NCBI RefSeq assembly: GCF_003002915.1
Contig: NZ_PVTG01000013.1
Location: 1-64,000, forward strand
Origin: Geodermatophilus tzadiensis
GTDB lineage: Bacteria; Actinomycetota; Actinomycetes; Mycobacteriales; Geodermatophilaceae
Direction: 5' to 3'
Length of the DNA stretch: 64,000 bases
Shown: one piece after another, positions 1 through 64,000 of the stretch
Position numbering within the stretch: the stretch's first letter is position 1
Layout of the letters: each line of letters begins with the position of its first letter
Position numbers and translations under genes: made by a program
The notes under the pieces: generated by a model
Database searches by the model: none
Told to the model about the DNA's origin: nothing
What the model saw: the letters and a program-made list of their open reading frames with translations, nothing else

Positions 1-1
1 C

Positions 2-157
2 AACCGCGTGGAGATCACCTTCGGCGAGCTCACCGACCGCATGGAGCTGGCCCGCCACGGCGCACACACCTTCTGGGGACTACTCACCCGCACCGCCGCC
101 GTCATCGCAGCACATACCCTGCTGCGGACATGCCAGACCGAGCTCGAAGCCGGATAG
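2..157 (+). CDS. Transposase, C-terminal fragment
   Basis: Only the last 51 codons lie in the window; the gene enters from the left edge and stops at TAG 155-157. The peptide (ELTDRMELARHGAHTFWGL then LTRTAAVIAAHTLL) resembles the C-terminal tail of DDE-type transposases of IS5/IS982-like elements, where an acidic 'E' region is followed by 'RHGARTxxG' and a helical end. The family call is from memory and is not certain. Its codons are less GC-biased (cta, gca, aca, cat) than the neighbouring core genes, which fits a mobile element. The right inverted repeat should lie within about 158-190. Confidence 0.5.
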   Translation, partial: NRVEITFGELTDRMELARHGAHTFWGLLTRTAAVIAAHTLLRTCQTELEAG

Positions 158-175
158 ATCAACCCACATAAGGCG

Positions 176-201
176 CCTCAGGCGGGGGCCTCAGGCGGGG
201 G
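176..201 (+). repeat. 13-bp tandem duplication
   Basis: Two perfect adjacent copies of CCTCAGGCGGGGG (176-188 and 189-201) lie between the transposase stop and the 3' end of the next gene. The second copy contains the stop codon of that gene on the minus strand. It could be a slippage product or a scar of the neighbouring insertion. Confidence 0.7.
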
Positions 202-430
202 CGATGCGGCGGCAGTCGGGACAGGGGTCGGCCGAGCCCAGCCCGCGCCGCCCCGACCACGACCCCTGGACGACGGCGACCGGCGTCCCGCAGGCGGCCA
301 CCCACGGCGGCGGCCCATCGGCGGCCGGGCGGGGCACCGCGTGCGCCCGGTCGCTCTCCTGGTCCCGCCCCGCCGCGTACCCGGCGGCCGCCTCCGCGCT
401 CGTCACCGCCCCAGTCTGACCGCCGGCCAC
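191..430 (-). CDS. Small conserved-type hypothetical protein with CxxC
   Basis: The 79-residue product has no recognised function. The N-terminal half is Ala/Gly/Pro-rich and probably disordered. The second half reads WVAACGTPVAVVQG and then DPCPDCRR, giving Cys47 plus a C70-x-x-C73 pair that could form part of a zinc site. Short actinobacterial proteins with this 'W.A.CG....V.G...CP.C' layout are common, so it is probably a real gene. It is transcribed divergently from the PP2C phosphatase gene. Its stop lies inside a 13-bp tandem duplication next to the transposase remnant, so the C-terminus may have been altered. Confidence 0.5.
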   Translation of the reverse strand: MAGGQTGAVTSAEAAAGYAAGRDQESDRAHAVPRPAADGPPPWVAACGTPVAVVQGSWSGRRGLGSADPCPDCRRIAPA

Positions 431-513
431 CCGGGGTGGGCGCGGGCGGGCTCCCCGTGGGCGGCGTGCGCCGTCCCGCTCCGGAACCGGCCCGCCGAGG
501 CCATGCTGTCGCC

Positions 514-1386
514 GTGACCGCGCCCGTGACGCCGCTGCCGTGGTTCCCGGCGGCCGAGGCGCCCGGCGGGACGCGGTCCCCGGCCCCCGGCGGCGCCGTC
601 GACCGGCTGGTCCTCGACCCCGCCGCGGTCGCGCTGGCCGGCCCGCGCGGGCAGGTCCAGGACGCCGGCCTCGCCGCGCCCACGCTGCTCGTCGTCGCCG
701 ACGGCGTGGGCGGCGGCAACGGCGGCGCGCAGGCCGCGCGGCTGGCCGTCACCGAGGTGGCCCGCCGGGCCGCCGCCGCGCGGGAGACGGGCGAGGACGG
801 CGCCCCCGACGCCGGCCTGGCCGCCGCGGTCGCGGCCGCCGACGCCGCCATCCGCTCGGCCGCCTCGGCCGATCCCGCGCTGGCGGGCATGGCGACCACC
901 TGCACCGCCGCCGTCCTCACCCGCGACGGGCGCGTCGTCGTCGCCCACGTCGGCGACAGCCGCGCCCACCTGCTGCGCGGCGGCGTGCTCACCCGGCTGA
1001 CCACCGACCACACGCTGGTGCAGACGCTGGTCGCCTCCGGGGAGCTCACCCCCGAGCAGGCCGCGGCCTCCCCGATGCGCTCGGTGCTGCTGCGCGCGCT
1101 GGGCGGCTCGGCCGACCCCGGACCGGCCGACCTCCTCGCCGTCCGGGCCGAGCCGGGCGACCGGCTGCTCCTCTGCTCCGACGGGCTCTCCGGCGTCGTC
1201 CCGGCCGCGACCCTGCAGCGGGTGCTCACCGCCGAGCGGCGCCCCGCGGCCGCCGCCTCCCGGCTGGTCCTGGCCGCGCTGGCGGCCGGCACCCGCGACG
1301 ACGTCACCGTCGTCGTCGGCGACGTCGCCCCGGCCGGCTGGGCGGGCGGCACCGCGGCGGTCGCCGTGGGCGCCGCCGGCGGCTGA
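514..1386 (+). CDS. PP2C-family Ser/Thr protein phosphatase
   Basis: The 290-residue protein carries the metal-dependent PP2C signature in order: DGVGG (63-67), HVGDSRAHLLRGG (145-157), TTDHT (163-167), CSDGLSG (221-227) and RDDVTVVVGD (261-270). The Asp residues that hold the two catalytic metals are all present. No membrane segment or sensor domain is seen, so it is a stand-alone cytoplasmic phosphatase, probably acting on phosphoproteins of a PknB-type kinase. GTG 514 is chosen over GTG 436 because the PP2C fold begins shortly after it and a CATGCT box lies 6 bases upstream. The FHA protein GarA at 7270 is a typical member of the same signalling class, but no direct link is shown. Confidence 0.9.
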   Translation: MTAPVTPLPWFPAAEAPGGTRSPAPGGAVDRLVLDPAAVALAGPRGQVQDAGLAAPTLLVVADGVGGGNGGAQAARLAVTEVARRAAAARETGEDGAPDAGLAAAVAAADAAIRSAASADPALAGMATTCTAAVLTRDGRVVVAHVGDSRAHLLRGGVLTRLTTDHTLVQTLVASGELTPEQAAASPMRSVLLRALGGSADPGPADLLAVRAEPGDRLLLCSDGLSGVVPAATLQRVLTAERRPAAAASRLVLAALAAGTRDDVTVVVGDVAPAGWAGGTAAVAVGAAGG

Positions 1387-1475
1387 GACGGCACGAGCGG
1401 GGGTCTTGCCCGGCGCGTCTCCACGGGGGCAGGGTGTGACGCGAGACACATCCCGTGACGACCCGGGAGGCCGCG

Positions 1476-1568
1476 GTGGGCGACCCAGCAGTCGACAGGA
1501 CCGATCCCGACAGCGAGGGACCCGGCCGCCCGGCCGGGGACGACCGGCCGGGCGGCCGCCGTGGGTAG
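1476..1568 (+). CDS. Possible 30-codon leader or out-of-frame N-terminus of fusA2
   Basis: GTG 1476 is preceded by GGGAGG at 1465-1470 with 5-base spacing, a far better ribosome binding site than exists before the fusA2 GTG at 1561. The frame reads VGDPAVDRTDPDSEG and ends at TAG 1566-1568, overlapping the fusA2 start in the +1 frame. Its hydrophilic composition resembles the variable N-terminal tail of FusA2 proteins. It could be the true N-terminus separated by a frameshift, a sequencing error inside the GC-only hairpin at 1523-1558, or a regulatory leader peptide. Confidence 0.35.
   Translation: MGDPAVDRTDPDSEGPGRPAGDDRPGGRRG
1523..1558. repeat. 15-bp perfect GC-only hairpin before fusA2
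   Basis: Arms 1523-1537 and 1544-1558 (CGGCCGCCCGGCCGG and its complement) enclose a six-base loop GGACGA. The structure ends two bases before the GTG at 1561, so in mRNA it would hide the normal ribosome-binding region. It lies inside the 30-codon leader frame. It may be regulatory or a hotspot for assembly errors. Confidence 0.8.
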
Positions 1569-3630
1569 GGACGTCGTCCCGGCGCCGGCTCCCCGGGAGC
1601 CCGCGCGGGTCCGCAACGTGGCGCTGGTCGGGCACGCCGCCGCCGGCAAGACCACCCTCGCCGAGGCGCTGCTCGTGGCCACCGGGGCGCTGCCGCGCGC
1701 CGGGCGGGTCGAGGACGGCACCACCTGCCTGGACAGCGACGACGTCGAGGTCCGCCAGCAGCGCTCGGTCACCCTGGGCGTGGCCACCGTGGAGCACGAC
1801 GGCACCCGCATCACCCTGCTCGACACCCCGGGCAGCCCGGACTTCGTCGGGGAGCTGCGGGCGGGGCTGCGGGCCGCCGACGCCGCCCTGTTCGTCGTCT
1901 CGGCCGTCGGCGGGGTGGACGCCTCCACCGTGGCGCTGTGGGAGGAGTGCGCGGCCGTCGGCATGCCCCGGGCCGTCGTCGTCACCCAGCTCGACCGGGC
2001 CCGCGCCGACGCCGAGGAGACCGTCCGGCTGTGCCAGACGGCGCTCGGGGCCGGCGTCTACCCGGTGCACCTGGTCGACCGCGGGCCCGACGGCGCCGTG
2101 CAGGGCGTGGTGAACCTGCTGCAGCCCGGCGCGCAGGCCCCCGACGCCGACCGGCTCCGCAGCGAGCTGATCGAGGGGATCATCGGCGAGAGCGAGGACG
2201 AGGCGCTCATGGAGCGCTACCTGGCCGGCGACGAGCTGGTCCAAGGCGACCTGATGAGCGACCTGGAGACCGCGGTCGCGCGCGGCCACTTCCACCCCGT
2301 GCTCTGCGCGGCGCCGCTGCTGGGCATCGGCCTCGACGCGCTGCTGTACCTGGTCGTCAACGGGTTCCCGTGCCCGGTGGAGCACGGCTGCCCGCCGGTC
2401 ACCCGCCCGAACGGGGCGCCGGCGCCGGCGCTGTCGTGCGACCCCGACGGCCCGCTGGTGGCCGAGGTGGTCAAGACGACGACCGACCCCTACCTGGGCC
2501 GGGTGTCCCTGCTGCGGGTGTTCTCCGGGACGCTGAGCCCCGACACCCCGGTGCACGTCTCCGGGCACGGCGGCGCCGACCGCGGCCACCCCGACCACGA
2601 CGCCGACGAGCGGGTCGGCGCCATCTCCTCCCCGCTGGGCGCGGCGCTGCGGCCGGTGGCGGCCTGCCCGGCCGGCGACGTGTGCGCGGTGGCCCGGCTG
2701 ACCTCGGCGGAGACCGGCGACACGCTGTCCTCCCCGGGCGACCCGCGGCTGGTCCCGCCGTGGGAGCTGCCGGTGCCCCAGCACCCGGTCGCCGTCGAGG
2801 CCGCCTCGCGCGGTGACGAGGACCGGCTCGGCCCCGCGCTGACCCGGCTCGCCGCCGAGGACCCGACCCTGCGCGTGGAGCGCTCCCGCGACACCGGCCA
2901 GCTGCTGCTGTGGTGCGTGGGGGAGGCCCACGGTGAGGTGCTGCTCGAGCGGCTGCGCACCCGGCACGGCGTCGCGGTGACCACCGTGCCGGTGCGGGTG
3001 CCCATGGTGGAGACCCTCGCCGGCCCCGCGCGGGCCACCGGCCGGCTGGTCAAGCAGTCCGGCGGGCACGGGCAGTACGCCGTCGTCGTGGTGGAGGCCG
3101 AGCCCGGGGAGCCGGGGTCGGGCATCACCTTCGAGCAGCGCGTCATCGGCGGCGCGGTCCCGTCGCAGTACCACGGCAGCGTGGAGAAGGGGATCCGCGC
3201 GCAGGCGGCCAAGGGCGTCCACGACGACCGGCCGCTGGTCGACGTCCGGTTCGTCCTCGTCGACGGCAAGGCCCACTCGGTGGACTCCTCCGACGCGGCC
3301 TTCCAGTCGGCCGGGGCGCTGGCCGTGCGGGAGCTGGCCGCCGCCGCCGGCACGCAGGTCCTCGAGCCGTGGTGCGAGGTGGCGGTGACGGTGCCCGCCG
3401 AGCACGTCGGCGCGGTGATGAGCGACCTGTCCGCCCGCCGCGCGCGGGTGACCGGCAGCGACGCCGACCCCGACCGGGACCGCACCACCGTGCGCGCCGA
3501 GGTGCCCGAGCTGGAGCTGCTCGGCTACGCCGGGGCGCTGCGCTCGGTCAGCCACGGCACCGGGTCGTTCACCCGCCGCCCGCTGGGTCACGAGCCCGCG
3601 CCGGCGTCGCTCGTCGCGGTGCCCGTCTAG
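1561..3630 (+). CDS. fusA2: EF-G paralogue, FusA2 type (EF-G2)
   Basis: The 689-residue translational GTPase has P-loop GHAAAGKT (24-31), switch I QQRSVTLG, DTPG (88-91) and TQLD (142-145) in place of NKxD, followed by domains II-V of an elongation factor G. The His of the canonical DTPGH, which orients catalytic water, is Ser here (DTPGSPDF). The family also has a shortened set of EF-G features. Mycobacterial FusA2 proteins of this class bind GTP but are reported to lack normal ribosome-stimulated GTPase activity, so a role other than standard translocation is likely. GTG 1561 lacks a Shine-Dalgarno sequence and follows a strong hairpin, so the annotated start is doubtful (see the leader at 1476). 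Confidence 0.85.
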   Translation: MGRDVVPAPAPREPARVRNVALVGHAAAGKTTLAEALLVATGALPRAGRVEDGTTCLDSDDVEVRQQRSVTLGVATVEHDGTRITLLDTPGSPDFVGELRAGLRAADAALFVVSAVGGVDASTVALWEECAAVGMPRAVVVTQLDRARADAEETVRLCQTALGAGVYPVHLVDRGPDGAVQGVVNLLQPGAQAPDADRLRSELIEGIIGESEDEALMERYLAGDELVQGDLMSDLETAVARGHFHPVLCAAPLLGIGLDALLYLVVNGFPCPVEHGCPPVTRPNGAPAPALSCDPDGPLVAEVVKTTTDPYLGRVSLLRVFSGTLSPDTPVHVSGHGGADRGHPDHDADERVGAISSPLGAALRPVAACPAGDVCAVARLTSAETGDTLSSPGDPRLVPPWELPVPQHPVAVEAASRGDEDRLGPALTRLAAEDPTLRVERSRDTGQLLLWCVGEAHGEVLLERLRTRHGVAVTTVPVRVPMVETLAGPARATGRLVKQSGGHGQYAVVVVEAEPGEPGSGITFEQRVIGGAVPSQYHGSVEKGIRAQAAKGVHDDRPLVDVRFVLVDGKAHSVDSSDAAFQSAGALAVRELAAAAGTQVLEPWCEVAVTVPAEHVGAVMSDLSARRARVTGSDADPDRDRTTVRAEVPELELLGYAGALRSVSHGTGSFTRRPLGHEPAPASLVAVPV

Positions 3631-3658
3631 CGTCGGCCCCGCTGCGGAGCCCCGGAGG

Positions 3659-3722
3659 GGCCCCGTCCGGAGGCTCGCCGCGAGCTCGCGAGTGGTGAGG
3701 GGGACGGGGTCCTTCTACTAGC
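3659..3722 (-). repeat. Covarying palindromic element, copy A
   Basis: Stem arms GGCCCCGTCC (3659-3668) and GGACGGGGTCC (3702-3712) enclose a GC-rich interior that includes CTCGCCGCGAGCTCGCGAG. It is homologous to the copies at 18845, 31518 and 52849, with both arms changed together. It lies between the fusA2 stop and pgsA2, six bases from a TAGCCT -10 box (3719-3724). It may act as a fusA2 terminator, as a pgsA2 promoter operator, or both. Confidence 0.75.
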
Positions 3723-3755
3723 CTCGGGCACGGTGTGCAGCGGGGTGGAGGAGCA

Positions 3756-4418
3756 GTGACGTCGTCGCAGGGGCCGTCGGCCGCCGTGCCGGTGTCCGGC
3801 GTCGACCGCAACACGCTGCCCCGCCGCGTCTGGACGGTGCCCAACGCCCTGTCGGTGCTGCGGCTGCTCGGCGTCCCGCTGTTCCTCTGGCTGCTGCTGG
3901 GCCCGGAGGCCGACGGGTGGGCGGTCGTCGTCCTCATGGTCGCCGGCGTCACCGACTACGCCGACGGCAAGCTCGCCCGGGTGCTGGGGCAGTCCAGCCG
4001 GCTGGGCGCGCTGCTCGACCCCGCCGCCGACCGCCTCTACATCGTCTCGACCCTGATCGCCTTCGTGCTCCGCGACGTCGTGCCGCTGTGGTTCGTGGCG
4101 CTGCTGGTGGGCCGCGAGCTCGTGCTCGGCGTCATGCTGCTGGTGCTGCGCCGCCACGGCTACCCGCCGCTGCAGGTCCACTACCTGGGCAAGGCGGCCA
4201 CCTTCATCCTGCTCTACGCCTTCCCGCTGCTGCTGCTCGCCGACGGGGACGGGGCGCTGGTCGCCGTCGTCACCCCGGTGGCCTGGGCGCTGACCATCTG
4301 GGGTGGCGCGCTCTACCTGCTCGCCGGCGTGCTCTACGTCGTCCAGGTGCTCGCCCTGGTGCGCGCCGAGCGGGCCGTCCCGGTCCGGGCGGGCACCGCG
4401 CCCCGTCCCGCGCCGTGA
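3756..4418 (+). CDS. pgsA2: CDP-alcohol phosphatidyltransferase
   Basis: The 220-residue integral membrane enzyme transfers a phosphatidyl group from CDP-diacylglycerol to an alcohol. The signature DYADGKLARVLGQ...G...D..AD is intact: Asp67, Asp70, Gly71, Ala74, Arg75, Gly84, Asp88 and Asp92 are the family's metal and substrate ligands. About six hydrophobic segments follow. Position and neighbours match Rv1822 (pgsA2) of M. tuberculosis; the acceptor (glycerol-3-phosphate, inositol-phosphate or another) cannot be read from sequence. GTG 3756 has GGAGG at 3747-3751; an in-frame GTG at 3735 is an alternative. A TAGCCT box (3719-3724) next to repeat A is the likely promoter. The stop overlaps the next start (GTGA), so translation is coupled. 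Confidence 0.88.
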   Translation: MTSSQGPSAAVPVSGVDRNTLPRRVWTVPNALSVLRLLGVPLFLWLLLGPEADGWAVVVLMVAGVTDYADGKLARVLGQSSRLGALLDPAADRLYIVSTLIAFVLRDVVPLWFVALLVGRELVLGVMLLVLRRHGYPPLQVHYLGKAATFILLYAFPLLLLADGDGALVAVVTPVAWALTIWGGALYLLAGVLYVVQVLALVRAERAVPVRAGTAPRPAP

Positions 4419-5299
4419 CCGCCCCCCGCGGCGGCGGGGGCGTGCGGTCGATGGGCGCCTCGCTGCTCGACCAGGTGCTCGCCGAGACCCTCGACCCGGC
4501 CTACGCCCGGGCCGCCCGGGTCCGCGCCGCCCGCGGGGACGACGTCGGACCCCCCTGGCGGCGCCGGCTGGGCCCCGCGGCGGTCGCGCTCACCATGGTC
4601 GCCGCCGGCGTGCTGGCCGCGGTGACCTGGCACCAGGCCGCCTCGGGCGCCGAGGGCCGCCAGGAGGTGCGCGCCGCGCTGGTCACCGAGATCGAGGCCC
4701 AGTCGGCGACCACCGACGGCCTCGCGGCCGAGCTCGAGGCGCTGCGCCGGCGGGCCACCGGCGCGCGCGAGGACGCGCTGGCCGCCACCGCCCAGGGCCA
4801 GCGCGCCATCGACGACCTCGACGCCGCCGAGCGGGCCGCCGGCCTGGTGCCGGCGACCGGGCCGGGGCTGCTGGTCACCCTGGCCAATGCGGAGCCCGAC
4901 GCCGACTCCGACCCGGTCGGCGGCGCGGGCAGCGAGGACAGCCGCGGCCGGGTCCAGGACGGTGACCTGCAGCTGGTGGTCAACGCGCTGTGGGCCTCCG
5001 GCGCCGAGGCGGTGTCGATCAACGGCCAGCGGCTGGGCCCGACGACGGCCATCCGCTTCGCCGGGGAGGCGGTCCTCGTGGACTTCCGCCCGGTCACCAA
5101 CCCCTACGAGGTCAGTGCCATCGGCGACCCGGACGAGCTCCGGTCGCGGTTCCTGGCCAGCCCCGAGGTCGGCGCGCTCGCCGTCGTCTCGGACCTGTAC
5201 GGCCTGCGCTTCGAGTTCGCCGAGGAGGACGAGCTGTCCGTGCCCGCCGGGGGAGTCCCCGAGCTGCGATCCGCCGCCCCGGCCGGAACGGGGGGCTGA
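4415..5299 (+). CDS. DUF881 family protein (first copy)
   Basis: The 294-residue protein has one transmembrane helix (GPAAVALTMVAAGVLAAVTW, about residues 52-71), a coiled-coil-like stretch (EIEAQSATTDGLAAELEALRR) and then the globular DUF881 domain ending in FRPVTNPYEVSAIGDPDELR. Proteins of this family are membrane-anchored with the domain outside the cytoplasm, and their exact role is unknown. In many Gram-positives they sit next to sbp and near division genes. The GTG overlaps the pgsA2 stop. An internal ATG at 4451 is an alternative start. It corresponds to Rv1823 in the conserved cluster. Confidence 0.85.
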   Translation: MTAPRGGGGVRSMGASLLDQVLAETLDPAYARAARVRAARGDDVGPPWRRRLGPAAVALTMVAAGVLAAVTWHQAASGAEGRQEVRAALVTEIEAQSATTDGLAAELEALRRRATGAREDALAATAQGQRAIDDLDAAERAAGLVPATGPGLLVTLANAEPDADSDPVGGAGSEDSRGRVQDGDLQLVVNALWASGAEAVSINGQRLGPTTAIRFAGEAVLVDFRPVTNPYEVSAIGDPDELRSRFLASPEVGALAVVSDLYGLRFEFAEEDELSVPAGGVPELRSAAPAGTGG

Positions 5300-5302
5300 G
5301 GC

Positions 5303-5635
5303 GTGCTGCCCGTGATCGGCCTGGCCGTCGGCATCGTCCTGGGCCTGGTGTTCGACCCGACCGTGCCGGTGGGGCTGCAGCCCTACCTGCCCATCGCGGT
5401 GGTGGCCGCGCTCGACGCGGTCTTCGGCGGGGTCCGGGCGCGGCTGGACGGCATCTTCGACGCGAAGGTGTTCGTCGTGTCCTTCGTGTCCAACGTCGTC
5501 GTCGCCGGGCTGATCGTCTTCCTGGGCGACCAGCTGGGGGTCGGCGCCCAGCTGTCGACGGCGGTCGTCGTCGTGCTGGGCATCCGCATCTTCGGCAACG
5601 CCGCGGCCATCCGCCGGCACGTGTTCCGGGCATGA
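5303..5635 (+). CDS. sbp: Small basic membrane protein (Sbp, DUF1290)
   Basis: The 110-residue protein has four hydrophobic segments: MLPVIGLAVGIVLGLVF, YLPIAVVAALDAVFGGVRA, KVFVVSFVSNVVVAGLIVFLG and a C-terminal stretch ending VLGIRIFGNAAAIRRHVF. The motif LDAVFGGVRARLDGIFDAKVF is the hallmark of the DUF1290 small basic protein family, first seen upstream of ftsZ in Bacillus. Function is unknown; co-occurrence with DUF881 proteins suggests a shared membrane complex. It starts 3 bases after the first DUF881 gene and its stop overlaps the next ATG (ATGA), so all three are probably translated together. It corresponds to Rv1824. Confidence 0.9.
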   Translation: MLPVIGLAVGIVLGLVFDPTVPVGLQPYLPIAVVAALDAVFGGVRARLDGIFDAKVFVVSFVSNVVVAGLIVFLGDQLGVGAQLSTAVVVVLGIRIFGNAAAIRRHVFRA

Positions 5636-6561
5636 GCGACACCCCGCGTCCCGACGACGCCGACCGGCCCGCACCTCCGGTCCAGGAGTCCGCTCCGCCG
5701 GTGGAGGCACCCCCCGGGGAGCCGGCCATCGTGGAGCCGGCCGCCGAGGAGCCGGCCATCGTGGAGCCGGCCGCCGAGGAGCCGGCCACCGAGGAGCCGG
5801 CCACCGTGGAGCCGGCCGCCGAGGAGCCGGCGACCGAGGAGCCGGCCGCCCCGCCGGTGCCCGGCCCGGCCCGGCGCCGGCAGCGGCGGGTCGCCGCCGC
5901 GCTGATCGCCGTGCTCACCCTGCTGCTGGGCTTCGCCATCGCCGTGCAGGTGCGCAACACCGACACCGGGGAGGCGCTGGCCGCCGCCCGCGAGGAGGAC
6001 CTCGTCGGCATCCTCGACTCCCTCGACGCCCGCGAGGCGCAGCTGCGCGAGCAGATCGCCGACCAGCGCGCCGCGCTGCGCGAGCTGTCCGACACCGACA
6101 GCCGCACGGCCGCCGCCCTGGAGAACGCCGCTGAGCGCGCCGACGCGCTGGCCGTCCTGAACGGGACCGTCGCCGCCGAGGGCCCGGGGCTGGTGATGAC
6201 CATCCGCGACCCGCAGGGCCGGGTGCGCGTCGCCGACCTGCTCGACGCCGTCCAGGAGCTGCGCGGCGCGGGCGCGGAGACGATGCAGATCGACGGCGTC
6301 CGGGTCGGCGTGTCGACCGCCGTCACCGGGGAGCCGGGCGCCCTGCGGGTCGACGGCCGGCCGGTGACCGCACCCTACGAGGTCGTCGTCATCGGCTCGC
6401 CCCAGGACCTGCAGACGGCGATGAGCATCCCCGGCGGCGTCGTCGACCGGGTCGGCCGGCAGGGCGGCAGCGTCGACGTCGAGCAGCGCGACCGCGTCCT
6501 GGTCGACGCGTTGCGGCCGCTCGACGAGCCTCAATACGCTCAACCGCAGCCGGGCGACTGA
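5632..6561 (+). CDS. DUF881 family protein (second copy)
   Basis: The 309-residue protein begins with a cytoplasmic, acidic Pro/Ala/Glu tail (residues 20-72) made of degenerate EPA-V/T-E repeats, then a basic RRRQRR stop-transfer, one transmembrane helix (87-105), a predicted coiled coil ([21 protein letters not shown]) and the DUF881 domain ([13 protein letters not shown]...[13 protein letters not shown]). It corresponds to Rv1825. The ATG at 5632 overlaps the sbp stop. The two DUF881 proteins bracketing Sbp probably form hetero-oligomers, but that is inference. The repeat tail is the fast-evolving part and may bind a cytoplasmic partner. Confidence 0.85.
5719..5850 (+). repeat. In-frame GAGCCGGCC tandem repeats in the DUF881 gene
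   Basis: Units of 12, 15 and 30 bases beginning GAGCCGGCC repeat about nine times and encode [10 protein letters not shown] / EPATEEPA. Two 30-base units at the start are identical. The lengths keep frame, so copy-number changes would alter only the tail length. Confidence 0.85.
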
Positions 6562-6602
6562 CCCGCACCCACACCACCACGACCTCCCGGAGACGACGCC
6601 GC

Positions 6603-7007
6603 ATGACCACGCCCGACGACCGCCGCTACACCGACCAGCACGAGTGGGCGCTCGTGCAGGGGGGCGGGGACAGCGGCACCGTGGTCCGCGTCGGCATCAC
6701 CGACCACGCGCAGGACGCCCTGGGCGACATCGTCTTCGTGCAGCTGCCCGAGGTCGGCGCCGAGGTGACCCCCGGCAACCCGATCGGCGAGGTGGAGTCG
6801 ACCAAGTCGGTCTCCGACGTCTACTCGCCGGTGGCCGGCGTCGTCTCGGCGGTCAACGAGACCCTCACCGACACGCCCGAGACGGTCAACGCCGACCCCT
6901 ACGGGCAGGGCTGGCTGGTCGAGATCACCGTGTCCGGGAACGGCGCCGACCCCACCGCCGACCTGCTCGACGCGGCCGCCTACCAGGCGCTGGTCGACGC
7001 CTCCTGA
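6603..7007 (+). CDS. gcvH: Glycine cleavage system H protein
   Basis: The 134-residue lipoyl carrier shuttles the aminomethyl group between GcvP, GcvT and Lpd. The lipoylation loop [15 protein letters not shown] places the modified residue at Lys68, with the expected ESxKS/A context. It starts [11 protein letters not shown], typical of the family, at full length. ATG 6603 follows GGAG at 6589. It is 41 bases after the second DUF881 gene and is probably in that operon; gcvP lies 3 kb downstream in the same direction, while gcvT is not in the window. It corresponds to Rv1826. Confidence 0.95.
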
Positions 7008-7015
7008 CCACCCCC

Positions 7016-7033
7016 GGGTCCCCGGAGGGACCC
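7016..7033. terminator. Short hairpin after gcvH
   Basis: GGGTCC (7016-7021) and GGACCC (7028-7033) form a six-base stem with loop CCGGAG just after the gcvH stop. There is no T tract, so termination strength is uncertain. A TATGCT box at 7045-7050 right after it could start garA transcription. Confidence 0.4.
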
Positions 7034-7269
7034 CCCGCGATCACTATGCTGCCCTCGGGAACGGGCCCCGCCCCGACCCGCTGGGACTGCTGTGACGTCG
7101 CCCCGACGACCGGTTGACCCTCGGGTCGACCGCTGGTTCCATGACCAACGGCCCGCCGTGCCCCGTGCGGCGGCCGACCCACGAACGGACCGTCCGGTCC
7201 GTCGTCCGCCGGCCGCCCGCGGCAACCCCCTCGCCCGCGGCGGTGCCCCCTGCACCGGAGGAGACAGAC

Positions 7270-7788
7270 GTGCACTGCACTCGCTGTGGCCACGACAACC
7301 CCGAGGGCAGTCGCTTCTGCGCGCAGTGCGGCGCCGCCCTCTCCCAGGAGCGCGTGGGCGAGTCGACCAGCGTGATCCCCAAGGTCGGCGGCGAGGACTC
7401 CGGTGAGGTCCCCGAGGTCTCCGAGCCCGCTCCCGACGCGCACGCCGGCGCCGTGGAGTCGCTGCCGGCCGGGTCGGCCCTGCTGGTGGTCAAGCGCGGC
7501 CCCAACGCCGGCAGCCGCTTCCTGCTCGACCAGGACGTGACCACGGCCGGCCGCCACCCGGACAGCGACATCTTCCTCGACGACGTGACCGTCAGCCGCC
7601 GCCACGTGGAGTTCCACCGCGAGGGCAGCGGCTTCTCCGTCCACGACGTCGGCAGCCTCAACGGCACGTACGTCAACCGCGAGCCGGTCGACGTCGCGAC
7701 GCTGGCCGGTGGCGACGAGGTGCAGATCGGCAAGTTCCGCCTCGTCTACCTGACCGGCCCCCGCACCGGCGAGCCCGCCGCCCGCTGA
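7270..7788 (+). CDS. garA: FHA-domain phospho-switch protein GarA/OdhI with zinc ribbon
   Basis: The 172-residue protein starts with a zinc ribbon (C3-x2-C6 ... C17-x2-C20, HCTRCGHDNPEGSRFCAQCG), then a short linker with EST33SV, matching the ETTSV segment phosphorylated by PknB/PknG in GarA. A C-terminal FHA domain follows (GRHPDSD at 94-100, SRRHVEF at 109-115, GSLNGTYVN at 128-136). In mycobacteria and corynebacteria unphosphorylated GarA/OdhI inhibits 2-oxoglutarate dehydrogenase and other 2-oxoglutarate enzymes. GTG 7270 is chosen because GGAGGAG (7257-7263) lies six bases upstream; longer ORF versions would add a low-complexity arginine-rich tail. The N-terminal zinc ribbon is absent from mycobacterial GarA. 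Confidence 0.9.
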   Translation: MHCTRCGHDNPEGSRFCAQCGAALSQERVGESTSVIPKVGGEDSGEVPEVSEPAPDAHAGAVESLPAGSALLVVKRGPNAGSRFLLDQDVTTAGRHPDSDIFLDDVTVSRRHVEFHREGSGFSVHDVGSLNGTYVNREPVDVATLAGGDEVQIGKFRLVYLTGPRTGEPAAR

Positions 7789-7792
7789 GCCG

Positions 7793-8602
7793 GTGCCCGG
7801 AGCGCCCGCCAGCGCGTCCGGGGACGGCGCCGCCGACGCGCGTGCCCCGCGCCTGACCATCGGCGCGGTGCTGACCGCCCTGCGCGACGACTTCCCCGAC
7901 GTCACGATCAGCAAGATCCGGTTCCTCGAGAGCGAGGGCCTGGTCTCCCCGCAGCGGACGCCGTCGGGGTACCGGAAGTTCTCCCGGGCCGACGTCGACC
8001 GGCTGCGCTACGTGCTCACCGCGCAGCGCGACCACTACCTGCCGCTGCGGGTGATCAAGGAGCACCTCGACGCGCTCGACCGCGGGCTGCCGGTGCCCGG
8101 CACCGGCCCCGCGGCGCCCGGCACCACCGCGTCCGGCAGCACCGCGCCGGGCCCGGCCGCCGACGAGCGGCCGGCCGGGCGGCCGGCCGACCGCCCGGCC
8201 GCGTCGGCCCCCGCCGGGCCGCCCGCCGAGCGCCCGCCGATGCCCGCCGACGAGTTCGCCCGGGCGGCGGGCCTGGAGCCCGGGCAGCTGGCCGACTGCG
8301 TGCAGTACGGCCTGCTGGCCCCCGACGCCGACGGCCGCCACCCGGCCGGCGACCTGCCCATCGCGCAGGCCGCCGCCGGCCTGGCCCGGCACGGCATCGA
8401 GCCGCGCCACCTGCGGGTGTTCCGGACCGGCGCGGAGCGTGAGGCGGTGCTGGTCGAGCAGCTGCTCGCGCCGGTGCTGCGGTCGCGCTCGGAGGACGCT
8501 CGGGCCCGCGCCGCCGAGGACCTGGCGCAGCTCGCCGGCCTGTCCGCGCAGCTGCACCGGGCCTTGCTCGAGGCACGCCTCCGGGACCTCCTGCGCCCCT
8601 GA
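7793..8602 (+). CDS. ftsR: MerR-family transcriptional regulator FtsR
   Basis: The 269-residue protein has a winged-helix MerR DNA-binding domain near the N-terminus (LTIGAVLTALRDDFPDVTISKIRFLESEGLVSPQRTPSGYRKFSRADVDRL is the matching region) and then a Pro/Ala-rich linker (about residues 104-140). A second helical domain resembles another MerR-like fold (FARAAGLEPGQLADCVQYGLL). It corresponds to Rv1828; the Corynebacterium orthologue FtsR activates ftsZ. The start GTG is 5 bases after the garA stop, so the two genes are co-transcribed. No cysteine metal site is present, so it is not a classical metal sensor. Confidence 0.85.
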   Translation: MPGAPASASGDGAADARAPRLTIGAVLTALRDDFPDVTISKIRFLESEGLVSPQRTPSGYRKFSRADVDRLRYVLTAQRDHYLPLRVIKEHLDALDRGLPVPGTGPAAPGTTASGSTAPGPAADERPAGRPADRPAASAPAGPPAERPPMPADEFARAAGLEPGQLADCVQYGLLAPDADGRHPAGDLPIAQAAAGLARHGIEPRHLRVFRTGAEREAVLVEQLLAPVLRSRSEDARARAAEDLAQLAGLSAQLHRALLEARLRDLLRP

Positions 8603-8691
8603 GTGCGGCGTACGGTGGACCTGCCGCCGGAGGCCGCCCGTCCGCGCCGACCCGGCGTCCACCCGTACGCCGCAGCTGAGGGAGCAAGACC

Positions 8692-9177
8692 GTGCAGGAA
8701 CTCAGAGTCGTCGGGGTCCGGGTCGAGCTGCCCGGCAACCAGCCCATCCTGCTGCTCAAGGAGACGCAGGGGGAGCGCTACCTGCCGATCTGGATCGGGG
8801 CGGTGGAGGCCGCGGCGATCGCGTTCGAGCAGCAGGGGGTGCGGCCCGCGCGGCCGATGACCCACGACCTGCTGCGCGAGGTCGTGCGCACCCTCGGGGC
8901 CGAGCTCGAGGCGGTCAACATCACCGAGATGCGCGACGGCATCTACATCGCCGAGCTGGTCTTCGGCGACGACCGGGTGGTCAGCGCCCGGCCCTCGGAC
9001 GCCGTCGCCCTCGCCGTGCGCACGGGGGCGCCCATCTACGGCGCCGAGGAGCTGCTCGACGAGGTGGGGATCGAGATCCCCGACGAGCAGGAGGACGAGG
9101 TCGAGAAGTTCCGCGAGTTCCTCGACCAGATCTCGCCCGAGGACTTCGGCGCCGGGTCCGGTTCCGGCGGCTCCTGA
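8692..9177 (+). CDS. Bifunctional nuclease family protein (DUF151)
   Basis: The 161-residue protein contains the DUF151 core: IWIGAVEAAAIAFEQQG, PMTHDLLREVV, the conserved REMRDG-like NITEMRDGIYIAEL, and ARPSDAVALAVRTGAPIY. The C-terminus is acidic (DEQEDEVEKFREFLDQISPEDF). Plant homologues cut DNA and RNA, but the bacterial role is not established. It corresponds to Rv1829 and lies between the two MerR regulators in the conserved order. A UTR-like gap of 89 bases separates it from ftsR; no strong -10 box is evident there. Confidence 0.88.
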   Translation: MQELRVVGVRVELPGNQPILLLKETQGERYLPIWIGAVEAAAIAFEQQGVRPARPMTHDLLREVVRTLGAELEAVNITEMRDGIYIAELVFGDDRVVSARPSDAVALAVRTGAPIYGAEELLDEVGIEIPDEQEDEVEKFREFLDQISPEDFGAGSGSGGS

Positions 9178-9272
9178 CCGGGCGGGGCGGGTGGGACCCC
9201 GCCCGTCCCGTCCGTCACACGCGTCCCGACCGGCGCGGACGGGCTACAGCAGCGCGACGCACCTGCCGATAC

Positions 9273-9287
9273 CACCCCTCTGGGGTG
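9273..9287. promoter_or_regulatory. Palindrome CACCCC-TCT-GGGGTG upstream of the MerR gene
   Basis: A perfect 15-bp inverted repeat sits 28 bases upstream of the -35 box at 9315. It is a candidate operator for the downstream MerR-type gene or its neighbour FtsR. Confidence 0.4.
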
Positions 9288-9314
9288 CTTGCGGCGACAC
9301 GCCGCCCGCGTCAG

Positions 9315-9343
9315 TTGACCGCCCTGGGGGCCCGGCTTACGGT
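9315..9343 (+). promoter_or_regulatory. SigA-type promoter of the Rv1830-like gene
   Basis: TTGACC (9315-9320) is followed after exactly 17 bases by TACGGT (9338-9343), the best -35/-10 pair seen in the window. Transcription would start near 9350, giving an ~84-base leader before GTG 9434. Confidence 0.65.
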
Positions 9344-9433
9344 CGCGGACAACACCGGTGTGATCCGTGGGGAAGCGGATCTGACCGGGACGCCCGCCGC
9401 GACCGTGGCGGCACGCGAAGGAGGACCGCTGAC

Positions 9434-10009
9434 GTGAGCGACCAGAGCGAGGGCTCCCAGGGTCAGCTCTTCAGCGACGCCGCCGTCGGGGCACCGGACT
9501 ACGACCAGGTCGACAACGACCTGGTCGGGTACCGCGGCCCGACGGCGTGTGCCGCGGCCGGGATCACCTACCGCCAGCTCGACTACTGGGCCCGTACCGG
9601 ACTGGTCGCACCCTCGGTGCGCAGCGCCACCGGCTCGGGGACTCAGCGGCTGTACTCGTTCCGCGACATCCTGGTGCTCAAGGTGGTCAAGCGGCTGCTC
9701 GACACCGGGGTGTCGCTGCAGAACATCCGCAGGGCCGTCGACCACCTGCGCAACCGCGGCACCAAGGACCTCGCCAACGTCACGCTGTTCTCCGACGGCG
9801 CGACGGTCTACGAGTGCACCTCGGCCGAGGAGGTCGTCGACCTGCTCGCCGGCGGCCAGGGCGTGTTCGGCATCGCCGTGTCCGGCGCGCTGCGCGAGCT
9901 GTCCGGGGAGCTGGCCGAGCTGCCCGCCGAGCGGCTCGACGGCGCCCCGCTGCACGCGGCCGAGGACGAGCTGGCGCAGCGTCGTCAGCGCCGCGCGCAG
10001 ACCGCCTGA
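9434..10009 (+). CDS. MerR-family regulator, Rv1830 type
   Basis: The 191-residue protein has a MerR winged helix (GPTACAAAGITYRQLDYWARTGL, then TGSGTQRLYSFRDILVLKVVKRLLDTGVSLQNIRRAVDHLR), followed by a conserved C-terminal domain (LFSDGATVYECTSAEEVVDLLAGGQGVFGIAVSGALREL). It corresponds to Rv1830 (named McdR or ResR in mycobacteria), which influences cell growth and division genes. GTG 9434 has AAGGAGG at 9418-9424. It has its own promoter at 9315-9343, unlike the co-transcribed ftsR, and a palindrome at 9273-9287 that could be an operator. Confidence 0.88.
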   Translation: MSDQSEGSQGQLFSDAAVGAPDYDQVDNDLVGYRGPTACAAAGITYRQLDYWARTGLVAPSVRSATGSGTQRLYSFRDILVLKVVKRLLDTGVSLQNIRRAVDHLRNRGTKDLANVTLFSDGATVYECTSAEEVVDLLAGGQGVFGIAVSGALRELSGELAELPAERLDGAPLHAAEDELAQRRQRRAQTA

Positions 10010-10158
10010 CCCACCGCGGGCCGCCCGGACCGCACCGCGGCCCGGCGCCGCGCCGCGCCCCACTGCCGGCGTTGCTCGCGCCGTGCCCGTGCGGCAGCAC
10101 CCCCGCTGCGCGGGGACGACCGGCGATCCGGCCGGGACGGCGGTGCGGATCCCGCTGG

Positions 10159-10164
10159 TAGCGT
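10159..10164 (+). promoter_or_regulatory. -10 box of leaderless gcvP
   Basis: TAGCGT ends seven bases before ATG 10172, so transcription would start at or next to the start codon. That leaves no room for a glycine riboswitch, and none was seen. Confidence 0.55.
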
Positions 10165-10171
10165 CGGGACA

Positions 10172-13165
<2,994 letters not shown>

Positions 13166-13170
13166 TCCCC

Positions 13171-13232
13171 GCGAGACCTGCCCACCGGGGGGCGTCCCGC
13201 GCCCGGGAGCCCCCGCTGTGCGCAGATCTCGC
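13171..13232. terminator. Bidirectional terminator-like nested hairpin
   Basis: Outer arms GCGAGACCTGC (13171-13181) and GCAGATCTCGC (13222-13232) pair with one mismatch. An inner GGGGGC/GCCCCC stem nests inside. It fills the gap between the convergent gcvP and DUF5701 genes. Confidence 0.5.
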
Positions 13233-13234
13233 GC

Positions 13235-13879
13235 TCAGGGCAGCGGGGTGCGGCCGGCGGCCGAGGCGATGCCGAGCCAGGTGTGCCGGTTGCCCGCCCA
13301 GCACCAGCCGACCTTGGCCGTGCCCCGGCGCTGCGGTCCGTCGCGCCCGGTGCCGTTGCTGATCCACAGCGCCGGCGTGCGGGCGTCCAGCGACCCGTCC
13401 GGCCGCCGCAGCCGGGAGCAGATGGTCATCGTGCAGGCGTTGCGCTCGAGCACCTCCGGGCACTGCAGCAGCCAGGTCAGCCCCTCGGTCACGGTGAGCG
13501 GCGTCCGCCCGGCCGCACGGATCCGCGGCAGCGTCTCGTCCGGACTGCAGTTGCGGTGGGCGTCGCCGCGGTCGGGGTCGCGCAGCGCGTAGGCCGGGCC
13601 CGGTGGCGGGTCGGCGTCGGCCGCCGGCGTGAAGTCGTCGAGGTCGGTCATGTCCACGACCACGAACGCGGGCCGGTCCCGCCAGCGCACCGCGGGCACC
13701 AGCGCCGAGGCCGGCACCCGGTCGGGCGCGAGCACCAGCAGCGCGTCGCGGGGGCACCCGGCGGCGGCCGCCCGCAGCCCGGCGGCGGAGAGCCCGACGC
13801 GCTCGTGCAGGCCCAGGGCGACCAGCCGGTCGGCCTGGGCGGCGGGGGAGGGCAGCGTCAGGGGGACGGCGCGGGTCAC
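13235..13879 (-). CDS. DUF5701 family protein
   Basis: The 214-residue protein matches an actinobacterial family of unknown function: GYPRDALLVLAPDRV-like segment, RPAFVVVDMTDL, RGDAHRNCSPDETLPRIRAAGRTPLTVTEG, then LERNACTMTICSR and the C-terminal PALWISNG...KVGWCWAGNRHTWLGIASAAGR. The closing GWCW-N-HTWLG motif is the most conserved part and suggests a ligand-binding or enzymatic pocket, but no reaction is known. GTG 13879 is preceded by GGAGG on the minus strand; longer frames upstream overlap the divergent lipoprotein gene and look non-coding. Confidence 0.8.
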   Translation of the reverse strand: MTRAVPLTLPSPAAQADRLVALGLHERVGLSAAGLRAAAAGCPRDALLVLAPDRVPASALVPAVRWRDRPAFVVVDMTDLDDFTPAADADPPPGPAYALRDPDRGDAHRNCSPDETLPRIRAAGRTPLTVTEGLTWLLQCPEVLERNACTMTICSRLRRPDGSLDARTPALWISNGTGRDGPQRRGTAKVGWCWAGNRHTWLGIASAAGRTPLP

Positions 13880-13992
13880 GGGACACCTCCGGGGAGGGGA
13901 CGGCGGACCGATCGGCAACGCACGGGGGTCCGCTCCGGTTCCTCCCGACGACGGGTCGACGCCCTCCCGCCCCCGGGGGGACGATCGGCGGC

Positions 13993-14787
13993 ATGGGGCG
14001 CAGCGGGCGGCGGGGACGGACCACGACGGCACGGCCGACGACGGCACGGGCCGCGACGGCGTGGGCGGCCCTGGCGGCCGGCGCGCTGCTGACCGCCGGG
14101 TGCGCGGGCGCTCCCGACGCCGCGGCCCCGGTCGGCCCGGCGGCGACCACCTCTGCGTCGGGTGCGGCGTCGGCCGACGACCTGCGCGACCGGCTGCTGC
14201 CCGCCGCGGACTTCGGCGCCGACGCGACCGTCGTCGGCGTCACCCTGGAGCAGGCCGGCACGGGCCTGTCCGGCCTGCTGGGGGACCGGCACGGCGGTGC
14301 CGGCGGGGACGCGGCGGCCCCCACCGTCGAGCCGGCGCCGTGCGGCTCGGCGCTCGAGGCGCTGTCCGCAGCCGGTGGCGGGGACGGTGCGGGCGACGCG
14401 CCCGTGCTGGCGGGCCAGGCGGCGCTGGGGCCGCAGGCGCGGACGCTGCAGGTGCTCTCCGAGTCCCCCGCGCTCGCCGGCGTGCAGCTGCCGGTCGACC
14501 AGCTCCTGGCGGCCTGCGCGACGGTCACGGTGACCGCGGCGGACGGGCAGAGCGCGACGATCGGGCTGGCCGAGCTCGACGCCCCCGAGCTGGGGGACGC
14601 GAGTGCCGCGCTGCGGGTGACGGTCGACCGGGCGGGCCAGGACACCCTGACCGCGCTGGTCGGTGTCGTGGTGGACGGGAGCCGGGGGCTGCTGCTGGCG
14701 CAGACGGGCGCGCCGGGCGCGGGCGCCCCGGACGAGGAGGCCTTCACGGCGCTGCTCGGCGACGCCGTCGAGACCGCCGCCGGCTGA
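13993..14787 (+). CDS. Putative lipoprotein, PknH-sensor-like
   Basis: The 264-residue precursor has a twin-arginine-containing basic N-region, a hydrophobic stretch (ATAWAALAAGALLTAGC) and a lipobox ending at Cys37 (LTAGC). The mature part starts with a low-complexity Ala/Pro linker and then a domain beginning LRDRLLPAADFGADATVVGVTLEQ that resembles the extracytoplasmic PknH-type sensor or related mycobacterial lipoproteins. That similarity is weak and from pattern only. Two cysteines (in EPAPCGSALEAL and LLAACATVTV) could form a disulfide. Divergent from DUF5701, followed by a strong hairpin at 14793-14828. Confidence 0.7.
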   Translation: MGRSGRRGRTTTARPTTARAATAWAALAAGALLTAGCAGAPDAAAPVGPAATTSASGAASADDLRDRLLPAADFGADATVVGVTLEQAGTGLSGLLGDRHGGAGGDAAAPTVEPAPCGSALEALSAAGGGDGAGDAPVLAGQAALGPQARTLQVLSESPALAGVQLPVDQLLAACATVTVTAADGQSATIGLAELDAPELGDASAALRVTVDRAGQDTLTALVGVVVDGSRGLLLAQTGAPGAGAPDEEAFTALLGDAVETAAG

Positions 14788-14792
14788 GCGCA

Positions 14793-14828
14793 GGGCGCCC
14801 CCGGGGCCTGCGGACCCCGGGAGCGCCC
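14793..14828. terminator. Terminator hairpin between convergent genes
   Basis: Arms 14793-14806 and 14815-14828 (GGGCGC-C-CCCGGGG against CCCCGGG-A-GCGCCC) form a 13-bp stem with one mismatch and an eight-base loop. It could end both the lipoprotein gene and the convergent DUF5999 gene. Confidence 0.6.
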
Positions 14829-14866
14829 GGTGACGCGCTGGAACGCCCCCGCAGGAGGGTCCTGCG

Positions 14867-15067
14867 TCAGGCCGGGACGAGTCCGGTGCGCCACTCGTGG
14901 TGGTCGGGGACGGCGCGGCCGTCGGGGAGCAGCTCGCCGTCGTCGTCGAAGAGGACGACGCCGTTGCACAGCAGGCTCCAGCCCTGCTCGGGGTGGCTGC
15001 TCACGACGGCGGCGAGGTCACGCGCCTCGCTGCTGGGGTCGGGGCACGGGGTGGGGTGTACGCACAT
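14867..15067 (-). CDS. DUF5999 family small protein
   Basis: The 66-residue protein matches a compact actinobacterial family of unknown function: MCVHPTPCPDPSSEARDLA, then HPEQGWSLLCNGVVLFDDDGELLPDGR and a short C-terminal tail. Cys2, His4, Cys8 and Cys34 are suited to bind a metal. ATG 15067 is preceded by GGGAG on the minus strand. The gene stands alone, 270 bases downstream of the coaA stop in the same direction; one GTTGGGGATAACGG repeat lies in the intervening region. Confidence 0.8.
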   Translation of the reverse strand: MCVHPTPCPDPSSEARDLAAVVSSHPEQGWSLLCNGVVLFDDDGELLPDGRAVPDHHEWRTGLVPA

Positions 15068-15336
15068 CAGGATCGACTCCCGATCGGCCGGCGGGGAGGC
15101 CGGGGTGACTGGTGGTGAGCGTCCGACTACCGGACGTTCCGAGTGTGCGCCGCCGATCTGGCTTGGTGCGGTGACGAACCTCACGACCTGACCCCAACGG
15201 GTCGTCAGCACCTGCCAGGGCGGGTGGCGGCCGGAGCGACGACATCGACTTCCCCCTGTACCGTTATCCCCAACACAACTGCGCGCACAACGGTTTGGAC
15301 AGCGCGATGGGGACACCGAAGGAGGGGGAGTGGACG
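15068..15336. other. Intergenic region between DUF5999 and coaA
   Basis: No gene is supported in these 269 bases. They hold the presumed DUF5999 promoter region and repeat copy 1 (15261-15274). The stretch from about 15245 to 15310 is clearly less GC-rich than its surroundings. Confidence 0.6.
15261..15274 (-). repeat. GTTGGGGATAACGG element, copy 1
   Basis: Exact match, read on the minus strand. ACAAC occurs twice just beyond it (15275-15279 and 15287-15291), which reads GTTGT upstream of the motif on the minus strand. It lies 63 bases downstream of the coaA stop. Confidence 0.85.
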
Positions 15337-16299
15337 TCACAGCTTGCGGAGCAGGACGCGGCGCACCGAGTGGTCGGCCGCCTTGTGCAGCACCAGCCGG
15401 GCGCGGGACCGGGTGGGCGCGATGTTCTGCCGCAGGTTGGGGCCGTTCACCGCGTCCCAGATCGACAGGGCGGTGGCGCGGGCGTCGTCGTCGCTGAGGC
15501 CGGCGTAGCGGTGGAAGTAGGCCGAGGAGTCGGCGAAGGCGGTGCGCCGCAGCGCGAGGAACCGCTCCACGTACCACTGCTGGACGTCGGACTCGGCGGC
15601 GTCGACGTAGACGGAGAAGTCGAAGAAGTCCGACAGGAACACCTCGGGCACCCGGCCGTCGTCGCGGCGGCCGGCCTGCAGCACGTTGAGCCCCTCCAGC
15701 ACGAGGATGTCGGGCCGGTCGACCACCTGGCGCTGTCCGGGCAGCACGTCGTAGCTCTGGTGGGAGTAGACCGGCGCGCTGACCTCGCCGCGGCCGGACT
15801 TCACGTCGGCGAGGAAGCGCACCAGCGCCCGCCGGTCGTAGCTCTCGGGGAAGCCCTTGCGGGTCAGCAGCCCGCGCTGCTCGAGGACGGCGTTGGGCCA
15901 CAGGAACCCGTCGGTGGTGACCAGGTCGACCCGCGGCGAGCCCGGCCCGGCGGCCAGCAGCGTCTGCAGCAGGCGCGCGGTGGTGCTCTTGCCGACGGCG
16001 ACGCTGCCGGCGACGGCGATGACGTAGGGCACCTTGGCGGTGGTGTCACCGAGGAAGCGGCTCTGCGCGGCCCACAGCCGTTGGCTGGCGGTGACGTGCA
16101 GGGCGAGCAGCTCGGCCAGCGGCAGGTAGACGGTGGCGACCTCGCGCAGGTCGATGCGGTCGCCGAGGCTGCGCAGCGCGCGCAGGTCGGCCTCGTCCAG
16201 CGGCAGCGTCCGGTCGCCGGCCAGCGCCCGCCACGTGGCGCGGTCGAACGCCGCGTAGGGCGAGATCTGGGTACGGGTCCCTGCCGTCACGCCGCCCAT
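15337..16299 (-). CDS. coaA: Pantothenate kinase, type I
   Basis: The 320-residue cytoplasmic enzyme phosphorylates pantothenate, the first step of coenzyme A synthesis. It has Walker [10 protein letters not shown] (98-106), [11 protein letters not shown], the [10 protein letters not shown] segment and the C-terminal block [20 protein letters not shown] typical of prokaryotic type I (CoaA) enzymes. The length is normal. ATG 16299 is chosen; a GTG nine bases further in is possible. The gene is divergent from the GNAT gene at 16414 and no partner CoA gene is adjacent. Confidence 0.95.
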
Positions 16300-16413
16300 C
16301 GTGCCGCCCGTGCTCCTGCGGGCGGGTCGCCGGGGTCCCCCCTCGGGGGGAGTCCGCGCCGGGGACGGCGTCGCGCGCGGGCCGCCGTCACGGCCCGCGT
16401 CTAGGGTGCCGGT

Positions 16414-17214
16414 GTGCCGCCCCTCCCCGGCCTGCTCGACCGCGTCGAGCAGTACGCCGCCGCCGCGCCGCTGGCCGACGCGCGGATCGTGCCGGTCGGC
16501 GCCCTCGACGTCCCGGTCGGCTCGCCGGCCTGGCCCTATCCGGCGCGCCCGCGGCCGGGGACGCGCACCGTGGGGGCCGAGGACGTGCGGCGGGCGGTGG
16601 CGCTGCAGGACGAGGCGGGGCTGCCGGCCGCGGTCGAGTGGGTGGTCGAGCGCACGCCGTCGCTGGCGGCCGCCGCCCGCGCGGCCGGTCTGGTGGTGAC
16701 CGAGTTCCCGCTGCTGGTCGCCGACGACCCGGTCGAGCTGCTGCTGCCGCACGGGGTGCGGCTGTACCTGGTGGGCGCGGAGGACCCGCTGCTGCCCCGG
16801 TACCAGGAGTTGCTGGAGTCGGCGTTCGCGCCGGACGTCGAGGCGGCCGGGACCCCGGACGGCGCGGACGCCGAGGACGCGCGCACCGCGGTGCTGCGCG
16901 AGCGGGTGGCCACCGGGCGCACGGTGGTGATGGTGGCGACCGAGGACGGCCGGCCGGTGGCGGTCGGCGCCCACCAGCCGGTCGACGTCGGCGGCCGGGA
17001 GGTCAGCGAGGTCGTCGGGGTCGCCAGCTCCCCGCGCCGCCGGGGCCGCGGCGTGGGCGCGGCGCTGGCCTCGGCGCTGGTGGCGCACGCCCGCGAGACC
17101 GCCGACCTGGTCTTCCTCACCGCCGGCGACGACGACGTGGCCCGCACCTACGAGCGGGTCGGCTTCGCGTGGCTGGGCGCCACCGGCGTGGCCGACCGGC
17201 CCGCCCCGCGCTGA
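16414..17214 (+). CDS. GNAT family N-acetyltransferase
   Basis: The 266-residue protein has a non-GNAT N-terminal domain (residues 1-120, [25 protein letters not shown]) and a C-terminal acetyltransferase fold with the acetyl-CoA loop [11 protein letters not shown] near residue 210 and the terminal TYERVGF strand-helix. The substrate cannot be inferred. TAGGGT (16402-16407) lies six bases before GTG 16414, indicating leaderless transcription. The stop is 15 bases from the convergent serine hydrolase stop. Confidence 0.8.
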
Positions 17215-17229
17215 GCCCGGTGCGCGCCG

Positions 17230-18165
17230 TCAGCCGGCGGTCGGCGACGGCAACGCGGCAGCGGCCGCGGTGAGCGCGGCCGTCGCCCGCGCGTAGGACA
17301 CCCCGCGGGGCACCTCGCTGAGCAGCACGACCACCCGGCTGCCGACGATCCCCACCGAGTGCAGGTGCCGCTGGCCGCTCAGGCAGCACATCCAGCCCTG
17401 CTTGACCGCGGTGGACGGCGGCGCGGTGCCGAAGACACCGAAGCGCTGGTCGAACCCGTCGGCGGCGACCGGGGTGGCGCTGCGCATCCAGGTCAGCAGC
17501 GTGGCGGCGTCGGCGGGGTCGGCGACCAGACGCAGCGTGCCGAGGAAGCGGGCCAGGTCGCGGGCGGTGGTGGTCGTCTCGCCCCACTGGCTCGGGTCGG
17601 CCGGGGGAGCGGTGCCGCTCAGGCCGTAGCGGGCGGCCACGTCGCGCACCATCTGCGGGCCGCCGAAGCGGTCCCACAGCTCCGAGGCGGCCGGGTCGTC
17701 GGACGCGCTGACCATGTCCTGCAGCAGCCGCCAGTCCCGCTCCCCGAGGGTCACGGCGCCGGTGCGGGCCCGGTGCAGCAGGTCCTCGGCGAGGAACAGC
17801 TTGACCAGCGAGGCGGTGGGGAGGGGCTGGGCGGCCGCGGTGCCGTTGTCGGCGGTGCGCAGCACGAACCGGCTCCCGGGGCCGTCCAGCGCCGGCTGGG
17901 AGAGTCCGGGGGCGGCGGGGACCAGGGCGGAGACCGCGACGGCGAGCGTGCTCCCGGGGACGTCGTAGGCGCCGACCACGGCGGGCACCAGCCCCGGCGA
18001 CGGGGCCCGGGCCGGCGGCGCGGCCGCGGCGCGGCCGGGACCGCCGAGGAGCATCGAGGCCAGGAGCACGGCCAGCACGATCACGGGGACGAGCACGCGC
18101 CGCGACGCCGGACGGGCCGGCACGGGGGGCTCGGGGGCCGGCCGGGGGAGCTCCCGGGACACCAT
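17230..18165 (-). CDS. Secreted serine hydrolase, class-A beta-lactamase fold
   Basis: The 311-residue protein has a membrane-anchoring or signal segment (residues 24-42, VLVPVIVLAVLLASMLLGG) with an Ala-rich end. An extracytoplasmic domain carries the penicillin-recognising triad: S119-L-V-K122 (SxxK), S154-D-D (SDN-like) and K255-Q-G (KTG-like). The divergent second and third motifs suggest a peptidase or an inactive penicillin-binding protein rather than a true beta-lactamase. Two adjacent Cys (WMCCLSG) follow the third motif. It lies outside any obvious operon, upstream of and tandem to nothing, with an 86-base gap to the PEBP gene. Confidence 0.75.
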   Translation of the reverse strand: MVSRELPRPAPEPPVPARPASRRVLVPVIVLAVLLASMLLGGPGRAAAAPPARAPSPGLVPAVVGAYDVPGSTLAVAVSALVPAAPGLSQPALDGPGSRFVLRTADNGTAAAQPLPTASLVKLFLAEDLLHRARTGAVTLGERDWRLLQDMVSASDDPAASELWDRFGGPQMVRDVAARYGLSGTAPPADPSQWGETTTTARDLARFLGTLRLVADPADAATLLTWMRSATPVAADGFDQRFGVFGTAPPSTAVKQGWMCCLSGQRHLHSVGIVGSRVVVLLSEVPRGVSYARATAALTAAAAALPSPTAG

Positions 18166-18251
18166 GATCCCTGGATACCCGGTGCCGGCCCCGCGCGCGG
18201 CCCCCGTCGGGGGACGATCCCGTTACCCTTTCGTGTCCTGACGGAGCGTCG

Positions 18252-18791
18252 TCACTCCTGGGAGTAGACCGGTACCAGGACAGCGCGGGCCAGGGTGTGC
18301 CCGAAGAGGTTGAACCCGTGGAACGCCGGGGAGGCGTCCTCGGGCACGCCCATGTCCTCCACGTCGAGGGCGTGCACCACGGTGAAGTAGCGGTGCGGGC
18401 CGTGCCCGGCCGGGGGAGCCGCACCGACGTAGCCGGGGAAGCCCGCGTCGTTGCGCAGCTGCCGTGCGCCGGCCGGCAGCCCCGAGCCCTCCCGGTCGCC
18501 GGCGCCGGCGGGCAGCTCGGTGACCGAGGCGGGCAGGCCGGTGACGATCCAGTGCCAGAAGCCGCTGGCCGTCGGGGCGTCGGGGTCGTAGACGGTGACG
18601 GCGAACCCCTTGGTCTCCGCCGGGAAGCCCGACCACGACAGCTGCGGGGAGCGGTCCTCACCGCCGGCGCCCATGACCCCGCTCACGTGCGGCATCGGCA
18701 GCACCTCACCGTCGCGGACGTCGGTGCTGGTCACCGTGAACGACGGGACCGGGGGCAGGGCGTCGTAGGGGTTCGGGGGCCGCTCGGCCAT
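18252..18791 (-). CDS. YbhB/YbcL-family PEBP protein
   Basis: The 179-residue cytoplasmic protein belongs to the phosphatidylethanolamine-binding / Raf-kinase-inhibitor-like family. Ligand-site motifs DPDAP (69-73) and GFWHW (77-81) are intact, followed by [17 protein letters not shown] and the C-terminal [12 protein letters not shown]. The bacterial role is not settled. ATG 18791 has GAGGAG upstream. A TAGGGT box (minus strand, 18846-18841) starting six bases from repeat B is the likely promoter, giving an ~43-base leader. It corresponds to the small Rv2140c-type PEBP proteins. Confidence 0.88.
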
Positions 18792-18844
18792 GGGGGTCCT
18801 CTCCTCGGGTCCGGGGCGGCGCGTCCTGCCGCCTCCGCCGACCC

Positions 18845-18913
18845 TAGTGAAAGGACCCCGCTGCCCCCCACCGCTCGCAGGCTCGCGGCGGGCCCCTGCA
18901 GCGGGGCCGGAGG
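18845..18913 (+). repeat. Covarying palindromic element, copy B
   Basis: Arms GGACCCCGCTGC (18853-18864) and GCAGCGGGGCC (18898-18908) flank the interior CACCGCTCGCAGGCTCGCGG. It lies upstream of the minus-strand PEBP gene, six bases from that gene's TAGGGT -10 box. It is the reference copy; copy C in fxsA is about 90% identical over 63 bases. Confidence 0.85.
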
Positions 18914-18990
18914 GTGCCGCGCCCCCCGGCGCCGGCACCCGGCAGGGTGCTCGACGGGTCCCCCGCCGCGTGCGCCGGTAGCGTCGTCGC

Positions 18991-19725
18991 GTGCTCGGAC
19001 TCCCCGACGGCATCCGTGCCTGTCTCTTCGACATGGACGGCGTGCTCACCCGCACCGCGACGGTGCACATGGCCGCGTGGAAGCGCACGTTCGACGAGTA
19101 CCTGCGTGCCAGCGACCCGCAGGCGCCGCTGTTCACCCAGCTGGACTACAACCGCTACGTCGACGGCAAGCCGCGGGCCGACGGCGTCCGCGACTTCCTG
19201 GCCAGCCGCGGCATCACGCTGCCCGAGGGCAGCCCCGACGACCCGGCGTCCGCGGCGACCGTGCACGGCATCGGCCGCCGCAAGAACGAGCTGCTGCTGG
19301 CCGAGCTCGCCGAGAACGGCGTCGAGGTCTACCCCGGCTCGATGGCCTACCTGCGCGCGGCCCGGGACGCCGGGCTGGCCACCGCGGTGGTCACCGCCTC
19401 GGCCAACGGCGAGCAGGTGGTCGCCGCCGGCGGGTTCGCCGACCTCATCGACGCCCGCGTCGACGGCGTGGTCACCGCCCGCGAGGGGCTGCGCGGCAAG
19501 CCCGCCCCCGACACCTTCCTCGCCGGCGCGCGGGCCCTGGGCGTCGAGCCCGCCGAGGCCGCCGTCTTCGAGGACGCCCTGGCCGGTGTCGAGGCCGGCC
19601 GGGCCGGGGCCTTCGGCCTCGTCGTCGGGGTGGACCGGGTGGGCCAGGCCGAGGCGCTGCGCGCGCACGGCGCCGACGTCGTCGTCACCGACCTCGACCA
19701 GCTGCTCGACGGCGGTGCCCGGTGA
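18991..19725 (+). CDS. Beta-phosphoglucomutase family HAD phosphatase
   Basis: The 244-residue HAD hydrolase has the nucleophile motif CLFDMDGVL (Asp14, acid/base Asp16), a helical cap with the conserved RADGVRDFL and [10 protein letters not shown] segments, the VVTAS motif, Lys170 in RGKPAPD and [11 protein letters not shown]. Together with the GH65 enzyme that follows with a GTGA overlap, it converts beta-glucose-1-phosphate to glucose-6-phosphate. This matches the Rv3400-Rv3401 pair. TAGCGT (18979-18984) six bases before GTG 18991 indicates a leaderless two-gene operon. Confidence 0.92.
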
Positions 19726-22094
19726 CCGAGGGCCGGCCCAGCTTCCCGATCGAGCCGTGGGCGCTGACCGAGATCGGCCTCGACCACGCCTCCCTCGGCG
19801 TCCACGAGTCGGTGTTCGCGCTGGCCAACGGGCACATCGGCATGCGCGGCTCGTTCGAGGAGGGCGAGCCGATCGTCGTCCCGGGCACCTACCTCAACGG
19901 GTTCTTCGAGGAGCGGCCGCTGCCCTACGCCGAGGCCGGCTACGGCTTCCCCGAGCAGGGGCAGACCGTCGTCAACGTCACCGACGGCAAGCTCGTCCGG
20001 CTGCTGGTCGGCGACACCCCGCTCGACCTCGACTACGGCGAGATCGTCGAGCACCGCCGCACCCTCGACCTGCGCCGCGGGGTGCTGCGGCGGGTCACCG
20101 AGTGGCGCTCGCCCAACGGGCGCACGGTGAAGGTCACCAGCACCCGGCTGGTGTCGCTGCGGCGACGCTCGATCGCCGCGATCGAGTACTCGGTGGAGTG
20201 CACCGACGACCGCGGCGACCTCTACGTGGCGCTGCAGTCGGACCTGCTGGCCAACGAGCCCGTCGACAGCGGCACCGAGGGCGACGACCCTCGCGCGGCC
20301 GCCGCGCTGCGCCGCCCGCTGGTCAACGAGCTGGCCGTGGGCCGCGGCCAGCGCGCGGTGCTGGTGCACCGGACGCGGCGCAGCAAGCTGCGGATGGCCG
20401 CCGGCATGGACCACGTCGTCGACGTCCCCGACACCGCCACCCAGGACATGGAGGCCGGCGAGGACCTCGCCCGCTTCACCCTCGCCGCCCGGCTGCCGCA
20501 GGGCTCCTCGCTCAAGCTGGTCAAGTACCTGTCCTACGGCTGGAGCTCGCGCCGCTCGGCCGCGGCGCTGCGCGACCAGGTGGAGGGCGCGCTGGCGACG
20601 GCGAAGCTGGCCGGCTTCGAGCGGCTCATGCGCGAGCAGAAGGAGGTCCTGGACTCCCACTGGGCGCTGGCCGACGTCGAGATCGACGGGGACGGCGAGC
20701 TGCAGCAGGCGGTGCGGGTCGGCGTCTTCCACGTCCTGCAGGCGGCCCTGCGCGCCGAGCGCCAGCCGATCCCGGCCAAGGGGCTCACCGGCCCCGGCTA
20801 CGACGGGCACACCTTCTGGGACACCGAGACCTACGTGCTGCCCGTGCTGACCTACATCGCGCCCGACGCCGTCCGCGACGCGCTGCGGTGGCGGCACTCC
20901 ACGCTGGACCTGGCCCGCTCCCGGGCCCGCGAGCTCGGCCGGCAGGGCGCCGCCTTCCCGTGGCGGACCATCCGCGGTGAGGAGACCAGCGGCTACTGGC
21001 CGGCGGGGACGGCGGCCTTCCACATCAACGCCGACATCGCCGACGCCGTCGTCCGCTACCTGCACGCCACCGGCGACGAGGAGTTCGAGCGCGACTTCGG
21101 CGCCGAGCTGCTGGTGGAGACCGCCCGGCTGTGGGCGTCGCTGGGCCACTTCGACGCCGAGGACGGGTTCCGCATCGACGGGGTGACCGGGCCCGACGAG
21201 TACACCGCGGTGGTGGACAACAACGTCTACACCAACCTCATGGCGCAGCGGAACCTGCGCGAGGCGGCCGCGGCGGTCGAGCGCCAGCCCGACGTCGCCG
21301 GCCGGCTGGAGGTCACCGAGGAGGAGGTCGCCCACTGGCAGCGCGCCGCCCGGCTGATGCGCGTGCCGTGGGACCCGCGCCTGGGCGTGCACATGCAGTC
21401 CGAGGCGTTCACCCACCACGAGGAGTGGGACTTCGCCGCGACCCCGCCCGACCACTACCCGCTGCTGCTGCACTACCCGTACTTCGAGATCTACCGCAAG
21501 CAGGTGGTCAAGCAGGCCGACCTGGTGATGGCGCTGCACCTGCGCGGCGACGCCTTCACCCACGAGGAGAAGGTCGCCGACTTCGCCTACTACGAGGCGC
21601 GCACCGTGCGCGACAGCTCGCTGTCGGCCGCCCAGCAGGCGGTCGTGGCCGCCGAGACCGGGCACCTGGAGCTGGCCTACGACTACTGGGGCGAGGCCGC
21701 GCTCACCGACCTGCAGAACCTGCACGGCAACGCCGGGCACGGTCTGCACATCGCCTCGCTGGCGGGGGGCTGGATGATCGCCGTCGCCGGGTTCGGCGGC
21801 ATGCGCGACCACGACGGCCGGCTGCTGTTCAGCCCGCGGCTGCCCTCGCGGATCGAGCGGCTGCGCTTCCGGCTGGCCTACCAGGGCCGCTGCCTGCAGG
21901 TGACCATCGAGAAGGAGCGCACCACCTACTGCCTGCGCGACGGGGAGCCGCTCGACATCCACCACCACGGCCGGCGGGTCACCGTGGGCGACACCGACCT
22001 GGTGCTCGACAACCCGCCCGCGCCGGAGGTGGCGCCGGTGTCCCAGCCGCCGGGCGCCGCGCCGCGCCGCCGGGGCAACGGCCGCCGCGACTAG
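19722..22094 (+). CDS. GH65 family disaccharide phosphorylase
   Basis: The 790-residue enzyme is a glycoside hydrolase family 65 member that splits an alpha-glucobiose (trehalose, maltose, kojibiose or similar) with phosphate to give beta-glucose-1-phosphate. The catalytic acid is Glu493 in GVTGPDEYTAVVDNNVYTN, and the phosphate-site region FGGMRDHDGRLLFSPRLP is present. The N-terminal beta-sandwich starts WALTEIGLDHASLGVHESVFALANGHIGMRG. The exact disaccharide is not readable. The preceding mutase would channel the sugar phosphate into glycolysis. GTG 19722 overlaps the mutase stop. Confidence 0.93.
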   Translation: MTEGRPSFPIEPWALTEIGLDHASLGVHESVFALANGHIGMRGSFEEGEPIVVPGTYLNGFFEERPLPYAEAGYGFPEQGQTVVNVTDGKLVRLLVGDTPLDLDYGEIVEHRRTLDLRRGVLRRVTEWRSPNGRTVKVTSTRLVSLRRRSIAAIEYSVECTDDRGDLYVALQSDLLANEPVDSGTEGDDPRAAAALRRPLVNELAVGRGQRAVLVHRTRRSKLRMAAGMDHVVDVPDTATQDMEAGEDLARFTLAARLPQGSSLKLVKYLSYGWSSRRSAAALRDQVEGALATAKLAGFERLMREQKEVLDSHWALADVEIDGDGELQQAVRVGVFHVLQAALRAERQPIPAKGLTGPGYDGHTFWDTETYVLPVLTYIAPDAVRDALRWRHSTLDLARSRARELGRQGAAFPWRTIRGEETSGYWPAGTAAFHINADIADAVVRYLHATGDEEFERDFGAELLVETARLWASLGHFDAEDGFRIDGVTGPDEYTAVVDNNVYTNLMAQRNLREAAAAVERQPDVAGRLEVTEEEVAHWQRAARLMRVPWDPRLGVHMQSEAFTHHEEWDFAATPPDHYPLLLHYPYFEIYRKQVVKQADLVMALHLRGDAFTHEEKVADFAYYEARTVRDSSLSAAQQAVVAAETGHLELAYDYWGEAALTDLQNLHGNAGHGLHIASLAGGWMIAVAGFGGMRDHDGRLLFSPRLPSRIERLRFRLAYQGRCLQVTIEKERTTYCLRDGEPLDIHHHGRRVTVGDTDLVLDNPPAPEVAPVSQPPGAAPRRRGNGRRD

Positions 22095-22121
22095 CGGGCG
22101 GACCCGGGTGCGGGTCCGTGC

Positions 22122-22826
22122 TCAGCCCACCAGCAGCCAGGTCGCGGCCAGGGCCAGGGCGGCGACGTCGACGAGCAGGAAGACGGCCACCCACACGACG
22201 CCGGGGACGTGGGTGAGCCGGGCGAGCTGGTCGGCGTCAGAGTCCGGGGCGCCCCGGCGGCGCCGTTCGGCCTGCAGCTCGAGCACCGTCCGCGGCGCGG
22301 CGAGCAGCAGGAACCAGGTGACGACAGCGGCGAACGCGGCCTGCGCGGCCGCCGGCAGCCAGCCGGTGACGCCGACGAGGACGGCGCCGGTCACCAGCAC
22401 CGCTCCCAGGCCGAAGAAGTTGCGGATCTGCAGCAGCAGCAGCGCCAGGAGGGCGAGCACGGCCCACAGCACCCCGACCGCGTAGCCGGCCGCCAGCAGC
22501 GCGGCGGCGCCGAGACCGAACAGCCCGGGGCCGACGTAGCCGGCCAGCAGGGTGAGCACCATGCCGGGACCGGTGGGGCGTCCGGCGGACACGGTCAGCC
22601 CCGAGGTGTCCGAGTGCAGCCGCATGCCGGCCAGCCGGCGGCCCGTGGCGACCGCGGCCAGGCCGTGCGCGCCCTCGTGGGCGATGGTCACCACCGTGCG
22701 GGCCGGCCGCCACAGCGCCGGGCTGGCCACCACCACGAGCGCGACCAGGGCGGTCAGCACGAGCACCTCGAGGGGGAGCGACACCTCGGCGGTCGCGCGG
22801 GTCCAGAGACGGTCGAGGGCGTCCAC
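22122..22826 (-). CDS. M50-like membrane metallopeptidase family protein
   Basis: The 234-residue integral membrane protein has about six hydrophobic helices and a zinc motif H50-E-G-A-H54 (VVTIAHEGAHGLAAVATGRRL), followed by a short hydrophilic stretch (LHSDTSGLTVSAGRPTGPGMVLTLLAGYVGP) as in M50B-type peptidases. It is similar to a widespread actinobacterial 'M50 family metallopeptidase'. A substrate is unknown. The gene is convergent with GH65. Repeat copy 2 (22937-22950) lies 111 bases upstream of its start. Confidence 0.8.
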   Translation of the reverse strand: MDALDRLWTRATAEVSLPLEVLVLTALVALVVVASPALWRPARTVVTIAHEGAHGLAAVATGRRLAGMRLHSDTSGLTVSAGRPTGPGMVLTLLAGYVGPGLFGLGAAALLAAGYAVGVLWAVLALLALLLLQIRNFFGLGAVLVTGAVLVGVTGWLPAAAQAAFAAVVTWFLLLAAPRTVLELQAERRRRGAPDSDADQLARLTHVPGVVWVAVFLLVDVAALALAATWLLVG

Positions 22827-22936
22827 GGCGGCGAGTGAACAGCACGACCCTGGAAGCAGGCCGGATAGACGTCATGGGCACCGTGGGTGTCGCTGTCACG
22901 GGGACACCCGAGGTCGGCGCCCAACCCTCCCTCTGA

Positions 22937-22950
22937 CCGTTATCCCCAAC
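22937..22950 (-). repeat. GTTGGGGATAACGG element, copy 2
   Basis: Exact match read on the minus strand, with GTTGT (minus strand, 22964-22960) 14 bases upstream of it. It lies between the divergent protease and LysE genes. Confidence 0.85.
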
Positions 22951-23036
22951 TAGCTCGCGACAACTGATCACAGGAAAGACAAGCGCGACGAAAACGGGTC
23001 GCACTCGCCGAGTGGCGACTGCGACCATCCGCGGAC

Positions 23037-23684
23037 GTGGACGCCGTCGCACCGCTGGGAGCCGTTCCGGCCTTCCTCGGTGTCGTCCTGCTCATCGCGG
23101 CGACACCGGGTCCGGCGGTCGCGCTGATCGTGCGCCGTGCCGCGCTGCGGGGGGCAGCCGCCGCGGTGCCCACCGTGCTGGGCCTCGAGGTGGGGCTCCT
23201 GGTGTGGGCGCTGCTCGCCGGCGCCGGCGTCGCGGCCGCGGTCGCTGCGTCCGAGGCTGCCTACCTGGTGCTGCGCGTGGCCGGGGCCGTGGTCCTGCTG
23301 TGGCTCGGCGGCCGCGCACTGTGGCGCGCGTGCCGAGGGGACGCGGACGCACCCGGGTCCGGCGGGGGAGGGGAGCGGGCCGGCGCGGCCCGACGGGCGT
23401 TCGGCGAGGGCGTGGTGGTGCAGCTGGCCAACCCGAAGCTCGCCGTCCTCGTGGTGGCCCTCTACCCGCAGTTCGGATCCGCGGACGGTCATCCGCTGCT
23501 CACCGCGGGGGTGCTCGGCCTGCTGCAGGTCGCCGTGGAGTCGGTGCTCTACCTGGCGCTGGCGGCCGGCGTCGGCCGGGCCGGTGCGTGGTTCCGGCGT
23601 CCCCGGGTGCGCCGAGGGCTGGACGCCGTCGCCGGCACCGTGCTCGTCGGCATGGGCGTCCGCGTCGCCGGCACGGCCCGCTGA
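23037..23684 (+). CDS. LysE-family exporter
   Basis: The 215-residue membrane protein has the family signature ATPGPAVALIVRRA near the N-terminus, about six transmembrane helices, the motif QLANPKLAVLVVAL in the fifth helix and a basic end. LysE/RhtB transporters export amino acids or related small molecules; the substrate is not identifiable. It is flanked on both sides by GTTGGGGATAACGG-type repeats in the same orientation (22937 and 23803), and downstream DNA is decayed, so this could be an accessory gene. Confidence 0.82.
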   Translation: MDAVAPLGAVPAFLGVVLLIAATPGPAVALIVRRAALRGAAAAVPTVLGLEVGLLVWALLAGAGVAAAVAASEAAYLVLRVAGAVVLLWLGGRALWRACRGDADAPGSGGGGERAGAARRAFGEGVVVQLANPKLAVLVVALYPQFGSADGHPLLTAGVLGLLQVAVESVLYLALAAGVGRAGAWFRRPRVRRGLDAVAGTVLVGMGVRVAGTAR

Positions 23685-23802
23685 GCCGGGCGACACGTCC
23701 GCCCGAGCGCATCCCGCACCAGGAGCTGCCGGGCGGGCAGCATGCGCTGCCGGGACCGGCCGACGGCGGTCGTGCTCCGTTCGCCACCGACTGCACCGTG
23801 TA

Positions 23803-23816
23803 CCGTTATCCCTAAC
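23803..23816 (-). repeat. GTTGGGGATAACGG element, copy 3 (one mismatch)
   Basis: Reads GTTAGGGATAACGG on the minus strand, with one substitution. It lies 118 bases after the lysE stop and has the same orientation as copy 2, so the two bracket lysE. Confidence 0.75.
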
Positions 23817-24044
23817 AAACTCGCCAACAAACTGGTGAGCGCGCACTCGTCAACAACAGCGACACGCCGACCTTTCCGCCGTCGTGAGGTCGATGGGGTG
23901 ACCGCTGGGCGTTGCGCGCGTGTCAGGTGTCCCTCCATGGCACGTCGACCGACGCCGGCACCGGAACGCCGGACCGGGGGAGGGCGTCGAGGCACGCGCC
24001 GCGGTGACGACCGACCGGCGCGGCGTGCCGCGAGCTGAGCAGAG

Positions 24045-24240
24045 TGATCCTCCCGAGGACCAGCGGGACGCCCAACCAGGCGTCGATGACGCTCGAGAGG
24101 ACGCTCACGAGCGGGCCTCCGGCACAGCCGGCCAGCGCGCTCGGCACGACGGCGGCCGTGTCGGCACCGTGGACGGTCTTGGCCGCCAGGTCGCACCCGA
24201 AGACGTCCCGGCCGAGCGGGTGCACCACGACGGCGTCTCG
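24045..24240 (-). pseudogene. Remnant of a DppC/OppC-like permease
   Basis: In one frame the minus strand reads VVVHPLGRDVFGCDLAAKT then VVPSALAGCAGGPLVSVLSS and VIDAWLGVPLVLGRI. HPLG-RDVF followed by a VxxVxxSVIDAWLG-like stretch is the order seen at the start of DppC/OppC permeases (HPLGTDxLGRDVxSR ... GxxxGxxAGYxGGxxD). Only about 65 codons survive, interrupted on both sides. It is divergent from the permease remnant at 24286. The assignment rests on motif order only. Confidence 0.4.
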
Positions 24241-24285
24241 AGGGAGGCACCCAGGTCGCAGGACCGCGGATCGGCGGCGGTGGAC

Positions 24286-24777
24286 ATGCCCGGCGCCACC
24301 GCCATCGCCGCAACACCCTGGTTCGTCGCCGTGACGCAACTGCCCGGTGACCCGGTGCGGGCGCTGTGGTCTCTCGCCACCGCCACCGGAGCTCCACGCG
24401 CGGATCCGCACCGACCTCCGCCTCGACCAGCCGCTGGCCGTGCCGTACGGCGTGCACCTGCGCGACCTGGTGACGGGGGACTGAGGCCGGGGTCTGCCGA
24501 TCCTGCACGCGGACGCCGTCGCGCCCGGGCCGGCCGTCGTCGACGTGCTGACGGTGACGACGCCGGTGAGCGCGCTCGTCGTGGGGCTGGTCGTCGTGGA
24601 AGGGTGTTCGGCATGCCCGGCGTCGGTGACGCGATCCTGGGCGCCATCGAGGGTGGTGACCCGGCGCTGCTGGTCGGGCTGGCGACGGTGGTGATCGCCG
24701 CGGTCATCGTGACCACCGCGATCGCCGACGTCCTCGAAGCGGCCCTGGACCCTCGGCTCCGCCCGGACACGACGTGA
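24286..24777 (+). pseudogene. Decayed DppB/OppB-like ABC permease
   Basis: Pieces in two frames line up with a peptide-transporter permease. The N-terminal piece reads VAVTQLPGDPVRALWSLA. After a shift come LRLDQPLAVPYGVHLRDLVTGD, an in-frame TGA where the family has Trp (GDWG), and TTPVSALVVGLVVVE. After a second shift comes VFGMPGVGDAILGAIEGGDP with the C-terminal LEAALDPRLRPDT. One stop, two frameshifts and a missing centre make it about half the normal ~310 residues. It points to a lost peptide or nickel-type uptake operon. Confidence 0.75.
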
Positions 24778-24831
24778 CGGAGGAGTGGCTGTCAGGACGT
24801 GGTCGAGCGGGGTCCCGACGCCCTGGTTGAC

Positions 24832-24845
24832 ATAATGTGCATTAT
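24832..24845. promoter_or_regulatory. Palindromic operator-like site ATAATGTGCATTAT
   Basis: Perfect six-base arms ATAATG/CATTAT around TG, overlapping a consensus -35 TTGACA at 24827-24832. Such AT-rich dyads suit GntR or MarR-type regulators. It may have controlled the decayed transporter genes. Confidence 0.5.
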
Positions 24846-25233
24846 CGGCACGCGATGGAGAGGTGGCAGGAGGGGCTCCGTGGAGCTCCGACGGGCCGCT
24901 CCCTGCCGGCCTGATCGACACGTCGACACCCGCGACGACGCCGCGTGTCGACGACCGGAACGTGGTGCGTCGGCCCTTGGCGGCGTGCACCCGAGGCCGG
25001 GCGCATCCGTCGTCCCGTGTCGTCGTCCCGTGCCACTTGCAGCATCGCCACCGGTGCAGCGTGCCGTCCTGATGCCCGACGTTCGGCCTGCCGGCTCCCG
25101 CCGGCCCGCGGCGTCGACCCGCCTAGGGTCCGTCCCGCCGACACCCGCCCGTCCGGCCGTCACGTCCGGTCCGGGCGTCCGATCGGTCCACCCGGACCTC
25201 GGCCGGCCGACGGCCCGCCCCTCCCTGGCACCC

Positions 25234-25284
25234 ACCGACACCACCGTCATTGCGTCACTGTGACGCAATGACGGTGGTGTCGGT
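25234..25284. repeat. 51-bp perfect palindrome
   Basis: Arms 25234-25258 and 25260-25284 are perfect 25-base inverted repeats around a single T at 25259; the central part reads TTGCGTCACTGTGACGCAA. It would extrude as a cruciform or form a 25-bp RNA hairpin. It ends 32 bases before the -10 box of the lipoprotein gene at 25330. It could be a terminator, an operator, or the scar of an inverted duplication. Confidence 0.9.
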
Positions 25285-25329
25285 CGCTTCGACGGGCGGT
25301 CCGTGCGGGTGCTCCGTAGGGTCGACGAC

Positions 25330-25572
25330 ATGGAACTCCGACGTCCGATCGCCGCACTGATGACCGCGCTGGCACTGTTCGGCGGCGGTGCCACGCTGAC
25401 GGCGTGCGGCGACCCGGCCGGCACGGACCGCAACGACGGCACGACCGACGACAGCGAGAACACCAGCGGCGAGGACCCCTCGGAGGAGTCGCAGGACAAC
25501 CTCCCGGACAACAGCAACCCCGACCCGGGCGCCCCGGAGGACCAGGACGACGACACGCAGGACCCGGACTGA
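25330..25572 (+). CDS. Small acidic lipoprotein
   Basis: The 80-residue precursor has a signal peptide (MELRRPIAALMTALALFGGGATLTAC) with lipobox LTAC and lipidated Cys26. The mature ~54 residues are almost wholly Asp, Glu, Asn, Gly, Pro and Thr, with no hydrophobic core, so it is probably disordered on the outer face of the membrane. No function is known. TAGGGT (25317-25322) ends seven bases before ATG 25330, indicating leaderless transcription. It follows the 51-bp palindrome and is convergent with the zinc-finger gene. Confidence 0.75.
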   Translation: MELRRPIAALMTALALFGGGATLTACGDPAGTDRNDGTTDDSENTSGEDPSEESQDNLPDNSNPDPGAPEDQDDDTQDPD

Positions 25573-25599
25573 CCGGCAGCCCGCGCGGGGACGCGGGGA

Positions 25600-26037
25600 T
25601 CAGCCGGCGGCGCGCTCGGTGACCCAGAGCTTGTCCAGCCGGCCCGTGGAGTGCACCAGGTCGGCCAGCGAGCGCTCGAGCTCGGCCTTGGTGTGCCGCT
25701 CGGCCAGCAGCGTCTGCACGTCCTCGATGGCGCAGCGCAGCTGGTAGAGCCGGTCCTGCAGGCCGTCGAGCTCGGCGCGCTTGACCAGCACGACGTCGCC
25801 GGGCAGGCCGGCCTGGGCGGTGGCGTTGCGCTGCTCGTAGGCGCGCTGCCGGCAGGCCTGCCCGCAGTAGAGCCGGGGCCGGCCGACCGACCCGGCTTGC
25901 GGGAGCACCCGGCGGCACCAGCCGCAGCGGCGCTCTGCGCCGCTCCCCTGCCGCCCCTCCACCGGGGCGTCCGTCTCCAGCTGCGTCGTCGTACCGACCG
26001 CCTTCCCCACCGTCCTGCGGGCGCGCTGCTCTGCCAC
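25600..26037 (-). CDS. Zinc-finger conserved hypothetical protein
   Basis: The 145-residue protein has a probable zinc site C38-x2-C41 and C58-x3-C62 (RRCGWCRRVLPQAG ... RLYCGQACRQRAYEQR), a common 'CGWCGR...YCSxxCRQRAYR' module of actinobacteria. A coiled-coil helical region follows (LVKRAELDGLQDRLYQLRCAIEDVQTLLAERHTKAELERSLADL is its span). It may bind nucleic acid, but this is not known. GTG 26037 is chosen because TACCGT lies seven bases upstream; the frame extends eight codons further to GTG 26061. It is divergent from the GDPD gene. Confidence 0.75.
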   Translation of the reverse strand: MAEQRARRTVGKAVGTTTQLETDAPVEGRQGSGAERRCGWCRRVLPQAGSVGRPRLYCGQACRQRAYEQRNATAQAGLPGDVVLVKRAELDGLQDRLYQLRCAIEDVQTLLAERHTKAELERSLADLVHSTGRLDKLWVTERAAG

Positions 26038-26144
26038 GGCCCGCACGGTAGACGGAGCCACCGACAGTCCCGGCGGACACGCCCCGCGACGCGCTGCCGG
26101 AGGGCCCGTCCGGCGTGTCGGGCGGCGACGCTAGCGTGTCGGCC

Positions 26145-26921
26145 GTGCCCCCCGCCCGGTTCGCCTACCTCGACGGACCGACACCGCTGGCGATGGCCCA
26201 CCGGGGCGGGGCGATCGAGCACCTGGAGAACACCCGGCCGGCGTTCGAGGCGTGCGTGGCCATGGGCTACCGGTACCTGGAGACCGACGTCCGGGTGACC
26301 GCCGACGGCGTGCCGGTGGTGTTCCACGACCCGACCCTCGACCGGGTCACCGACCGCACCGGCCGCATCGAGCACCTGCCGTGGGCGGAGGTCGCCACCG
26401 CGCGCATCGGCGGCCGGGAGCCGGTCATGCGCCTCGAGGAGCTCTTCGGCGCCTGGCCCGACGTGCGGTTCAACCTCGACATCAAGGCCGCCGGGGTGCT
26501 GGCGTCGCTGGTCCCCCTGGTGCGGCGGACCGGGGTGGCCGACCGGATCTGCCTCGGGTCGTTCTCCGACGCCCGGGTGGCCGCGGCCCGCCGGCTGTTC
26601 GGCCCCTCGGTGTGCACCTCGCTGGGCCCGCGCGGGGTCGCCGCGCTGCGGCTGTCGTCCTACTCCCCCCGCGCCGCCGGGCTGGTGCGGCTGCCGGCCG
26701 GCTGCGCGCAGGTGCCGCTGCAGCTGGGGGGCCGGGCGCTGGTGGACGAGCGGTTCGTCGCCGCCGCGCACGCCCGCGGCCTGCAGGTGCACGTGTGGAC
26801 GGTGGACACCCCGGAGGAGACCGCGGCGATGCTCGACCTCGGGGTCGACGGGATCATGACCGACCGCCCGGCGATGCTCAAGGACGTGCTGGAGACCCGG
26901 GGCCAGTGGACGCCGCGGTGA
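26145..26921 (+). CDS. Glycerophosphodiester phosphodiesterase
   Basis: The 258-residue protein has the GDPD catalytic set: H19-R-G (AHRGG), E29-N-T-R, E46-x-D48-V-R and H61-D-P-T-L-D, then the (beta/alpha)8 barrel with FNLDIKA, HVWTVDTPEE and GVDGIMTDRPAML. It hydrolyses glycerophosphodiesters to glycerol-3-phosphate and an alcohol. No signal peptide is seen, so it is cytoplasmic. TAGCGT (26132-26137) is seven bases before GTG 26145. The stop overlaps the start of the PlsC gene, so phospholipid turnover and re-acylation genes are coupled. Confidence 0.9.
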   Translation: MPPARFAYLDGPTPLAMAHRGGAIEHLENTRPAFEACVAMGYRYLETDVRVTADGVPVVFHDPTLDRVTDRTGRIEHLPWAEVATARIGGREPVMRLEELFGAWPDVRFNLDIKAAGVLASLVPLVRRTGVADRICLGSFSDARVAAARRLFGPSVCTSLGPRGVAALRLSSYSPRAAGLVRLPAGCAQVPLQLGGRALVDERFVAAAHARGLQVHVWTVDTPEETAAMLDLGVDGIMTDRPAMLKDVLETRGQWTPR

Positions 26922-27817
26922 GCGGGTGGGCCGAGTGGCTGGGCACGGCGGTCCGGGAGTGGCGGCCGACCCCACCGCCGCTGCCCGACCACCTCGAGGG
27001 CATCCTGCGCGCCGGCGACCCCGAGTGGTTCGCCCGCGAGCTGGCCATCGCCGCGGCGCCGCCGTGGGAGGTGTGGCTGTTCCTGCTGCGCCGGTTCTCC
27101 TGGCTGGTCGACCTCGTCGGCCGGGTCGAGGTCACCGGGTCGATCCCCGAGGAGCTGCGCCGCGGTCCGCTGCTGCTGGCGGCCAACCACGTCGGCGACT
27201 TCGACCCGTTCGTCATCGCGGTCGCGCTGTACCGCCTCGGCGTCGTCCCGCGGATCATGGCCACCGGCGGGATCATGGCCGCGCCGGTCGCCGGCCCGCT
27301 GCTCGAGCGCGCCGGCGGCATCCGGGTGGAGCGCGGCACCGAGGTGGCCCGGCACGCGGTGCGGGTCACCGAGGTGGCGCTGGTGCACGGCGGGCACGTG
27401 GTGGCCTACCCGGAGGGGCGGGTCGGCCTGGCGCCCGACGGCTGGCCCGAGCGCGGCCGCACCGGCATGGCGCGGCTGGCCCTGGGCGTGCGGGTGCCGG
27501 TGATCCCGGTCAGCCAGTGGGGTGCCCAGGAGGTGCTGCAGTACGGCAACGACTGGGGCAAGCTGCGCACCCTGGCGCGGTCGCTGGTGCAGCGGCCGGT
27601 GCTGCGGGTGCACGTCGGGCCGCCGGTGTTCATGGAGGACCTGGAGGTGGGCCGGGTCGGTGACGCCAACCGGGCCCGGATGCGCATCGCCGCCGCGATC
27701 ACCCGGGGGCTGGTGCCGCTGCGGGCGGCCGGCCCTGAGCTGCACCCGGACCCGACCCGGCCGACGACGGGTGCGGCGGCCTTCCCCGGCGGCGTCGTCC
27801 CCGACGACATCCCGTGA
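26918..27817 (+). CDS. 1-acyl-sn-glycerol-3-phosphate acyltransferase-like protein
   Basis: The 299-residue protein has the PlsC domain: H91-x4-D96 (NHVGDFDPF), then GIRVERG and YPEGRVG in place of the FPEGTRS motif. The acyltransferase transfers an acyl chain to a lysophospholipid or glycerophosphate acceptor at the membrane. It is in a GTGA overlap with the GDPD gene. A second PlsC protein is at 36452. The C-terminus ends in a Pro-rich unstructured tail. Confidence 0.85.
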   Translation: MSGWAEWLGTAVREWRPTPPPLPDHLEGILRAGDPEWFARELAIAAAPPWEVWLFLLRRFSWLVDLVGRVEVTGSIPEELRRGPLLLAANHVGDFDPFVIAVALYRLGVVPRIMATGGIMAAPVAGPLLERAGGIRVERGTEVARHAVRVTEVALVHGGHVVAYPEGRVGLAPDGWPERGRTGMARLALGVRVPVIPVSQWGAQEVLQYGNDWGKLRTLARSLVQRPVLRVHVGPPVFMEDLEVGRVGDANRARMRIAAAITRGLVPLRAAGPELHPDPTRPTTGAAAFPGGVVPDDIP

Positions 27818-27940
27818 CCGGACGGTGCTGGACCGCAACGGTCCCGGCTGACACCCTGCGCTCGTGACCGAGCTGGCGAGGTCACGCGGAAGCACAGCAC
27901 CGTCGGTCACGACGCCGACGAGCGCAAGCGAGGAGGAGTC

Positions 27941-29284
27941 GTGACCGCCCCCGTCGCCGCCCGCACCGTCGATCCCGCGCTGCGCCGGGAACGCCTGGGC
28001 TGGTACTCCTACGACTGGGCGATGTCGGTGTTCAACACCAGCGTCACCACGGTCTTCCTCGGGCCCTACCTGACGTCGGTGGCCGAGGACGCGGCCGGGC
28101 CCGACGGGCGGCTGCCGTTCCTGGGCCTGTCGATCCCGCCGGGCAGCTGGTTCTCCTACGTGCTGTCGGTCTCCGTCGTCCTGCAGGTCGTCGTCCTGCC
28201 GCTGACCGGTGCCGTCGCCGACCGCACCGGCCGCAAGCGGCACCTGCTCGGGGCGCTCGCGGCGCTGGGCGCGCTGGCGGCGACCTGCCTGTTCTTCGTC
28301 GCCGACGGCCGCTACCTGCTGGGCGCGGCGCTGTTCGTGGTCGCCAACGTCAGCTTCGGCGCGGCGACCGTCGTCTACTACTCGTGGCTGCCCGACCTGG
28401 CCGCGCCCGACGAGCGCGACGCGGTGTCCAGCCGCGGCTGGGCGTTCGGCTACGTCGGCGGCGCGCTGCTGCTGGCCGTGCACCTGGGGCTCTTCCTCGG
28501 CGCCGGGTCACTGGGGCTGACCGAGGGCGAGGCGGTGCGCATCTGCCTGGCCACCGCGGGCCTGTGGTGGGGCCTGTTCACCCTGGTCACCGTCTCGCTG
28601 CTGCGCGACCGCCGGCCCCGGGAGGCCGCCGCCGGGCCGGCGACCAGCGGCTTCCGCCAGCTGTGGGGGACGCTGCGCGAGATGCGGGCGTTCCCGCTGA
28701 CGCTGTGGTTCCTGGGCGCCTACCTGCTGTTCAACGACGGCGTGCAGACCGTCATCTCGCTGTCGGCGACGTACGCCACCGAGGAGCTGGGGCTGTCCCA
28801 GTCGGTGCTCACCGGCGCGATCCTCATGGTGCAGGTGGTCGCCGTGTTCGGGGCGCTGGGCCTGGGCCGGGTGGCGGCGCGCTACGGCGCCAAGCGCACG
28901 GTGCTGGGCTGCCTGGTGGCCTGGACGGCGGTGCTGGTGGCCGCCTACACGCTGCAGGAGGGCGCGGTCGCGCAGTTCTACGCGCTCGCCGCGGTGATCG
29001 GGCTGGTGCAGGGCGGCACCCAGGCGCTGTCGCGGTCGCTGTTCAGCCACCTGATCCCGGCGGGCAAGGAGGCGGAGTACTACAGCTTCTACGAGATCAG
29101 CGACCGCGGGACCAGCTGGCTGGGGCCGCTGGCCTTCGGCCTGACCTACCAGCTCACCGGCTCCTACCGGTACGCGATCATCAGCCTGGTGGTGTTCTTC
29201 CTCGCCGGCTTCCTGCTGCTGGTGCGGCTGCCGATGCGCCGCGCGGTGCTCGCGGCGGGCAACACGCCGCCGGAGCGCCTGTGA
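27941..29284 (+). CDS. UMF1/Atg22-type MFS transporter
   Basis: The 447-residue membrane protein has twelve predicted helices. The N-terminal YSYDWAMSVFNTSVTTVFLGPYL is the signature of the UMF1 (vacuole effluxer Atg22-like) branch of the major facilitator superfamily, and PLTGAVADRTGRKRHLLG is the loop 2-3 MFS motif. The substrate is unknown; amino acid or metabolite efflux is typical in the family. GTG 27941 follows AGGAGGAG at 27931-27938. It overlaps the start of tdk (GTGA). Confidence 0.88.
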   Translation: MTAPVAARTVDPALRRERLGWYSYDWAMSVFNTSVTTVFLGPYLTSVAEDAAGPDGRLPFLGLSIPPGSWFSYVLSVSVVLQVVVLPLTGAVADRTGRKRHLLGALAALGALAATCLFFVADGRYLLGAALFVVANVSFGAATVVYYSWLPDLAAPDERDAVSSRGWAFGYVGGALLLAVHLGLFLGAGSLGLTEGEAVRICLATAGLWWGLFTLVTVSLLRDRRPREAAAGPATSGFRQLWGTLREMRAFPLTLWFLGAYLLFNDGVQTVISLSATYATEELGLSQSVLTGAILMVQVVAVFGALGLGRVAARYGAKRTVLGCLVAWTAVLVAAYTLQEGAVAQFYALAAVIGLVQGGTQALSRSLFSHLIPAGKEAEYYSFYEISDRGTSWLGPLAFGLTYQLTGSYRYAIISLVVFFLAGFLLLVRLPMRRAVLAAGNTPPERL

Positions 29285-30018
29285 CCGACCCGTCCGTCCC
29301 GCCGGCGGCCGTGCCCGCCGCCGGCGACCGCCGCCGCGCGCCCGCACCGGCCCACCTGCGCTTCTTCCACGGCCCGATGGACTGCGGCAAGTCCACCCTC
29401 GCCCTGCAGGTCGACCACAACCAGAGCCGCCAGGGCCGCTCCGGGCTGCTGCTGACCCAGGGCGACCGCTCGGCGCGGCCGCTGATCAGCTCCCGGGTGG
29501 GCCTGTCGCGCACCGCCGTCGAGGTCGACGCCGGCACCGACCTGCTGCTGCTGGTGCGCAGCCACTGGGCCGAGGGCCGCCGAGTGGACTACCTGATCGT
29601 CGACGAGGCGCAGTTCCTCACCCCCGGTCAGGTCGACCAGCTCGCCGAGCTCGTCGACGCCTCGCACGTCGACGTCTACGCCTTCGGCCTGACCACCGAC
29701 TTCCGCGCCCGGCTGTTCCCGGGCACCCAGCGGCTGCTGGAGGTCGCCGACGACGTGCAGCGCATCCAGGTCGAGGTGCTGTGCTGGTGCGGCCTGCCCG
29801 GCCTGCTCAACGCCCGCGTCGCCGACGGCGCCATGGTGCGGTCGGGCGCCACCGTCGTCGTCGCCGACACCGCACCCACCCCCGCCCCCGGGGACGGCGA
29901 CGGCGACGGTCCCGAGCCCGGCTCGGAGGTGCACTACCAGGTGCTGTGCCGGCGCCACCACGTGCTCGGCCAGCTCGGGCCCACCGCGGCCGGTCCGGGG
30001 CAGCTGGCCCTCCCCTGA
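29281..30018 (+). CDS. tdk: Thymidine kinase
   Basis: The 245-residue enzyme phosphorylates thymidine (salvage). Walker A GPMDCGKST (31-39), DEAQFL (D108-E109-A-Q-F) and a zinc-binding C-terminal domain are visible: CWCGLPGLLNARV and later CRRHH. It is longer than the E. coli type (about 205) because of a 25-residue N-terminal extension and an acidic insertion (GDGDGDGPEPGSE) before the last zinc cysteines. Many mycobacteria lack this gene. It is translationally coupled to the MFS gene. Confidence 0.92.
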   Translation: MTDPSVPPAAVPAAGDRRRAPAPAHLRFFHGPMDCGKSTLALQVDHNQSRQGRSGLLLTQGDRSARPLISSRVGLSRTAVEVDAGTDLLLLVRSHWAEGRRVDYLIVDEAQFLTPGQVDQLAELVDASHVDVYAFGLTTDFRARLFPGTQRLLEVADDVQRIQVEVLCWCGLPGLLNARVADGAMVRSGATVVVADTAPTPAPGDGDGDGPEPGSEVHYQVLCRRHHVLGQLGPTAAGPGQLALP

Positions 30019-30094
30019 GTCGGGTGGTCCCCCGACCGGGGGGTGCGCGCAGCGGCCGATACCACTCCATGCGATGATGGGGAACCGACTCAGC

Positions 30095-30120
30095 GGAATC
30101 TCTTCGCGAAATCCGTCGTT
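30095..30120 (+). promoter_or_regulatory. SigR/SigH-type promoter of rbpA
   Basis: GGAAT (30095-30099), 18 bases, then GTT (30118-30120) matches the thiol-oxidative stress sigma consensus (GGAAT-N18/19-GTT). rbpA is a known SigR target in Streptomyces. The transcript would start near 30127, with an ~83-base leader. Confidence 0.55.
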
Positions 30121-30209
30121 GGTCCCTTTCGACTCCCCTGCGCAGTGGGTACTCCCTGCTGCGACGTGGACTCCTGACCGACACCCGAAGCACGAGAGGA
30201 CGGTGTGCC

Positions 30210-30554
30210 ATGGGCGAGCGTTCCCTGCGCGGCAGCCGACTGGGCAGCGTGAGCTACGAGACCGAGCGGAACACCGCTCCGATCGAGCGGCAGTACGCGG
30301 AGTACAAGTGCCCCACGGGTCACCAGTTCACCGTGCCGTTCGCCGACGACGCCGAGGTGCCCGACACCTGGGAGTGCAAGTTCGACGGCGCCGCCGCCAA
30401 GCTGGTGGGCGGCAGCGAGCCGGCCCCCAAGAAGGTCAAGCCGCCGCGGACCCACTGGGACATGCTGCTCGAGCGGCGCTCCGTGGAGGACCTCGAGGAG
30501 GTCCTCGCCGAGCGCCTCGAGGTGCTGCGCGGCCGGCGGACCCGCGCCAGCTGA
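30210..30554 (+). CDS. rbpA: RNA polymerase-binding protein RbpA
   Basis: The 114-residue actinobacterial transcription factor stabilises the open complex with SigA. The order is an N-terminal tail (RGSRLGSVSYE), the core domain with C34-P-T-G-H38 and C56 (WEC), a basic linker (PKKVKPPRTHWDML) and the sigma-interaction helix (LLERRSVEDLEEVLAERLEVLR). ATG 30210 is preceded by AGAGGA at 30193-30198. A SigR-type promoter lies at 30095-30120, and a very strong terminator at 30565-30610 makes the gene a single-gene unit. Confidence 0.96.
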   Translation: MGERSLRGSRLGSVSYETERNTAPIERQYAEYKCPTGHQFTVPFADDAEVPDTWECKFDGAAAKLVGGSEPAPKKVKPPRTHWDMLLERRSVEDLEEVLAERLEVLRGRRTRAS

Positions 30555-30564
30555 CACCCGCACC

Positions 30565-30610
30565 ACGCGCGACGGCCCCGGTGGGACACCCCACCGGGGC
30601 CGTCGCGCGT
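30565..30610. terminator. Strong terminator of rbpA
   Basis: A 21-bp perfect stem (30565-30585 with 30590-30610) around a four-base loop ACAC is the most stable hairpin in the window. It is 11 bases after the rbpA stop, with no T tract. Confidence 0.8.
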
Positions 30611-30678
30611 CCGGGGACCGGTGAGTTCCCACGCTCCGGCGGGTCTGCACCGGCAGCACCCCACCGAGGAGGACCACC

Positions 30679-31227
30679 GTGGCGCACCTGATCGCCGGCA
30701 CGACGATGTCCCTGGACGGCTACGTCGCCGACCCCCACGGGGACTCCGGTGTGCTGTACGCCGACCTCGGTACCCCGGCCGGCAGTGCGTACCTGGCGGC
30801 GTCACAGGCCGAGACCGGGGCGGTGCTCATGGGCCGGCGCACCTACGACGGCGCGCCCGACCCCGACTCCTACGCCGACGACTACGAGTACCAGGTGCCG
30901 ATCGTCGTCCTGACCTCGCGCCCGCCGGCCACCCCGCCGCGGCGCAACGACCGGCTGTGGGTCACCTTCTGCGGCGACCTGCACGAGGCGGTCGGCACCG
31001 CCCGGGAGCTGGCCGGGGAGAAGGCGGTCACCGTCGTCGGCGGCGCCGACCTCAACCGCCAGCTGCTCGCCGCCGGCCTGTTCGACGAGCTGCAGGTCGA
31101 CGTCGTGCCGGTGCTGCTCGGCGGCGGCCTGCGCGCCTTTCCCGGCGTGGCTCCCGGCCGGCTGGAGGCGACCGGCGTCGAGCAGGTGGGCGAGCGCACC
31201 TGCCTGCGCTTCCGGCCCCTGCCCTGA
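30679..31227 (+). CDS. RibD C-terminal / dihydrofolate reductase family protein
   Basis: The 182-residue protein has the reductase fold shared by RibD-C and dihydrofolate reductase: IAGTTMSLDGYVAD at the start, LMGRRTYDGA, PIVVLTSRPP, then VTVVGGADLNRQLLAAGLFDELQVDVVPVLLGGGLRAFPG. NADPH-dependent reduction of a small substrate is expected, but the substrate is unknown. GTG 30679 follows GAGGAGGA at 30666-30673. No antifolate-type binding residues can be claimed. Confidence 0.85.
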   Translation: MAHLIAGTTMSLDGYVADPHGDSGVLYADLGTPAGSAYLAASQAETGAVLMGRRTYDGAPDPDSYADDYEYQVPIVVLTSRPPATPPRRNDRLWVTFCGDLHEAVGTARELAGEKAVTVVGGADLNRQLLAAGLFDELQVDVVPVLLGGGLRAFPGVAPGRLEATGVEQVGERTCLRFRPLP

Positions 31228-31236
31228 GCCCGACCG

Positions 31237-31743
31237 TCAGGCGCGCGGGCCGGCGTCGACCACGTCGCCGGCCACCTCCCCCTCGATGACGTGCACCCGC
31301 GGACCGGCCGCCGTCGCGCCGGGCACCCGGGTGCTGCGCACCCGCACCGGGCCGGCGGGGAGGAGCCCCAGCCGGGCGGCCAGGCCGCGGCCGACCAGCG
31401 TGCGCACCAGCGGCCGGGTGGGCGGCAGCAGGCACAGCAGGCCGACGACGTCGCCGAGGAAACCCGGCAGCACCATCAGCGCGCCGCCGACGGCGACCAG
31501 TCCCCCGTCCCCGATCGTCCGGCCTCGCTGCAGGGGCCCGCCGCGGGCGTGCGAGCGGAGGGGGGCAGCGAGGTCCTTCAGCTGGCGCGCCATCAGCACC
31601 CAGCCCAGCACGGTGGTGGCCAGCGCGACCAGCACGGTCGCGCCGACGCCGATCCAGCTCGCCACCAGCACGAAGACGACGACCTCGGCGAGCGCCCACA
31701 GCCCCGCCAGCACCCGTACCCGTCGACCCACAGCCCGTCCCAC
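31237..31743 (-). CDS. fxsA: FxsA family membrane protein
   Basis: The 168-residue protein has the FxsA topology: an N-terminal helix (LWALAEVVVFVLVASWIGVG), a second helix (TVLVALATTVLGWVLMARQ), a cytoplasmic loop and two more helices (LVAVGGALMVLPGFLGDVVGLL). FxsA proteins are cytoplasmic-membrane proteins, known in E. coli for suppressing F-plasmid exclusion of phage T7. The loop residues 54-76 are encoded by a copy of the palindromic repeat (31518-31582), yet the protein length is normal. GTG 31743 has GAGGAG upstream. It is 40 bases after the ppm gene in the same direction. Confidence 0.85.
   Translation of the reverse strand: MGRAVGRRVRVLAGLWALAEVVVFVLVASWIGVGATVLVALATTVLGWVLMARQLKDLAAPLRSHARGGPLQRGRTIGDGGLVAVGGALMVLPGFLGDVVGLLCLLPPTRPLVRTLVGRGLAARLGLLPAGPVRVRSTRVPGATAAGPRVHVIEGEVAGDVVDAGPRA
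31518..31582 (-). repeat. Covarying palindromic element, copy C, inside fxsA
   Basis: Arms GGCCTCGCTGC (31521-31531) and GCAGCGAGGTCC (31565-31576) show a T·A pair where copy B has C·G, so both arms changed together. Overall it is about 90% identical to copy B over 63 bases. It lies entirely inside the fxsA coding sequence and encodes the cytoplasmic loop. No -10 box flanks this copy. Confidence 0.85.
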
Positions 31744-31783
31744 GGCTCTCCTCGGCCCGGCCTCGCGGGCGGCCCGGGTCCGC

Positions 31784-32578
31784 CTACCGGACCTCGCTGG
31801 ACCGCCCGCGGTCGCGGACCCGTCCTGGCACGGCGCGGGGGACCCGGCCCGGCAGGCGGTCGGCCAGCCGGTCCTGCAGGCCCCACCACGTGACCCGCAC
31901 CAACGCCTCCTCAACGATCGAGGCGGTCATCTTGCTCCTGCCGAACTCACGTTCGCTGAAGGTGATCGGCACCTCGGTCACCCGCGCGCCCGCGCGCACC
32001 GCCCGCCAGGCCCAGTCCACCTGGAAGCAGTAGCCCTGGCTGGCCACCTCGTCGAAGGGCAGCCGGTCGACCAGCTCCCCGCGGACGGCGCGGAACCCGC
32101 CGGTGGCGTCGGCCAACGGCAGCCGCAGCGCCGAGCGGGTGTAGCGGTTGCCCAGGCGGGAGAGCAGCAGCCGCCGGCGCGGCCAGTCCTCCACCCGCCC
32201 GCCGGGCACCCACCGCGACCCGAGCACCAGGTCGGCGTCCTCCAGCGCGGCGAGCAGCAGCGGCAGCTGCTCGGGGTGGTGCGAGCCGTCGGCGTCCATC
32301 TCGACCAGGACGTCGTAGCCGTGCGCGCGGCCCCAGCGGAACCCGGCGACGTAGGCCGGGCCGAGGCCGGCCTTCTCCGTGCGCCGCAGCACGTGCACCC
32401 GCGGGTCGCCGGCGGCCAGCTTCTCGGCGAGGTCGCCGGTGCCGTCGGGTGAGCCGTCGTCGACGACGAGCGCGTGCGCGGCCGGCACGGCGGCGTGCAG
32501 CCGGTCGAGGATCGGCTCGAGGTTCTCCACCTCGTCGTAGGTCGGGACGACGACGAGGACCCGTGAGGGGCCGCTCAC
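31784..32578 (-). CDS. ppm1: Polyprenol-phosphate mannosyltransferase (Ppm1 GT2 domain)
   Basis: The 264-residue GT-A glycosyltransferase transfers mannose from GDP-mannose to polyprenol phosphate, giving the lipid donor for lipoglycans and protein O-mannosylation. Motifs are VVPTYDEVENL, DDGSPDGT (40-47), the metal-binding EMDADGSHHPE (Asp95, Asp97), and GSRWVPGGRVEDWPRRR with a C-terminal FGRSKMT. The GTG overlaps the lnt stop. In mycobacteria this domain is fused to Lnt in one protein; here the two are separate overlapping genes. Confidence 0.92.
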   Translation of the reverse strand: MSGPSRVLVVVPTYDEVENLEPILDRLHAAVPAAHALVVDDGSPDGTGDLAEKLAAGDPRVHVLRRTEKAGLGPAYVAGFRWGRAHGYDVLVEMDADGSHHPEQLPLLLAALEDADLVLGSRWVPGGRVEDWPRRRLLLSRLGNRYTRSALRLPLADATGGFRAVRGELVDRLPFDEVASQGYCFQVDWAWRAVRAGARVTEVPITFSEREFGRSKMTASIVEEALVRVTWWGLQDRLADRLPGRVPRAVPGRVRDRGRSSEVR

Positions 32579-34260
32579 CGGCTCCCCCGCCGCGCGCGCA
32601 CGGCGACGGCGAGCACCGCGCCGGCGCCCAGCGCGGCCAGCACCCACTCGGGGCCGGCGCCCAGGCGCTGCGCGAGCGTGGTGGTGTCGCGCCGGGCGAT
32701 CTCCTCGACGAACACCGCCGAGGTGAACAGCTGCGACTGGCGCACCAGGGTCCCGTCGGGCGCGATCACCGCGGAGATGCCGCTGGTGGAGGCCAGCGCC
32801 ACCGAGCGGCCGGTCTCCACCGCCCGCACCTGCGCGGCGGCGACCTGCTGGGCGCTCTCGTCGCTGTAGCCGAAGGTGGCGTTGTTCGTCTGCACGACGA
32901 GCAGCTCGGCGCCGGCCTCCACGGTGTCGGCCACCAGGGAGTCGTAGACCACCTCGAAGCAGATGACGTCGCCCACCCGCGCGCCGCCCGTCTCCAGCAC
33001 GCCGACCTCGCTGCCCCGGGTGAAGTCGCGGCGGACCAGGTCGACCTTGTCGCTGAAGAAGCGGAAGAAGGCGCGGGCGGGCACGTACTCGGCCAGCGGC
33101 ACCGGGTGGCGCTTGACGTAGGTGTCACCGGGACCGGTCCCCGGCTCCCACACGATGCCGGTGTTGCTCAGGTACTGCCCCGGGCCGTCGACGACGGCGC
33201 CGACCAGGATCGGCGCGCCGATCGCGTCGGCGGCGCCGCTGATGGCCCGGGCGGCGTCGGCGTTGGTGTAGGGGTCGATGTCGGAGCTGTTCTCCGGCCA
33301 GACCACCAGGTCCGGCTGCGCCCGGTCCCCGGCGGCCACCGCGGCGGCCAGCTGCAGGGTCTGCTGCACGTGGTTGTCCAGCACCGCCCGGCGGCGGGCG
33401 TTGAACTCCAGGCCGGCCGCGGGCACGTCGCCCTGCACGACGGCGACGGTGACCGTCGGCCCGCCCGCGGTGAGCGAGCTGCCGGGCAGCGGCAGCCAGG
33501 CCAGCCCCCCGAGCAGCGGGACGGCGAGCGCGCCGGCCACCGCCGCGGCCGCCGGGCGCAGCGCCGGTCCGCGGACGGCGGCGAGCACGGCCGCGGCCAG
33601 CAGCGCGCCGCACAGCGCGACGGCGAAGCCGACCAGCGGCACCCCGCCGTAGGCGGCCAGCGACAGGAACGGCCCGTCGGTCTGGCTGAACCCCAGCCGG
33701 CCCCACGGGAAGCCGCCGAACGGCAGCCGGCCGCGCAGCGCCTCGTCGGCCACCCACAGCGCCGCCGTCCACAGCGGCCACAGCCGCAGCCGCGAGGTGG
33801 CCGCCGTCGCCGCGCCCAGCAGCGCGAGGAACAGCGCCTGGGAGACGGCCAGCGCCAGCCACGGGACGGCGCCGACGTAGGTGCCGCTCCACGACAGCAG
33901 CGGCACGAAGAAGGCCAGTCCGAACACCAGGCCCAGCCAGGCGCCGCCGCGGGCGCGCTGCCCGTGCACGGCCACGGCCAGGGCGGCGGTGGCCGGCACC
34001 GCCAGCAGCGGCAGCGACCATCCCGGGAAGGCCAGCAGCAGCAGGAGGCCGCCGGCCGCGGCCAGCGCGGTGCGCCACGGCACGCGGCGTCGGGCGGCGG
34101 GCGGCCGGTCGGGGCCGGTGCGGGGCCGCTGCGTGTCCGGCGCGGCTGCTGCGGGCACCCTCGGCCTCCCCGCGACGTGGTGCTCCGGGCGGGCCCGGGC
34201 CTCCGGCTGGCGCCCGCCGCGCGGCGGACGCGGACCACCGCGTGGTCCACCGACCAGCAT
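32575..34260 (-). CDS. lnt: Apolipoprotein N-acyltransferase
   Basis: The 561-residue membrane protein N-acylates the lipidated Cys of lipoproteins. After about eight N-terminal hydrophobic segments lies the nitrilase domain with Glu323 (WPENSSD), Lys383 (VKRHPVPLAEYVP) and Cys434 (VICFEVVYD), the expected triad. The N-terminal 60 residues are basic and Pro-rich. ATG 34260 has no clear ribosome binding site, so the start is uncertain. It is in a four-base overlap with ppm1 downstream, and the two are clearly one operon. Confidence 0.93.
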   Translation of the reverse strand: MLVGGPRGGPRPPRGGRQPEARARPEHHVAGRPRVPAAAAPDTQRPRTGPDRPPAARRRVPWRTALAAAGGLLLLLAFPGWSLPLLAVPATAALAVAVHGQRARGGAWLGLVFGLAFFVPLLSWSGTYVGAVPWLALAVSQALFLALLGAATAATSRLRLWPLWTAALWVADEALRGRLPFGGFPWGRLGFSQTDGPFLSLAAYGGVPLVGFAVALCGALLAAAVLAAVRGPALRPAAAAVAGALAVPLLGGLAWLPLPGSSLTAGGPTVTVAVVQGDVPAAGLEFNARRRAVLDNHVQQTLQLAAAVAAGDRAQPDLVVWPENSSDIDPYTNADAARAISGAADAIGAPILVGAVVDGPGQYLSNTGIVWEPGTGPGDTYVKRHPVPLAEYVPARAFFRFFSDKVDLVRRDFTRGSEVGVLETGGARVGDVICFEVVYDSLVADTVEAGAELLVVQTNNATFGYSDESAQQVAAAQVRAVETGRSVALASTSGISAVIAPDGTLVRQSQLFTSAVFVEEIARRDTTTLAQRLGAGPEWVLAALGAGAVLAVAVRARRGSR

Positions 34261-34349
34261 CCCATCCCCGTGCGCGCTCCCGGCCGACCGACCGGCGGCG
34301 TCCCCGGCCCGGGCGGTGCCGGCCGGTCGCTACAGCGACCGCAACACGG

Positions 34350-35867
34350 TCACTGCAGCGGCTGCCCCGCCACCACCAGTGCCCGGCAGCCGGGCCGCTC
34401 GCGGGCGTCGAGCACCCCGGACAGCGTCGCGCCGGTCGCCCAAAGGGCCAGGTCGGCCGGGGCGCCCGTCGACAGCGGCCCGGCGGGGACCTCGGCCCGG
34501 ACGGCGTGCCAGCCGCCGTGCGTGGCGGCGTCGAGCGCGTCGAAGGGCCGCAACCCCGCGCCGGGGGTGCGGTGGTCGACGGCGGCGTGCACCCCGCCCC
34601 ACGGGTCCATCGGGGTGACCGGGGCGTCGCTGCCCAGCGCGAGGGCGACCCCCGCGTCGGCGAGGTCGGCGAACGGGTTGGTCGCCAGCGCCCGCTCGAC
34701 CCCCAGCCGCTCGGCGTACATCCCGGCGTCCCCGCCCCACGCCGCGTCGAAGGCCGGCTGCACGCTGGCCACCACGCCCCAGGCCCGCATCCGCTCGGCG
34801 GCGCCGGGAGGCGGCATCTCCACGTGCTCGAGGCGGTGCCGGCAGGCGCGCACCGCGGCTACCCCGAGCTCCTCGACCACCGCGCCGACCACGTCGAGCA
34901 CCTGGGCCACCGCGGCGTCGCCGATGCAGTGGAACCCGGCCTGCACGCCGGCCTCGGTGCAGGCCCGCACGTGGTGCACCAGGGAGGCGGCGTCGAAGCG
35001 CAGCGCGCCGGAGGTGTCCGGGCGGTCGCGGTAGGGACCGCCCAGCGCCGCGGTGTGCGATCCGAGCGCGCCGTCGCAGAACAGGTCGCCGCCGGCGCCG
35101 GCCAGTCCCAGCTCGCGCACCAGGTCCAGGCCGCCGCGCTCGGCCAGCTCCCCCCAGTAGCCCACCACCCGCGGGCCGGGCCGCTCGCCGGCCAGCGCCA
35201 GCAGTGCCCGCAGGTCCTCCGCACTGGACACCTCCGGCCCCGCCATCTCGTGCACGGTGCCGATGCCCAGCCGCGCCGCCTCGGCCAGCGCCGCCGCCTG
35301 CGCGGCCGCCCGCTGGAGGCCGTCCACGGCGCCGTACGCGGCCTGCCGGGCGGCGTGGTGGGCGTCGAGGCGCAGCTGCCCGTCGGGCGAGAAACCGGGC
35401 AGCTCCCGGATCCCGGGCACGAGGTGCAGCAGCGCGGTGGACACCGTCGCGGAGTGCACGTCCACCCGGGCCAGGTAGGCCGGCCGGTCGCCGACGACGG
35501 CGTCGAGGTCGGCGCGGGTGAGGCCACGGCCCTCCGGCCAGCCGGTCTCGTCCCAGCCGGTGCCCAGCACGATCCCCGGCGGCGCGGCGCGCACCGCGTC
35601 GGCGACGGCGGCGACCGCCGCGGCGAGGCTCGACCTCGAGTGGAGGTCGAGACCGGTGAGCGCCAGGCCGGTGGCCGTGGCGTGCACGTGCGCGTCCACG
35701 AACGCCGGGGTGAGCAGCGCGCCCTCCCCCGCCAGCACCCGGCCGGCGCGCGGGGCGTCGGCGGCGTCCCCCACCCAGGCGATCCGGCCGTCGACGGCGT
35801 GCACCGCCCGGCCGCGGCGGTCCCCGACGGTGACGTCGGTGATCAGCAGGTCCGGTGCGGCGCTCAT
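34350..35867 (-). CDS. Amidohydrolase family protein (YtcJ-like)
   Basis: The 505-residue protein is an amidohydrolase family 3 member. Metal ligands are H60-V-H62 (FVDAHVHATATGLAL), and later HCIGDAAVAQVLD, CRHRLEHVEM and ALGSDAPVTPMDPW supply the remaining His and Asp ligands. YtcJ-type enzymes hydrolyse amide or N-formyl bonds of unknown natural substrates. Start ATG 35867 has CATGCT seven bases upstream and is divergent from the GNAT gene. Length is in the normal range of the family. Confidence 0.85.
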   Translation of the reverse strand: MSAAPDLLITDVTVGDRRGRAVHAVDGRIAWVGDAADAPRAGRVLAGEGALLTPAFVDAHVHATATGLALTGLDLHSRSSLAAAVAAVADAVRAAPPGIVLGTGWDETGWPEGRGLTRADLDAVVGDRPAYLARVDVHSATVSTALLHLVPGIRELPGFSPDGQLRLDAHHAARQAAYGAVDGLQRAAAQAAALAEAARLGIGTVHEMAGPEVSSAEDLRALLALAGERPGPRVVGYWGELAERGGLDLVRELGLAGAGGDLFCDGALGSHTAALGGPYRDRPDTSGALRFDAASLVHHVRACTEAGVQAGFHCIGDAAVAQVLDVVGAVVEELGVAAVRACRHRLEHVEMPPPGAAERMRAWGVVASVQPAFDAAWGGDAGMYAERLGVERALATNPFADLADAGVALALGSDAPVTPMDPWGGVHAAVDHRTPGAGLRPFDALDAATHGGWHAVRAEVPAGPLSTGAPADLALWATGATLSGVLDARERPGCRALVVAGQPLQ

Positions 35868-35921
35868 GCCGCGAGCATGACGGCGGCGCGTGAGCGACCC
35901 GGCCCCGGGTAGGCAGCGACG

Positions 35922-36455
35922 ATGCCGGACGGCGACGGGGAGCTGCGCACCGAGCGGCTGCGGCTGCGCCCGTGGACCACCCGCCCCGACGACCTGGCCC
36001 GCCTCACCGACCTCTACGGCCGCGAGGAGGTCACCCGCTGGCTGGGCGGGCCCCCGTCGGTCGGCCCGGTGGAGCTGGTGGCCCGCTGGGCGCAGGTGTC
36101 CCGCGCCGACCCCCGCTGCGGCGTCTGGGCGGTCGAGCCGCACGCGGACCCCACCCGGGTCGCCGGCACGCTGCTGCTCAAGCCGCTGCCCGACGGCGTC
36201 GGCGAGGTCGAGGTCGGCTGGCACCTGCACCCCGACAGCTGGGGCCGCGGGTACGCCACCGAGGCCGCCCGGGCGGTCGTGCAGGAGGCCTTCGGCGCCG
36301 GCCTGCCCGAGGTTTACGCCGTGGTGCGGCCGGGCAACGAGGCGTCGCTGGCGGTCTGCCGGCGGCTGGGCATGGCCCCGCTGGGGCGGCTGCGCCGCTG
36401 GTACCACGTCGAGCTCGAGGCCTTCCGGCTCATCGCGCCCCCCGTCGTGGACTAG
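35922..36455 (+). CDS. GNAT family N-acetyltransferase (RimJ/RimL type)
   Basis: The 177-residue protein matches the RimJ/RimL group that acetylates protein N-termini or small amines: LRTERLRLRPW at the start, RWAQVSRADPRCGVWAVE, the acetyl-CoA loop SWGRGYATEAARAVVQ and NEASLAVCRRLGMAPLGR near the end. No substrate is known. A TAGGCA box lies six bases before ATG 35922. Its stop overlaps the convergent PlsC stop: the two share the four bases CTAG at 36452-36455. Confidence 0.85.
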   Translation: MPDGDGELRTERLRLRPWTTRPDDLARLTDLYGREEVTRWLGGPPSVGPVELVARWAQVSRADPRCGVWAVEPHADPTRVAGTLLLKPLPDGVGEVEVGWHLHPDSWGRGYATEAARAVVQEAFGAGLPEVYAVVRPGNEASLAVCRRLGMAPLGRLRRWYHVELEAFRLIAPPVVD

Positions 36456-37321
36456 GCCGCCCGGCCGCCGCGGCGCAGCCGGGCCCGCAGCCGCGCCCGG
36501 CGGGAGGTGCGCGCCCGCTGCCGCTGCCCGGCGGCGTCGGCGCGGTCGCGGGCCGTGGCCTCCTCCAGCGTGGGCGCGGTACCGCCCAGGTGCACCGGCA
36601 GCCACCACCTGTCCTCGGGCCCGGCGGGCTGCTGCGGATAGCTGCGCTGCGCCTCGTCGAGCAGCGCCTCCATCGCCGTCCGGGTGCGGGCCAGCAGCGC
36701 CGCCGGCGCCTCCCCCGGCTCCGGCCACAGCGGCTCGCCCAGCAGCACGGTCACGGCCTTGCCGCCCGACAGGTCGACCGGGTGCTTCTTGGTGGCCACC
36801 CGGTGCCCGCCCCACACCGCCGCCGGCAGGATCGGCACCCCGGCGTCGATGGCCATCCGCGCCGCGCCGGCCTTGAGGTCCTTGAGCGTGAAGCTCTGGC
36901 TGATCGTCGCCTCGGGGAACACGCCGACCAGCTCGCCGTCCTTGAGCGCGCGGACGGCGGCGTCGAACGCCGCCGCACCGGCCTTGCGGTCGACCGGGAT
37001 GTGCCGCATCGCCCGCATGAACGGCCCGGAGAACCAGTGGCCGAACACCGCGGCCTTGGCCATGAACCGCACCAGGCGGTGCTGCGGCAGGGCGGCCAGG
37101 CCGAGGAAGGTGAAGTCGAGGTAGCTCACGTGGTTGCTGCTGACCACCGCCCCTCCGGTCGCCGGCACGTGCTCGGCGCCCCGGACGTCGAAGCGCAGCC
37201 GCAGCAGGCGGAACACCACCAGCGCCAGCCGGACGACCAGCCGGTAGGGGCGGTCCCGCGGGTCGGGGCGGGGGCCGAACAGGTCGCGGCGGACGACGTC
37301 CCGCCAGCTCGCGGTGTACAC
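36452..37321 (-). CDS. 1-acyl-sn-glycerol-3-phosphate acyltransferase (PlsC family)
   Basis: The 289-residue protein has the PlsC domain: SSNHVSYLDF (H64-x4-D69), FGHWFSGPFMRAMRHIPVDR, and VFPEATISQSF in place of FPEGTRS. A membrane segment spans about 30-45. The C-terminal 40 residues are strongly Arg-rich (RQRARTSRRARLRARLRRGGR). Acyl transfer to lysophosphatidic acid is likely but unproven. TATCGT lies seven bases upstream of GTG 37321 (minus strand 37334-37329), indicating leaderless transcription. Confidence 0.85.
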   Translation of the reverse strand: MYTASWRDVVRRDLFGPRPDPRDRPYRLVVRLALVVFRLLRLRFDVRGAEHVPATGGAVVSSNHVSYLDFTFLGLAALPQHRLVRFMAKAAVFGHWFSGPFMRAMRHIPVDRKAGAAAFDAAVRALKDGELVGVFPEATISQSFTLKDLKAGAARMAIDAGVPILPAAVWGGHRVATKKHPVDLSGGKAVTVLLGEPLWPEPGEAPAALLARTRTAMEALLDEAQRSYPQQPAGPEDRWWLPVHLGGTAPTLEEATARDRADAAGQRQRARTSRRARLRARLRRGGRAA

Positions 37322-37351
37322 GGCGGGGACGATAACGGGCGCGGACGGGCG

Positions 37352-38506
37352 TCACCCGCCGGGCGACCCCGTCGCGGTGAGCCCCACGGCCGCCCGCACG
37401 ACCGCGGCCAGGTCGCCGCTGTCCCCGAACACGCGGCGCTGCAGGTCGGCGCCGGTGCCGCGGGCTAGGACCGCCGCCACGCCGTCGGCCACCCGCGCCC
37501 CGTCGCCCGCGTCCGCCAGCGCCGGACCGGCGTGCTCGAGCAGCGCGCCGACGACGTCCGCGGCGGGGGCGGGGCGGCCGGTGAGCGGGTGCAGCAGGTC
37601 GCCGCTGGTGCCCGACCGCCCGGCCCGCCAGGCGGCCACCCGCAGCACGTCGGCCCGCACGTCGGGCGCCGGCACACCCTCGCGCCACTCCCGGGCGGCA
37701 GTCTCCACCAGGCCGCGGACCAGGCCGGCGTGGGTGACGGCGTCCTCGACGCGCAGGCAGACGTCGGCGACGCGCACCTCGACGGTGGGCCAGGTCTGCG
37801 ACAGGCGGGCGTCGAAGTAGACCATCCCCGCGTCGACGATCGTCCCGGTGGCCACGAGATCGGCGACCACCCGGTGGTAGCCGGCGGCGTCCCCGAACCG
37901 CTCCGTGGCGCCGGAGGAGGGCCAGCGGTTCCACGCCTGGGAGCGGAAGCTCGCGTAGCCGCTGTCGCGGCCCAGCCAGAACGGCGAGTTGACGGTGAGC
38001 GCGGTGAGCACCGGCAGCCAGACCCGGATCCGGTCGAGGACGGCCACCCCCTCCTCGTCGTCGGCCACCGAGACGTGCACGTGGCAGCCGCAGGTCAGCT
38101 GCTCGAGCGCGGTGAGGCCGAAGGTCGCCGCCATGAGCTCGTAGCGCTCCCCCGGCGTGGTCACCGGCTCCACCGACACCGGGGAGCTGGCCAGCGCGGC
38201 CACCCGGGCGCCCACGGCCCGCGCCGCGGCGTCCGCCCGGCCGCGCCAGTGACGCAGCTCCGCGGTCACCTCGGCCAGGTCCGTGCACACCCGGGTGCCC
38301 AGCTCGACCTGCTGCTGCATCAGCTCGGGCACCAGGTGACCCGGCGACCCGGCAGGCCCGTCCTCGGCGCGGTCGTGCTCCTCCGGGGTCTCCCCCTCCC
38401 CGCGCCGGGAGGCCACCGCGAGCGCCTCCGGGCCCAGCGGCACCGGCACGCCCGACGGGTCGACGACCAGCAGCTCCTCCTCGACTCCCAGCGTGCGCAC
38501 CGGCAC
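37352..38506 (-). CDS. Carboxylate-amine ligase, YbdK/GCS2 family
   Basis: The 384-residue protein belongs to the glutamate-cysteine ligase 2 (YbdK, EgtA-like) family that forms amide or gamma-glutamyl bonds using ATP. GVEEELLVVDPSG at the start, ELMQQQVELGTRVC, CGCHVHVSV and RSQAWNRWPSSG are the hallmarks. The product could be a gamma-glutamyl-cysteine or another conjugate; EgtA function (ergothioneine) is not supported by neighbours. GTG 38506 is the best start; a GTG six bases further in is equally possible, and longer ORF forms add unstructured sequence. It is divergent from the integrase-like gene. Confidence 0.82.
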   Translation of the reverse strand: MPVRTLGVEEELLVVDPSGVPVPLGPEALAVASRRGEGETPEEHDRAEDGPAGSPGHLVPELMQQQVELGTRVCTDLAEVTAELRHWRGRADAAARAVGARVAALASSPVSVEPVTTPGERYELMAATFGLTALEQLTCGCHVHVSVADDEEGVAVLDRIRVWLPVLTALTVNSPFWLGRDSGYASFRSQAWNRWPSSGATERFGDAAGYHRVVADLVATGTIVDAGMVYFDARLSQTWPTVEVRVADVCLRVEDAVTHAGLVRGLVETAAREWREGVPAPDVRADVLRVAAWRAGRSGTSGDLLHPLTGRPAPAADVVGALLEHAGPALADAGDGARVADGVAAVLARGTGADLQRRVFGDSGDLAAVVRAAVGLTATGSPGG

Positions 38507-38619
38507 ATCGTCGGCGTGGTCGCCGGCCTCCGCACCGCGGACGGGGTGAGGACCCGGCACGGGGGGTTGCGGGGTTGGTGTTTTCCCGCTGGTTGTCTCC
38601 ACGGTTGTTGTGGCCCTTC

Positions 38620-38633
38620 GTTGGGGATAACGG
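38620..38633 (+). repeat. GTTGGGGATAACGG element, copy 4
   Basis: Exact match on the plus strand directly upstream of the integrase-like gene. It occupies the spacer between the -10 box TATGGT (38635-38640) and the -35 region. GTTG occurs at least five more times between 38565 and 38625, including GTTGT starting 13 bases upstream. Confidence 0.85.
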
Positions 38634-38646
38634 GTATGGTGGGGAG

Positions 38647-39504
38647 GTGGACAAGGGTTGGCAGCACCCCCTCCCGGAGATGCCGGCGCCCCCGGCGGCC
38701 CGGGCCTGGCAGCGCCTGACGCCCCCGGAGGGCTATGCCGTGCAGTGGCGACGGCTGATCGACGCCGCACTGGAGCTGGGCCTGGGCCCCGAGGACCTGG
38801 CCGCCGGCGGCATGGACGACGTCGCCGCGGCCCGCGGGTGGAAGCCGGCCACCGTCACCCTCTACAGCAAGGTGGCGCGCTACGGCGGCGTCCCGCTGCC
38901 CGTGCCGCCCACCCCGGAGCCCGATCCGCGCTCGCTCGACCTCCGGCCGCTGACCGAGGTGCGCAGCGAGGACCCCGAGCACCTCCGCACCGTCGTGTGG
39001 TGCGCCATCGCCCTCGGCTGGCCCGCCCCGGTGGGCACCTTCCGCGACCTGCGCCGCGAGCAGGTGCACCCCACCGCGCGCCGGCTGGTGGTGCACACCG
39101 ACGACGGCGAGTGGTCCGTGCCCGGCGCGCTGCTGGCCTGGCACGCGTGGGAGGAGGTGCGCAGCCGCTTCCCCGCCCTCGCCGACAGCCCGTGGGTGCT
39201 ACCGGCGCTGCGCCGCGGCCCCGGCTACACGTCCACGGTGGGCGGGCGGCTGTCCAGCCAGGCGTTGCAGGTCACCTTTACCAAGCACGCCGTCCGGACG
39301 GCGCTGTACCTGCGCGCCACCACCACCGGGGCCCGGCGCGCCCGGGCCGAGGCCCTGGCGGCCGTGTACGAGACGCTGTCCTACGACTCCTACCGCCGGC
39401 TGGCCCTGGCCGGCGGGGTCGAGCCGGTGGCCGAGCGCGGCGCGGTGCGGGCCGAGCGGGCCGCCCGGGCCAACCGGGCGTCCGCCGCCCCACCGGCCGG
39501 TTGA
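38647..39504 (+). CDS. Tyrosine-recombinase-like orphan protein
   Basis: The 285-residue protein has no recognised close family. Residues 29-85 (VQWRRLIDAALELGLG, RGWKPATVTLYSKVARYGG) look like a small N-terminal DNA-binding helical domain. The C-terminal part has the integrase order of elements: a helix-strand block (LRREQVHPTARRLVVHT), then H214-A-V-R217 (HxxR), and a distal YDSYRRLALAGG with Tyr246/249 as possible nucleophile. The canonical first Arg (TGLR) is not clearly present, so it may be DNA-binding but inactive. TATGGT (38635-38640) six bases before GTG 38647 gives a leaderless start, and a GTTGGGGATAACGG repeat lies in that promoter. Confidence 0.5.
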   Translation: MDKGWQHPLPEMPAPPAARAWQRLTPPEGYAVQWRRLIDAALELGLGPEDLAAGGMDDVAAARGWKPATVTLYSKVARYGGVPLPVPPTPEPDPRSLDLRPLTEVRSEDPEHLRTVVWCAIALGWPAPVGTFRDLRREQVHPTARRLVVHTDDGEWSVPGALLAWHAWEEVRSRFPALADSPWVLPALRRGPGYTSTVGGRLSSQALQVTFTKHAVRTALYLRATTTGARRARAEALAAVYETLSYDSYRRLALAGGVEPVAERGAVRAERAARANRASAAPPAG

Positions 39505-39522
39505 GCCCCTCCCCCACCAGGG

Positions 39523-41700
39523 TCACAGCAGCGCGAGCTGCCCGGGGACGGCCTCCTCCCGCGCCGCCCGCGTGCGGCTCCGCCGCGCCGCGGGCGCGGT
39601 GGTCCGGCCGGCCGGCGGGAGGCTGCCGGCGGGGAACGCCGCCTCGTCGTCACCGGGGACGCCGGAGGCCGCCGCGCCGTCGACCCCGCGCGCTCCGCCG
39701 CTCCCCTGTCCGGCGAGCCCGTGCCGGCGCAGCAGCGGGGCGACCCGCGCGGCCAGCCACGACCGGTACTCCACCGTCACGTAGGCCCCGCCGCGGTAGA
39801 GCTGCCGATAGCGGCCCACCAGAGCGGGGTGCTCGCGGGCCAACCAGGCGGAGAACCACTCCCGCGCGCCGGGCCGCAGGTGCAGCGGGACGACGGTGAC
39901 ACCGGTCGCGCCCGCGGCCGCGATCGCCTCCAGCGCGGCGTCGAGGTCAGCCAGCCGGTCGGTGAGGCCGGGCAGCACCGGGGCGAGGAAGACGCCGCAC
40001 GGCAGGCCGGCGTCGGTCACGGCGCGGACCAGGTCCAGCCGGGCCCGCGGCGAGGGGACCCCGGGCTCGAGGCCGGCGTGCAGCTCCTCGTCCCAGATCG
40101 CCAGGGAGACGCCGAAACCGACCGGCACGTCCCGCGCCGCCGCGGCGAGCAGCGGGACGTCCCGCCGGGCCAGCGTGCCCTTGGTGAGGACGGAGAACGG
40201 CGTCCCGGAGTCGGCCAGCGCGCGGATGACACCGGGCATCAGGCGGTAGCGGCCCTCGGCCCGCTGGTAGGGGTCGGTGTTGGTGCCCAGCGCCACGTGC
40301 TCGCGCCGCCAGGAGGGCCTGGCCAGCTCGCGGCGCAGCACCTCGACGAGGTTGGTCTTGACCACGATCTGGGTGTCGAAGTCCCGCCCGGCGTCCAGGT
40401 CGAGGTACTCGTGCGTCGACCGGGCGAAGCAGTTGTGGCTGATCACGCCGTTCGCGACGAAGTCGCCGGTGCCGGTGGTGATGTCGAACATCGGCACCTC
40501 GACGCCCAGGTCCCGCACCTCCACGACGCGGAGGTCGGCGTCACTCTTCACCGCGACGCCGTCGATGCTGCACTTGCGCCGGATGGCCGGGTCGACGAGG
40601 TGGATGAAGCGCAGGTGCTCGCGCAGCCCTCCGCGCACCCGGACGGAGGCCAGGCCGTTGGCCAGCCGACGGTCCTCGAGGACGGCGTCGAAGCCGAAGG
40701 CCGCCAGCGCCGCCCGGGTGCGGTCGAGGATCTCGGTGTCGGTGTTGCTGATCCGCAGCGCGTGGGCGCTCCGCCCGCCCTCGGCGTCGAAGATCCCGGC
40801 GAGGAACCCCCGCTGCCAGGCCGCACTCACGACGTCGGGCCACGCGACGAGGTCACCGATCCGGGCGACGGCTGCCGCGGACGACGTGCGGATGGCGGTC
40901 ATGCCACGCCGGGTGTCGGTGGCGGCCGAGAAGGCGAACCGGTCGGTGTGCACCCCGGCCTCGCTCAAGTAGGCCTGCGTACGGTCCAGCCCCTCCACGT
41001 CGGCCAGCGCCAGCCGGAAGCGGTACTGGTCACCGTGCCGGCGGCCGGGGCGCTCGTACCGGTAGACGCCGAGGTGCCCGTCCCCGCGCACCATCCCGGT
41101 GAGATAGCCCCGTCGGTAGTCCGCGCACACCCTCGACGCGGCTCCGGAGGACCCGAACCCCAGCAACTCGTCGTTGGTCGTCAGGTGCGGTCGGCGGGCC
41201 CGCCCCGACGTCGTCCCCCGTACGTACTTCCAGCCCCGCGCACTGAGGAAGCGGTGGTCACCGCTCGCGACGAGCTCCGTGCCGTCGGCCAGCACCACCC
41301 GATGAGCCGGCTTCACGGTGCCCCAGTGCGCGAGGACCTCGGTCTCGACGTAGTGCCGGTAGGTGCCGCGTCGCTCCGTCCCGACGATGCGGTCGCCCAC
41401 GCGCAGGTCAGCGATGGGCCGCTGGCGGCCGTCGGCCATGAGGACGAGGGTGTCCCCGGCGAGGCAGTACACGCACTGGTGGAGGCAGCCCCGGTAGGGG
41501 TTGATCGTGTAGGAGAACGGCACCCGGGAACCGTCCGGCACCTTGTTCAGCGCCGAGCGGGCCAGCACCTCGTGCAGCGTCACACCGGGGAACTCGGACA
41601 CCTCGACGCTGCGCAGCAGGCCACGAGCACTCGGCATGCCGGGCAGCAGCGTCCCGTCCCCGTCGTCGAGCCGCTGACCGTCCCACCGCACGGCGCCCAT
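39523..41700 (-). CDS. Rv2578c-family radical SAM protein with intein
   Basis: The 725-residue precursor yields a ~380-residue radical SAM enzyme after splicing. The iron-sulfur motif is interrupted: GCLHQCVY is followed by the intein (residues 79-423) and then CFARSTHEYL, so the ligated motif is C-x3-C-x2-C with the third Cys being the first extein residue. Host enzymes of this family (NCBI 'Rv2578c family radical SAM protein') are near spore-photoproduct-lyase-like proteins, with unclear substrate. ATG 41700 is preceded at once by a near-perfect LexA box (41701-41716), so DNA damage induction is expected. Confidence 0.9.
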   Translation of the reverse strand: MGAVRWDGQRLDDGDGTLLPGMPSARGLLRSVEVSEFPGVTLHEVLARSALNKVPDGSRVPFSYTINPYRGCLHQCVYCLAGDTLVLMADGRQRPIADLRVGDRIVGTERRGTYRHYVETEVLAHWGTVKPAHRVVLADGTELVASGDHRFLSARGWKYVRGTTSGRARRPHLTTNDELLGFGSSGAASRVCADYRRGYLTGMVRGDGHLGVYRYERPGRRHGDQYRFRLALADVEGLDRTQAYLSEAGVHTDRFAFSAATDTRRGMTAIRTSSAAAVARIGDLVAWPDVVSAAWQRGFLAGIFDAEGGRSAHALRISNTDTEILDRTRAALAAFGFDAVLEDRRLANGLASVRVRGGLREHLRFIHLVDPAIRRKCSIDGVAVKSDADLRVVEVRDLGVEVPMFDITTGTGDFVANGVISHNCFARSTHEYLDLDAGRDFDTQIVVKTNLVEVLRRELARPSWRREHVALGTNTDPYQRAEGRYRLMPGVIRALADSGTPFSVLTKGTLARRDVPLLAAAARDVPVGFGVSLAIWDEELHAGLEPGVPSPRARLDLVRAVTDAGLPCGVFLAPVLPGLTDRLADLDAALEAIAAAGATGVTVVPLHLRPGAREWFSAWLAREHPALVGRYRQLYRGGAYVTVEYRSWLAARVAPLLRRHGLAGQGSGGARGVDGAAASGVPGDDEAAFPAGSLPPAGRTTAPAARRSRTRAAREEAVPGQLALL
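40432..41466 (-). mobile_element. LAGLIDADG-type homing intein
   Basis: The 345-residue insert starts with Cys (CLAGDTLVLMADG, block A), has block B GTELVASGDHRFLS, two dodecapeptide motifs (LTGMVRGDG near residue 122 and LAGIFDAEG near 222), and ends VPMFDITTGTGDFVANG with VISHN followed by extein Cys. Both splicing junctions look intact. The two endonuclease motifs keep their acidic residues, so homing could still be active. Confidence 0.9.
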
Positions 41701-41716
41701 GCGAACACACGTTCGA
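41701..41716 (-). promoter_or_regulatory. LexA (SOS) box of the radical SAM gene
   Basis: On the minus strand the sequence reads TCGAAC-GTGT-GTTCGC, matching the actinobacterial SOS consensus TCGAAC-N4-GTTCGA except for the last base. It is immediately upstream of ATG 41700, where LexA would block transcription directly. Confidence 0.65.
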
Positions 41717-41785
41717 CTCCCTGTCCAGGCGTCCCCTCCGTGTCGCGGCTTCTCTCCCAAGGAGTCCTGGTGGTTGTAGGACTTA

Positions 41786-41799
41786 GTTGGGGATAACGG
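41786..41799 (+). repeat. GTTGGGGATAACGG element, copy 5
   Basis: Exact match on the plus strand. GTTGT lies 13 bases upstream (41773-41777), as at copy 4. It is between the radical SAM start and the Lrp stop, upstream of no plus-strand gene. Confidence 0.85.
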
Positions 41800-41832
41800 T
41801 CATCAACCGGTGTCGGTGGGCTTCCTCCCGCA

Positions 41833-41876
41833 GTGCCGGCGCTGCGGGACCGGCGCCGGACGAGGAACGCCGGCAC
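41833..41876. terminator. Weak hairpin after the Lrp gene
   Basis: GTGCCGGCG (41833-41841) and CGCCGGCAC (41868-41876) form a nine-base stem with a 26-base loop just beyond the Lrp stop. Termination is possible but not strong. Confidence 0.3.
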
Positions 41877-41912
41877 CGCGCCCCGGGACGGCGACACCCG
41901 CGAGGACGGGCC

Positions 41913-42389
41913 TCAGAGCGGCGGGCGGTCCTCGTAGAAGGTCGAGAGGACGACGGTCGTGCGGGTGTTGACGTTCGCCGTCGCCCGGATCTCCCGCAGC
42001 AGCGCCTCCAGGGCCTCCGGCGAGGCCACCCGCACCTTGAGCAGGTAGCTCTCCACCCCGGCCACCGAGTGGCAGGCCTCGATCGCGTCGAGGTGGGCGA
42101 GCTTGGCCGGGGCGTCGTCGGCCTCGGCCAGGTCCAGCGGGGTGATCGAGACGAACGCCGTCATGCCCAGGCCGAGCTTGCGGGCGTCGACGCTGGCCCG
42201 GTACCCGGTGATCAGCCCCCGCTGCTCGAGGCGCCGCACCCGCTGGTGCACCGCCGACACCGACAGGCCCACCCGCTCGGCGAGGTCGGTGTAGCTGGCC
42301 CGGCCGTCGCGGGCCAGGGCGGCCAGCAGCGCCCGGTCGACGTCGAGGGCGGCGGCCCCGGGCTCAGCCGGGGAGGACGACGAGCTCAC
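41913..42389 (-). CDS. Lrp/AsnC family transcriptional regulator
   Basis: The 158-residue protein has a winged helix (LDVDRALLAALARDGRASYTDLAERVGLSVSAVHQRVRRLEQRGLI is its span) and an RAM effector domain (GYRASVDARKLGLGMTAFVSI to LSTFYEDRPPL). Such regulators sense an amino acid and control its metabolism. GTG 42389 overlaps the end of the M24 peptidase gene by 26 bases, so the two are probably co-expressed and the effector may be a peptidase product. Both are on the minus strand. Confidence 0.92.
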   Translation of the reverse strand: MSSSSSPAEPGAAALDVDRALLAALARDGRASYTDLAERVGLSVSAVHQRVRRLEQRGLITGYRASVDARKLGLGMTAFVSITPLDLAEADDAPAKLAHLDAIEACHSVAGVESYLLKVRVASPEALEALLREIRATANVNTRTTVVLSTFYEDRPPL

Positions 42390-43503
42390 GGGGACCCCGG
42401 TTGAGTGCGCGCACGCCCTCGTCGGTGCAGACGACGATGTCCTCGATCCGCGCGCCGCAGCGCCCGGCCAGGTAGATGCCCGGCTCCACGGAGAAGGCCA
42501 TCCCGGCCTCCAGCGGCAGGTCGTTGCCCGCGACGATGTAGGGCGCCTCGTGGGTGTCCAGGCCGATGCCGTGCCCGGTGCGGTGGATGAAGTGCTCACC
42601 CCACCCGGCGGCGGCGATCCGGTCGCGCGCCACGGCGTCGACCTGCTCGGCGGTCACCCCGGGGCGGACGGCGGCCACCGCGGCCTCCTGCGCGTCCTGC
42701 AGCACGGCGTACCACTCGGCCACCTCGGCGCCCGGCTCGCCGCCGACGGCGTAGGTGCGGGTGCAGTCCGAGCGGTAGCCGGTGGCGGTCTGCCCGCCGA
42801 TGTCGACCACCACGAGGTCGCCGGCCTGCACCACCCGGTCGGAGAGCTCGTGGTGCGGACTGGCCCCGTTGGGCCCGGAGCCGACGATGGTGAAGTCGAC
42901 GCCGACGTGTCCCTCGGCCAGGATCGCCGCGGCGATGTCGGCGCCGACCTCGGCCTCGGTGCGGCCCACCCGCAGCCACTCCCCCATCCGGGCGTGCACC
43001 CGGTCGATCGCCGCGCCGGCCGCGGCGAGCTCCTCGACCTCGGGCGCGGTCTTGACCATGCGCAGCCGGTCGACGACCGGGGTCGCCAGCTCCAGCGTGG
43101 AGCCGGGCAGCGCACGGTGCACGCCGAGCGCGTGCTCGGCCCAGGTGCGGGCACCCACGGCCACCCGGGTGGGCGCGGCGCCGAGCCGGGCGGTGACCTC
43201 CGCGGCGAGCAGCGCGAAGGGGTCGTCGGTCTCGTCCCAGGCGCGCAGCTCCAGGCCCAGCGCGCCGGCCGGGCTGGCGTCGACCATCGGCGCCTCCAGC
43301 CGCGGGACGACCAGCAGCGGGTCGCCACTGCGGGGCACCACCAGGGCGGTCAGCCGCTCCATCGCGTGGGCGTCGTAGCCGCACAGGTAGCGCAGGTCCG
43401 ACCCCGGCGTGAGCACCAGGACGTCGACGCCGAGCTCCGCGGCGACGGCCCGCGCGGCGTGCACGCGGTCGATGCTGACGAGGGCCCCCGTGCTGTCTGC
43501 CAC
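42364..43503 (-). CDS. M24 family Xaa-Pro peptidase
   Basis: The 379-residue protein is a proline-specific aminopeptidase or dipeptidase of the M24 'pita-bread' family. The N-terminal creatinase-like domain is followed by the metal site: VVVDIGG (Asp), SDCTRTYAV (Asp), RTGHGIGLDTHEAP (His), FSVEPGIY (Glu) and RIEDIVV (Glu). No signal peptide is present. TAGTGT (minus strand 43515-43510) lies six bases before GTG 43503, indicating leaderless transcription. It is divergent from the exonuclease gene. Confidence 0.92.
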   Translation of the reverse strand: MADSTGALVSIDRVHAARAVAAELGVDVLVLTPGSDLRYLCGYDAHAMERLTALVVPRSGDPLLVVPRLEAPMVDASPAGALGLELRAWDETDDPFALLAAEVTARLGAAPTRVAVGARTWAEHALGVHRALPGSTLELATPVVDRLRMVKTAPEVEELAAAGAAIDRVHARMGEWLRVGRTEAEVGADIAAAILAEGHVGVDFTIVGSGPNGASPHHELSDRVVQAGDLVVVDIGGQTATGYRSDCTRTYAVGGEPGAEVAEWYAVLQDAQEAAVAAVRPGVTAEQVDAVARDRIAAAGWGEHFIHRTGHGIGLDTHEAPYIVAGNDLPLEAGMAFSVEPGIYLAGRCGARIEDIVVCTDEGVRALNRGPRELVVLPG

Positions 43504-43570
43504 GCCGGGACACTAACCCGGGTGGCGACCGCGCCCGCCGGTGTTCCCCGGACCGTTACCGTCCCCGCCC

Positions 43571-44500
43571 GTGACGACGATGCTGCTCGACGCCGCGAGC
43601 CTCTACTTCCGGGCCTTCTACGGCGTCCCGACCAGCGTGACCGCGCCCGACGGCCGGCCGGTCAACGCCGTCCGCGGGTTCCTGGACATGACCGCCCGGC
43701 TGCTCACCGCGCACGCCCCCGACCGGCTCGTCGCCTGCTGGGATGACGACTGGCGCCCCGCCTTCCGGGTCGAGGCGCTGCCGTCGTACAAGGCGCACCG
43801 GCTCTCCCCCGACGGCGGGGAGGAGACGCCCGAGGAGCTCGGCCCGCAGGTGCCGGTGCTCGTCGACGTCCTGGCCGCGGCCGGCATCGACCGGGTGGGA
43901 GCGCCGGGGTACGAGGCCGACGACGTCATCGGCACGCTGGCCACCCGCGCGCGCGGGCCGGTCGACGTCGTCACCGGCGACCGTGACCTCTTCCAGCTGG
44001 TCGACGACGCGCGCGGCGTCCGGGTGCTCTACACCAACCGGGGCATCGCCGACATCGAGGTGGTCGACGAGGCGGCGGTGACGGCGAGGTACGGCATCCC
44101 GGGGCGGGCCTACGCCGACTTCGCCGTCCTGCGCGGGGACCCCAGCGACGGGCTGCCCGGGGTGGCCGGCATCGGCGCGAAGACCGCGGCGGCGCTGGTC
44201 AGCGAGTTCGGCGACCTGGCCGGCGTCCGGTCGGCCGCGGCGCGGACGGTGGTGCCGAGGGCACCGCTCACCGCGGCGGTGCTGAAGAAGCTGCACGCCG
44301 GCGCGGACTACCTCGACGCCGCGCCGGTCGTGGTCGCGGTCGCCCGCGACATCGCGCTGCCCGCCGTCGAGGGGGCGCTGCCCCGGCGGCCGGCCGACCC
44401 GGCGGCGCTGGCCGCGCTGGCCGACGCGCACGGGCTGCGGTCGTCGCTGGGCCGGCTGGGCGCGGCGCTGGGCTGGCCGGCCGACGTCCTGGACCGGTGA
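43571..44500 (+). CDS. 5'-3' exonuclease (flap endonuclease family)
   Basis: The 309-residue protein matches the nuclease domain found at the start of DNA polymerase I and in stand-alone bacterial FEN proteins: LLDAASLYFRAFYGVP, GYEADDVIGTLATRA, VVTGDRDLFQLV and the helix-hairpin-helix DGLPGVAGIGAKTAAALVSEFGDL. Acidic metal-binding residues are all present. It probably removes RNA primers or flaps. TACCGT (43557-43562) lies eight bases before GTG 43571. It sits divergently from the M24 gene with only 67 bases between starts. Confidence 0.92.
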   Translation: MTTMLLDAASLYFRAFYGVPTSVTAPDGRPVNAVRGFLDMTARLLTAHAPDRLVACWDDDWRPAFRVEALPSYKAHRLSPDGGEETPEELGPQVPVLVDVLAAAGIDRVGAPGYEADDVIGTLATRARGPVDVVTGDRDLFQLVDDARGVRVLYTNRGIADIEVVDEAAVTARYGIPGRAYADFAVLRGDPSDGLPGVAGIGAKTAAALVSEFGDLAGVRSAAARTVVPRAPLTAAVLKKLHAGADYLDAAPVVVAVARDIALPAVEGALPRRPADPAALAALADAHGLRSSLGRLGAALGWPADVLDR

Positions 44501-44516
44501 GACCCGGCCGGACGGG

Positions 44517-45140
44517 TCAGACGACCTCCCAGGTGTAGGCGGCGGTGTCCGCGTCGGTGATCACGACGCGGATGGTCACGTCCTCGTCGTCCTCGGTCGT
44601 GCCCGAGCACTCGTAGGTGGCTCCGTCCTCCACCACCATCTCGTCGTCGCACGAGACGTCGATGCCGACGCCGAAGGTCTCCTCGAACTGGGTGGCGATG
44701 TCCGCCTCGGCCCGGTCGTCGTCCAGGACGTCGCGGCCGAGGAGCAGCGCCAGGAGGATCCCGACGCCGATGATGACCACCGCCAGTCCCGTGCCGATGA
44801 GCGGGCCGGTACGCGACCTCCTCGGCGGCTGGCCCGCTCCCCCGGGCTGCCCGACGCCGGGCTGGGCGTACTGCCCCGGCTGCCCGTAGCCGTACGGGGC
44901 CGGCTGGCCGTACTGCCCGGGCGGACCGTACTGCCCCGGCTGCCCGTAGCCGCCGTACTGGCCGGGCAGGCCGGGCTGGCCGTACTGCCCCGGCTGCGGG
45001 TACGGGCCCGGCTGCCCGCCGGGCTGGCCGTACTGCCCGGGCTGCGGGTACGGGCCACCCTGCGGCGGCTGCTGACCCGACGGCTGCCCTGGCTGCGGCC
45101 CGTACTGCCCCGGCTGGCCACCCTGCGGCGGGTTGGTCAT
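44517..45140 (-). CDS. DUF4333 membrane protein with Gly/Pro/Gln/Tyr tail
   Basis: The 207-residue protein starts with about 110 residues of PGQYGQP repeats, then a stop-transfer RRSRTG, a transmembrane helix (GPLIGTGLAVVIIGVGILLALLLG) and a small extracytoplasmic DUF4333 domain with two cysteines (DVSCDDEMVVEDGATYECSG). Such proteins, with function unknown, are common in actinobacteria. The repeat tail is cytoplasmic and low complexity. It is convergent with the exonuclease gene; the helicase gene is nearby in the same direction. Confidence 0.8.
   Translation of the reverse strand: MTNPPQGGQPGQYGPQPGQPSGQQPPQGGPYPQPGQYGQPGGQPGPYPQPGQYGQPGLPGQYGGYGQPGQYGPPGQYGQPAPYGYGQPGQYAQPGVGQPGGAGQPPRRSRTGPLIGTGLAVVIIGVGILLALLLGRDVLDDDRAEADIATQFEETFGVGIDVSCDDEMVVEDGATYECSGTTEDDEDVTIRVVITDADTAAYTWEVV
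44860..45130 (-). repeat. In-frame PGQYGQP-type tandem repeats
   Basis: The region encoding the N-terminal tail of the DUF4333 gene repeats CTGCCCGGGC/CCGTACTG-like units about every 21-36 bases. Frame is kept throughout. Confidence 0.7.
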
Positions 45141-45278
45141 GACGCTCCTGTCCCCTCCGACCCGGCGGGTCGTCGTCCGGCACCGTGCCCGGCCCTGTCT
45201 CGCCCCTGACGGTGCGTCACGGGAGCGGGGCGATTCTGCACCACGCGGACCGCTGCCCCGCCGCGTCCGGCCCGGCGC

Positions 45279-48128
45279 TCAGCCGCTGACGGCGACCGCG
45301 ACCACGCCCCGCCGCACGCGCTCGACCGCGGCGCGGGCGACCCGGGCGACCGGCTCGTCGGCGACCTTGGCCAGCTGGTCGAGCACGTCGACCAGCTGCC
45401 GCGCCCACCGGACGAAGTCGCCGCCGGAGAGCTCGGTGCCGGCCTGCTCGGCACCGGCGAGCACCCGGTCCAGGCTCTGCCCGTCGGCCCAGCGGTAGGC
45501 CGCCCAGGCGAAGCCCAGGTCGAGGTCGCGGGTGGCCGGCAGGCCGCGGTCGAGCTCCACGTCCTGCAGCCGCGCGCGGATGCGGCGCATCTCGCCGATC
45601 GCGGCCGCGACCTGGCCCGCCGGCACCGCCGGCTGCCCGGGCAGCTCGCGGCGCGCCTCGAACACCAGCGTGGAGACGGCGGCGGCCAGCTCGGCCGGGC
45701 CCAGCCCGCGCCACGCGCCGGCGCGCAGGCACTCGGCGATGAGCAGGTCGCCGTCGGACCAGATCCGCGCCAGCCGCCGTCCCTCGTCGGTGACCCGGGG
45801 GACGTCGTCGACCGGGACCTCCTCCGCGGTGTCGGCGGGCACCAGCGGCACCACCTCCGGCACCAGGTAGCCCAGCTCCTCGAGGACGTCGCAGGTGCGG
45901 TCGAACTGCCGGGTCAGCGACCCGGTCCGCTCGGCCATCCTCCGGTGGGTGGCCTCGGCCTCGCCGACCGAGCGCAGGTACCGCTCCGCGGCGCGCACCC
46001 GGTCCTCCCGGTCGGGCAGCGTGTGCACCGGGTGGGCGCGCAGGGCGCGGCGCAGGTCGTGCAGCACCGGGTCGTCGGCGGCCGCGGACCGCTGCCGGAC
46101 CCGGCGGGCGCCCAGGTCGTTCTCCACCCGCGCGGCGCGCAGCGTCGAGGCCAGGTCGCGGCGGGCGTGCGGGCTGCGGTGGTTGAAGTTCCGCGGCACC
46201 CGCACGCGGGCCAGCGCGGTGACCGGCGTCGGGAAGTCGACGCTGCCCAGCCGGCCGGCCCACTTGTCCTCGGTGAGCACCAGCGGGCGCGGGTCGGCCA
46301 GGTCGGTGATGCCCGGGTCGAGGACGACGGCGAGCCCCTGCCGGCGTCCCGAGGGCACCCGGATGACGTCGCCGGGGCGCAGCGCGGCCAGCGCGTCGGC
46401 GGCCTCCATCCGCCGCTTGGCCTGCGAGTCGCGGGACAGCTCCTTCTCCCGGTCGGCGATCTCCCGGCGCAGCCGCGCGTACCCGGCCACGTCGCCGCCG
46501 TCGGAGTGCATCTCCCCGGCGGCCCGCTCGGCCTCCTGCTCGTGGCGGGCGGCGGCCCGGGCCAGGCCGACCACCGAGCGGTCGGCCTGGAACTGCGCGA
46601 AGGACGACGCCAGCAGCTCGCGGGCGCGGGCCCGGCCGAAGCTGCCGACCAGGTTGACCGCCATGTTGTAGCTGGGCCGGAACGACGAGCGCAGCGGATA
46701 GGTGCGGGTGCTGGCCAGCCCGGCCACGACCGAGGGGTCCATGCCCGGCGCCCAGAGGACGACGGCGTGCCCCTCGACGTCGATGCCGCGCCGTCCGGCC
46801 CGGCCGGTGAGCTGGGTGTACTCCCCCGGCGTGACGTCGACGTGCGCCTCGCCGTTCCACTTCACCAGCCGCTCGAGGACGACGGTGCGCGCGGGCATGT
46901 TGATGCCCAGCGCCAGCGTCTCGGTGGCGAACACGGCCTTCACCAGGCCGCGGACGAAGCACTCCTCGACGGTCTCCTTGAACGCCGGCACCAGCCCGGC
47001 GTGGTGGGCGGCCAGCCCGGCGAGCAGGCCCTCGCGCCACTCCCAGAAGCCCAGCACGTGCAGGTCCTCGTCGGGCAGCGAGCCGGTCCGCTCGTCGATG
47101 ATCCGGGCGATCTCGGCGCGCTCGGCCTCGTCGGTGAGCCGCAGGCCCGACTGCAGGCACTGGGCGACGGCGGCGTCGCAGCCGTTGCGGCTGAAGATGA
47201 AGGTGATCGCCGGCAGCAGCCCGGCGCGGTCGAGCCGCTCGACCACCTCCGAGCGGGCCGGGGGCCGGTAGCGCGGCTTGTGCCAGTCGCGGTCGCGCCG
47301 CGAGCCGCCGTTGCCACCGCCGCCCCAGGTGTCCAGCCGGCGCTCGTACTCGCGGACGTAGCGCACCAGCTCCGGGTCGACCACGCTGGCGCCGCGGTCG
47401 CGGGTGGACCGGCCGCGGGGGTCCTCCCCCTGCTCGGCGGCGTGCGCGGCCGGGCGCAGGCTGAACAGGTCGAACACCCGGGTGCCGACGAGCATGTGCT
47501 GCCACAGCGGGATCGGCCGCACCTCGCTGACGACGACCCGGGTGTGACCGCGGACGGTGACCAGCCAGTCGGCGAACTCCTCGGCGTTGCTCACCGTCGC
47601 CGACAGCGACACCAGGGTCACCGACGCCGGGAGGTGGATGATCACCTCCTCCCACACCGCGCCGCGGAAGCGGTCGGCGAGGTAGTGCACCTCGTCCATG
47701 ACCACGTAGCCGAGGCCGTCGATGGCCGGGGACTCCGCGTAGAGCATGTTGCGCAGCACCTCGGTGGTCATCACCACCACCGGGGCGTCGCCGTTGATCG
47801 CGTTGTCCCCGGTCAGCAGCCCGACCGCGGACTCGCCGTAGCGGTCGACGAGGTCGTTGTACTTCTGGTTGGACAGCGCCTTGATCGGCGTCGTGTAGAA
47901 CGCCTTGCGGCCCTCGGCGAGCGCCTTGTGCACGGCGAACTCGCCGACGACGGTCTTGCCCGCGCCGGTGGGTGCGCAGACCAGCACGCCCGCGCCCTCG
48001 TCGAGCGCCTCGCACGCCTCGACCTGGAACGGGTCGAGGGAGAAGCCGAGCTCGGCGGTGAAGTCGGCGAGGGTGGGGTGCGCGCTGCGCCGCCGGGCAG
48101 CCGCGTACCGCTCGGCGGGGCTGGACAT
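45279..48128 (-). CDS. helY: Ski2-like superfamily 2 helicase, HelY
   Basis: The 949-residue helicase has Walker A APTGAGKT (52-59), the motif II box DEVHYLADRFRG, motif III SLSATVSNAEEFADWL, and the long Ski2/Mtr4-type C-terminal half (helical domain with AERYLRSVGEAEATHRRM) found in RNA- and DNA-remodelling helicases. It corresponds to Rv2092c. The TAACGT box (minus strand 48141-48136) seven bases before ATG 48128, with GGAGG between, fits this start; a GTG nine bases upstream is an alternative. A DAG kinase gene precedes it, then tatC/tatA. Confidence 0.9.
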   Translation of the reverse strand: MSSPAERYAAARRRSAHPTLADFTAELGFSLDPFQVEACEALDEGAGVLVCAPTGAGKTVVGEFAVHKALAEGRKAFYTTPIKALSNQKYNDLVDRYGESAVGLLTGDNAINGDAPVVVMTTEVLRNMLYAESPAIDGLGYVVMDEVHYLADRFRGAVWEEVIIHLPASVTLVSLSATVSNAEEFADWLVTVRGHTRVVVSEVRPIPLWQHMLVGTRVFDLFSLRPAAHAAEQGEDPRGRSTRDRGASVVDPELVRYVREYERRLDTWGGGGNGGSRRDRDWHKPRYRPPARSEVVERLDRAGLLPAITFIFSRNGCDAAVAQCLQSGLRLTDEAERAEIARIIDERTGSLPDEDLHVLGFWEWREGLLAGLAAHHAGLVPAFKETVEECFVRGLVKAVFATETLALGINMPARTVVLERLVKWNGEAHVDVTPGEYTQLTGRAGRRGIDVEGHAVVLWAPGMDPSVVAGLASTRTYPLRSSFRPSYNMAVNLVGSFGRARARELLASSFAQFQADRSVVGLARAAARHEQEAERAAGEMHSDGGDVAGYARLRREIADREKELSRDSQAKRRMEAADALAALRPGDVIRVPSGRRQGLAVVLDPGITDLADPRPLVLTEDKWAGRLGSVDFPTPVTALARVRVPRNFNHRSPHARRDLASTLRAARVENDLGARRVRQRSAAADDPVLHDLRRALRAHPVHTLPDREDRVRAAERYLRSVGEAEATHRRMAERTGSLTRQFDRTCDVLEELGYLVPEVVPLVPADTAEEVPVDDVPRVTDEGRRLARIWSDGDLLIAECLRAGAWRGLGPAELAAAVSTLVFEARRELPGQPAVPAGQVAAAIGEMRRIRARLQDVELDRGLPATRDLDLGFAWAAYRWADGQSLDRVLAGAEQAGTELSGGDFVRWARQLVDVLDQLAKVADEPVARVARAAVERVRRGVVAVAVSG

Positions 48129-48234
48129 GTCCTCCACGTTAGGCGCACCGGCGGCGGCTCTCAGATCGGCGCCGTCGTTGTCGGCGTCCTCGCCGCTCTC
48201 CCTCCCCCCGTCCGTACCGGCTGTGTGACGTGCA

Positions 48235-48248
48235 GTTGGGGATAACGG
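48235..48248 (+). repeat. GTTGGGGATAACGG element, copy 6
   Basis: Exact match on the plus strand, in the 216-base gap between helY and the DAG kinase gene. The GTTGT-like companion is weaker here (TGTGT at 48222-48226). Confidence 0.85.
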
Positions 48249-48299
48249 ACGTCTGGCGGGCGACCGCGAGCCGGCCGCGGCGCGTCCTCCCTCACCGCG

Positions 48300-48339
48300 G
48301 CGCGTCCCACCCCACCGCCCACCGTCCGGTGGGACGCGC
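48300..48339. terminator. Terminator downstream of the DAG kinase gene
   Basis: GCGCGTCCCACC (48300-48311) and GGTGGGACGCGC (48328-48339) form a perfect 12-base stem with a 16-base loop, six bases beyond the DAG kinase stop on the minus strand. Confidence 0.65.
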
Positions 48340-48344
48340 GATGA

Positions 48345-49256
48345 TCAGGTGACCTGATCGTCGCGGGGCGGCCGGGCGCTGCCGACCACGCGCAGGGCGC
48401 CGGGGACCGCCTCCGCGACCACGGGCAGCGCGGCCACCGGCTCCCCGTCGGCCCAGGTGGTGAGCCCGGTCCCCGCCAGCTCGACCCGCGCGGCGCGGTG
48501 CACCGCCACCGCCGGGTGCTCGACGTGGGTGCCGTGCGTCAGCCGCGGGCGGGTGCGCACCAGCTCGCGGCGCGACACCGGGCCGACGACGGTGACGTCG
48601 AGGCGCCCGTCGGCCGGGTCGGCGGTCGGGCAGACCCGCATGCCGCCGCCGTACCAGGCGGTGTTGCCGACCGCGACCAGGGTGACCGGCAGCGTCCGCG
48701 GCACGCCGTCGAGGGTCAGCGTCACCTCGCGCGGCCGCAGCCGGGCCAGCTCGGCGAGGATCGCCACGTCGTAGCGTCGGGGACCCCGCGGCCAGCGCAG
48801 CCGGGCCGCCCGGTCGGTGACCGCCGAGTCGAAGCCGCAGCACAGCACGGTGGCCCACCAGCGCCCCGCCGTCCGGCCGGCGTCGAGGGTGCGGACGGCG
48901 CCCTCGCGCAGGTCGGCCGCGGCCGCCGCGGCCGCCGCCACCGGCTCCGGCGGCACCCCGAGGGCGAGGGCCAGGTCGTTGCCGGAGCCCGCGGGGACCA
49001 CCGCCAGCGGGGTGGCGGTGCCGGCGACGGCCTGCAGCGCGGCGTGCGCGGTGCCGTCACCCCCCACCGCGACCACCGCCCCGGTGCCGGCGGCCACGGC
49101 GTCCGCCGCGGCCCGCTCCGCCCCCGCGCGGTCGGCGGCCGGCAGCAGGTGCGGCCTCAGGCCGCGGCGGCGCAGCACGTCGAGGACGGCGCCGGAGACG
49201 GTGCGCGCCCGCCCCCGCCCGGCGGCCGGGCTCACCAGGACCGCGACGTCGGTCAT
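48345..49256 (-). CDS. Diacylglycerol kinase family protein
   Basis: The 303-residue lipid kinase has the catalytic VVAVGGDGTA (GGDGT 65-69), LAVVPAGSGNDLALALG, and GVPRTLPVTLVAVGNTAWYGGGM...CPTADPADGRLDVTVVGPV of the DgkB/YegS family. It phosphorylates diacylglycerol or a related lipid to keep phosphatidic acid levels. There is no membrane helix. It lies between helY and tatC, an insertion not found in mycobacterial gene order, with a terminator before helY. Confidence 0.88.
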   Translation of the reverse strand: MTDVAVLVSPAAGRGRARTVSGAVLDVLRRRGLRPHLLPAADRAGAERAAADAVAAGTGAVVAVGGDGTAHAALQAVAGTATPLAVVPAGSGNDLALALGVPPEPVAAAAAAAADLREGAVRTLDAGRTAGRWWATVLCCGFDSAVTDRAARLRWPRGPRRYDVAILAELARLRPREVTLTLDGVPRTLPVTLVAVGNTAWYGGGMRVCPTADPADGRLDVTVVGPVSRRELVRTRPRLTHGTHVEHPAVAVHRAARVELAGTGLTTWADGEPVAALPVVAEAVPGALRVVGSARPPRDDQVT

Positions 49257-49318
49257 CGGCGCCCCCTCCCGGTGCGGCGGGTCACCCTACGGCCCGGCGC
49301 GGTCGCCGGGCGGGGAGG

Positions 49319-50266
49319 TCAACCGCGGGAGGCGGTGCGCCGGTCGGCGGGCTGGACGGCGGGGTCGGCGTCCAGGCGCGAGGGTGCGGCGTCCAGCGCG
49401 GACGGGCGGACGTCGAGGGGCGAGGCCTCGTCGTCGCCCACGTCGTGGAAGTGCTCGCGGGCGTCGCGGCGGGCCCGCCGCCGGTCGACCAGCCGCGCCA
49501 CCTGGATGGCCAGCTCGAACAGCAGGATCATCGGCCCGGCCATGAGCAGCATGGTGAACGGGTCCTGGGTGGGGGTGACGAAGGCGGCGAAGACGATGGT
49601 GAGGAAGAAGATCCAGCGCCGGCTGCGCCGCAGCGCCTCGTAGGAGAGCACGCCGACCGCGTTGAGCGCGACGGCCACCAGCGGCACCTCGAAGCTGACG
49701 CCGAAGGCGACCAGCAGGGAGAGCACGAAGCCGATGTAGTCCTGCGCGGTCAGCGCGATGACCACGCCGTCGCCGGCCAGGCCCAGCAGCAGCTCCAGGC
49801 CCGCCGACAGCGACACGTAGGCCAGCACCGCGCCGAGGGCGAACAGCGTCGAGGAGACCAGCACGAAGCCGACGCCGTAGCGCCGCTCGTTGCGCTTGAG
49901 GCCCGGGGTGACGAACGCCCACAGCTGGTAGAGCCACACCGGCGCCGACAGCACCGCCCCGGCCAGCAGGCTCACCTTCAGCCGGATGAACACCCCGCCG
50001 AACACGTCGGTGATCAGCAGCCCGCAGCCGCCGTCGGCGTCCCCGCCGTAGCGCAGCTCGGGCTCCAGGCCGCAGTAGGGCGCCCGGATGAAGTCCCCCA
50101 GGCCGTGCTCGTACCACCAGAACGCGACGGCGGAGGCCAGCAGCAGCGCCAGCAGCGCCTTGGCGACCCGGTTGCGCAGCTCGGTGAGGTGCGCGACGAG
50201 GGTCATCGTCGCGTCGGGGTCGCGCGGTGGCCGGCGACGCCGGCGGCGCGGGGCGGGCCCGCTCAC
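49319..50266 (-). CDS. tatC: Sec-independent protein translocase TatC
   Basis: The 315-residue membrane protein binds twin-arginine signals with TatA/B. The signature MTLVAHLTELRNRV, six transmembrane helices, SLLAGAVLSAPVWLYQLWAFVTPGL and SFEVPLVAVALNAVGVLS are all recognised. A Cys pair (YCGLEPELRYGGDADGGCGLL) in the first periplasmic loop could form a disulfide. The C-terminus carries ~60 extra disordered residues with repeats (LDVRPSALDAAPSRLDADP). It lies 20 bases after tatA. A TatB gene is not in the window. Confidence 0.94.
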   Translation of the reverse strand: MSGPAPRRRRRRPPRDPDATMTLVAHLTELRNRVAKALLALLLASAVAFWWYEHGLGDFIRAPYCGLEPELRYGGDADGGCGLLITDVFGGVFIRLKVSLLAGAVLSAPVWLYQLWAFVTPGLKRNERRYGVGFVLVSSTLFALGAVLAYVSLSAGLELLLGLAGDGVVIALTAQDYIGFVLSLLVAFGVSFEVPLVAVALNAVGVLSYEALRRSRRWIFFLTIVFAAFVTPTQDPFTMLLMAGPMILLFELAIQVARLVDRRRARRDAREHFHDVGDDEASPLDVRPSALDAAPSRLDADPAVQPADRRTASRG

Positions 50267-50286
50267 GTCGGTGCTCCGGGGCGGGC

Positions 50287-50577
50287 TCAGCGCGGGTCGG
50301 CGGCGCCGGGCCGGCCGGCGCGCGCCCGCAGCTCCGCCGCGCGGGCCTCGGCGGCGGCCGCCTCGGCCTCGAGCTGGGCGCGGCGGTCGGCGTCGGCCGC
50401 GTCGAGGGCGACGGGGCCCGATCGGCCCTTGTCGTCGTCCTTCATGCCCTTCATCTCGCCCTTGAAGATGCGCAGCGAGCGGCCGAGCGAGCGCGACGCG
50501 TCGGGCAGCTTCTTGTACCCGAACAGCAGCAGGATCGCGAGGATGATCAGGATGATCTCCGGCGCGCCGAGGTTCAT
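50287..50577 (-). CDS. tatA: Twin-arginine translocase subunit TatA
   Basis: The 96-residue protein has a short hydrophobic helix ([19 protein letters not shown]) followed by an amphipathic helix ([23 protein letters not shown]) and an acidic Ala-rich tail, the classical TatA arrangement with the F-G/Y-x-K-K-L-P hinge. It forms the pore of the Tat pathway. ATG 50577 is directly upstream of tatC in the same orientation; the intergenic gap is 20 bases, and the two are clearly an operon. Confidence 0.94.
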
Positions 50578-50662
50578 GCGTCCTCCAGGTCGAGGGGCGA
50601 CGGCGGAGATGCTACGCCGCGGAGGGGGCGATCCCCGTCCCCCCAAGGCGGGGGACCGGCGG

Positions 50663-50875
50663 TCAGCCCGCGTTCCGGCGCTGCTCCACCGACGGCAGCG
50701 CGGCCGCGCGGGCGCCGGTGGCCTGCGCCTGCTCCAGGAGGGGCCGCACGTCCCGCTCGGCCGCCTGCAGCTCCCGGCCCAGCCGCTGCAGCGCCCCCAG
50801 CACGCCGTGCACCAGCGCGCCGAGCACGACCAGAGCCAGCACGACGACGACGATCCACACCACGAGCAGCAGCAC
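50663..50875 (-). CDS. Small single-span membrane protein
   Basis: The 70-residue protein has one N-terminal helix ([24 protein letters not shown]) and an amphipathic cytoplasmic region ([28 protein letters not shown]). Its position between pafC and tatA is kept in several actinobacteria, so it is probably real. No function is known. It begins 10 bases after the pafC stop, and a 5'-overlap suggests co-transcription with pafBC. Confidence 0.6.
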
Positions 50876-50885
50876 GGCGACGACC

Positions 50886-51863
50886 CTAGGCCCCGGGCTG
50901 CTCGCCGTAGCGCGTCAGGGCGGCCCGGGCGTCGGCGGCCACGGCCCCGGCGAGCTCGGCGGGCTCCTCCACCGTGGCCGCCCCGCCGAGGGAGGCGACC
51001 AGCCGGCGCGCCCACGCCAGGTCCCCGGTGCGCAGCGCCACGGCCAGGCCGCCGGGCGGGTCGTCGACCTCGCGCACGTCCTCGACCGGGTAGTACTCGG
51101 CCACCCAGCGGGCGGTGCGGGCCAGCCGCAGCCGCACCACCGGGGCACCGGGCTCGGGCTGGTAGATCCCGTTGTCCAGGTCGCGCAGGTGCACCCCCGG
51201 CGGCGGTGCGGCGGGCTCGTCGAGGACCTCGACGTCGTCGACCCGGTCCAGCCGGAACAGCCGCAGCCCCTCGGCGCGGCGGCACCACGCCTCCAGGTAG
51301 GAGCGGCCGTCGACCAGCAGCAGCCGCAGCGGGTCGACGGTGCGCTCGGTGCGCTCGTCGCGGGTGGGCACGTAGTAGTGCAGGTGCAGCGCCCGGCCCT
51401 GCTCCAGCCCGCGGCGGACGACGGCGAGGGACTGCTCCCGCGCGTCCACCGACAGCGCCACCGGGGTGACCCGCTCGGCGGCGTGCCCGGCCGCGGCCGA
51501 CACCTTGGCCAGCGCGCGGCTGACCGCCTCCTGCTCGGCCAGCCCGGGCAGCTCCAGCAGCGTGCGCAGGGCCACGACCAGCGCCACCGCCTCGTCGGTG
51601 GTCAGCCGCAGCGGGCGGACCATGCCGGCGGTGAAGGTGACCCGCACCCGGTCGCCCTCGAAGGCGAGGTCGATGAGGTCGCCGGGCCCGTAGCCGGGCA
51701 GCCCGCACATCCACAGCAGGTCCAGGTCGCGGCGCAGCTGCCGCTCGGGGACGCCGAAGTCGCGGGCGGCCTCGGCCAGCGGCACGCCCTCGGGCCGGGC
51801 GGTGAGGTAGGGGACCAGGGACAGCAGCCGGGTCATCCGCTCGTTGGTGGCCGGGCTCGTCAC
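50886..51863 (-). CDS. pafC: PafC-type WYL-domain regulator
   Basis: The 325-residue protein has an N-terminal winged helix ([41 protein letters not shown] is the region) and a WYL domain ([34 protein letters not shown]) plus the WCX extension. PafB and PafC form a heterodimer that activates DNA damage genes independently of LexA in mycobacteria, probably sensing single-stranded DNA or similar. The GTG overlaps the pafB stop (GTGA). It corresponds to Rv2095c. Confidence 0.9.
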
Positions 51864-52837
51864 GACCGCTCCCCCATCGCCGCCAGGCGGGTGAGCCGCT
51901 CGACGACGGCCGCGCGCACCGCCTGCGGCGACTCCACCACGACGTCGGGCCCGTAGGCGGCCAGCTGGTCGGCCAGCCGCCACGGCTCGGTGGTGCGCAG
52001 CTGCAGCCGGTCGTCGCCGTCGGGGCCGGCGCCCAGCGGGGTGGCCCAGCGGCGCAGGCCCACGGCGGCGCCCGGGCGGGCGCGGACCACGACCAGGTGC
52101 TCCTCGCCGCCGGCCTGCCGGGCGACCAGCGCCGACAGGTCGACGTCGGCCGGCGGCTCGAACGCGCCCTCCGGCCCGGTGGCCCGCGGGGTGCCGACGA
52201 CGCGGGAGAGCCGGAACACCCGCGGCGCCTGCCGGTCGAGGTCGAGGCCCACCAGGTACCAGCGGCCGTGCCAGGCAACCACGCCCCACGGCTGCACCCG
52301 CCGCCGGGCGGGGGCGTCCTCGTCGGGACGGCGGTAGTCGAAGGTCAGCACCCGGCGGTCGCGGGCCGCGGTGTAACAGGGCTCGAAGGCCGGCTCGTCG
52401 GAGTCCAGCCGCGGCTGCACCGGCAGCGACCGGGCCGGGTCGACGTCCACCCCGGCGGCGCGCAGCTTGACCAGCGCGCTCTGCGCCGCCCCGGCCAGCT
52501 GCGCCGACTCCCACAGCCGCAGCGCCAGGCCGACGGCGGCGGCCTCCTCGCCCGTGAGCGTGATCTCGGGCAGCTCGTAGTCGGCGCGGGCGATGCGGTA
52601 GCCGTCCTCGGTGTCGAAGACGCTGGTGCGGCCGGTCTCCAGCGGCACGCCCATCTCGCGCAGCTCGGCCTTGTCCCGCTCGAACATCCGCTTGAACGCC
52701 TCGTCGGCGCGGGCGGTGCCGTCGTCGGGCTCGTAGCCGGGCACGGTGGCGCGGATCCGCGCCGCGGTCACGTACTGCCGGGTGCCCAGCAGGGCGATGA
52801 CCAGGTTGACCAGTCGCTCCGCCCGCTTCGCCGACAC
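51860..52837 (-). CDS. pafB: PafB-type WYL-domain regulator
   Basis: The 325-residue protein has an N-terminal helix-turn-helix ([30 protein letters not shown]), a [17 protein letters not shown] segment and a WYL domain ([36 protein letters not shown]). It is the partner of PafC and corresponds to Rv2096c. TAGGCT (minus strand 52850-52845) lies seven bases before GTG 52837, and repeat D begins seven bases beyond that box. So the promoter of the pafBC operon abuts a covarying hairpin. It precedes PafA by two genes in mycobacteria; here a convergent DUF3866 gene intervenes. Confidence 0.92.
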
Positions 52838-52848
52838 GCACCCCAGCC

Positions 52849-52912
52849 TAGACACAGGGCCCCCTGCCCCCAGCTCCTCGCGGGCTCGCCGCGGGCCCCC
52901 GCAGGGGGCCAC
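52849..52912 (+). repeat. Covarying palindromic element, copy D
   Basis: Arms GGCCCCCTGC (52858-52867) and GCAGGGGGCC (52901-52910), interior CTCCTCGCGGGCTCGCCGCGG. It lies between the divergent pafB and DUF3866 genes, adjacent to the -10 box of pafB (seven bases). Confidence 0.8.
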
Positions 52913-52951
52913 GGGGGCGCCGGGGGCACCGGGGTCCCTACGCTCGCCCCC

Positions 52952-54058
52952 GTGGGGGAACCGACGACGACGCACCGGATCCGCTGGCGACGCGGGCGGG
53001 TGACCGCGACCGGCCGCAGCTGGCGCGACGCCCTCGAGCTCACCGTCGAGGTGCCCGGCGACGGCGAGGTCCGGTCGCTGGCGCACCCCTCGCTCGTCGG
53101 CGTCCCCGAGGTCGGCGACGAGGTGCTGCTCAACACCACCGCCTGGGCGCAGCGGCTGGGCACCGGCGGGTACGCCCTCGTCGTCGCCGTCCCCGACCGT
53201 TTGCCGCCCGACCCCACCGGCCCCGGCCACCTGGTCAAGGCCCGCTACACCCCGATGCAGGTCAGCGTGCAGGGCGTCGACGAGCAGGACACCGAGCACC
53301 ACGCGGCGATCGCCGAGGCCGACGACCTCGGCGGCATGCCGGTCGTCGTCGCCGACCTGCACTCGGCGCTGCCGGCGGTGCTCATCGGCGTGCTGGCCAC
53401 CGACCCCGACCTCAAGGTCGCCTACGTGATGACCGACGGCGGGGCGCTGGTCGCCGGGTTCTCCCGGACGCTGCACACGCTGGCGCCGTCGCTGGCCGGC
53501 GTGGTCACCGTGGGCCAGGCCTTCGGCGGCGACCTGGAGGCGGTCACCCTGCACAGCGGGCTGCTCGCCGCCCGGCACGTGCTCGGCGCCGACGTCGCGA
53601 TCGTCACCCAGGGCCCGGGCAACCTGGGCACCGGGACGCCGTGGGGCTTCTCCGGGGTGGCCGCCGGCGAGGCGTGCAACGCCGTCTCGGTGCTGGGCGG
53701 GGAGCCGATCGGCGCGCTGCGCATCTCCGACGCCGACCCCCGCCCGCGCCACCGCGGCGTGTCCCACCACTCGCTGACCGCCTTCGGCCGGGTCGCGCTG
53801 GCCGGGGTGACGCTGGTGGCGCCGCGCGGGCTGGGCTCGGAGCTGGGCAGCCAGGTCGACGAGGACCTCGCCTCCCAGCCCGAGCGCAACGAGGTCGTGT
53901 GGGTGGACACGGAGAACCTCGACGAGGCGCTGCAGCTGTCCCCGGTGACGCTGTCGACCATGGGCCGCGGCTGGCCGGAGGAGCGCGCCTACTTCCTGGC
54001 TGCCGCGGCCGCCGGCCGCTACGCCGCCGTGCAGGTGCCGCTGCCCGACGACGCCTGA
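52952..54058 (+). CDS. DUF3866 family protein
   Basis: The 368-residue protein matches an actinobacterial family of unknown function: RWRRGRVTATGRSWRDALELTVEV, LVKARYTPMQVSVQGVDEQDTEHHAAIAEADDL, VAYVMTDGGALVAGFSRT and VTQGPGNLGTGTPWGFSGVAAGEA. The glycine-rich TQGPGNLGTGTPWGFSG may be a nucleotide or phosphate-binding loop, but no activity is known. TACGCT (52939-52944) lies seven bases before GTG 52952. It is the only plus-strand gene in the proteasome region and is convergent with pafA across tandem palindromes. Confidence 0.85.
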   Translation: MGEPTTTHRIRWRRGRVTATGRSWRDALELTVEVPGDGEVRSLAHPSLVGVPEVGDEVLLNTTAWAQRLGTGGYALVVAVPDRLPPDPTGPGHLVKARYTPMQVSVQGVDEQDTEHHAAIAEADDLGGMPVVVADLHSALPAVLIGVLATDPDLKVAYVMTDGGALVAGFSRTLHTLAPSLAGVVTVGQAFGGDLEAVTLHSGLLAARHVLGADVAIVTQGPGNLGTGTPWGFSGVAAGEACNAVSVLGGEPIGALRISDADPRPRHRGVSHHSLTAFGRVALAGVTLVAPRGLGSELGSQVDEDLASQPERNEVVWVDTENLDEALQLSPVTLSTMGRGWPEERAYFLAAAAAGRYAAVQVPLPDDA

Positions 54059-54059
54059 C

Positions 54060-54120
54060 CGCGCAGATCCGCGGACCTGCACCGCGCAGATCCGCGGATC
54101 TGCACGAGCAGATCCGCGGA
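54060..54120. repeat. Tandem palindromic repeats between DUF3866 and pafA
   Basis: Two 23-base units CGCGCAGATCCGCGGAYCTG (54060-54082, 54083-54105) and a partial third (54106-54120). Unit 2 contains the perfect 18-base palindrome GCAGATCCGCGGATCTGC. It probably acts as a bidirectional terminator between convergent genes. Confidence 0.75.
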
Positions 54121-54125
54121 GGCGG

Positions 54126-55484
54126 TCACATCGAGGCGATGAGCTTCTCCACGCGCTCGTCGACGCTCTTGAACGGGTCCTTGCACAGCACGGTGCGCTG
54201 GGCCTGGTCGTTGAGCTTGAGGTGCACCCAGTCGACGGTGAAGTCGCGCCGCTTCTCCTGGGCCTTGCGGATGAACTCCCCACGCAGCTTCGCCCGGGTG
54301 GTCTGCGGCGGCACGTTCTTGGCCTCGAACACCCGCGGCTCGTGCGCCACCCGCTCCACCTGGCCGCGCCGCTCCAGCAGGTAGTACAGCCCCCGCCGGC
54401 GGCTGATGTCGTGGTAGGCGAGGTCCATCTGCGCCACCCGCGGCGAGGACAGCGACAGGTCGTGCTTGGCCCGGTAGCGCTCGATGAGCGAGAGCTTGGT
54501 GGCCCAGTCGATCTCCCGGTCGATGAGCGAGAGGTCGCCGGAGTCGACGGCCTTGAGCACCCGCCCCCACAGCTCGAGCATCTGCCGGTGCACCGGGCCG
54601 AAGCCCTCGCGGTCGACGAACTCCGCGGCCCGGGCGTGGTACTCGGCCTGGATCTCCAGCGCCGACATCTCCTTGCCGTTGGCCAGGCGCACCTTGCGGC
54701 GGCCGGTGATGTCGTGGCTGATCTCGCGGATGGCGCGGATCGGGTTCTCCAGCGCCATGTCCCGGATCGGCACCCCGGCCTCGATCATCCGCAGCACCAG
54801 GTCGGTGACGGTGACCTTGAGCAGCGTCGTCGTCTCGTTCATGTTCGAGTCGCCGACGATGACGTGCAGCCGCCGGTAGCGCTCGGCGTCGGCGTGCGGC
54901 TCGTCGCGGGTGTTGATGATCGGCCGGGAGCGGGTGGTCGCCGAGGAGACGCCCTCCCAGATGTGCTCGGCGCGCTGGCTGACGCAGTAGATCGCCCCGC
55001 GCGGGGTCTGCAGCACCTTCCCGGCGCCGACCACCAGCTGCCGGCTCACCAGGAACGGGATGAGCACGTCGGCCAGCCGGCTGAACTCCCCGTGCCGGCC
55101 GACGCAGTAGTTCTCGTGGCAGCCGTAGCTGTTGCCCGCCGAGTCGGTGTTGTTCTTGAACAGGTAGATGTCGCCGGTGACACCCTCCTCGGCCAGCCGC
55201 TGCTCGGCGTCGACCAGCAGGCCCTCGAGGATCCGCTCACCGGCCTTGTCGTGGACGACCAGTTCGGTGAGGTCGTCGCACTCGGCGGTGGCGTACTCGG
55301 GGTGGCTGCCGACGTCGAGGTAGAGCCGCGAGCCGTTGCGCAGGAACACGTTGGAGCTGCGCCCCCACGACACGACGCGCCGGAACAGGTAGCGCGCGAC
55401 CTCGTCCGGGGACAGCCGCCGCTGCCCGCGGAAGGTGCACGTGACGCCGTACTCGGTCTCGATCCCGAAGATCCGTCGGTCCAC
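54126..55484 (-). CDS. pafA: Pup ligase PafA
   Basis: The 452-residue enzyme forms an isopeptide bond between the C-terminal Glu of Pup and lysines of target proteins. It begins [18 protein letters not shown] with the carboxylate-amine ligase fold, and retains the metal and ATP-site residues ([28 protein letters not shown]). It corresponds to Rv2097c. TAGGCT (minus strand 55496-55491) lies six bases before GTG 55484: a leaderless single-gene start. Upstream is a 56-base gap to prcA. Confidence 0.96.
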
Positions 55485-55540
55485 GGACCGAGCCTAGGCG
55501 CCGGATGCGACTCCGGCCGGTTCCCGGCGCGGCCCGCCGC

Positions 55541-56464
55541 TCAGGACGACGTCGCGCCGTCCGCCCCGCCGTCGGTGCCGCCGCCCACGCCGTCGGCCGG
55601 GCCGGTCTGCGGGCCGCTGCCCTCACCGGAGCCGGCCGTGCCGCCGGCGGTGTCCGGCGCCGCCGGGTCGCCCAGGCCGGCCGGGGTGCCCGGCTGCGGC
55701 GCGCTCGGCGTGTGCGCGTGCGTGGCGCCCTCGGCCGCGCCGTCCCCCGCCGACCGGTCACCGAGCAGGCTGCCCAGCGCGGCGCCCACGACCCGGCGGA
55801 AGGCCCGCTTGGGCCGGCGCCGGTCGAGCACGGCGACCTCGAGCTGCCCGGCCGGCAGCAGGCCGCCGTCGCCGCCGTTGCCCGACATCGCCGGGCTGGA
55901 CGCCGACAGCGCGCGGACGCCGACCATGAGCGCGTCGCGCAGGTCCAGGCCCGCCCGGAAGTTCTCCCGCAGGTGCGCGGTGACGGCGTCGGCCTGCCCG
56001 CCCATGACGATGAAGTCCGGCTCGTCGACGACCGAGCCGTCGAAGGTCAGCCGGTAGAGCTGGTCGGCCTCGGAAGTCTCCCCCACCTCGGCGACGCACA
56101 GCTCGACCTCGAAGGGCTTGGTCTGCTGGGTGAAGATCTCGCCGAGGGTCTGCGCGTAGGCGTTGGCGATGACCCGGCCGGTGACGTCCCGGCGGTTGTA
56201 GGAGTAGCCGCGGACGTCGGCCAGCCGCACGCCGGCCACCCGCAGGCTCTCGAACTCGCTGTAGCGGCCCACCGCGGCGAAACCGATGCGGTCGTAGATC
56301 TCGCCCACCTTGTGCAGCGTGGAGCTGGGGTTCTCGGCGATGAACAGGACGCCGTCGGCGTAGGTGAGGACGGCGACGCTGCGGCCGCGGGAGATGCCCT
56401 TGCGGGCGTACTCCGAGCGGTCGCGCATCAGCTGCTCGGGCGAGGCGTAGTACGGCATGGTCAT
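55541..56464 (-). CDS. prcA: 20S proteasome alpha subunit PrcA
   Basis: The 307-residue protein is an alpha-type proteasome subunit: [20 protein letters not shown] is the gating N-terminus, [21 protein letters not shown] and [28 protein letters not shown] follow. The C-terminus carries ~70 extra low-complexity Gly/Ala/Thr residues ([17 protein letters not shown]), more than in M. tuberculosis. The gap to prcB is 5 bases. It forms the outer rings that dock the Arc ATPase. Confidence 0.96.
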
Positions 56465-56469
56465 GGCGG

Positions 56470-57321
56470 TCAGCCCTGCCCCTCGGCGGCGGCCCGCTCC
56501 TCGGTGATGGCCCCGGCGACGGCGGACACCTCGTCGTCGGTCAGGCGGACGGCGCCCTCGGCGTCGACCCGGTAGACGATCGGGTACAGCCGGCGCACCG
56601 GGTCGGGGCCGCCGGTGGCGGAGTCGTCGTCGGCGGCGTCGTAGAGCGCCTCGACCAGGCTGCGGGTGGCCGCGTCGCCGTCGAGGCCCGGGCGCCAGGT
56701 CTTCTTCAGCGAGTTGCGGGCGAACAGCGAGCCCGAGCCCACCGCGGAGTAGCCGCGCTCCTCGTAGTTCCCGCCCGTGACGTCGTAGCTGAAGATCCGG
56801 CCCGGGGTGGTGCCGGGCGCCGCGTCGAGGTCGTAGCCGGCGAACAGCGGGACGACGGCCAGGCCCTGCAGCGCGGCGCCGAGGTTGCCGCGGATCATCT
56901 GCGCCAGCCGGTTGGCCTTGCCGTCGAGGCTGAGGGTCAGGCCCTCGATCTTCTCATAGTGCTCGAGCTCGACCTGGTAGAGCTTCACCATCTCGATGGC
57001 GATGCCCGCCGCGCCGGCGATGCCGATCACCGACCAGCTGTCGGCCGGGTACACCTTCTCGATGTCGCGGCTGGAGATCAGGTTGCCCATGGTCGCCCGC
57101 CGGTCGCCGCCCATGAGGACGCCGCCGTGGTAGGTGACCGCGACGATGGTCGTGCCGTGCGGGGTGAGGTCACCGACCGGGATCTGCGGCACCGGCCGGC
57201 GGCCGGGCAGCAGGTCGGGGGCGGTGACGCCGAGGAAGTCGGTGAAGGACGAACCCACCCGGTCCAGGTAGGCGGGCGGGAAGCCGCTCCGGCCGGTGTG
57301 CGACTGGGTCAACCCGTCCAC
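56470..57321 (-). CDS. prcB: 20S proteasome beta subunit PrcB
   Basis: The 283-residue precursor has a 56-residue propeptide ending in DLTPHG, cleaved to expose catalytic Thr57 ([21 protein letters not shown]). The S-x-x-Y/SxxD motifs of the beta subunit ([17 protein letters not shown]) are intact. It forms the inner catalytic rings. A TAGGGT box (57388-57383, minus strand) provides an internal promoter ~60 bases upstream of GTG 57321, so prcBA can be transcribed apart from pup. Confidence 0.96.
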
Positions 57322-57474
57322 CTCTCCGCCCCGTTCGGGGTGCTGATCGACGAGCCGCGGGGACCCGCGGCGCTCGCCGTCGACCCTACCGGCGCCGCTG
57401 ACGGCCCACCCGGGGCGCCACGGGAGCGAGCGAGCCGCCGGCTCAGGTCAGGGATCCTCGCCGGACGGGCGGTG

Positions 57475-58110
57475 TCAGCCCCCTGGCGCCACCGGTCCGG
57501 CGCCACCGAGGAGGCGACGGAGGACCGCGTCATCCGGGTCCGAATCCCCCAGGGACCTGGCGTGGCGCAGGCGGTGCAGCTCGACGTAATCGGCTGCGGC
57601 TCGCATCAGCGACGGGTCGTCCCGGAACAGGCCGAGCGCCAGGTTGCAGCGTTCGCACAGCAGGGCCCGGACGAAGTCCCTCTCGTGGTCGTGATCGATG
57701 TGGGCCGGACGAGGGTCACCACAGATGGCACAGAGATCGGACTGTCGAGCGCGCAACTCGTCGATGCCCGCGCGGTCGAGCCCGTAGCGGCGGGCGTAGT
57801 ACCGGTCCATGTCGGCCGCGTACTTGCACGGCTTGCACTGGCTGCCGAAACCCGACGAGGTCCGGGCGGAGCGGGCGAAGTCCTCGTGCGCGACCGCTTG
57901 ATGACAGGAGGGACACCAGCGGAAGCCCTCAGGCACCCAGGAGTGGTCCCGCACCTCCCGTCCCTGCCTGCGCCGGGAGTCTCGGTACCACCGGCGGTTG
58001 CGCTCCCGATTACAGCTCAGGCAGTAGAACGACAGCCCGTCGCGCAGGGCACGGTTGCGCCCGAAGTCCGTGACGGGCTTCGCCTCCCCGCACTGCGGAC
58101 AGGTCTTCAT
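57475..58110 (-). CDS. Endonuclease VII-type HNH protein in the proteasome cluster
   Basis: The 211-residue protein has two zinc ribbons (CPQCGEAKPVTDFGRNRALRDGL with YCLSC; WCPSCHQAVAHEDFARS with CKPC) and a recombination endonuclease VII / HNH domain: LCAICGDPRPAHIDHDHERDFVRALLCERCNLALGLF, with His-Asp-His catalytic and Cys metal ligands. Such nucleases act on branched DNA or nick it. Its placement between pup and prcB is kept in several actinobacterial proteasome operons, but a role in protein turnover is unknown. GC3 is lower than in neighbours. Confidence 0.85.
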   Translation of the reverse strand: MKTCPQCGEAKPVTDFGRNRALRDGLSFYCLSCNRERNRRWYRDSRRRQGREVRDHSWVPEGFRWCPSCHQAVAHEDFARSARTSSGFGSQCKPCKYAADMDRYYARRYGLDRAGIDELRARQSDLCAICGDPRPAHIDHDHERDFVRALLCERCNLALGLFRDDPSLMRAAADYVELHRLRHARSLGDSDPDDAVLRRLLGGAGPVAPGG

Positions 58111-58142
58111 CCGCTATCCGACTACTCTGAGTCAGGATGCGA

Positions 58143-58352
58143 CTACTCTCCGCCCTTCTGCACGTACGATCGCACGAACTCCTCGGCGTTCTCCTCGAGG
58201 ACGTCGTCGATCTCGTCGAGGATGGCGTCGACGTCCTCGGACATCTCCTTGTGCCGCTCGGCGACCTCGGTGTCGACCGAGGCCTCGACCTCGTCGGTCT
58301 CCTCGCGCGTCCGCGTCGCCTTCTGCTGCCCGCCGGTGTCCCTGGTGGCCAC
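58143..58352 (-). CDS. pup: Prokaryotic ubiquitin-like protein Pup
   Basis: The 69-residue protein is intrinsically disordered, with the conserved C-terminal region ending FVRSYVQKGGE. It already ends in Glu, so Dop-dependent deamidation of Gln is not needed before ligation. GTG 58352 has GGGAGGG just upstream; the longer frame adds a poorly conserved tail. It is 32 bases upstream of the endonuclease gene and the first of the prc set. It tags proteins for degradation with PafA. Confidence 0.95.
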   Translation of the reverse strand: MATRDTGGQQKATRTREETDEVEASVDTEVAERHKEMSEDVDAILDEIDDVLEENAEEFVRSYVQKGGE

Positions 58353-58442
58353 GTGCCCTCCCCTGGTGCGCGCCGAGTGCGTGCTGGTGCTGAAGCTACC
58401 CGCAGGTACCGACATCCGTCGGCCGCCGGCGCGGGGTCGGGG

Positions 58443-59435
58443 TCAGCGCCGGGGCGGCGCGGCGCCGAGGCGGTCGAGCAGCGCCGCCCGGATCGCCGGG
58501 CGGGTGCCGAACACGAGCAGGAACAGCGCCTCCCGCAGCGTGCGCTCGGCGTCGCTGCCCGAGCGCACGGCGCCGCTGCCGGTGGCCACCGCGAGCGCCC
58601 CGGCCGCCCGGTGCGCGAGCGCGGCGGCCTCGGCCCGGGCGGCGGGCAGCTCGTCGGGGCCCGCGGCGTCCAGGCGGGCCCGCGCGGCGGCCAGCTCGCC
58701 GTCCAGCGGCGAGTTCCCGACCAGCCGGGCGCAGCGGCGCACCAGGCCCAGGGCCAGCGAGCCGTTCACCCGCAGCGTCGCCGCGTCCGACGCCAGCACC
58801 TCGGCGAACGGGCGGCGCCGCACCAGGCGGTCGGCCGGCACCCGGTGACCGGTCAGCCGCAGCTCCACCGTCGCGCTGGCCTGCACGGCCACCAGCGGCT
58901 GCGCCTGGACCGCCAGCGTGGGCCCCTCGGCCGCGTCGACCAGCACGAAGGCCACGTCCGCGCCGTCGCGGGCGGCGACGAGCAGCACGTCGACCGCCCC
59001 CCAGCCGGTCACCCAGGGCACCGCGCCGTCGAGCACCAGGTCGTCGCCGTCGGCCCGCACCGTCATCGCCGGCGGCCCCGGCCGGGTCGCCGCCTGCAGC
59101 GCCACCCCGGCCCGCCGCCGCCCGGCGCACAGGTCGGCCAGCAGCGCCGGGTGCGTGCCCGCGGCGGCCAGCCGGGCCACCACGCCCAGGTGCTGCAGCC
59201 AGACGAACGTCGTCGCCAGGTCGCCGGCGGCGAGCTCCTCGACGACGCCGGCGACGGTGACCGCGTCGGCGCCCAGCCCACCGGCCGAGCGCGGTCCGGT
59301 CAGCCCGTAGAGCCCCGCGCCGGCCAGCGCGTCGAGGTGCCCGCGCGGCACGGCCCCGGCCGCCTCCACCGCGGCGGCCGCGGGCGCGAGCAGGTCCTCG
59401 GCGAGCCGTCGCGCCGTGGCGACGGGGTCGGCCAC
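58443..59435 (-). CDS. Acyl-CoA dehydrogenase family protein
   Basis: The 330-residue protein has the acyl-CoA dehydrogenase fold: GLYGLTGPRSAGGLGADAVTVAGVVEELA, TFVWLQHLGVVARL, VPWVTGWGAVDVLLVAARD and a helical C-terminus. At 330 residues it is shorter than the usual 380, and a clear catalytic Glu is not obvious, so it may be a divergent or reduced member. It starts directly after the dop stop (TGA immediately followed by GTG), and pup follows 90 bases later. The link to the Pup pathway is unexplained; synteny in relatives should be checked. Confidence 0.75.
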   Translation of the reverse strand: MADPVATARRLAEDLLAPAAAAVEAAGAVPRGHLDALAGAGLYGLTGPRSAGGLGADAVTVAGVVEELAAGDLATTFVWLQHLGVVARLAAAGTHPALLADLCAGRRRAGVALQAATRPGPPAMTVRADGDDLVLDGAVPWVTGWGAVDVLLVAARDGADVAFVLVDAAEGPTLAVQAQPLVAVQASATVELRLTGHRVPADRLVRRRPFAEVLASDAATLRVNGSLALGLVRRCARLVGNSPLDGELAAARARLDAAGPDELPAARAEAAALAHRAAGALAVATGSGAVRSGSDAERTLREALFLLVFGTRPAIRAALLDRLGAAPPRR

Positions 59436-60941
59436 TCAGCCGCCGGTGATCGTGTCGACCAGCTCCTGCGCCGTCGACGTCGACTCGAACAGCAGCCCGA
59501 CGTGCTCGCGGGTGCCGCGCAGCGGCTCCATCGTCGGGATCCGCACCAGGTTCTCCCGGCCCAGGTCGAACACCACCGAGTCCCAGGACGCCGCGGCCAC
59601 CTGCGCGGGGAAGCGCCGCAGGCACTCGCCGCGGAAGAAGGCGCGGGTGTCGGCCGGCGGGCTGACCACGGCGCGGGCGACCTCCTCGTCGGTGAGCAGC
59701 CGCCGCATCGAGCCGCGGGCCACGAGCCGGTGGTAGAGCCCCTTCTCGGGGCGCACGTCGGAGTACTGCAGGTCGACCAGCTGCAGCCGCGAGTCGCCCC
59801 ACTCCAGCCCGTCGCGGGAGCGGTAGCCCTCGAGCAGCCGCAGCTTGGCCGGCCAGTCCAGCCGGTCGGCCAGCCGCATCGGGTCGGCGGCGAGGTCGTC
59901 GAGCACCTCGGCCCAGCGGCGCAGCACGTCGGCGGTCTGCTCGTCGGCCTCGCCGCCCCGGTCGACGAACCGCTCCGCCTGGTCGAGGTAGGCGCGCTGC
60001 ACGTCGAGCGCGGTCATCCGGCGGCCGTCGCGCAGCCGCACGACGTGGGTGAGCGAGGGGTCGTGGCTGACGGCCTGCAGCGCGGCGACCGGCTCCTCGA
60101 TCGCGAGGTCCTCGGTCAGCGCCCGGGCCTCGATCATCGCCAGCACCAGCGACGTCGTCCCGACCTTGAGGTAGGTGGACAGTTCCGCGAGGTTGGCGTC
60201 GCCGATGATCACGTGCAGCCGGCGGTACTCGTCGGGGTTGGCGTGCGGCTCGTCGCGGGTGTTGATGATCGGCCGCTTGAGCGTGGTCTCCAGGCCCACC
60301 TCGACCTCGAAGAAGTCGGCGCGCGAGGAGATCTGGAAGCCCTTGGTGCGGCCCTCGGTGCCGATGCCGACGCGGCCGGCGCCGGCGAAGACCTGCCGGG
60401 TGACGAAGAACGGGACGAGCCCGCGGATGATGTCGATGAACGGCGTGCGCCGGTCCATCAGGTAGTTCTCGTGCGCGCCGTAGCTGGCGCCTTTGCCGTC
60501 GGTGTTGTTCTTGTACAGCTGGATGGGCTGCGTGCCGGGGATCCGGGCGGCCCGCCGGGCGGCCTCGGCCATGACGCGCTCCCCGGCCTTGTCCCAGAGC
60601 ACGACGTCGCGCGGGTTGGTGACCTCCGGCGTCGAGTACTCGGGGTGGGCGTGGTCGACGTAGAGCCGCGCGCCGTTGGTGAGGATGACGTTGGCCATCC
60701 CCGAGTCCTCGTCGAGGTCGGTGTGGTCGAGCGCCTGCGCCGGGGAGAGGTCGAACCCGCGGGCGTCGCGCAGCGGCGACTCCTCCTCGAAGTCCCAGCG
60801 GGGACGGCGCCGGGTCGGGGCGTCGGCCACCGCCCAGGCGTTCACCACCTGGCTGGAGAGGGTGGTCGGGTTGGCCGTGGGCTGCCCGGGCACCGAGATG
60901 CCGTACTCGACCTCGGTCCCCATCACCCGCCGAACGCTCAT
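59436..60941 (-). CDS. dop: Depupylase/deamidase Dop
   Basis: The 501-residue enzyme removes Pup from substrates and can deamidate Pup-Gln. It is homologous to PafA ([29 protein letters not shown]... ; [23 protein letters not shown]) and keeps the residues that place an Asp nucleophile. Since Pup here ends in Glu, depupylation is its main expected job. TAGTCT (minus strand 60954-60949) lies seven bases before ATG 60941. It is upstream of the acyl-CoA dehydrogenase-like gene and downstream of arc behind a terminator. Confidence 0.95.
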
Positions 60942-60970
60942 GCGACCGAGACTAGGCGGCGCGCCGGACG

Positions 60971-61005
60971 CCGCCCGGGCACCCCGCGCAGGGGTGCCCG
61001 GGCGG
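60971..61005. terminator. Terminator of arc
   Basis: A 15-bp perfect stem (60971-60985 with 60991-61005, CCGCCCGGGCACCCC and complement) around a five-base loop GCGCA lies directly after the arc stop on the minus strand, before the dop promoter. Confidence 0.8.
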
Positions 61006-61009
61006 GGCC

Positions 61010-62791
61010 TCAGAGGTACTGGCCGGTGTTGGTGGCCGTGTCGATGGCCCGGCCGGACTCGTTGCCCTTGCCGCTGATGAGCGTGCGGATGTAGACGATC
61101 CGCTCGCCCTTCTTGCCCGAGATCCGCGCCCAGTCGTCGGGGTTGGTCGTGTTGGGCAGGTCCTCGTTCTCCTTGAACTCGTCGACGCAGGCCTGCATCA
61201 GGTGGCCGACCCGCAGGCCCGCCGTCCCCGTCTCGAGGTTCTCCTTGATGGCCATCTTCTTGGCGCGGTCGACGATGTTCTGCAGCATCGCGCCGGAGTT
61301 GAAGTCCTTGAAGTACAGGACCTCCTTGTCACCGTTGGCGTAGGTGACCTCGAGGAAGCGGTTCTCCTCGCTCTCGGTGTACATCCGCTCGACGGTGCGC
61401 TGGATCATCCCCTGGATGGTCGCCTCGGCGCTGCCGCCGTTCTCGGCGAGGTCGTCGGCGTGGATGGGCAGCGTCGGCGTCAGGTACTTGCTGAAGATGT
61501 CCCGCGCGGCCTCGGCGTCCGGCCGCTCGATCTTGATCTTCACGTCGAGCCGGCCCGGCCGCAGGATCGCCGGGTCGATCATGTCCTCCCGGTTGGAGGC
61601 GCCGATGACGATGACGTTCTCCAGGCCCTCGACGCCGTCGATCTCGCTGAGCAGCTGCGGCACGATCGTGGACTCGACGTCGGAGGACACGCCCGACCCG
61701 CGGGTGCGGAAGATCGAGTCCATCTCGTCGAAGAACACGATGACCGGCGTGCCCTCGCTGGCCTTCTCCCGGGCGCGCTGGAACACCAGCCGGATGTGCC
61801 GCTCGGTCTCGCCGACGTACTTGTTGAGCAGCTCGGGGCCCTTGATGTTGAGGAAGTAGGACTTCGCCTGACCCTCCCCCTTCACCGCGGAGACCTTCTT
61901 GGCCAGCGAGTTGGCCACGGCCTTGGCGATCAGCGTCTTGCCGCAGCCGGGCGGGCCGTAGAGCAGGATGCCCTTGGGCGGGCGCAGCTCGTACTCGCGG
62001 AACAGGTCGGCGTGCAGGAACGGCAGCTCCACGGCGTCGCGGATCTGCTCGATCTGCCGGGACAGCCCGCCGATGTCGGAGTAGTCGATGTCGGGGACCT
62101 CCTCCAGCACGAGCTCCTCGACCTCGCTCTTGGGGATCCGCTCGTACACGTAGCCCGACCGCGTCTCCAGCAGCAGCGAGTCGCCCACCCGCAGCGGCTG
62201 GTCGGTGAGCGAGTCGGCCAGGAAGACCACCCGCTCCTCGTCGGTGTGGCCGATGACCAGCGCCCGCGCCGTGACGCCGTCGACCGGCTCGAGCAGCTCC
62301 TTGAGCATGACGACGTCGCCCTGCCGCTCGAAGCCGCGCGCCTCGACGACGTTCATCGCCTCGTTGAGCATGACCTCCTGGCCGGGGCGCAGCTGCTCGC
62401 CCTCGACGGCCGGGGACACCGACACCCGCAGCTTGCGGCCGCCGGTGAACACGTCGACCGTGCCGTCGTCGAACCGGGTCAGGAAGACGCCGTAGCCCGA
62501 CGGCGGCTGCCCGAGCCGGTCGACCTCCTCCTTGAGCGTGACCAGCTGCTCGCGCGCGTCGCGCAGGGTGCCGGCCAGCTTGTCGTTGCGCTCGGAGAGG
62601 AAGGCCGCACGGCCCTCCGCCTCGGCGATCCGCTCCTCCAGGGCGCGCACCTGCCGGGGGCTGTCGGCCACCTTGCGACGCAGGAGACCGATCTCCTCCT
62701 CGAGGTAGGAGATCTGGGCGAGCAGCGCGGACACGTCTCGTTCACGCCGCGCCCGGAACTCGTCGGGACCACTTCCAAGGCCGGAGCCCAT
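61010..62791 (-). CDS. arc: Proteasomal ATPase Arc/Mpa
   Basis: The 593-residue AAA ATPase unfolds pupylated proteins for the 20S core. An N-terminal coiled coil ([31 protein letters not shown] region) binds Pup, followed by two OB folds, Walker A GPPGCGKT (279-286) and Walker B DEMDSIF. The C-terminus is TGQYL, with penultimate Tyr for docking in the 20S alpha ring. ATG 62791 has GGAGG six bases upstream; TATAGA (minus strand 62836-62831) is the likely -10, giving a short leader. Corresponds to Rv2115c. Confidence 0.97.
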
Positions 62792-62910
62792 CGCGCACCT
62801 CCGGTGATCGGGGGGAGCCAGGAGGCAAATCTATACACGCGGAGCGACAGCCCGCCCGGGGCTCGCGAGGGCCGTGACGCGCTCGTCACGTTCCCCCGCT
62901 GGGGGTCCTC

Positions 62911-64000
<1,090 letters not shown>

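Follow-up and report, generated by a model that had tools for sequence, protein, structure and literature searches.

A predicted LexA operator in the core promoter of an intein-containing Rv2578c-family radical SAM gene of Geodermatophilus tzadiensis

The window, by which we mean the whole stretch of DNA analysed (64,000 nt of Geodermatophilus tzadiensis contig NZ_PVTG01000013.1, positions 1 to 64,000), carries a predicted LexA operator (SOS box) upstream of an intein-containing radical SAM gene of the Rv2578c family. Among the Actinomycetota relatives that were examined, most have retained a box at this position; this suggests that the gene is induced by damage and probably serves in DNA repair. 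We consider it very probable that the box is a LexA operator lying within the core promoter, and that the gene encodes a damage-induced radical SAM enzyme which probably acts on a DNA lesion. Since the gene appears to be SOS-controlled and the nearest fold of its product is that of spore photoproduct lyase (SPL), it would belong to the SOS response, and the enzyme probably acts on damaged DNA in a repair role.

The LexA box, its conservation and its neighbourhood

The operator is predicted from its match to the consensus, from its identity with the recA box and from its conservation in orthologues. The box TCGAACGTGTGTTCGC (41701..41716, minus strand) differs from the consensus TCGAACNNNNGTTCGA by one mismatch, at the last base, just as the first-pass annotation had read it; no other site in the window comes within one mismatch. 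Sites with up to two mismatches number 10 in the window (shuffles average 1.15) and 403 in the genome (4.87 Mb scanned, 36 contigs), where the reversed control pattern gives 196; 33 genome sites (7 + 26, counted among the matches listed) have zero or one mismatch. Among the genome matches listed, the exact 16-mer has a single second copy, at C8:158104-158119, where it precedes recA (domain at C8:157165-157950, minus strand); that is, the box of the Rv2578c-type gene is letter-identical to the recA box of the same genome. The lexA gene is also present (DNA-binding domain from C8:142101) and has three boxes upstream (C8:141696, 141712 and 141777). As both lexA and recA carry boxes of the TCGAAC-N4-GTTCGA type, a LexA system that uses this dialect is present. 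Further LexA-like boxes lie near other genes of the same genome (loci L007, L012 and L013, locus position 1501): elsewhere in it, such boxes were seen 45 nt upstream of a dnaB helicase gene, 15 nt upstream of a Y-family polymerase gene and at the start of a DUF222 gene.

Conservation was analysed in three sets of upstream DNA. The own-family set comprised 48 loci plus the window, from 52 genomes with a match (the search leaves out G041, which has only a weak match, and fragments in G008 and G031). The phylum set comprised 90 places picked by score and length from 174 genomes with a match, including the window itself and two places from one genome (G323); its counts refer to 88 loci, as L107 and L110 have too little upstream DNA. 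The named GTDB set comprised the best 80 of at least 594 loci. L232, a partial gene, allowed no judgement. Orthologues were defined as the 176 loci whose match begins at profile position 1 or 2. In 151 of these 176 a box with up to three mismatches begins 19-30 nt before the conserved start codon, whereas at five other offsets, used as controls, 7 of 876 placements have one; the conservation upstream of orthologues that had been proposed as a check on the box is thus borne out. The exact core GAAC-N4-GTTC is present between -150 and +60 in 48/48 own-family, 72/88 phylum and 47/80 named loci (best 80 of at least 594), and in background windows of the same loci in 0/630, 3/830 and 13/2957 cases, respectively. 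A 16-mer with at most one mismatch to the consensus was found in 48/48, 47/88 and 60/80 loci (the last again the best 80 of at least 594).

Of the 25 orthologues without the canonically placed box, 24 have the exact core elsewhere between -150 and +60, L104 alone having none in that interval; seven of the 16 phylum loci without the exact core carry a degenerate box (one to three mismatches) at the canonical place. No box was found in three phylum orthologues (L104, L124 and L126) nor in six low-scoring homologues (L148-L153), three of which were scored against the family models: L150 and L151 lie over the cut-off of the PA0069 family discussed below, and L153 lies under both cut-offs.

When the exact core was sought in the 400 nt before the domain match, it preceded the Rv2578c-type gene in 72/87 loci, recA in 17/30 and the control radical SAM gene lipA (lipoyl synthase) in 0/29 (L296, with 48 nt upstream only, excluded from 30), in genome sets that differ from one another, the recA set taking in lineages without the Rv2578c gene. 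In this sense LexA boxes accompany the Rv2578c-type gene with great consistency in Actinomycetota, which makes its enzyme a well-founded candidate for assays on damaged DNA. Position, identity with the recA box and orthologue conservation together lend strong support to the LexA control of the radical SAM gene proposed by the first-pass annotation, and placement of the gene under SOS control is a well-supported prediction.

A chance match, or a box belonging to a neighbouring gene, is extremely improbable. The consensus is short, and some of the 33 genome sites with zero or one mismatch lie inside ORFs, as chance would allow; against this, the conservation is specific to position (151/176 versus 7/876), and a chance match was rejected on this ground. 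The next gene upstream, an Lrp/AsnC-type regulator identified by profile search (41913..42389, minus strand), lies on the same strand and is not part of the system. No gene neighbour within about 4 kb is common to more than 14 of the 80 named loci (best 80 of at least 594), and the box of a neighbour was likewise rejected; the top neighbour clusters as listed for the named loci are clade-bound. As for the PafBC damage regulators that had been noted in this genome, the window encodes a WYL/WCX protein of PafBC type (51860-54283), which may represent pafB, pafC or both; tatA, tatC and the gene of a HelY-like helicase lie in its vicinity.

Promoter anatomy and start codon

Three elements precede the gene on the minus strand: a predicted -35 element TGGACA (41722..41727), aligned with TTGACA-like hexamers that lie within two mismatches in 131 orthologues; 17 bp downstream, a predicted -10 element TCGCAT (41699..41704), which overlaps the 3' end of the box; and, after 7 nt, GTG (41691-41689). 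The box occupies most of the -35/-10 spacer plus part of the -10, a position that would block the core promoter, itself predicted from sequence. The same arrangement recurs among the 151 boxed loci: a TTGACA-like hexamer stands 5 nt before the box in 126, the box overlaps a TCGAAT-like hexamer, 117 of the 131 loci with a -35 within two mismatches have a 17-bp -35/-10 spacing, and the end of the box lies 7-10 nt from the start codon in 145/151. The orthologue promoters thereby form a set sharing one fixed LexA geometry.

The box had been described as abutting the ATG of the gene. ATG 41700-41698 (41698..41700, minus strand) does directly follow the box, but it overlaps the -10 hexamer TCGCAT and is probably not the start codon. 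The conserved start lies nine bases beyond it, here GTG 41691, and a start codon is kept there in 49/49 own-family rows (ATG in 38, GTG in 11). The real start is most likely this GTG, which corrects the start codon by three residues. The alternative that ATG 41700 is the true start, with the box abutting it and LexA blocking the first transcribed bases, is improbable. This ATG is in frame, and an ATG occupies the equivalent place in 13/49 own-family rows; however, it is missing in 36/49, the -35 and -10 elements at 17 bp surround the box, and a ribosome-binding site cannot fit between the -10 and ATG 41700.

With GTG 41691 as the start, the codon stands so near the -10 element that the mRNA of the gene is probably leaderless, beginning at about that position. 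The leaderless form is not universal, as the Streptomyces-like loci (genus g19) have a GGGAAC-N4-GTTCTA box whose usual position is about -46, and downstream of it a leader that contains a GAGGAGG-like site. A separate observation in these loci (L046-L055 and L059) is that, about 40-75 nt upstream of the start, a near-constant CGCACGATCA precedes the GGGAAC-N4-GTTCTA box, in a promoter layout unlike the leaderless one.

We propose the following sequence of events. In the undamaged cell a LexA dimer would occupy the operator, which fills most of the spacer between TGGACA and TCGCAT and overlaps the -10, and would exclude RNA polymerase. RecA assembled on single-stranded DNA would lead to self-cleavage of LexA and the promoter would open, after which the mRNA would be made from about GTG 41691. 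The translated product would have to splice out its intein before the [4Fe-4S] motif is complete, and the spliced enzyme would then probably work on damaged DNA through SAM-radical chemistry.

The Rv2578c-family gene and its intein

The gene (39523..41691, minus strand) scores over the cut-offs of both models of its family: NF038136, the intein-containing Rv2578c family (847 bits, cut-off 700), and NF038135, the Rv2578c family (509.2 bits, cut-off 430). A LexA box lies upstream in nearly all the family members examined. Compared with other own-family members the gene has no distinguishing trait; the -35 TGGACA and the GTG start are found in others too. Carriage by phages was considered and rejected, as the three matches in phage records are under 30% identity.

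The predicted intein (40432..41466, minus strand) comprises 345 residues and interrupts the CxxxCxxC motif immediately ahead of its third cysteine. Its assignment is based on sequence features (Cys1, the block B His, the terminal His-Asn, the following Cys and two LAGLIDADG motifs), which are those of a class 1 cis-splicing intein with a LAGLIDADG endonuclease, and on a match to PF14528 above its cut-off; matches to the general intein models PF14890 and TIGR01445 fell short of theirs. When the 48 own-family loci were classed by match length, 17 had a full intein, 8 a short one and 23 none (among the last, L092 and L093 are partial matches, so that L093 may in fact bear an intein, and L090 is without the motif). 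The box is present in all 48, alike in genes with and without an intein, and a link between intein and box was rejected.

The own-family loci (L016-L045 and L076-L093) also show one insertion site that is empty, filled by a full intein or filled by a shortened one within a single bacterial family, a collection useful for studies of intein gain, shrinkage and loss. In L090 (genome G051, of the genus of the window; gene from 1001) the SOS box is kept and the frame is otherwise open, with about 24 residues missing in frame, including the entire CxxxCxxC motif; this gap may have been left behind when an intein was lost, or may reflect faulty assembly. In L091 (G055, same genus) the gene is out of frame past the intein, and in G041 (same genus, 100% complete) only a weak, unrelated match was found. 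Since the gene is partly deleted, broken or undetected in these three genomes of the genus, it is not essential and seems to be dispensable there.

Fold, substrate and related SOS-controlled enzymes

For the fold analysis, the orthologue from Geodermatophilus dictyosporus (L154) was modelled with AlphaFold2 from an alignment of 30 sequences, at a mean pLDDT of 80.4, with the cluster loop 70-88 under 50. The best fold match of this model is SPL (Foldseek E 3.8e-7), and the VIA-align comparison gave Z 15.5, rmsd 3.8, 256 aligned residues and 14% identity for SPL, followed by lipoyl synthase (Z 14.0, rmsd 3.6, 215 aligned). In the sequence-profile search of the PDB, 9d01 (a-iTHR-201, E 8e-5) came ahead of a weak SPL match (E 0.007). 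The SPL family model TIGR04070 (cut-off 400) was not matched by the window protein at E 0.001, and relatives scored 19.7-29.5 bits where listed. The CxxxCxxC cluster motif is invariant in the family alignments (18/18 and 30/30), although in the window protein it would be complete only after splicing. Outside this motif, cysteine reaches 30% in a single column, residue 220 (14/18 and 21/30); between the motif and residue 220 these alignments (18 and 30 sequences) hold no conserved cysteine. In SPL, C140 (PDB numbering) is the hydrogen-donor cysteine; no conserved counterpart was found here, as judged by offset rather than by residue-level superposition.

The enzyme therefore resembles SPL (TIGR04070; PDB 4fhc, 4k9r and 4fhf) in its best-matching predicted fold and its CxxxCxxC motif, and differs from it in the low identity, the missed family model and the lack by offset of a conserved C140 counterpart; given the last two points, it is not a proven spore photoproduct lyase. 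The likeness to spore-photoproduct-lyase-like enzymes previously suggested stands for the fold, and not for the family model or a donor-type cysteine. The DNA-repair role, suggested at the same time, draws indirect support from the regulation and the nearest fold; the missed SPL model and the lack of an SPL-type cysteine speak against it. Taken alone, a DNA-lesion substrate is what we would expect, with modest confidence.

A less probable but substantial alternative is that the gene is SOS-controlled and its enzyme has no part in DNA repair, acting instead on RNA, on protein or on some metabolite of use while the cell is damaged, or being a passenger of the regulon. The unmatched SPL family model, the stretch without conserved cysteines up to residue 220, the closeness of lipoyl synthase to SPL in the fold comparison and the lack of a conserved neighbour are all in keeping with it, and a connection to repair is termed speculative by authors for whom a Streptomyces member served as the integration site of a phage (PMC12924846). 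Against such a non-repair enzyme, the best structural match is SPL, and the linkage to a LexA box recurs, with different box types, in the sister PA0069 family and in the reports cited below. We therefore retain an enzyme probably acting on damaged DNA as the preferred reading.

The PA0069 family (NF033668) is the sister family, and the window protein scores under its cut-off (199 bits, cut-off 360). LexA boxes lie upstream of PA0069-family genes in 9/13 loci, where, unlike that of the window, they are of proteobacterial type: the alpha-proteobacterial box GTTC-N7-GTTC was found in 8/10 alpha loci, some of them close relatives, with one further occurrence in 40,723 background positions (one strand), and an Aeromonas locus carries CTGTATATATAAACAG. 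None of the three LexA motifs was found at the other 4/13 loci (Methylobacterium and Pseudorhodobacter, both alpha; Legionella; Gemmatirosa). We take Pseudomonas aeruginosa PA0069 itself to be a LexA target.

Several published systems are comparable. In alpha- and beta-Proteobacteria splB is placed in the LexA regulon even though the boxes have diverged, such control not being seen in gamma-Proteobacteria in that study (PMC3323433); the gene also appears in the SOS networks of Bacteroidetes and as 'SOS regulated in several species' (PMC8565304). These splB genes (COG1533) share with the window gene the coupling of an SplB-like radical SAM gene to LexA, and differ from it in box types and phyla; the comparison is at the level of COG1533 as a whole rather than of its subfamilies. 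In Curtobacterium an SPL-family gene is induced by UV-C (PMC12029717). PMC8151990 mentions a RecA-dependent 'DNA repair photolyase' of Mycobacterium tuberculosis with no gene number, which we would guess to be Rv2578c. In Streptomyces venezuelae the radical SAM gene vnz_31145 is LexA-bound and induced 20-fold by mitomycin C (PMC9380542); it is likewise an actinomycete radical SAM gene with a LexA link, and is treated here as a candidate orthologue only. Its published box and position before an MRW start were found in 0/392 genomes of that genus, a sample that may not include the S. venezuelae genome.

Given the PA0069 boxes and the printed splB and LexA reports, SOS control of this group of enzymes is already known, and what is added here is the extent and geometry of LexA control for the Rv2578c family; no printed description of phylum-wide LexA control or of an intein in this family was found, in a literature search that reached mainly open-access papers. 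As a tentative and rather unlikely generalisation, Rv2578c/PA0069 might be a core SOS enzyme, LexA-controlled across phyla with differing boxes, whose reaction undoes some DNA lesion different from the spore photoproduct and needs neither light nor an SPL-type cysteine donor; in its intein-bearing members two gates would control activity, LexA acting on the promoter and splicing exactly at the third cysteine of the cluster motif. Two PA0069-family genes were also observed on plasmids: one near a DNA polymerase III alpha gene in Sphingomonas (L236), the other beside a PolX gene in Legionella adelaidensis (L246).
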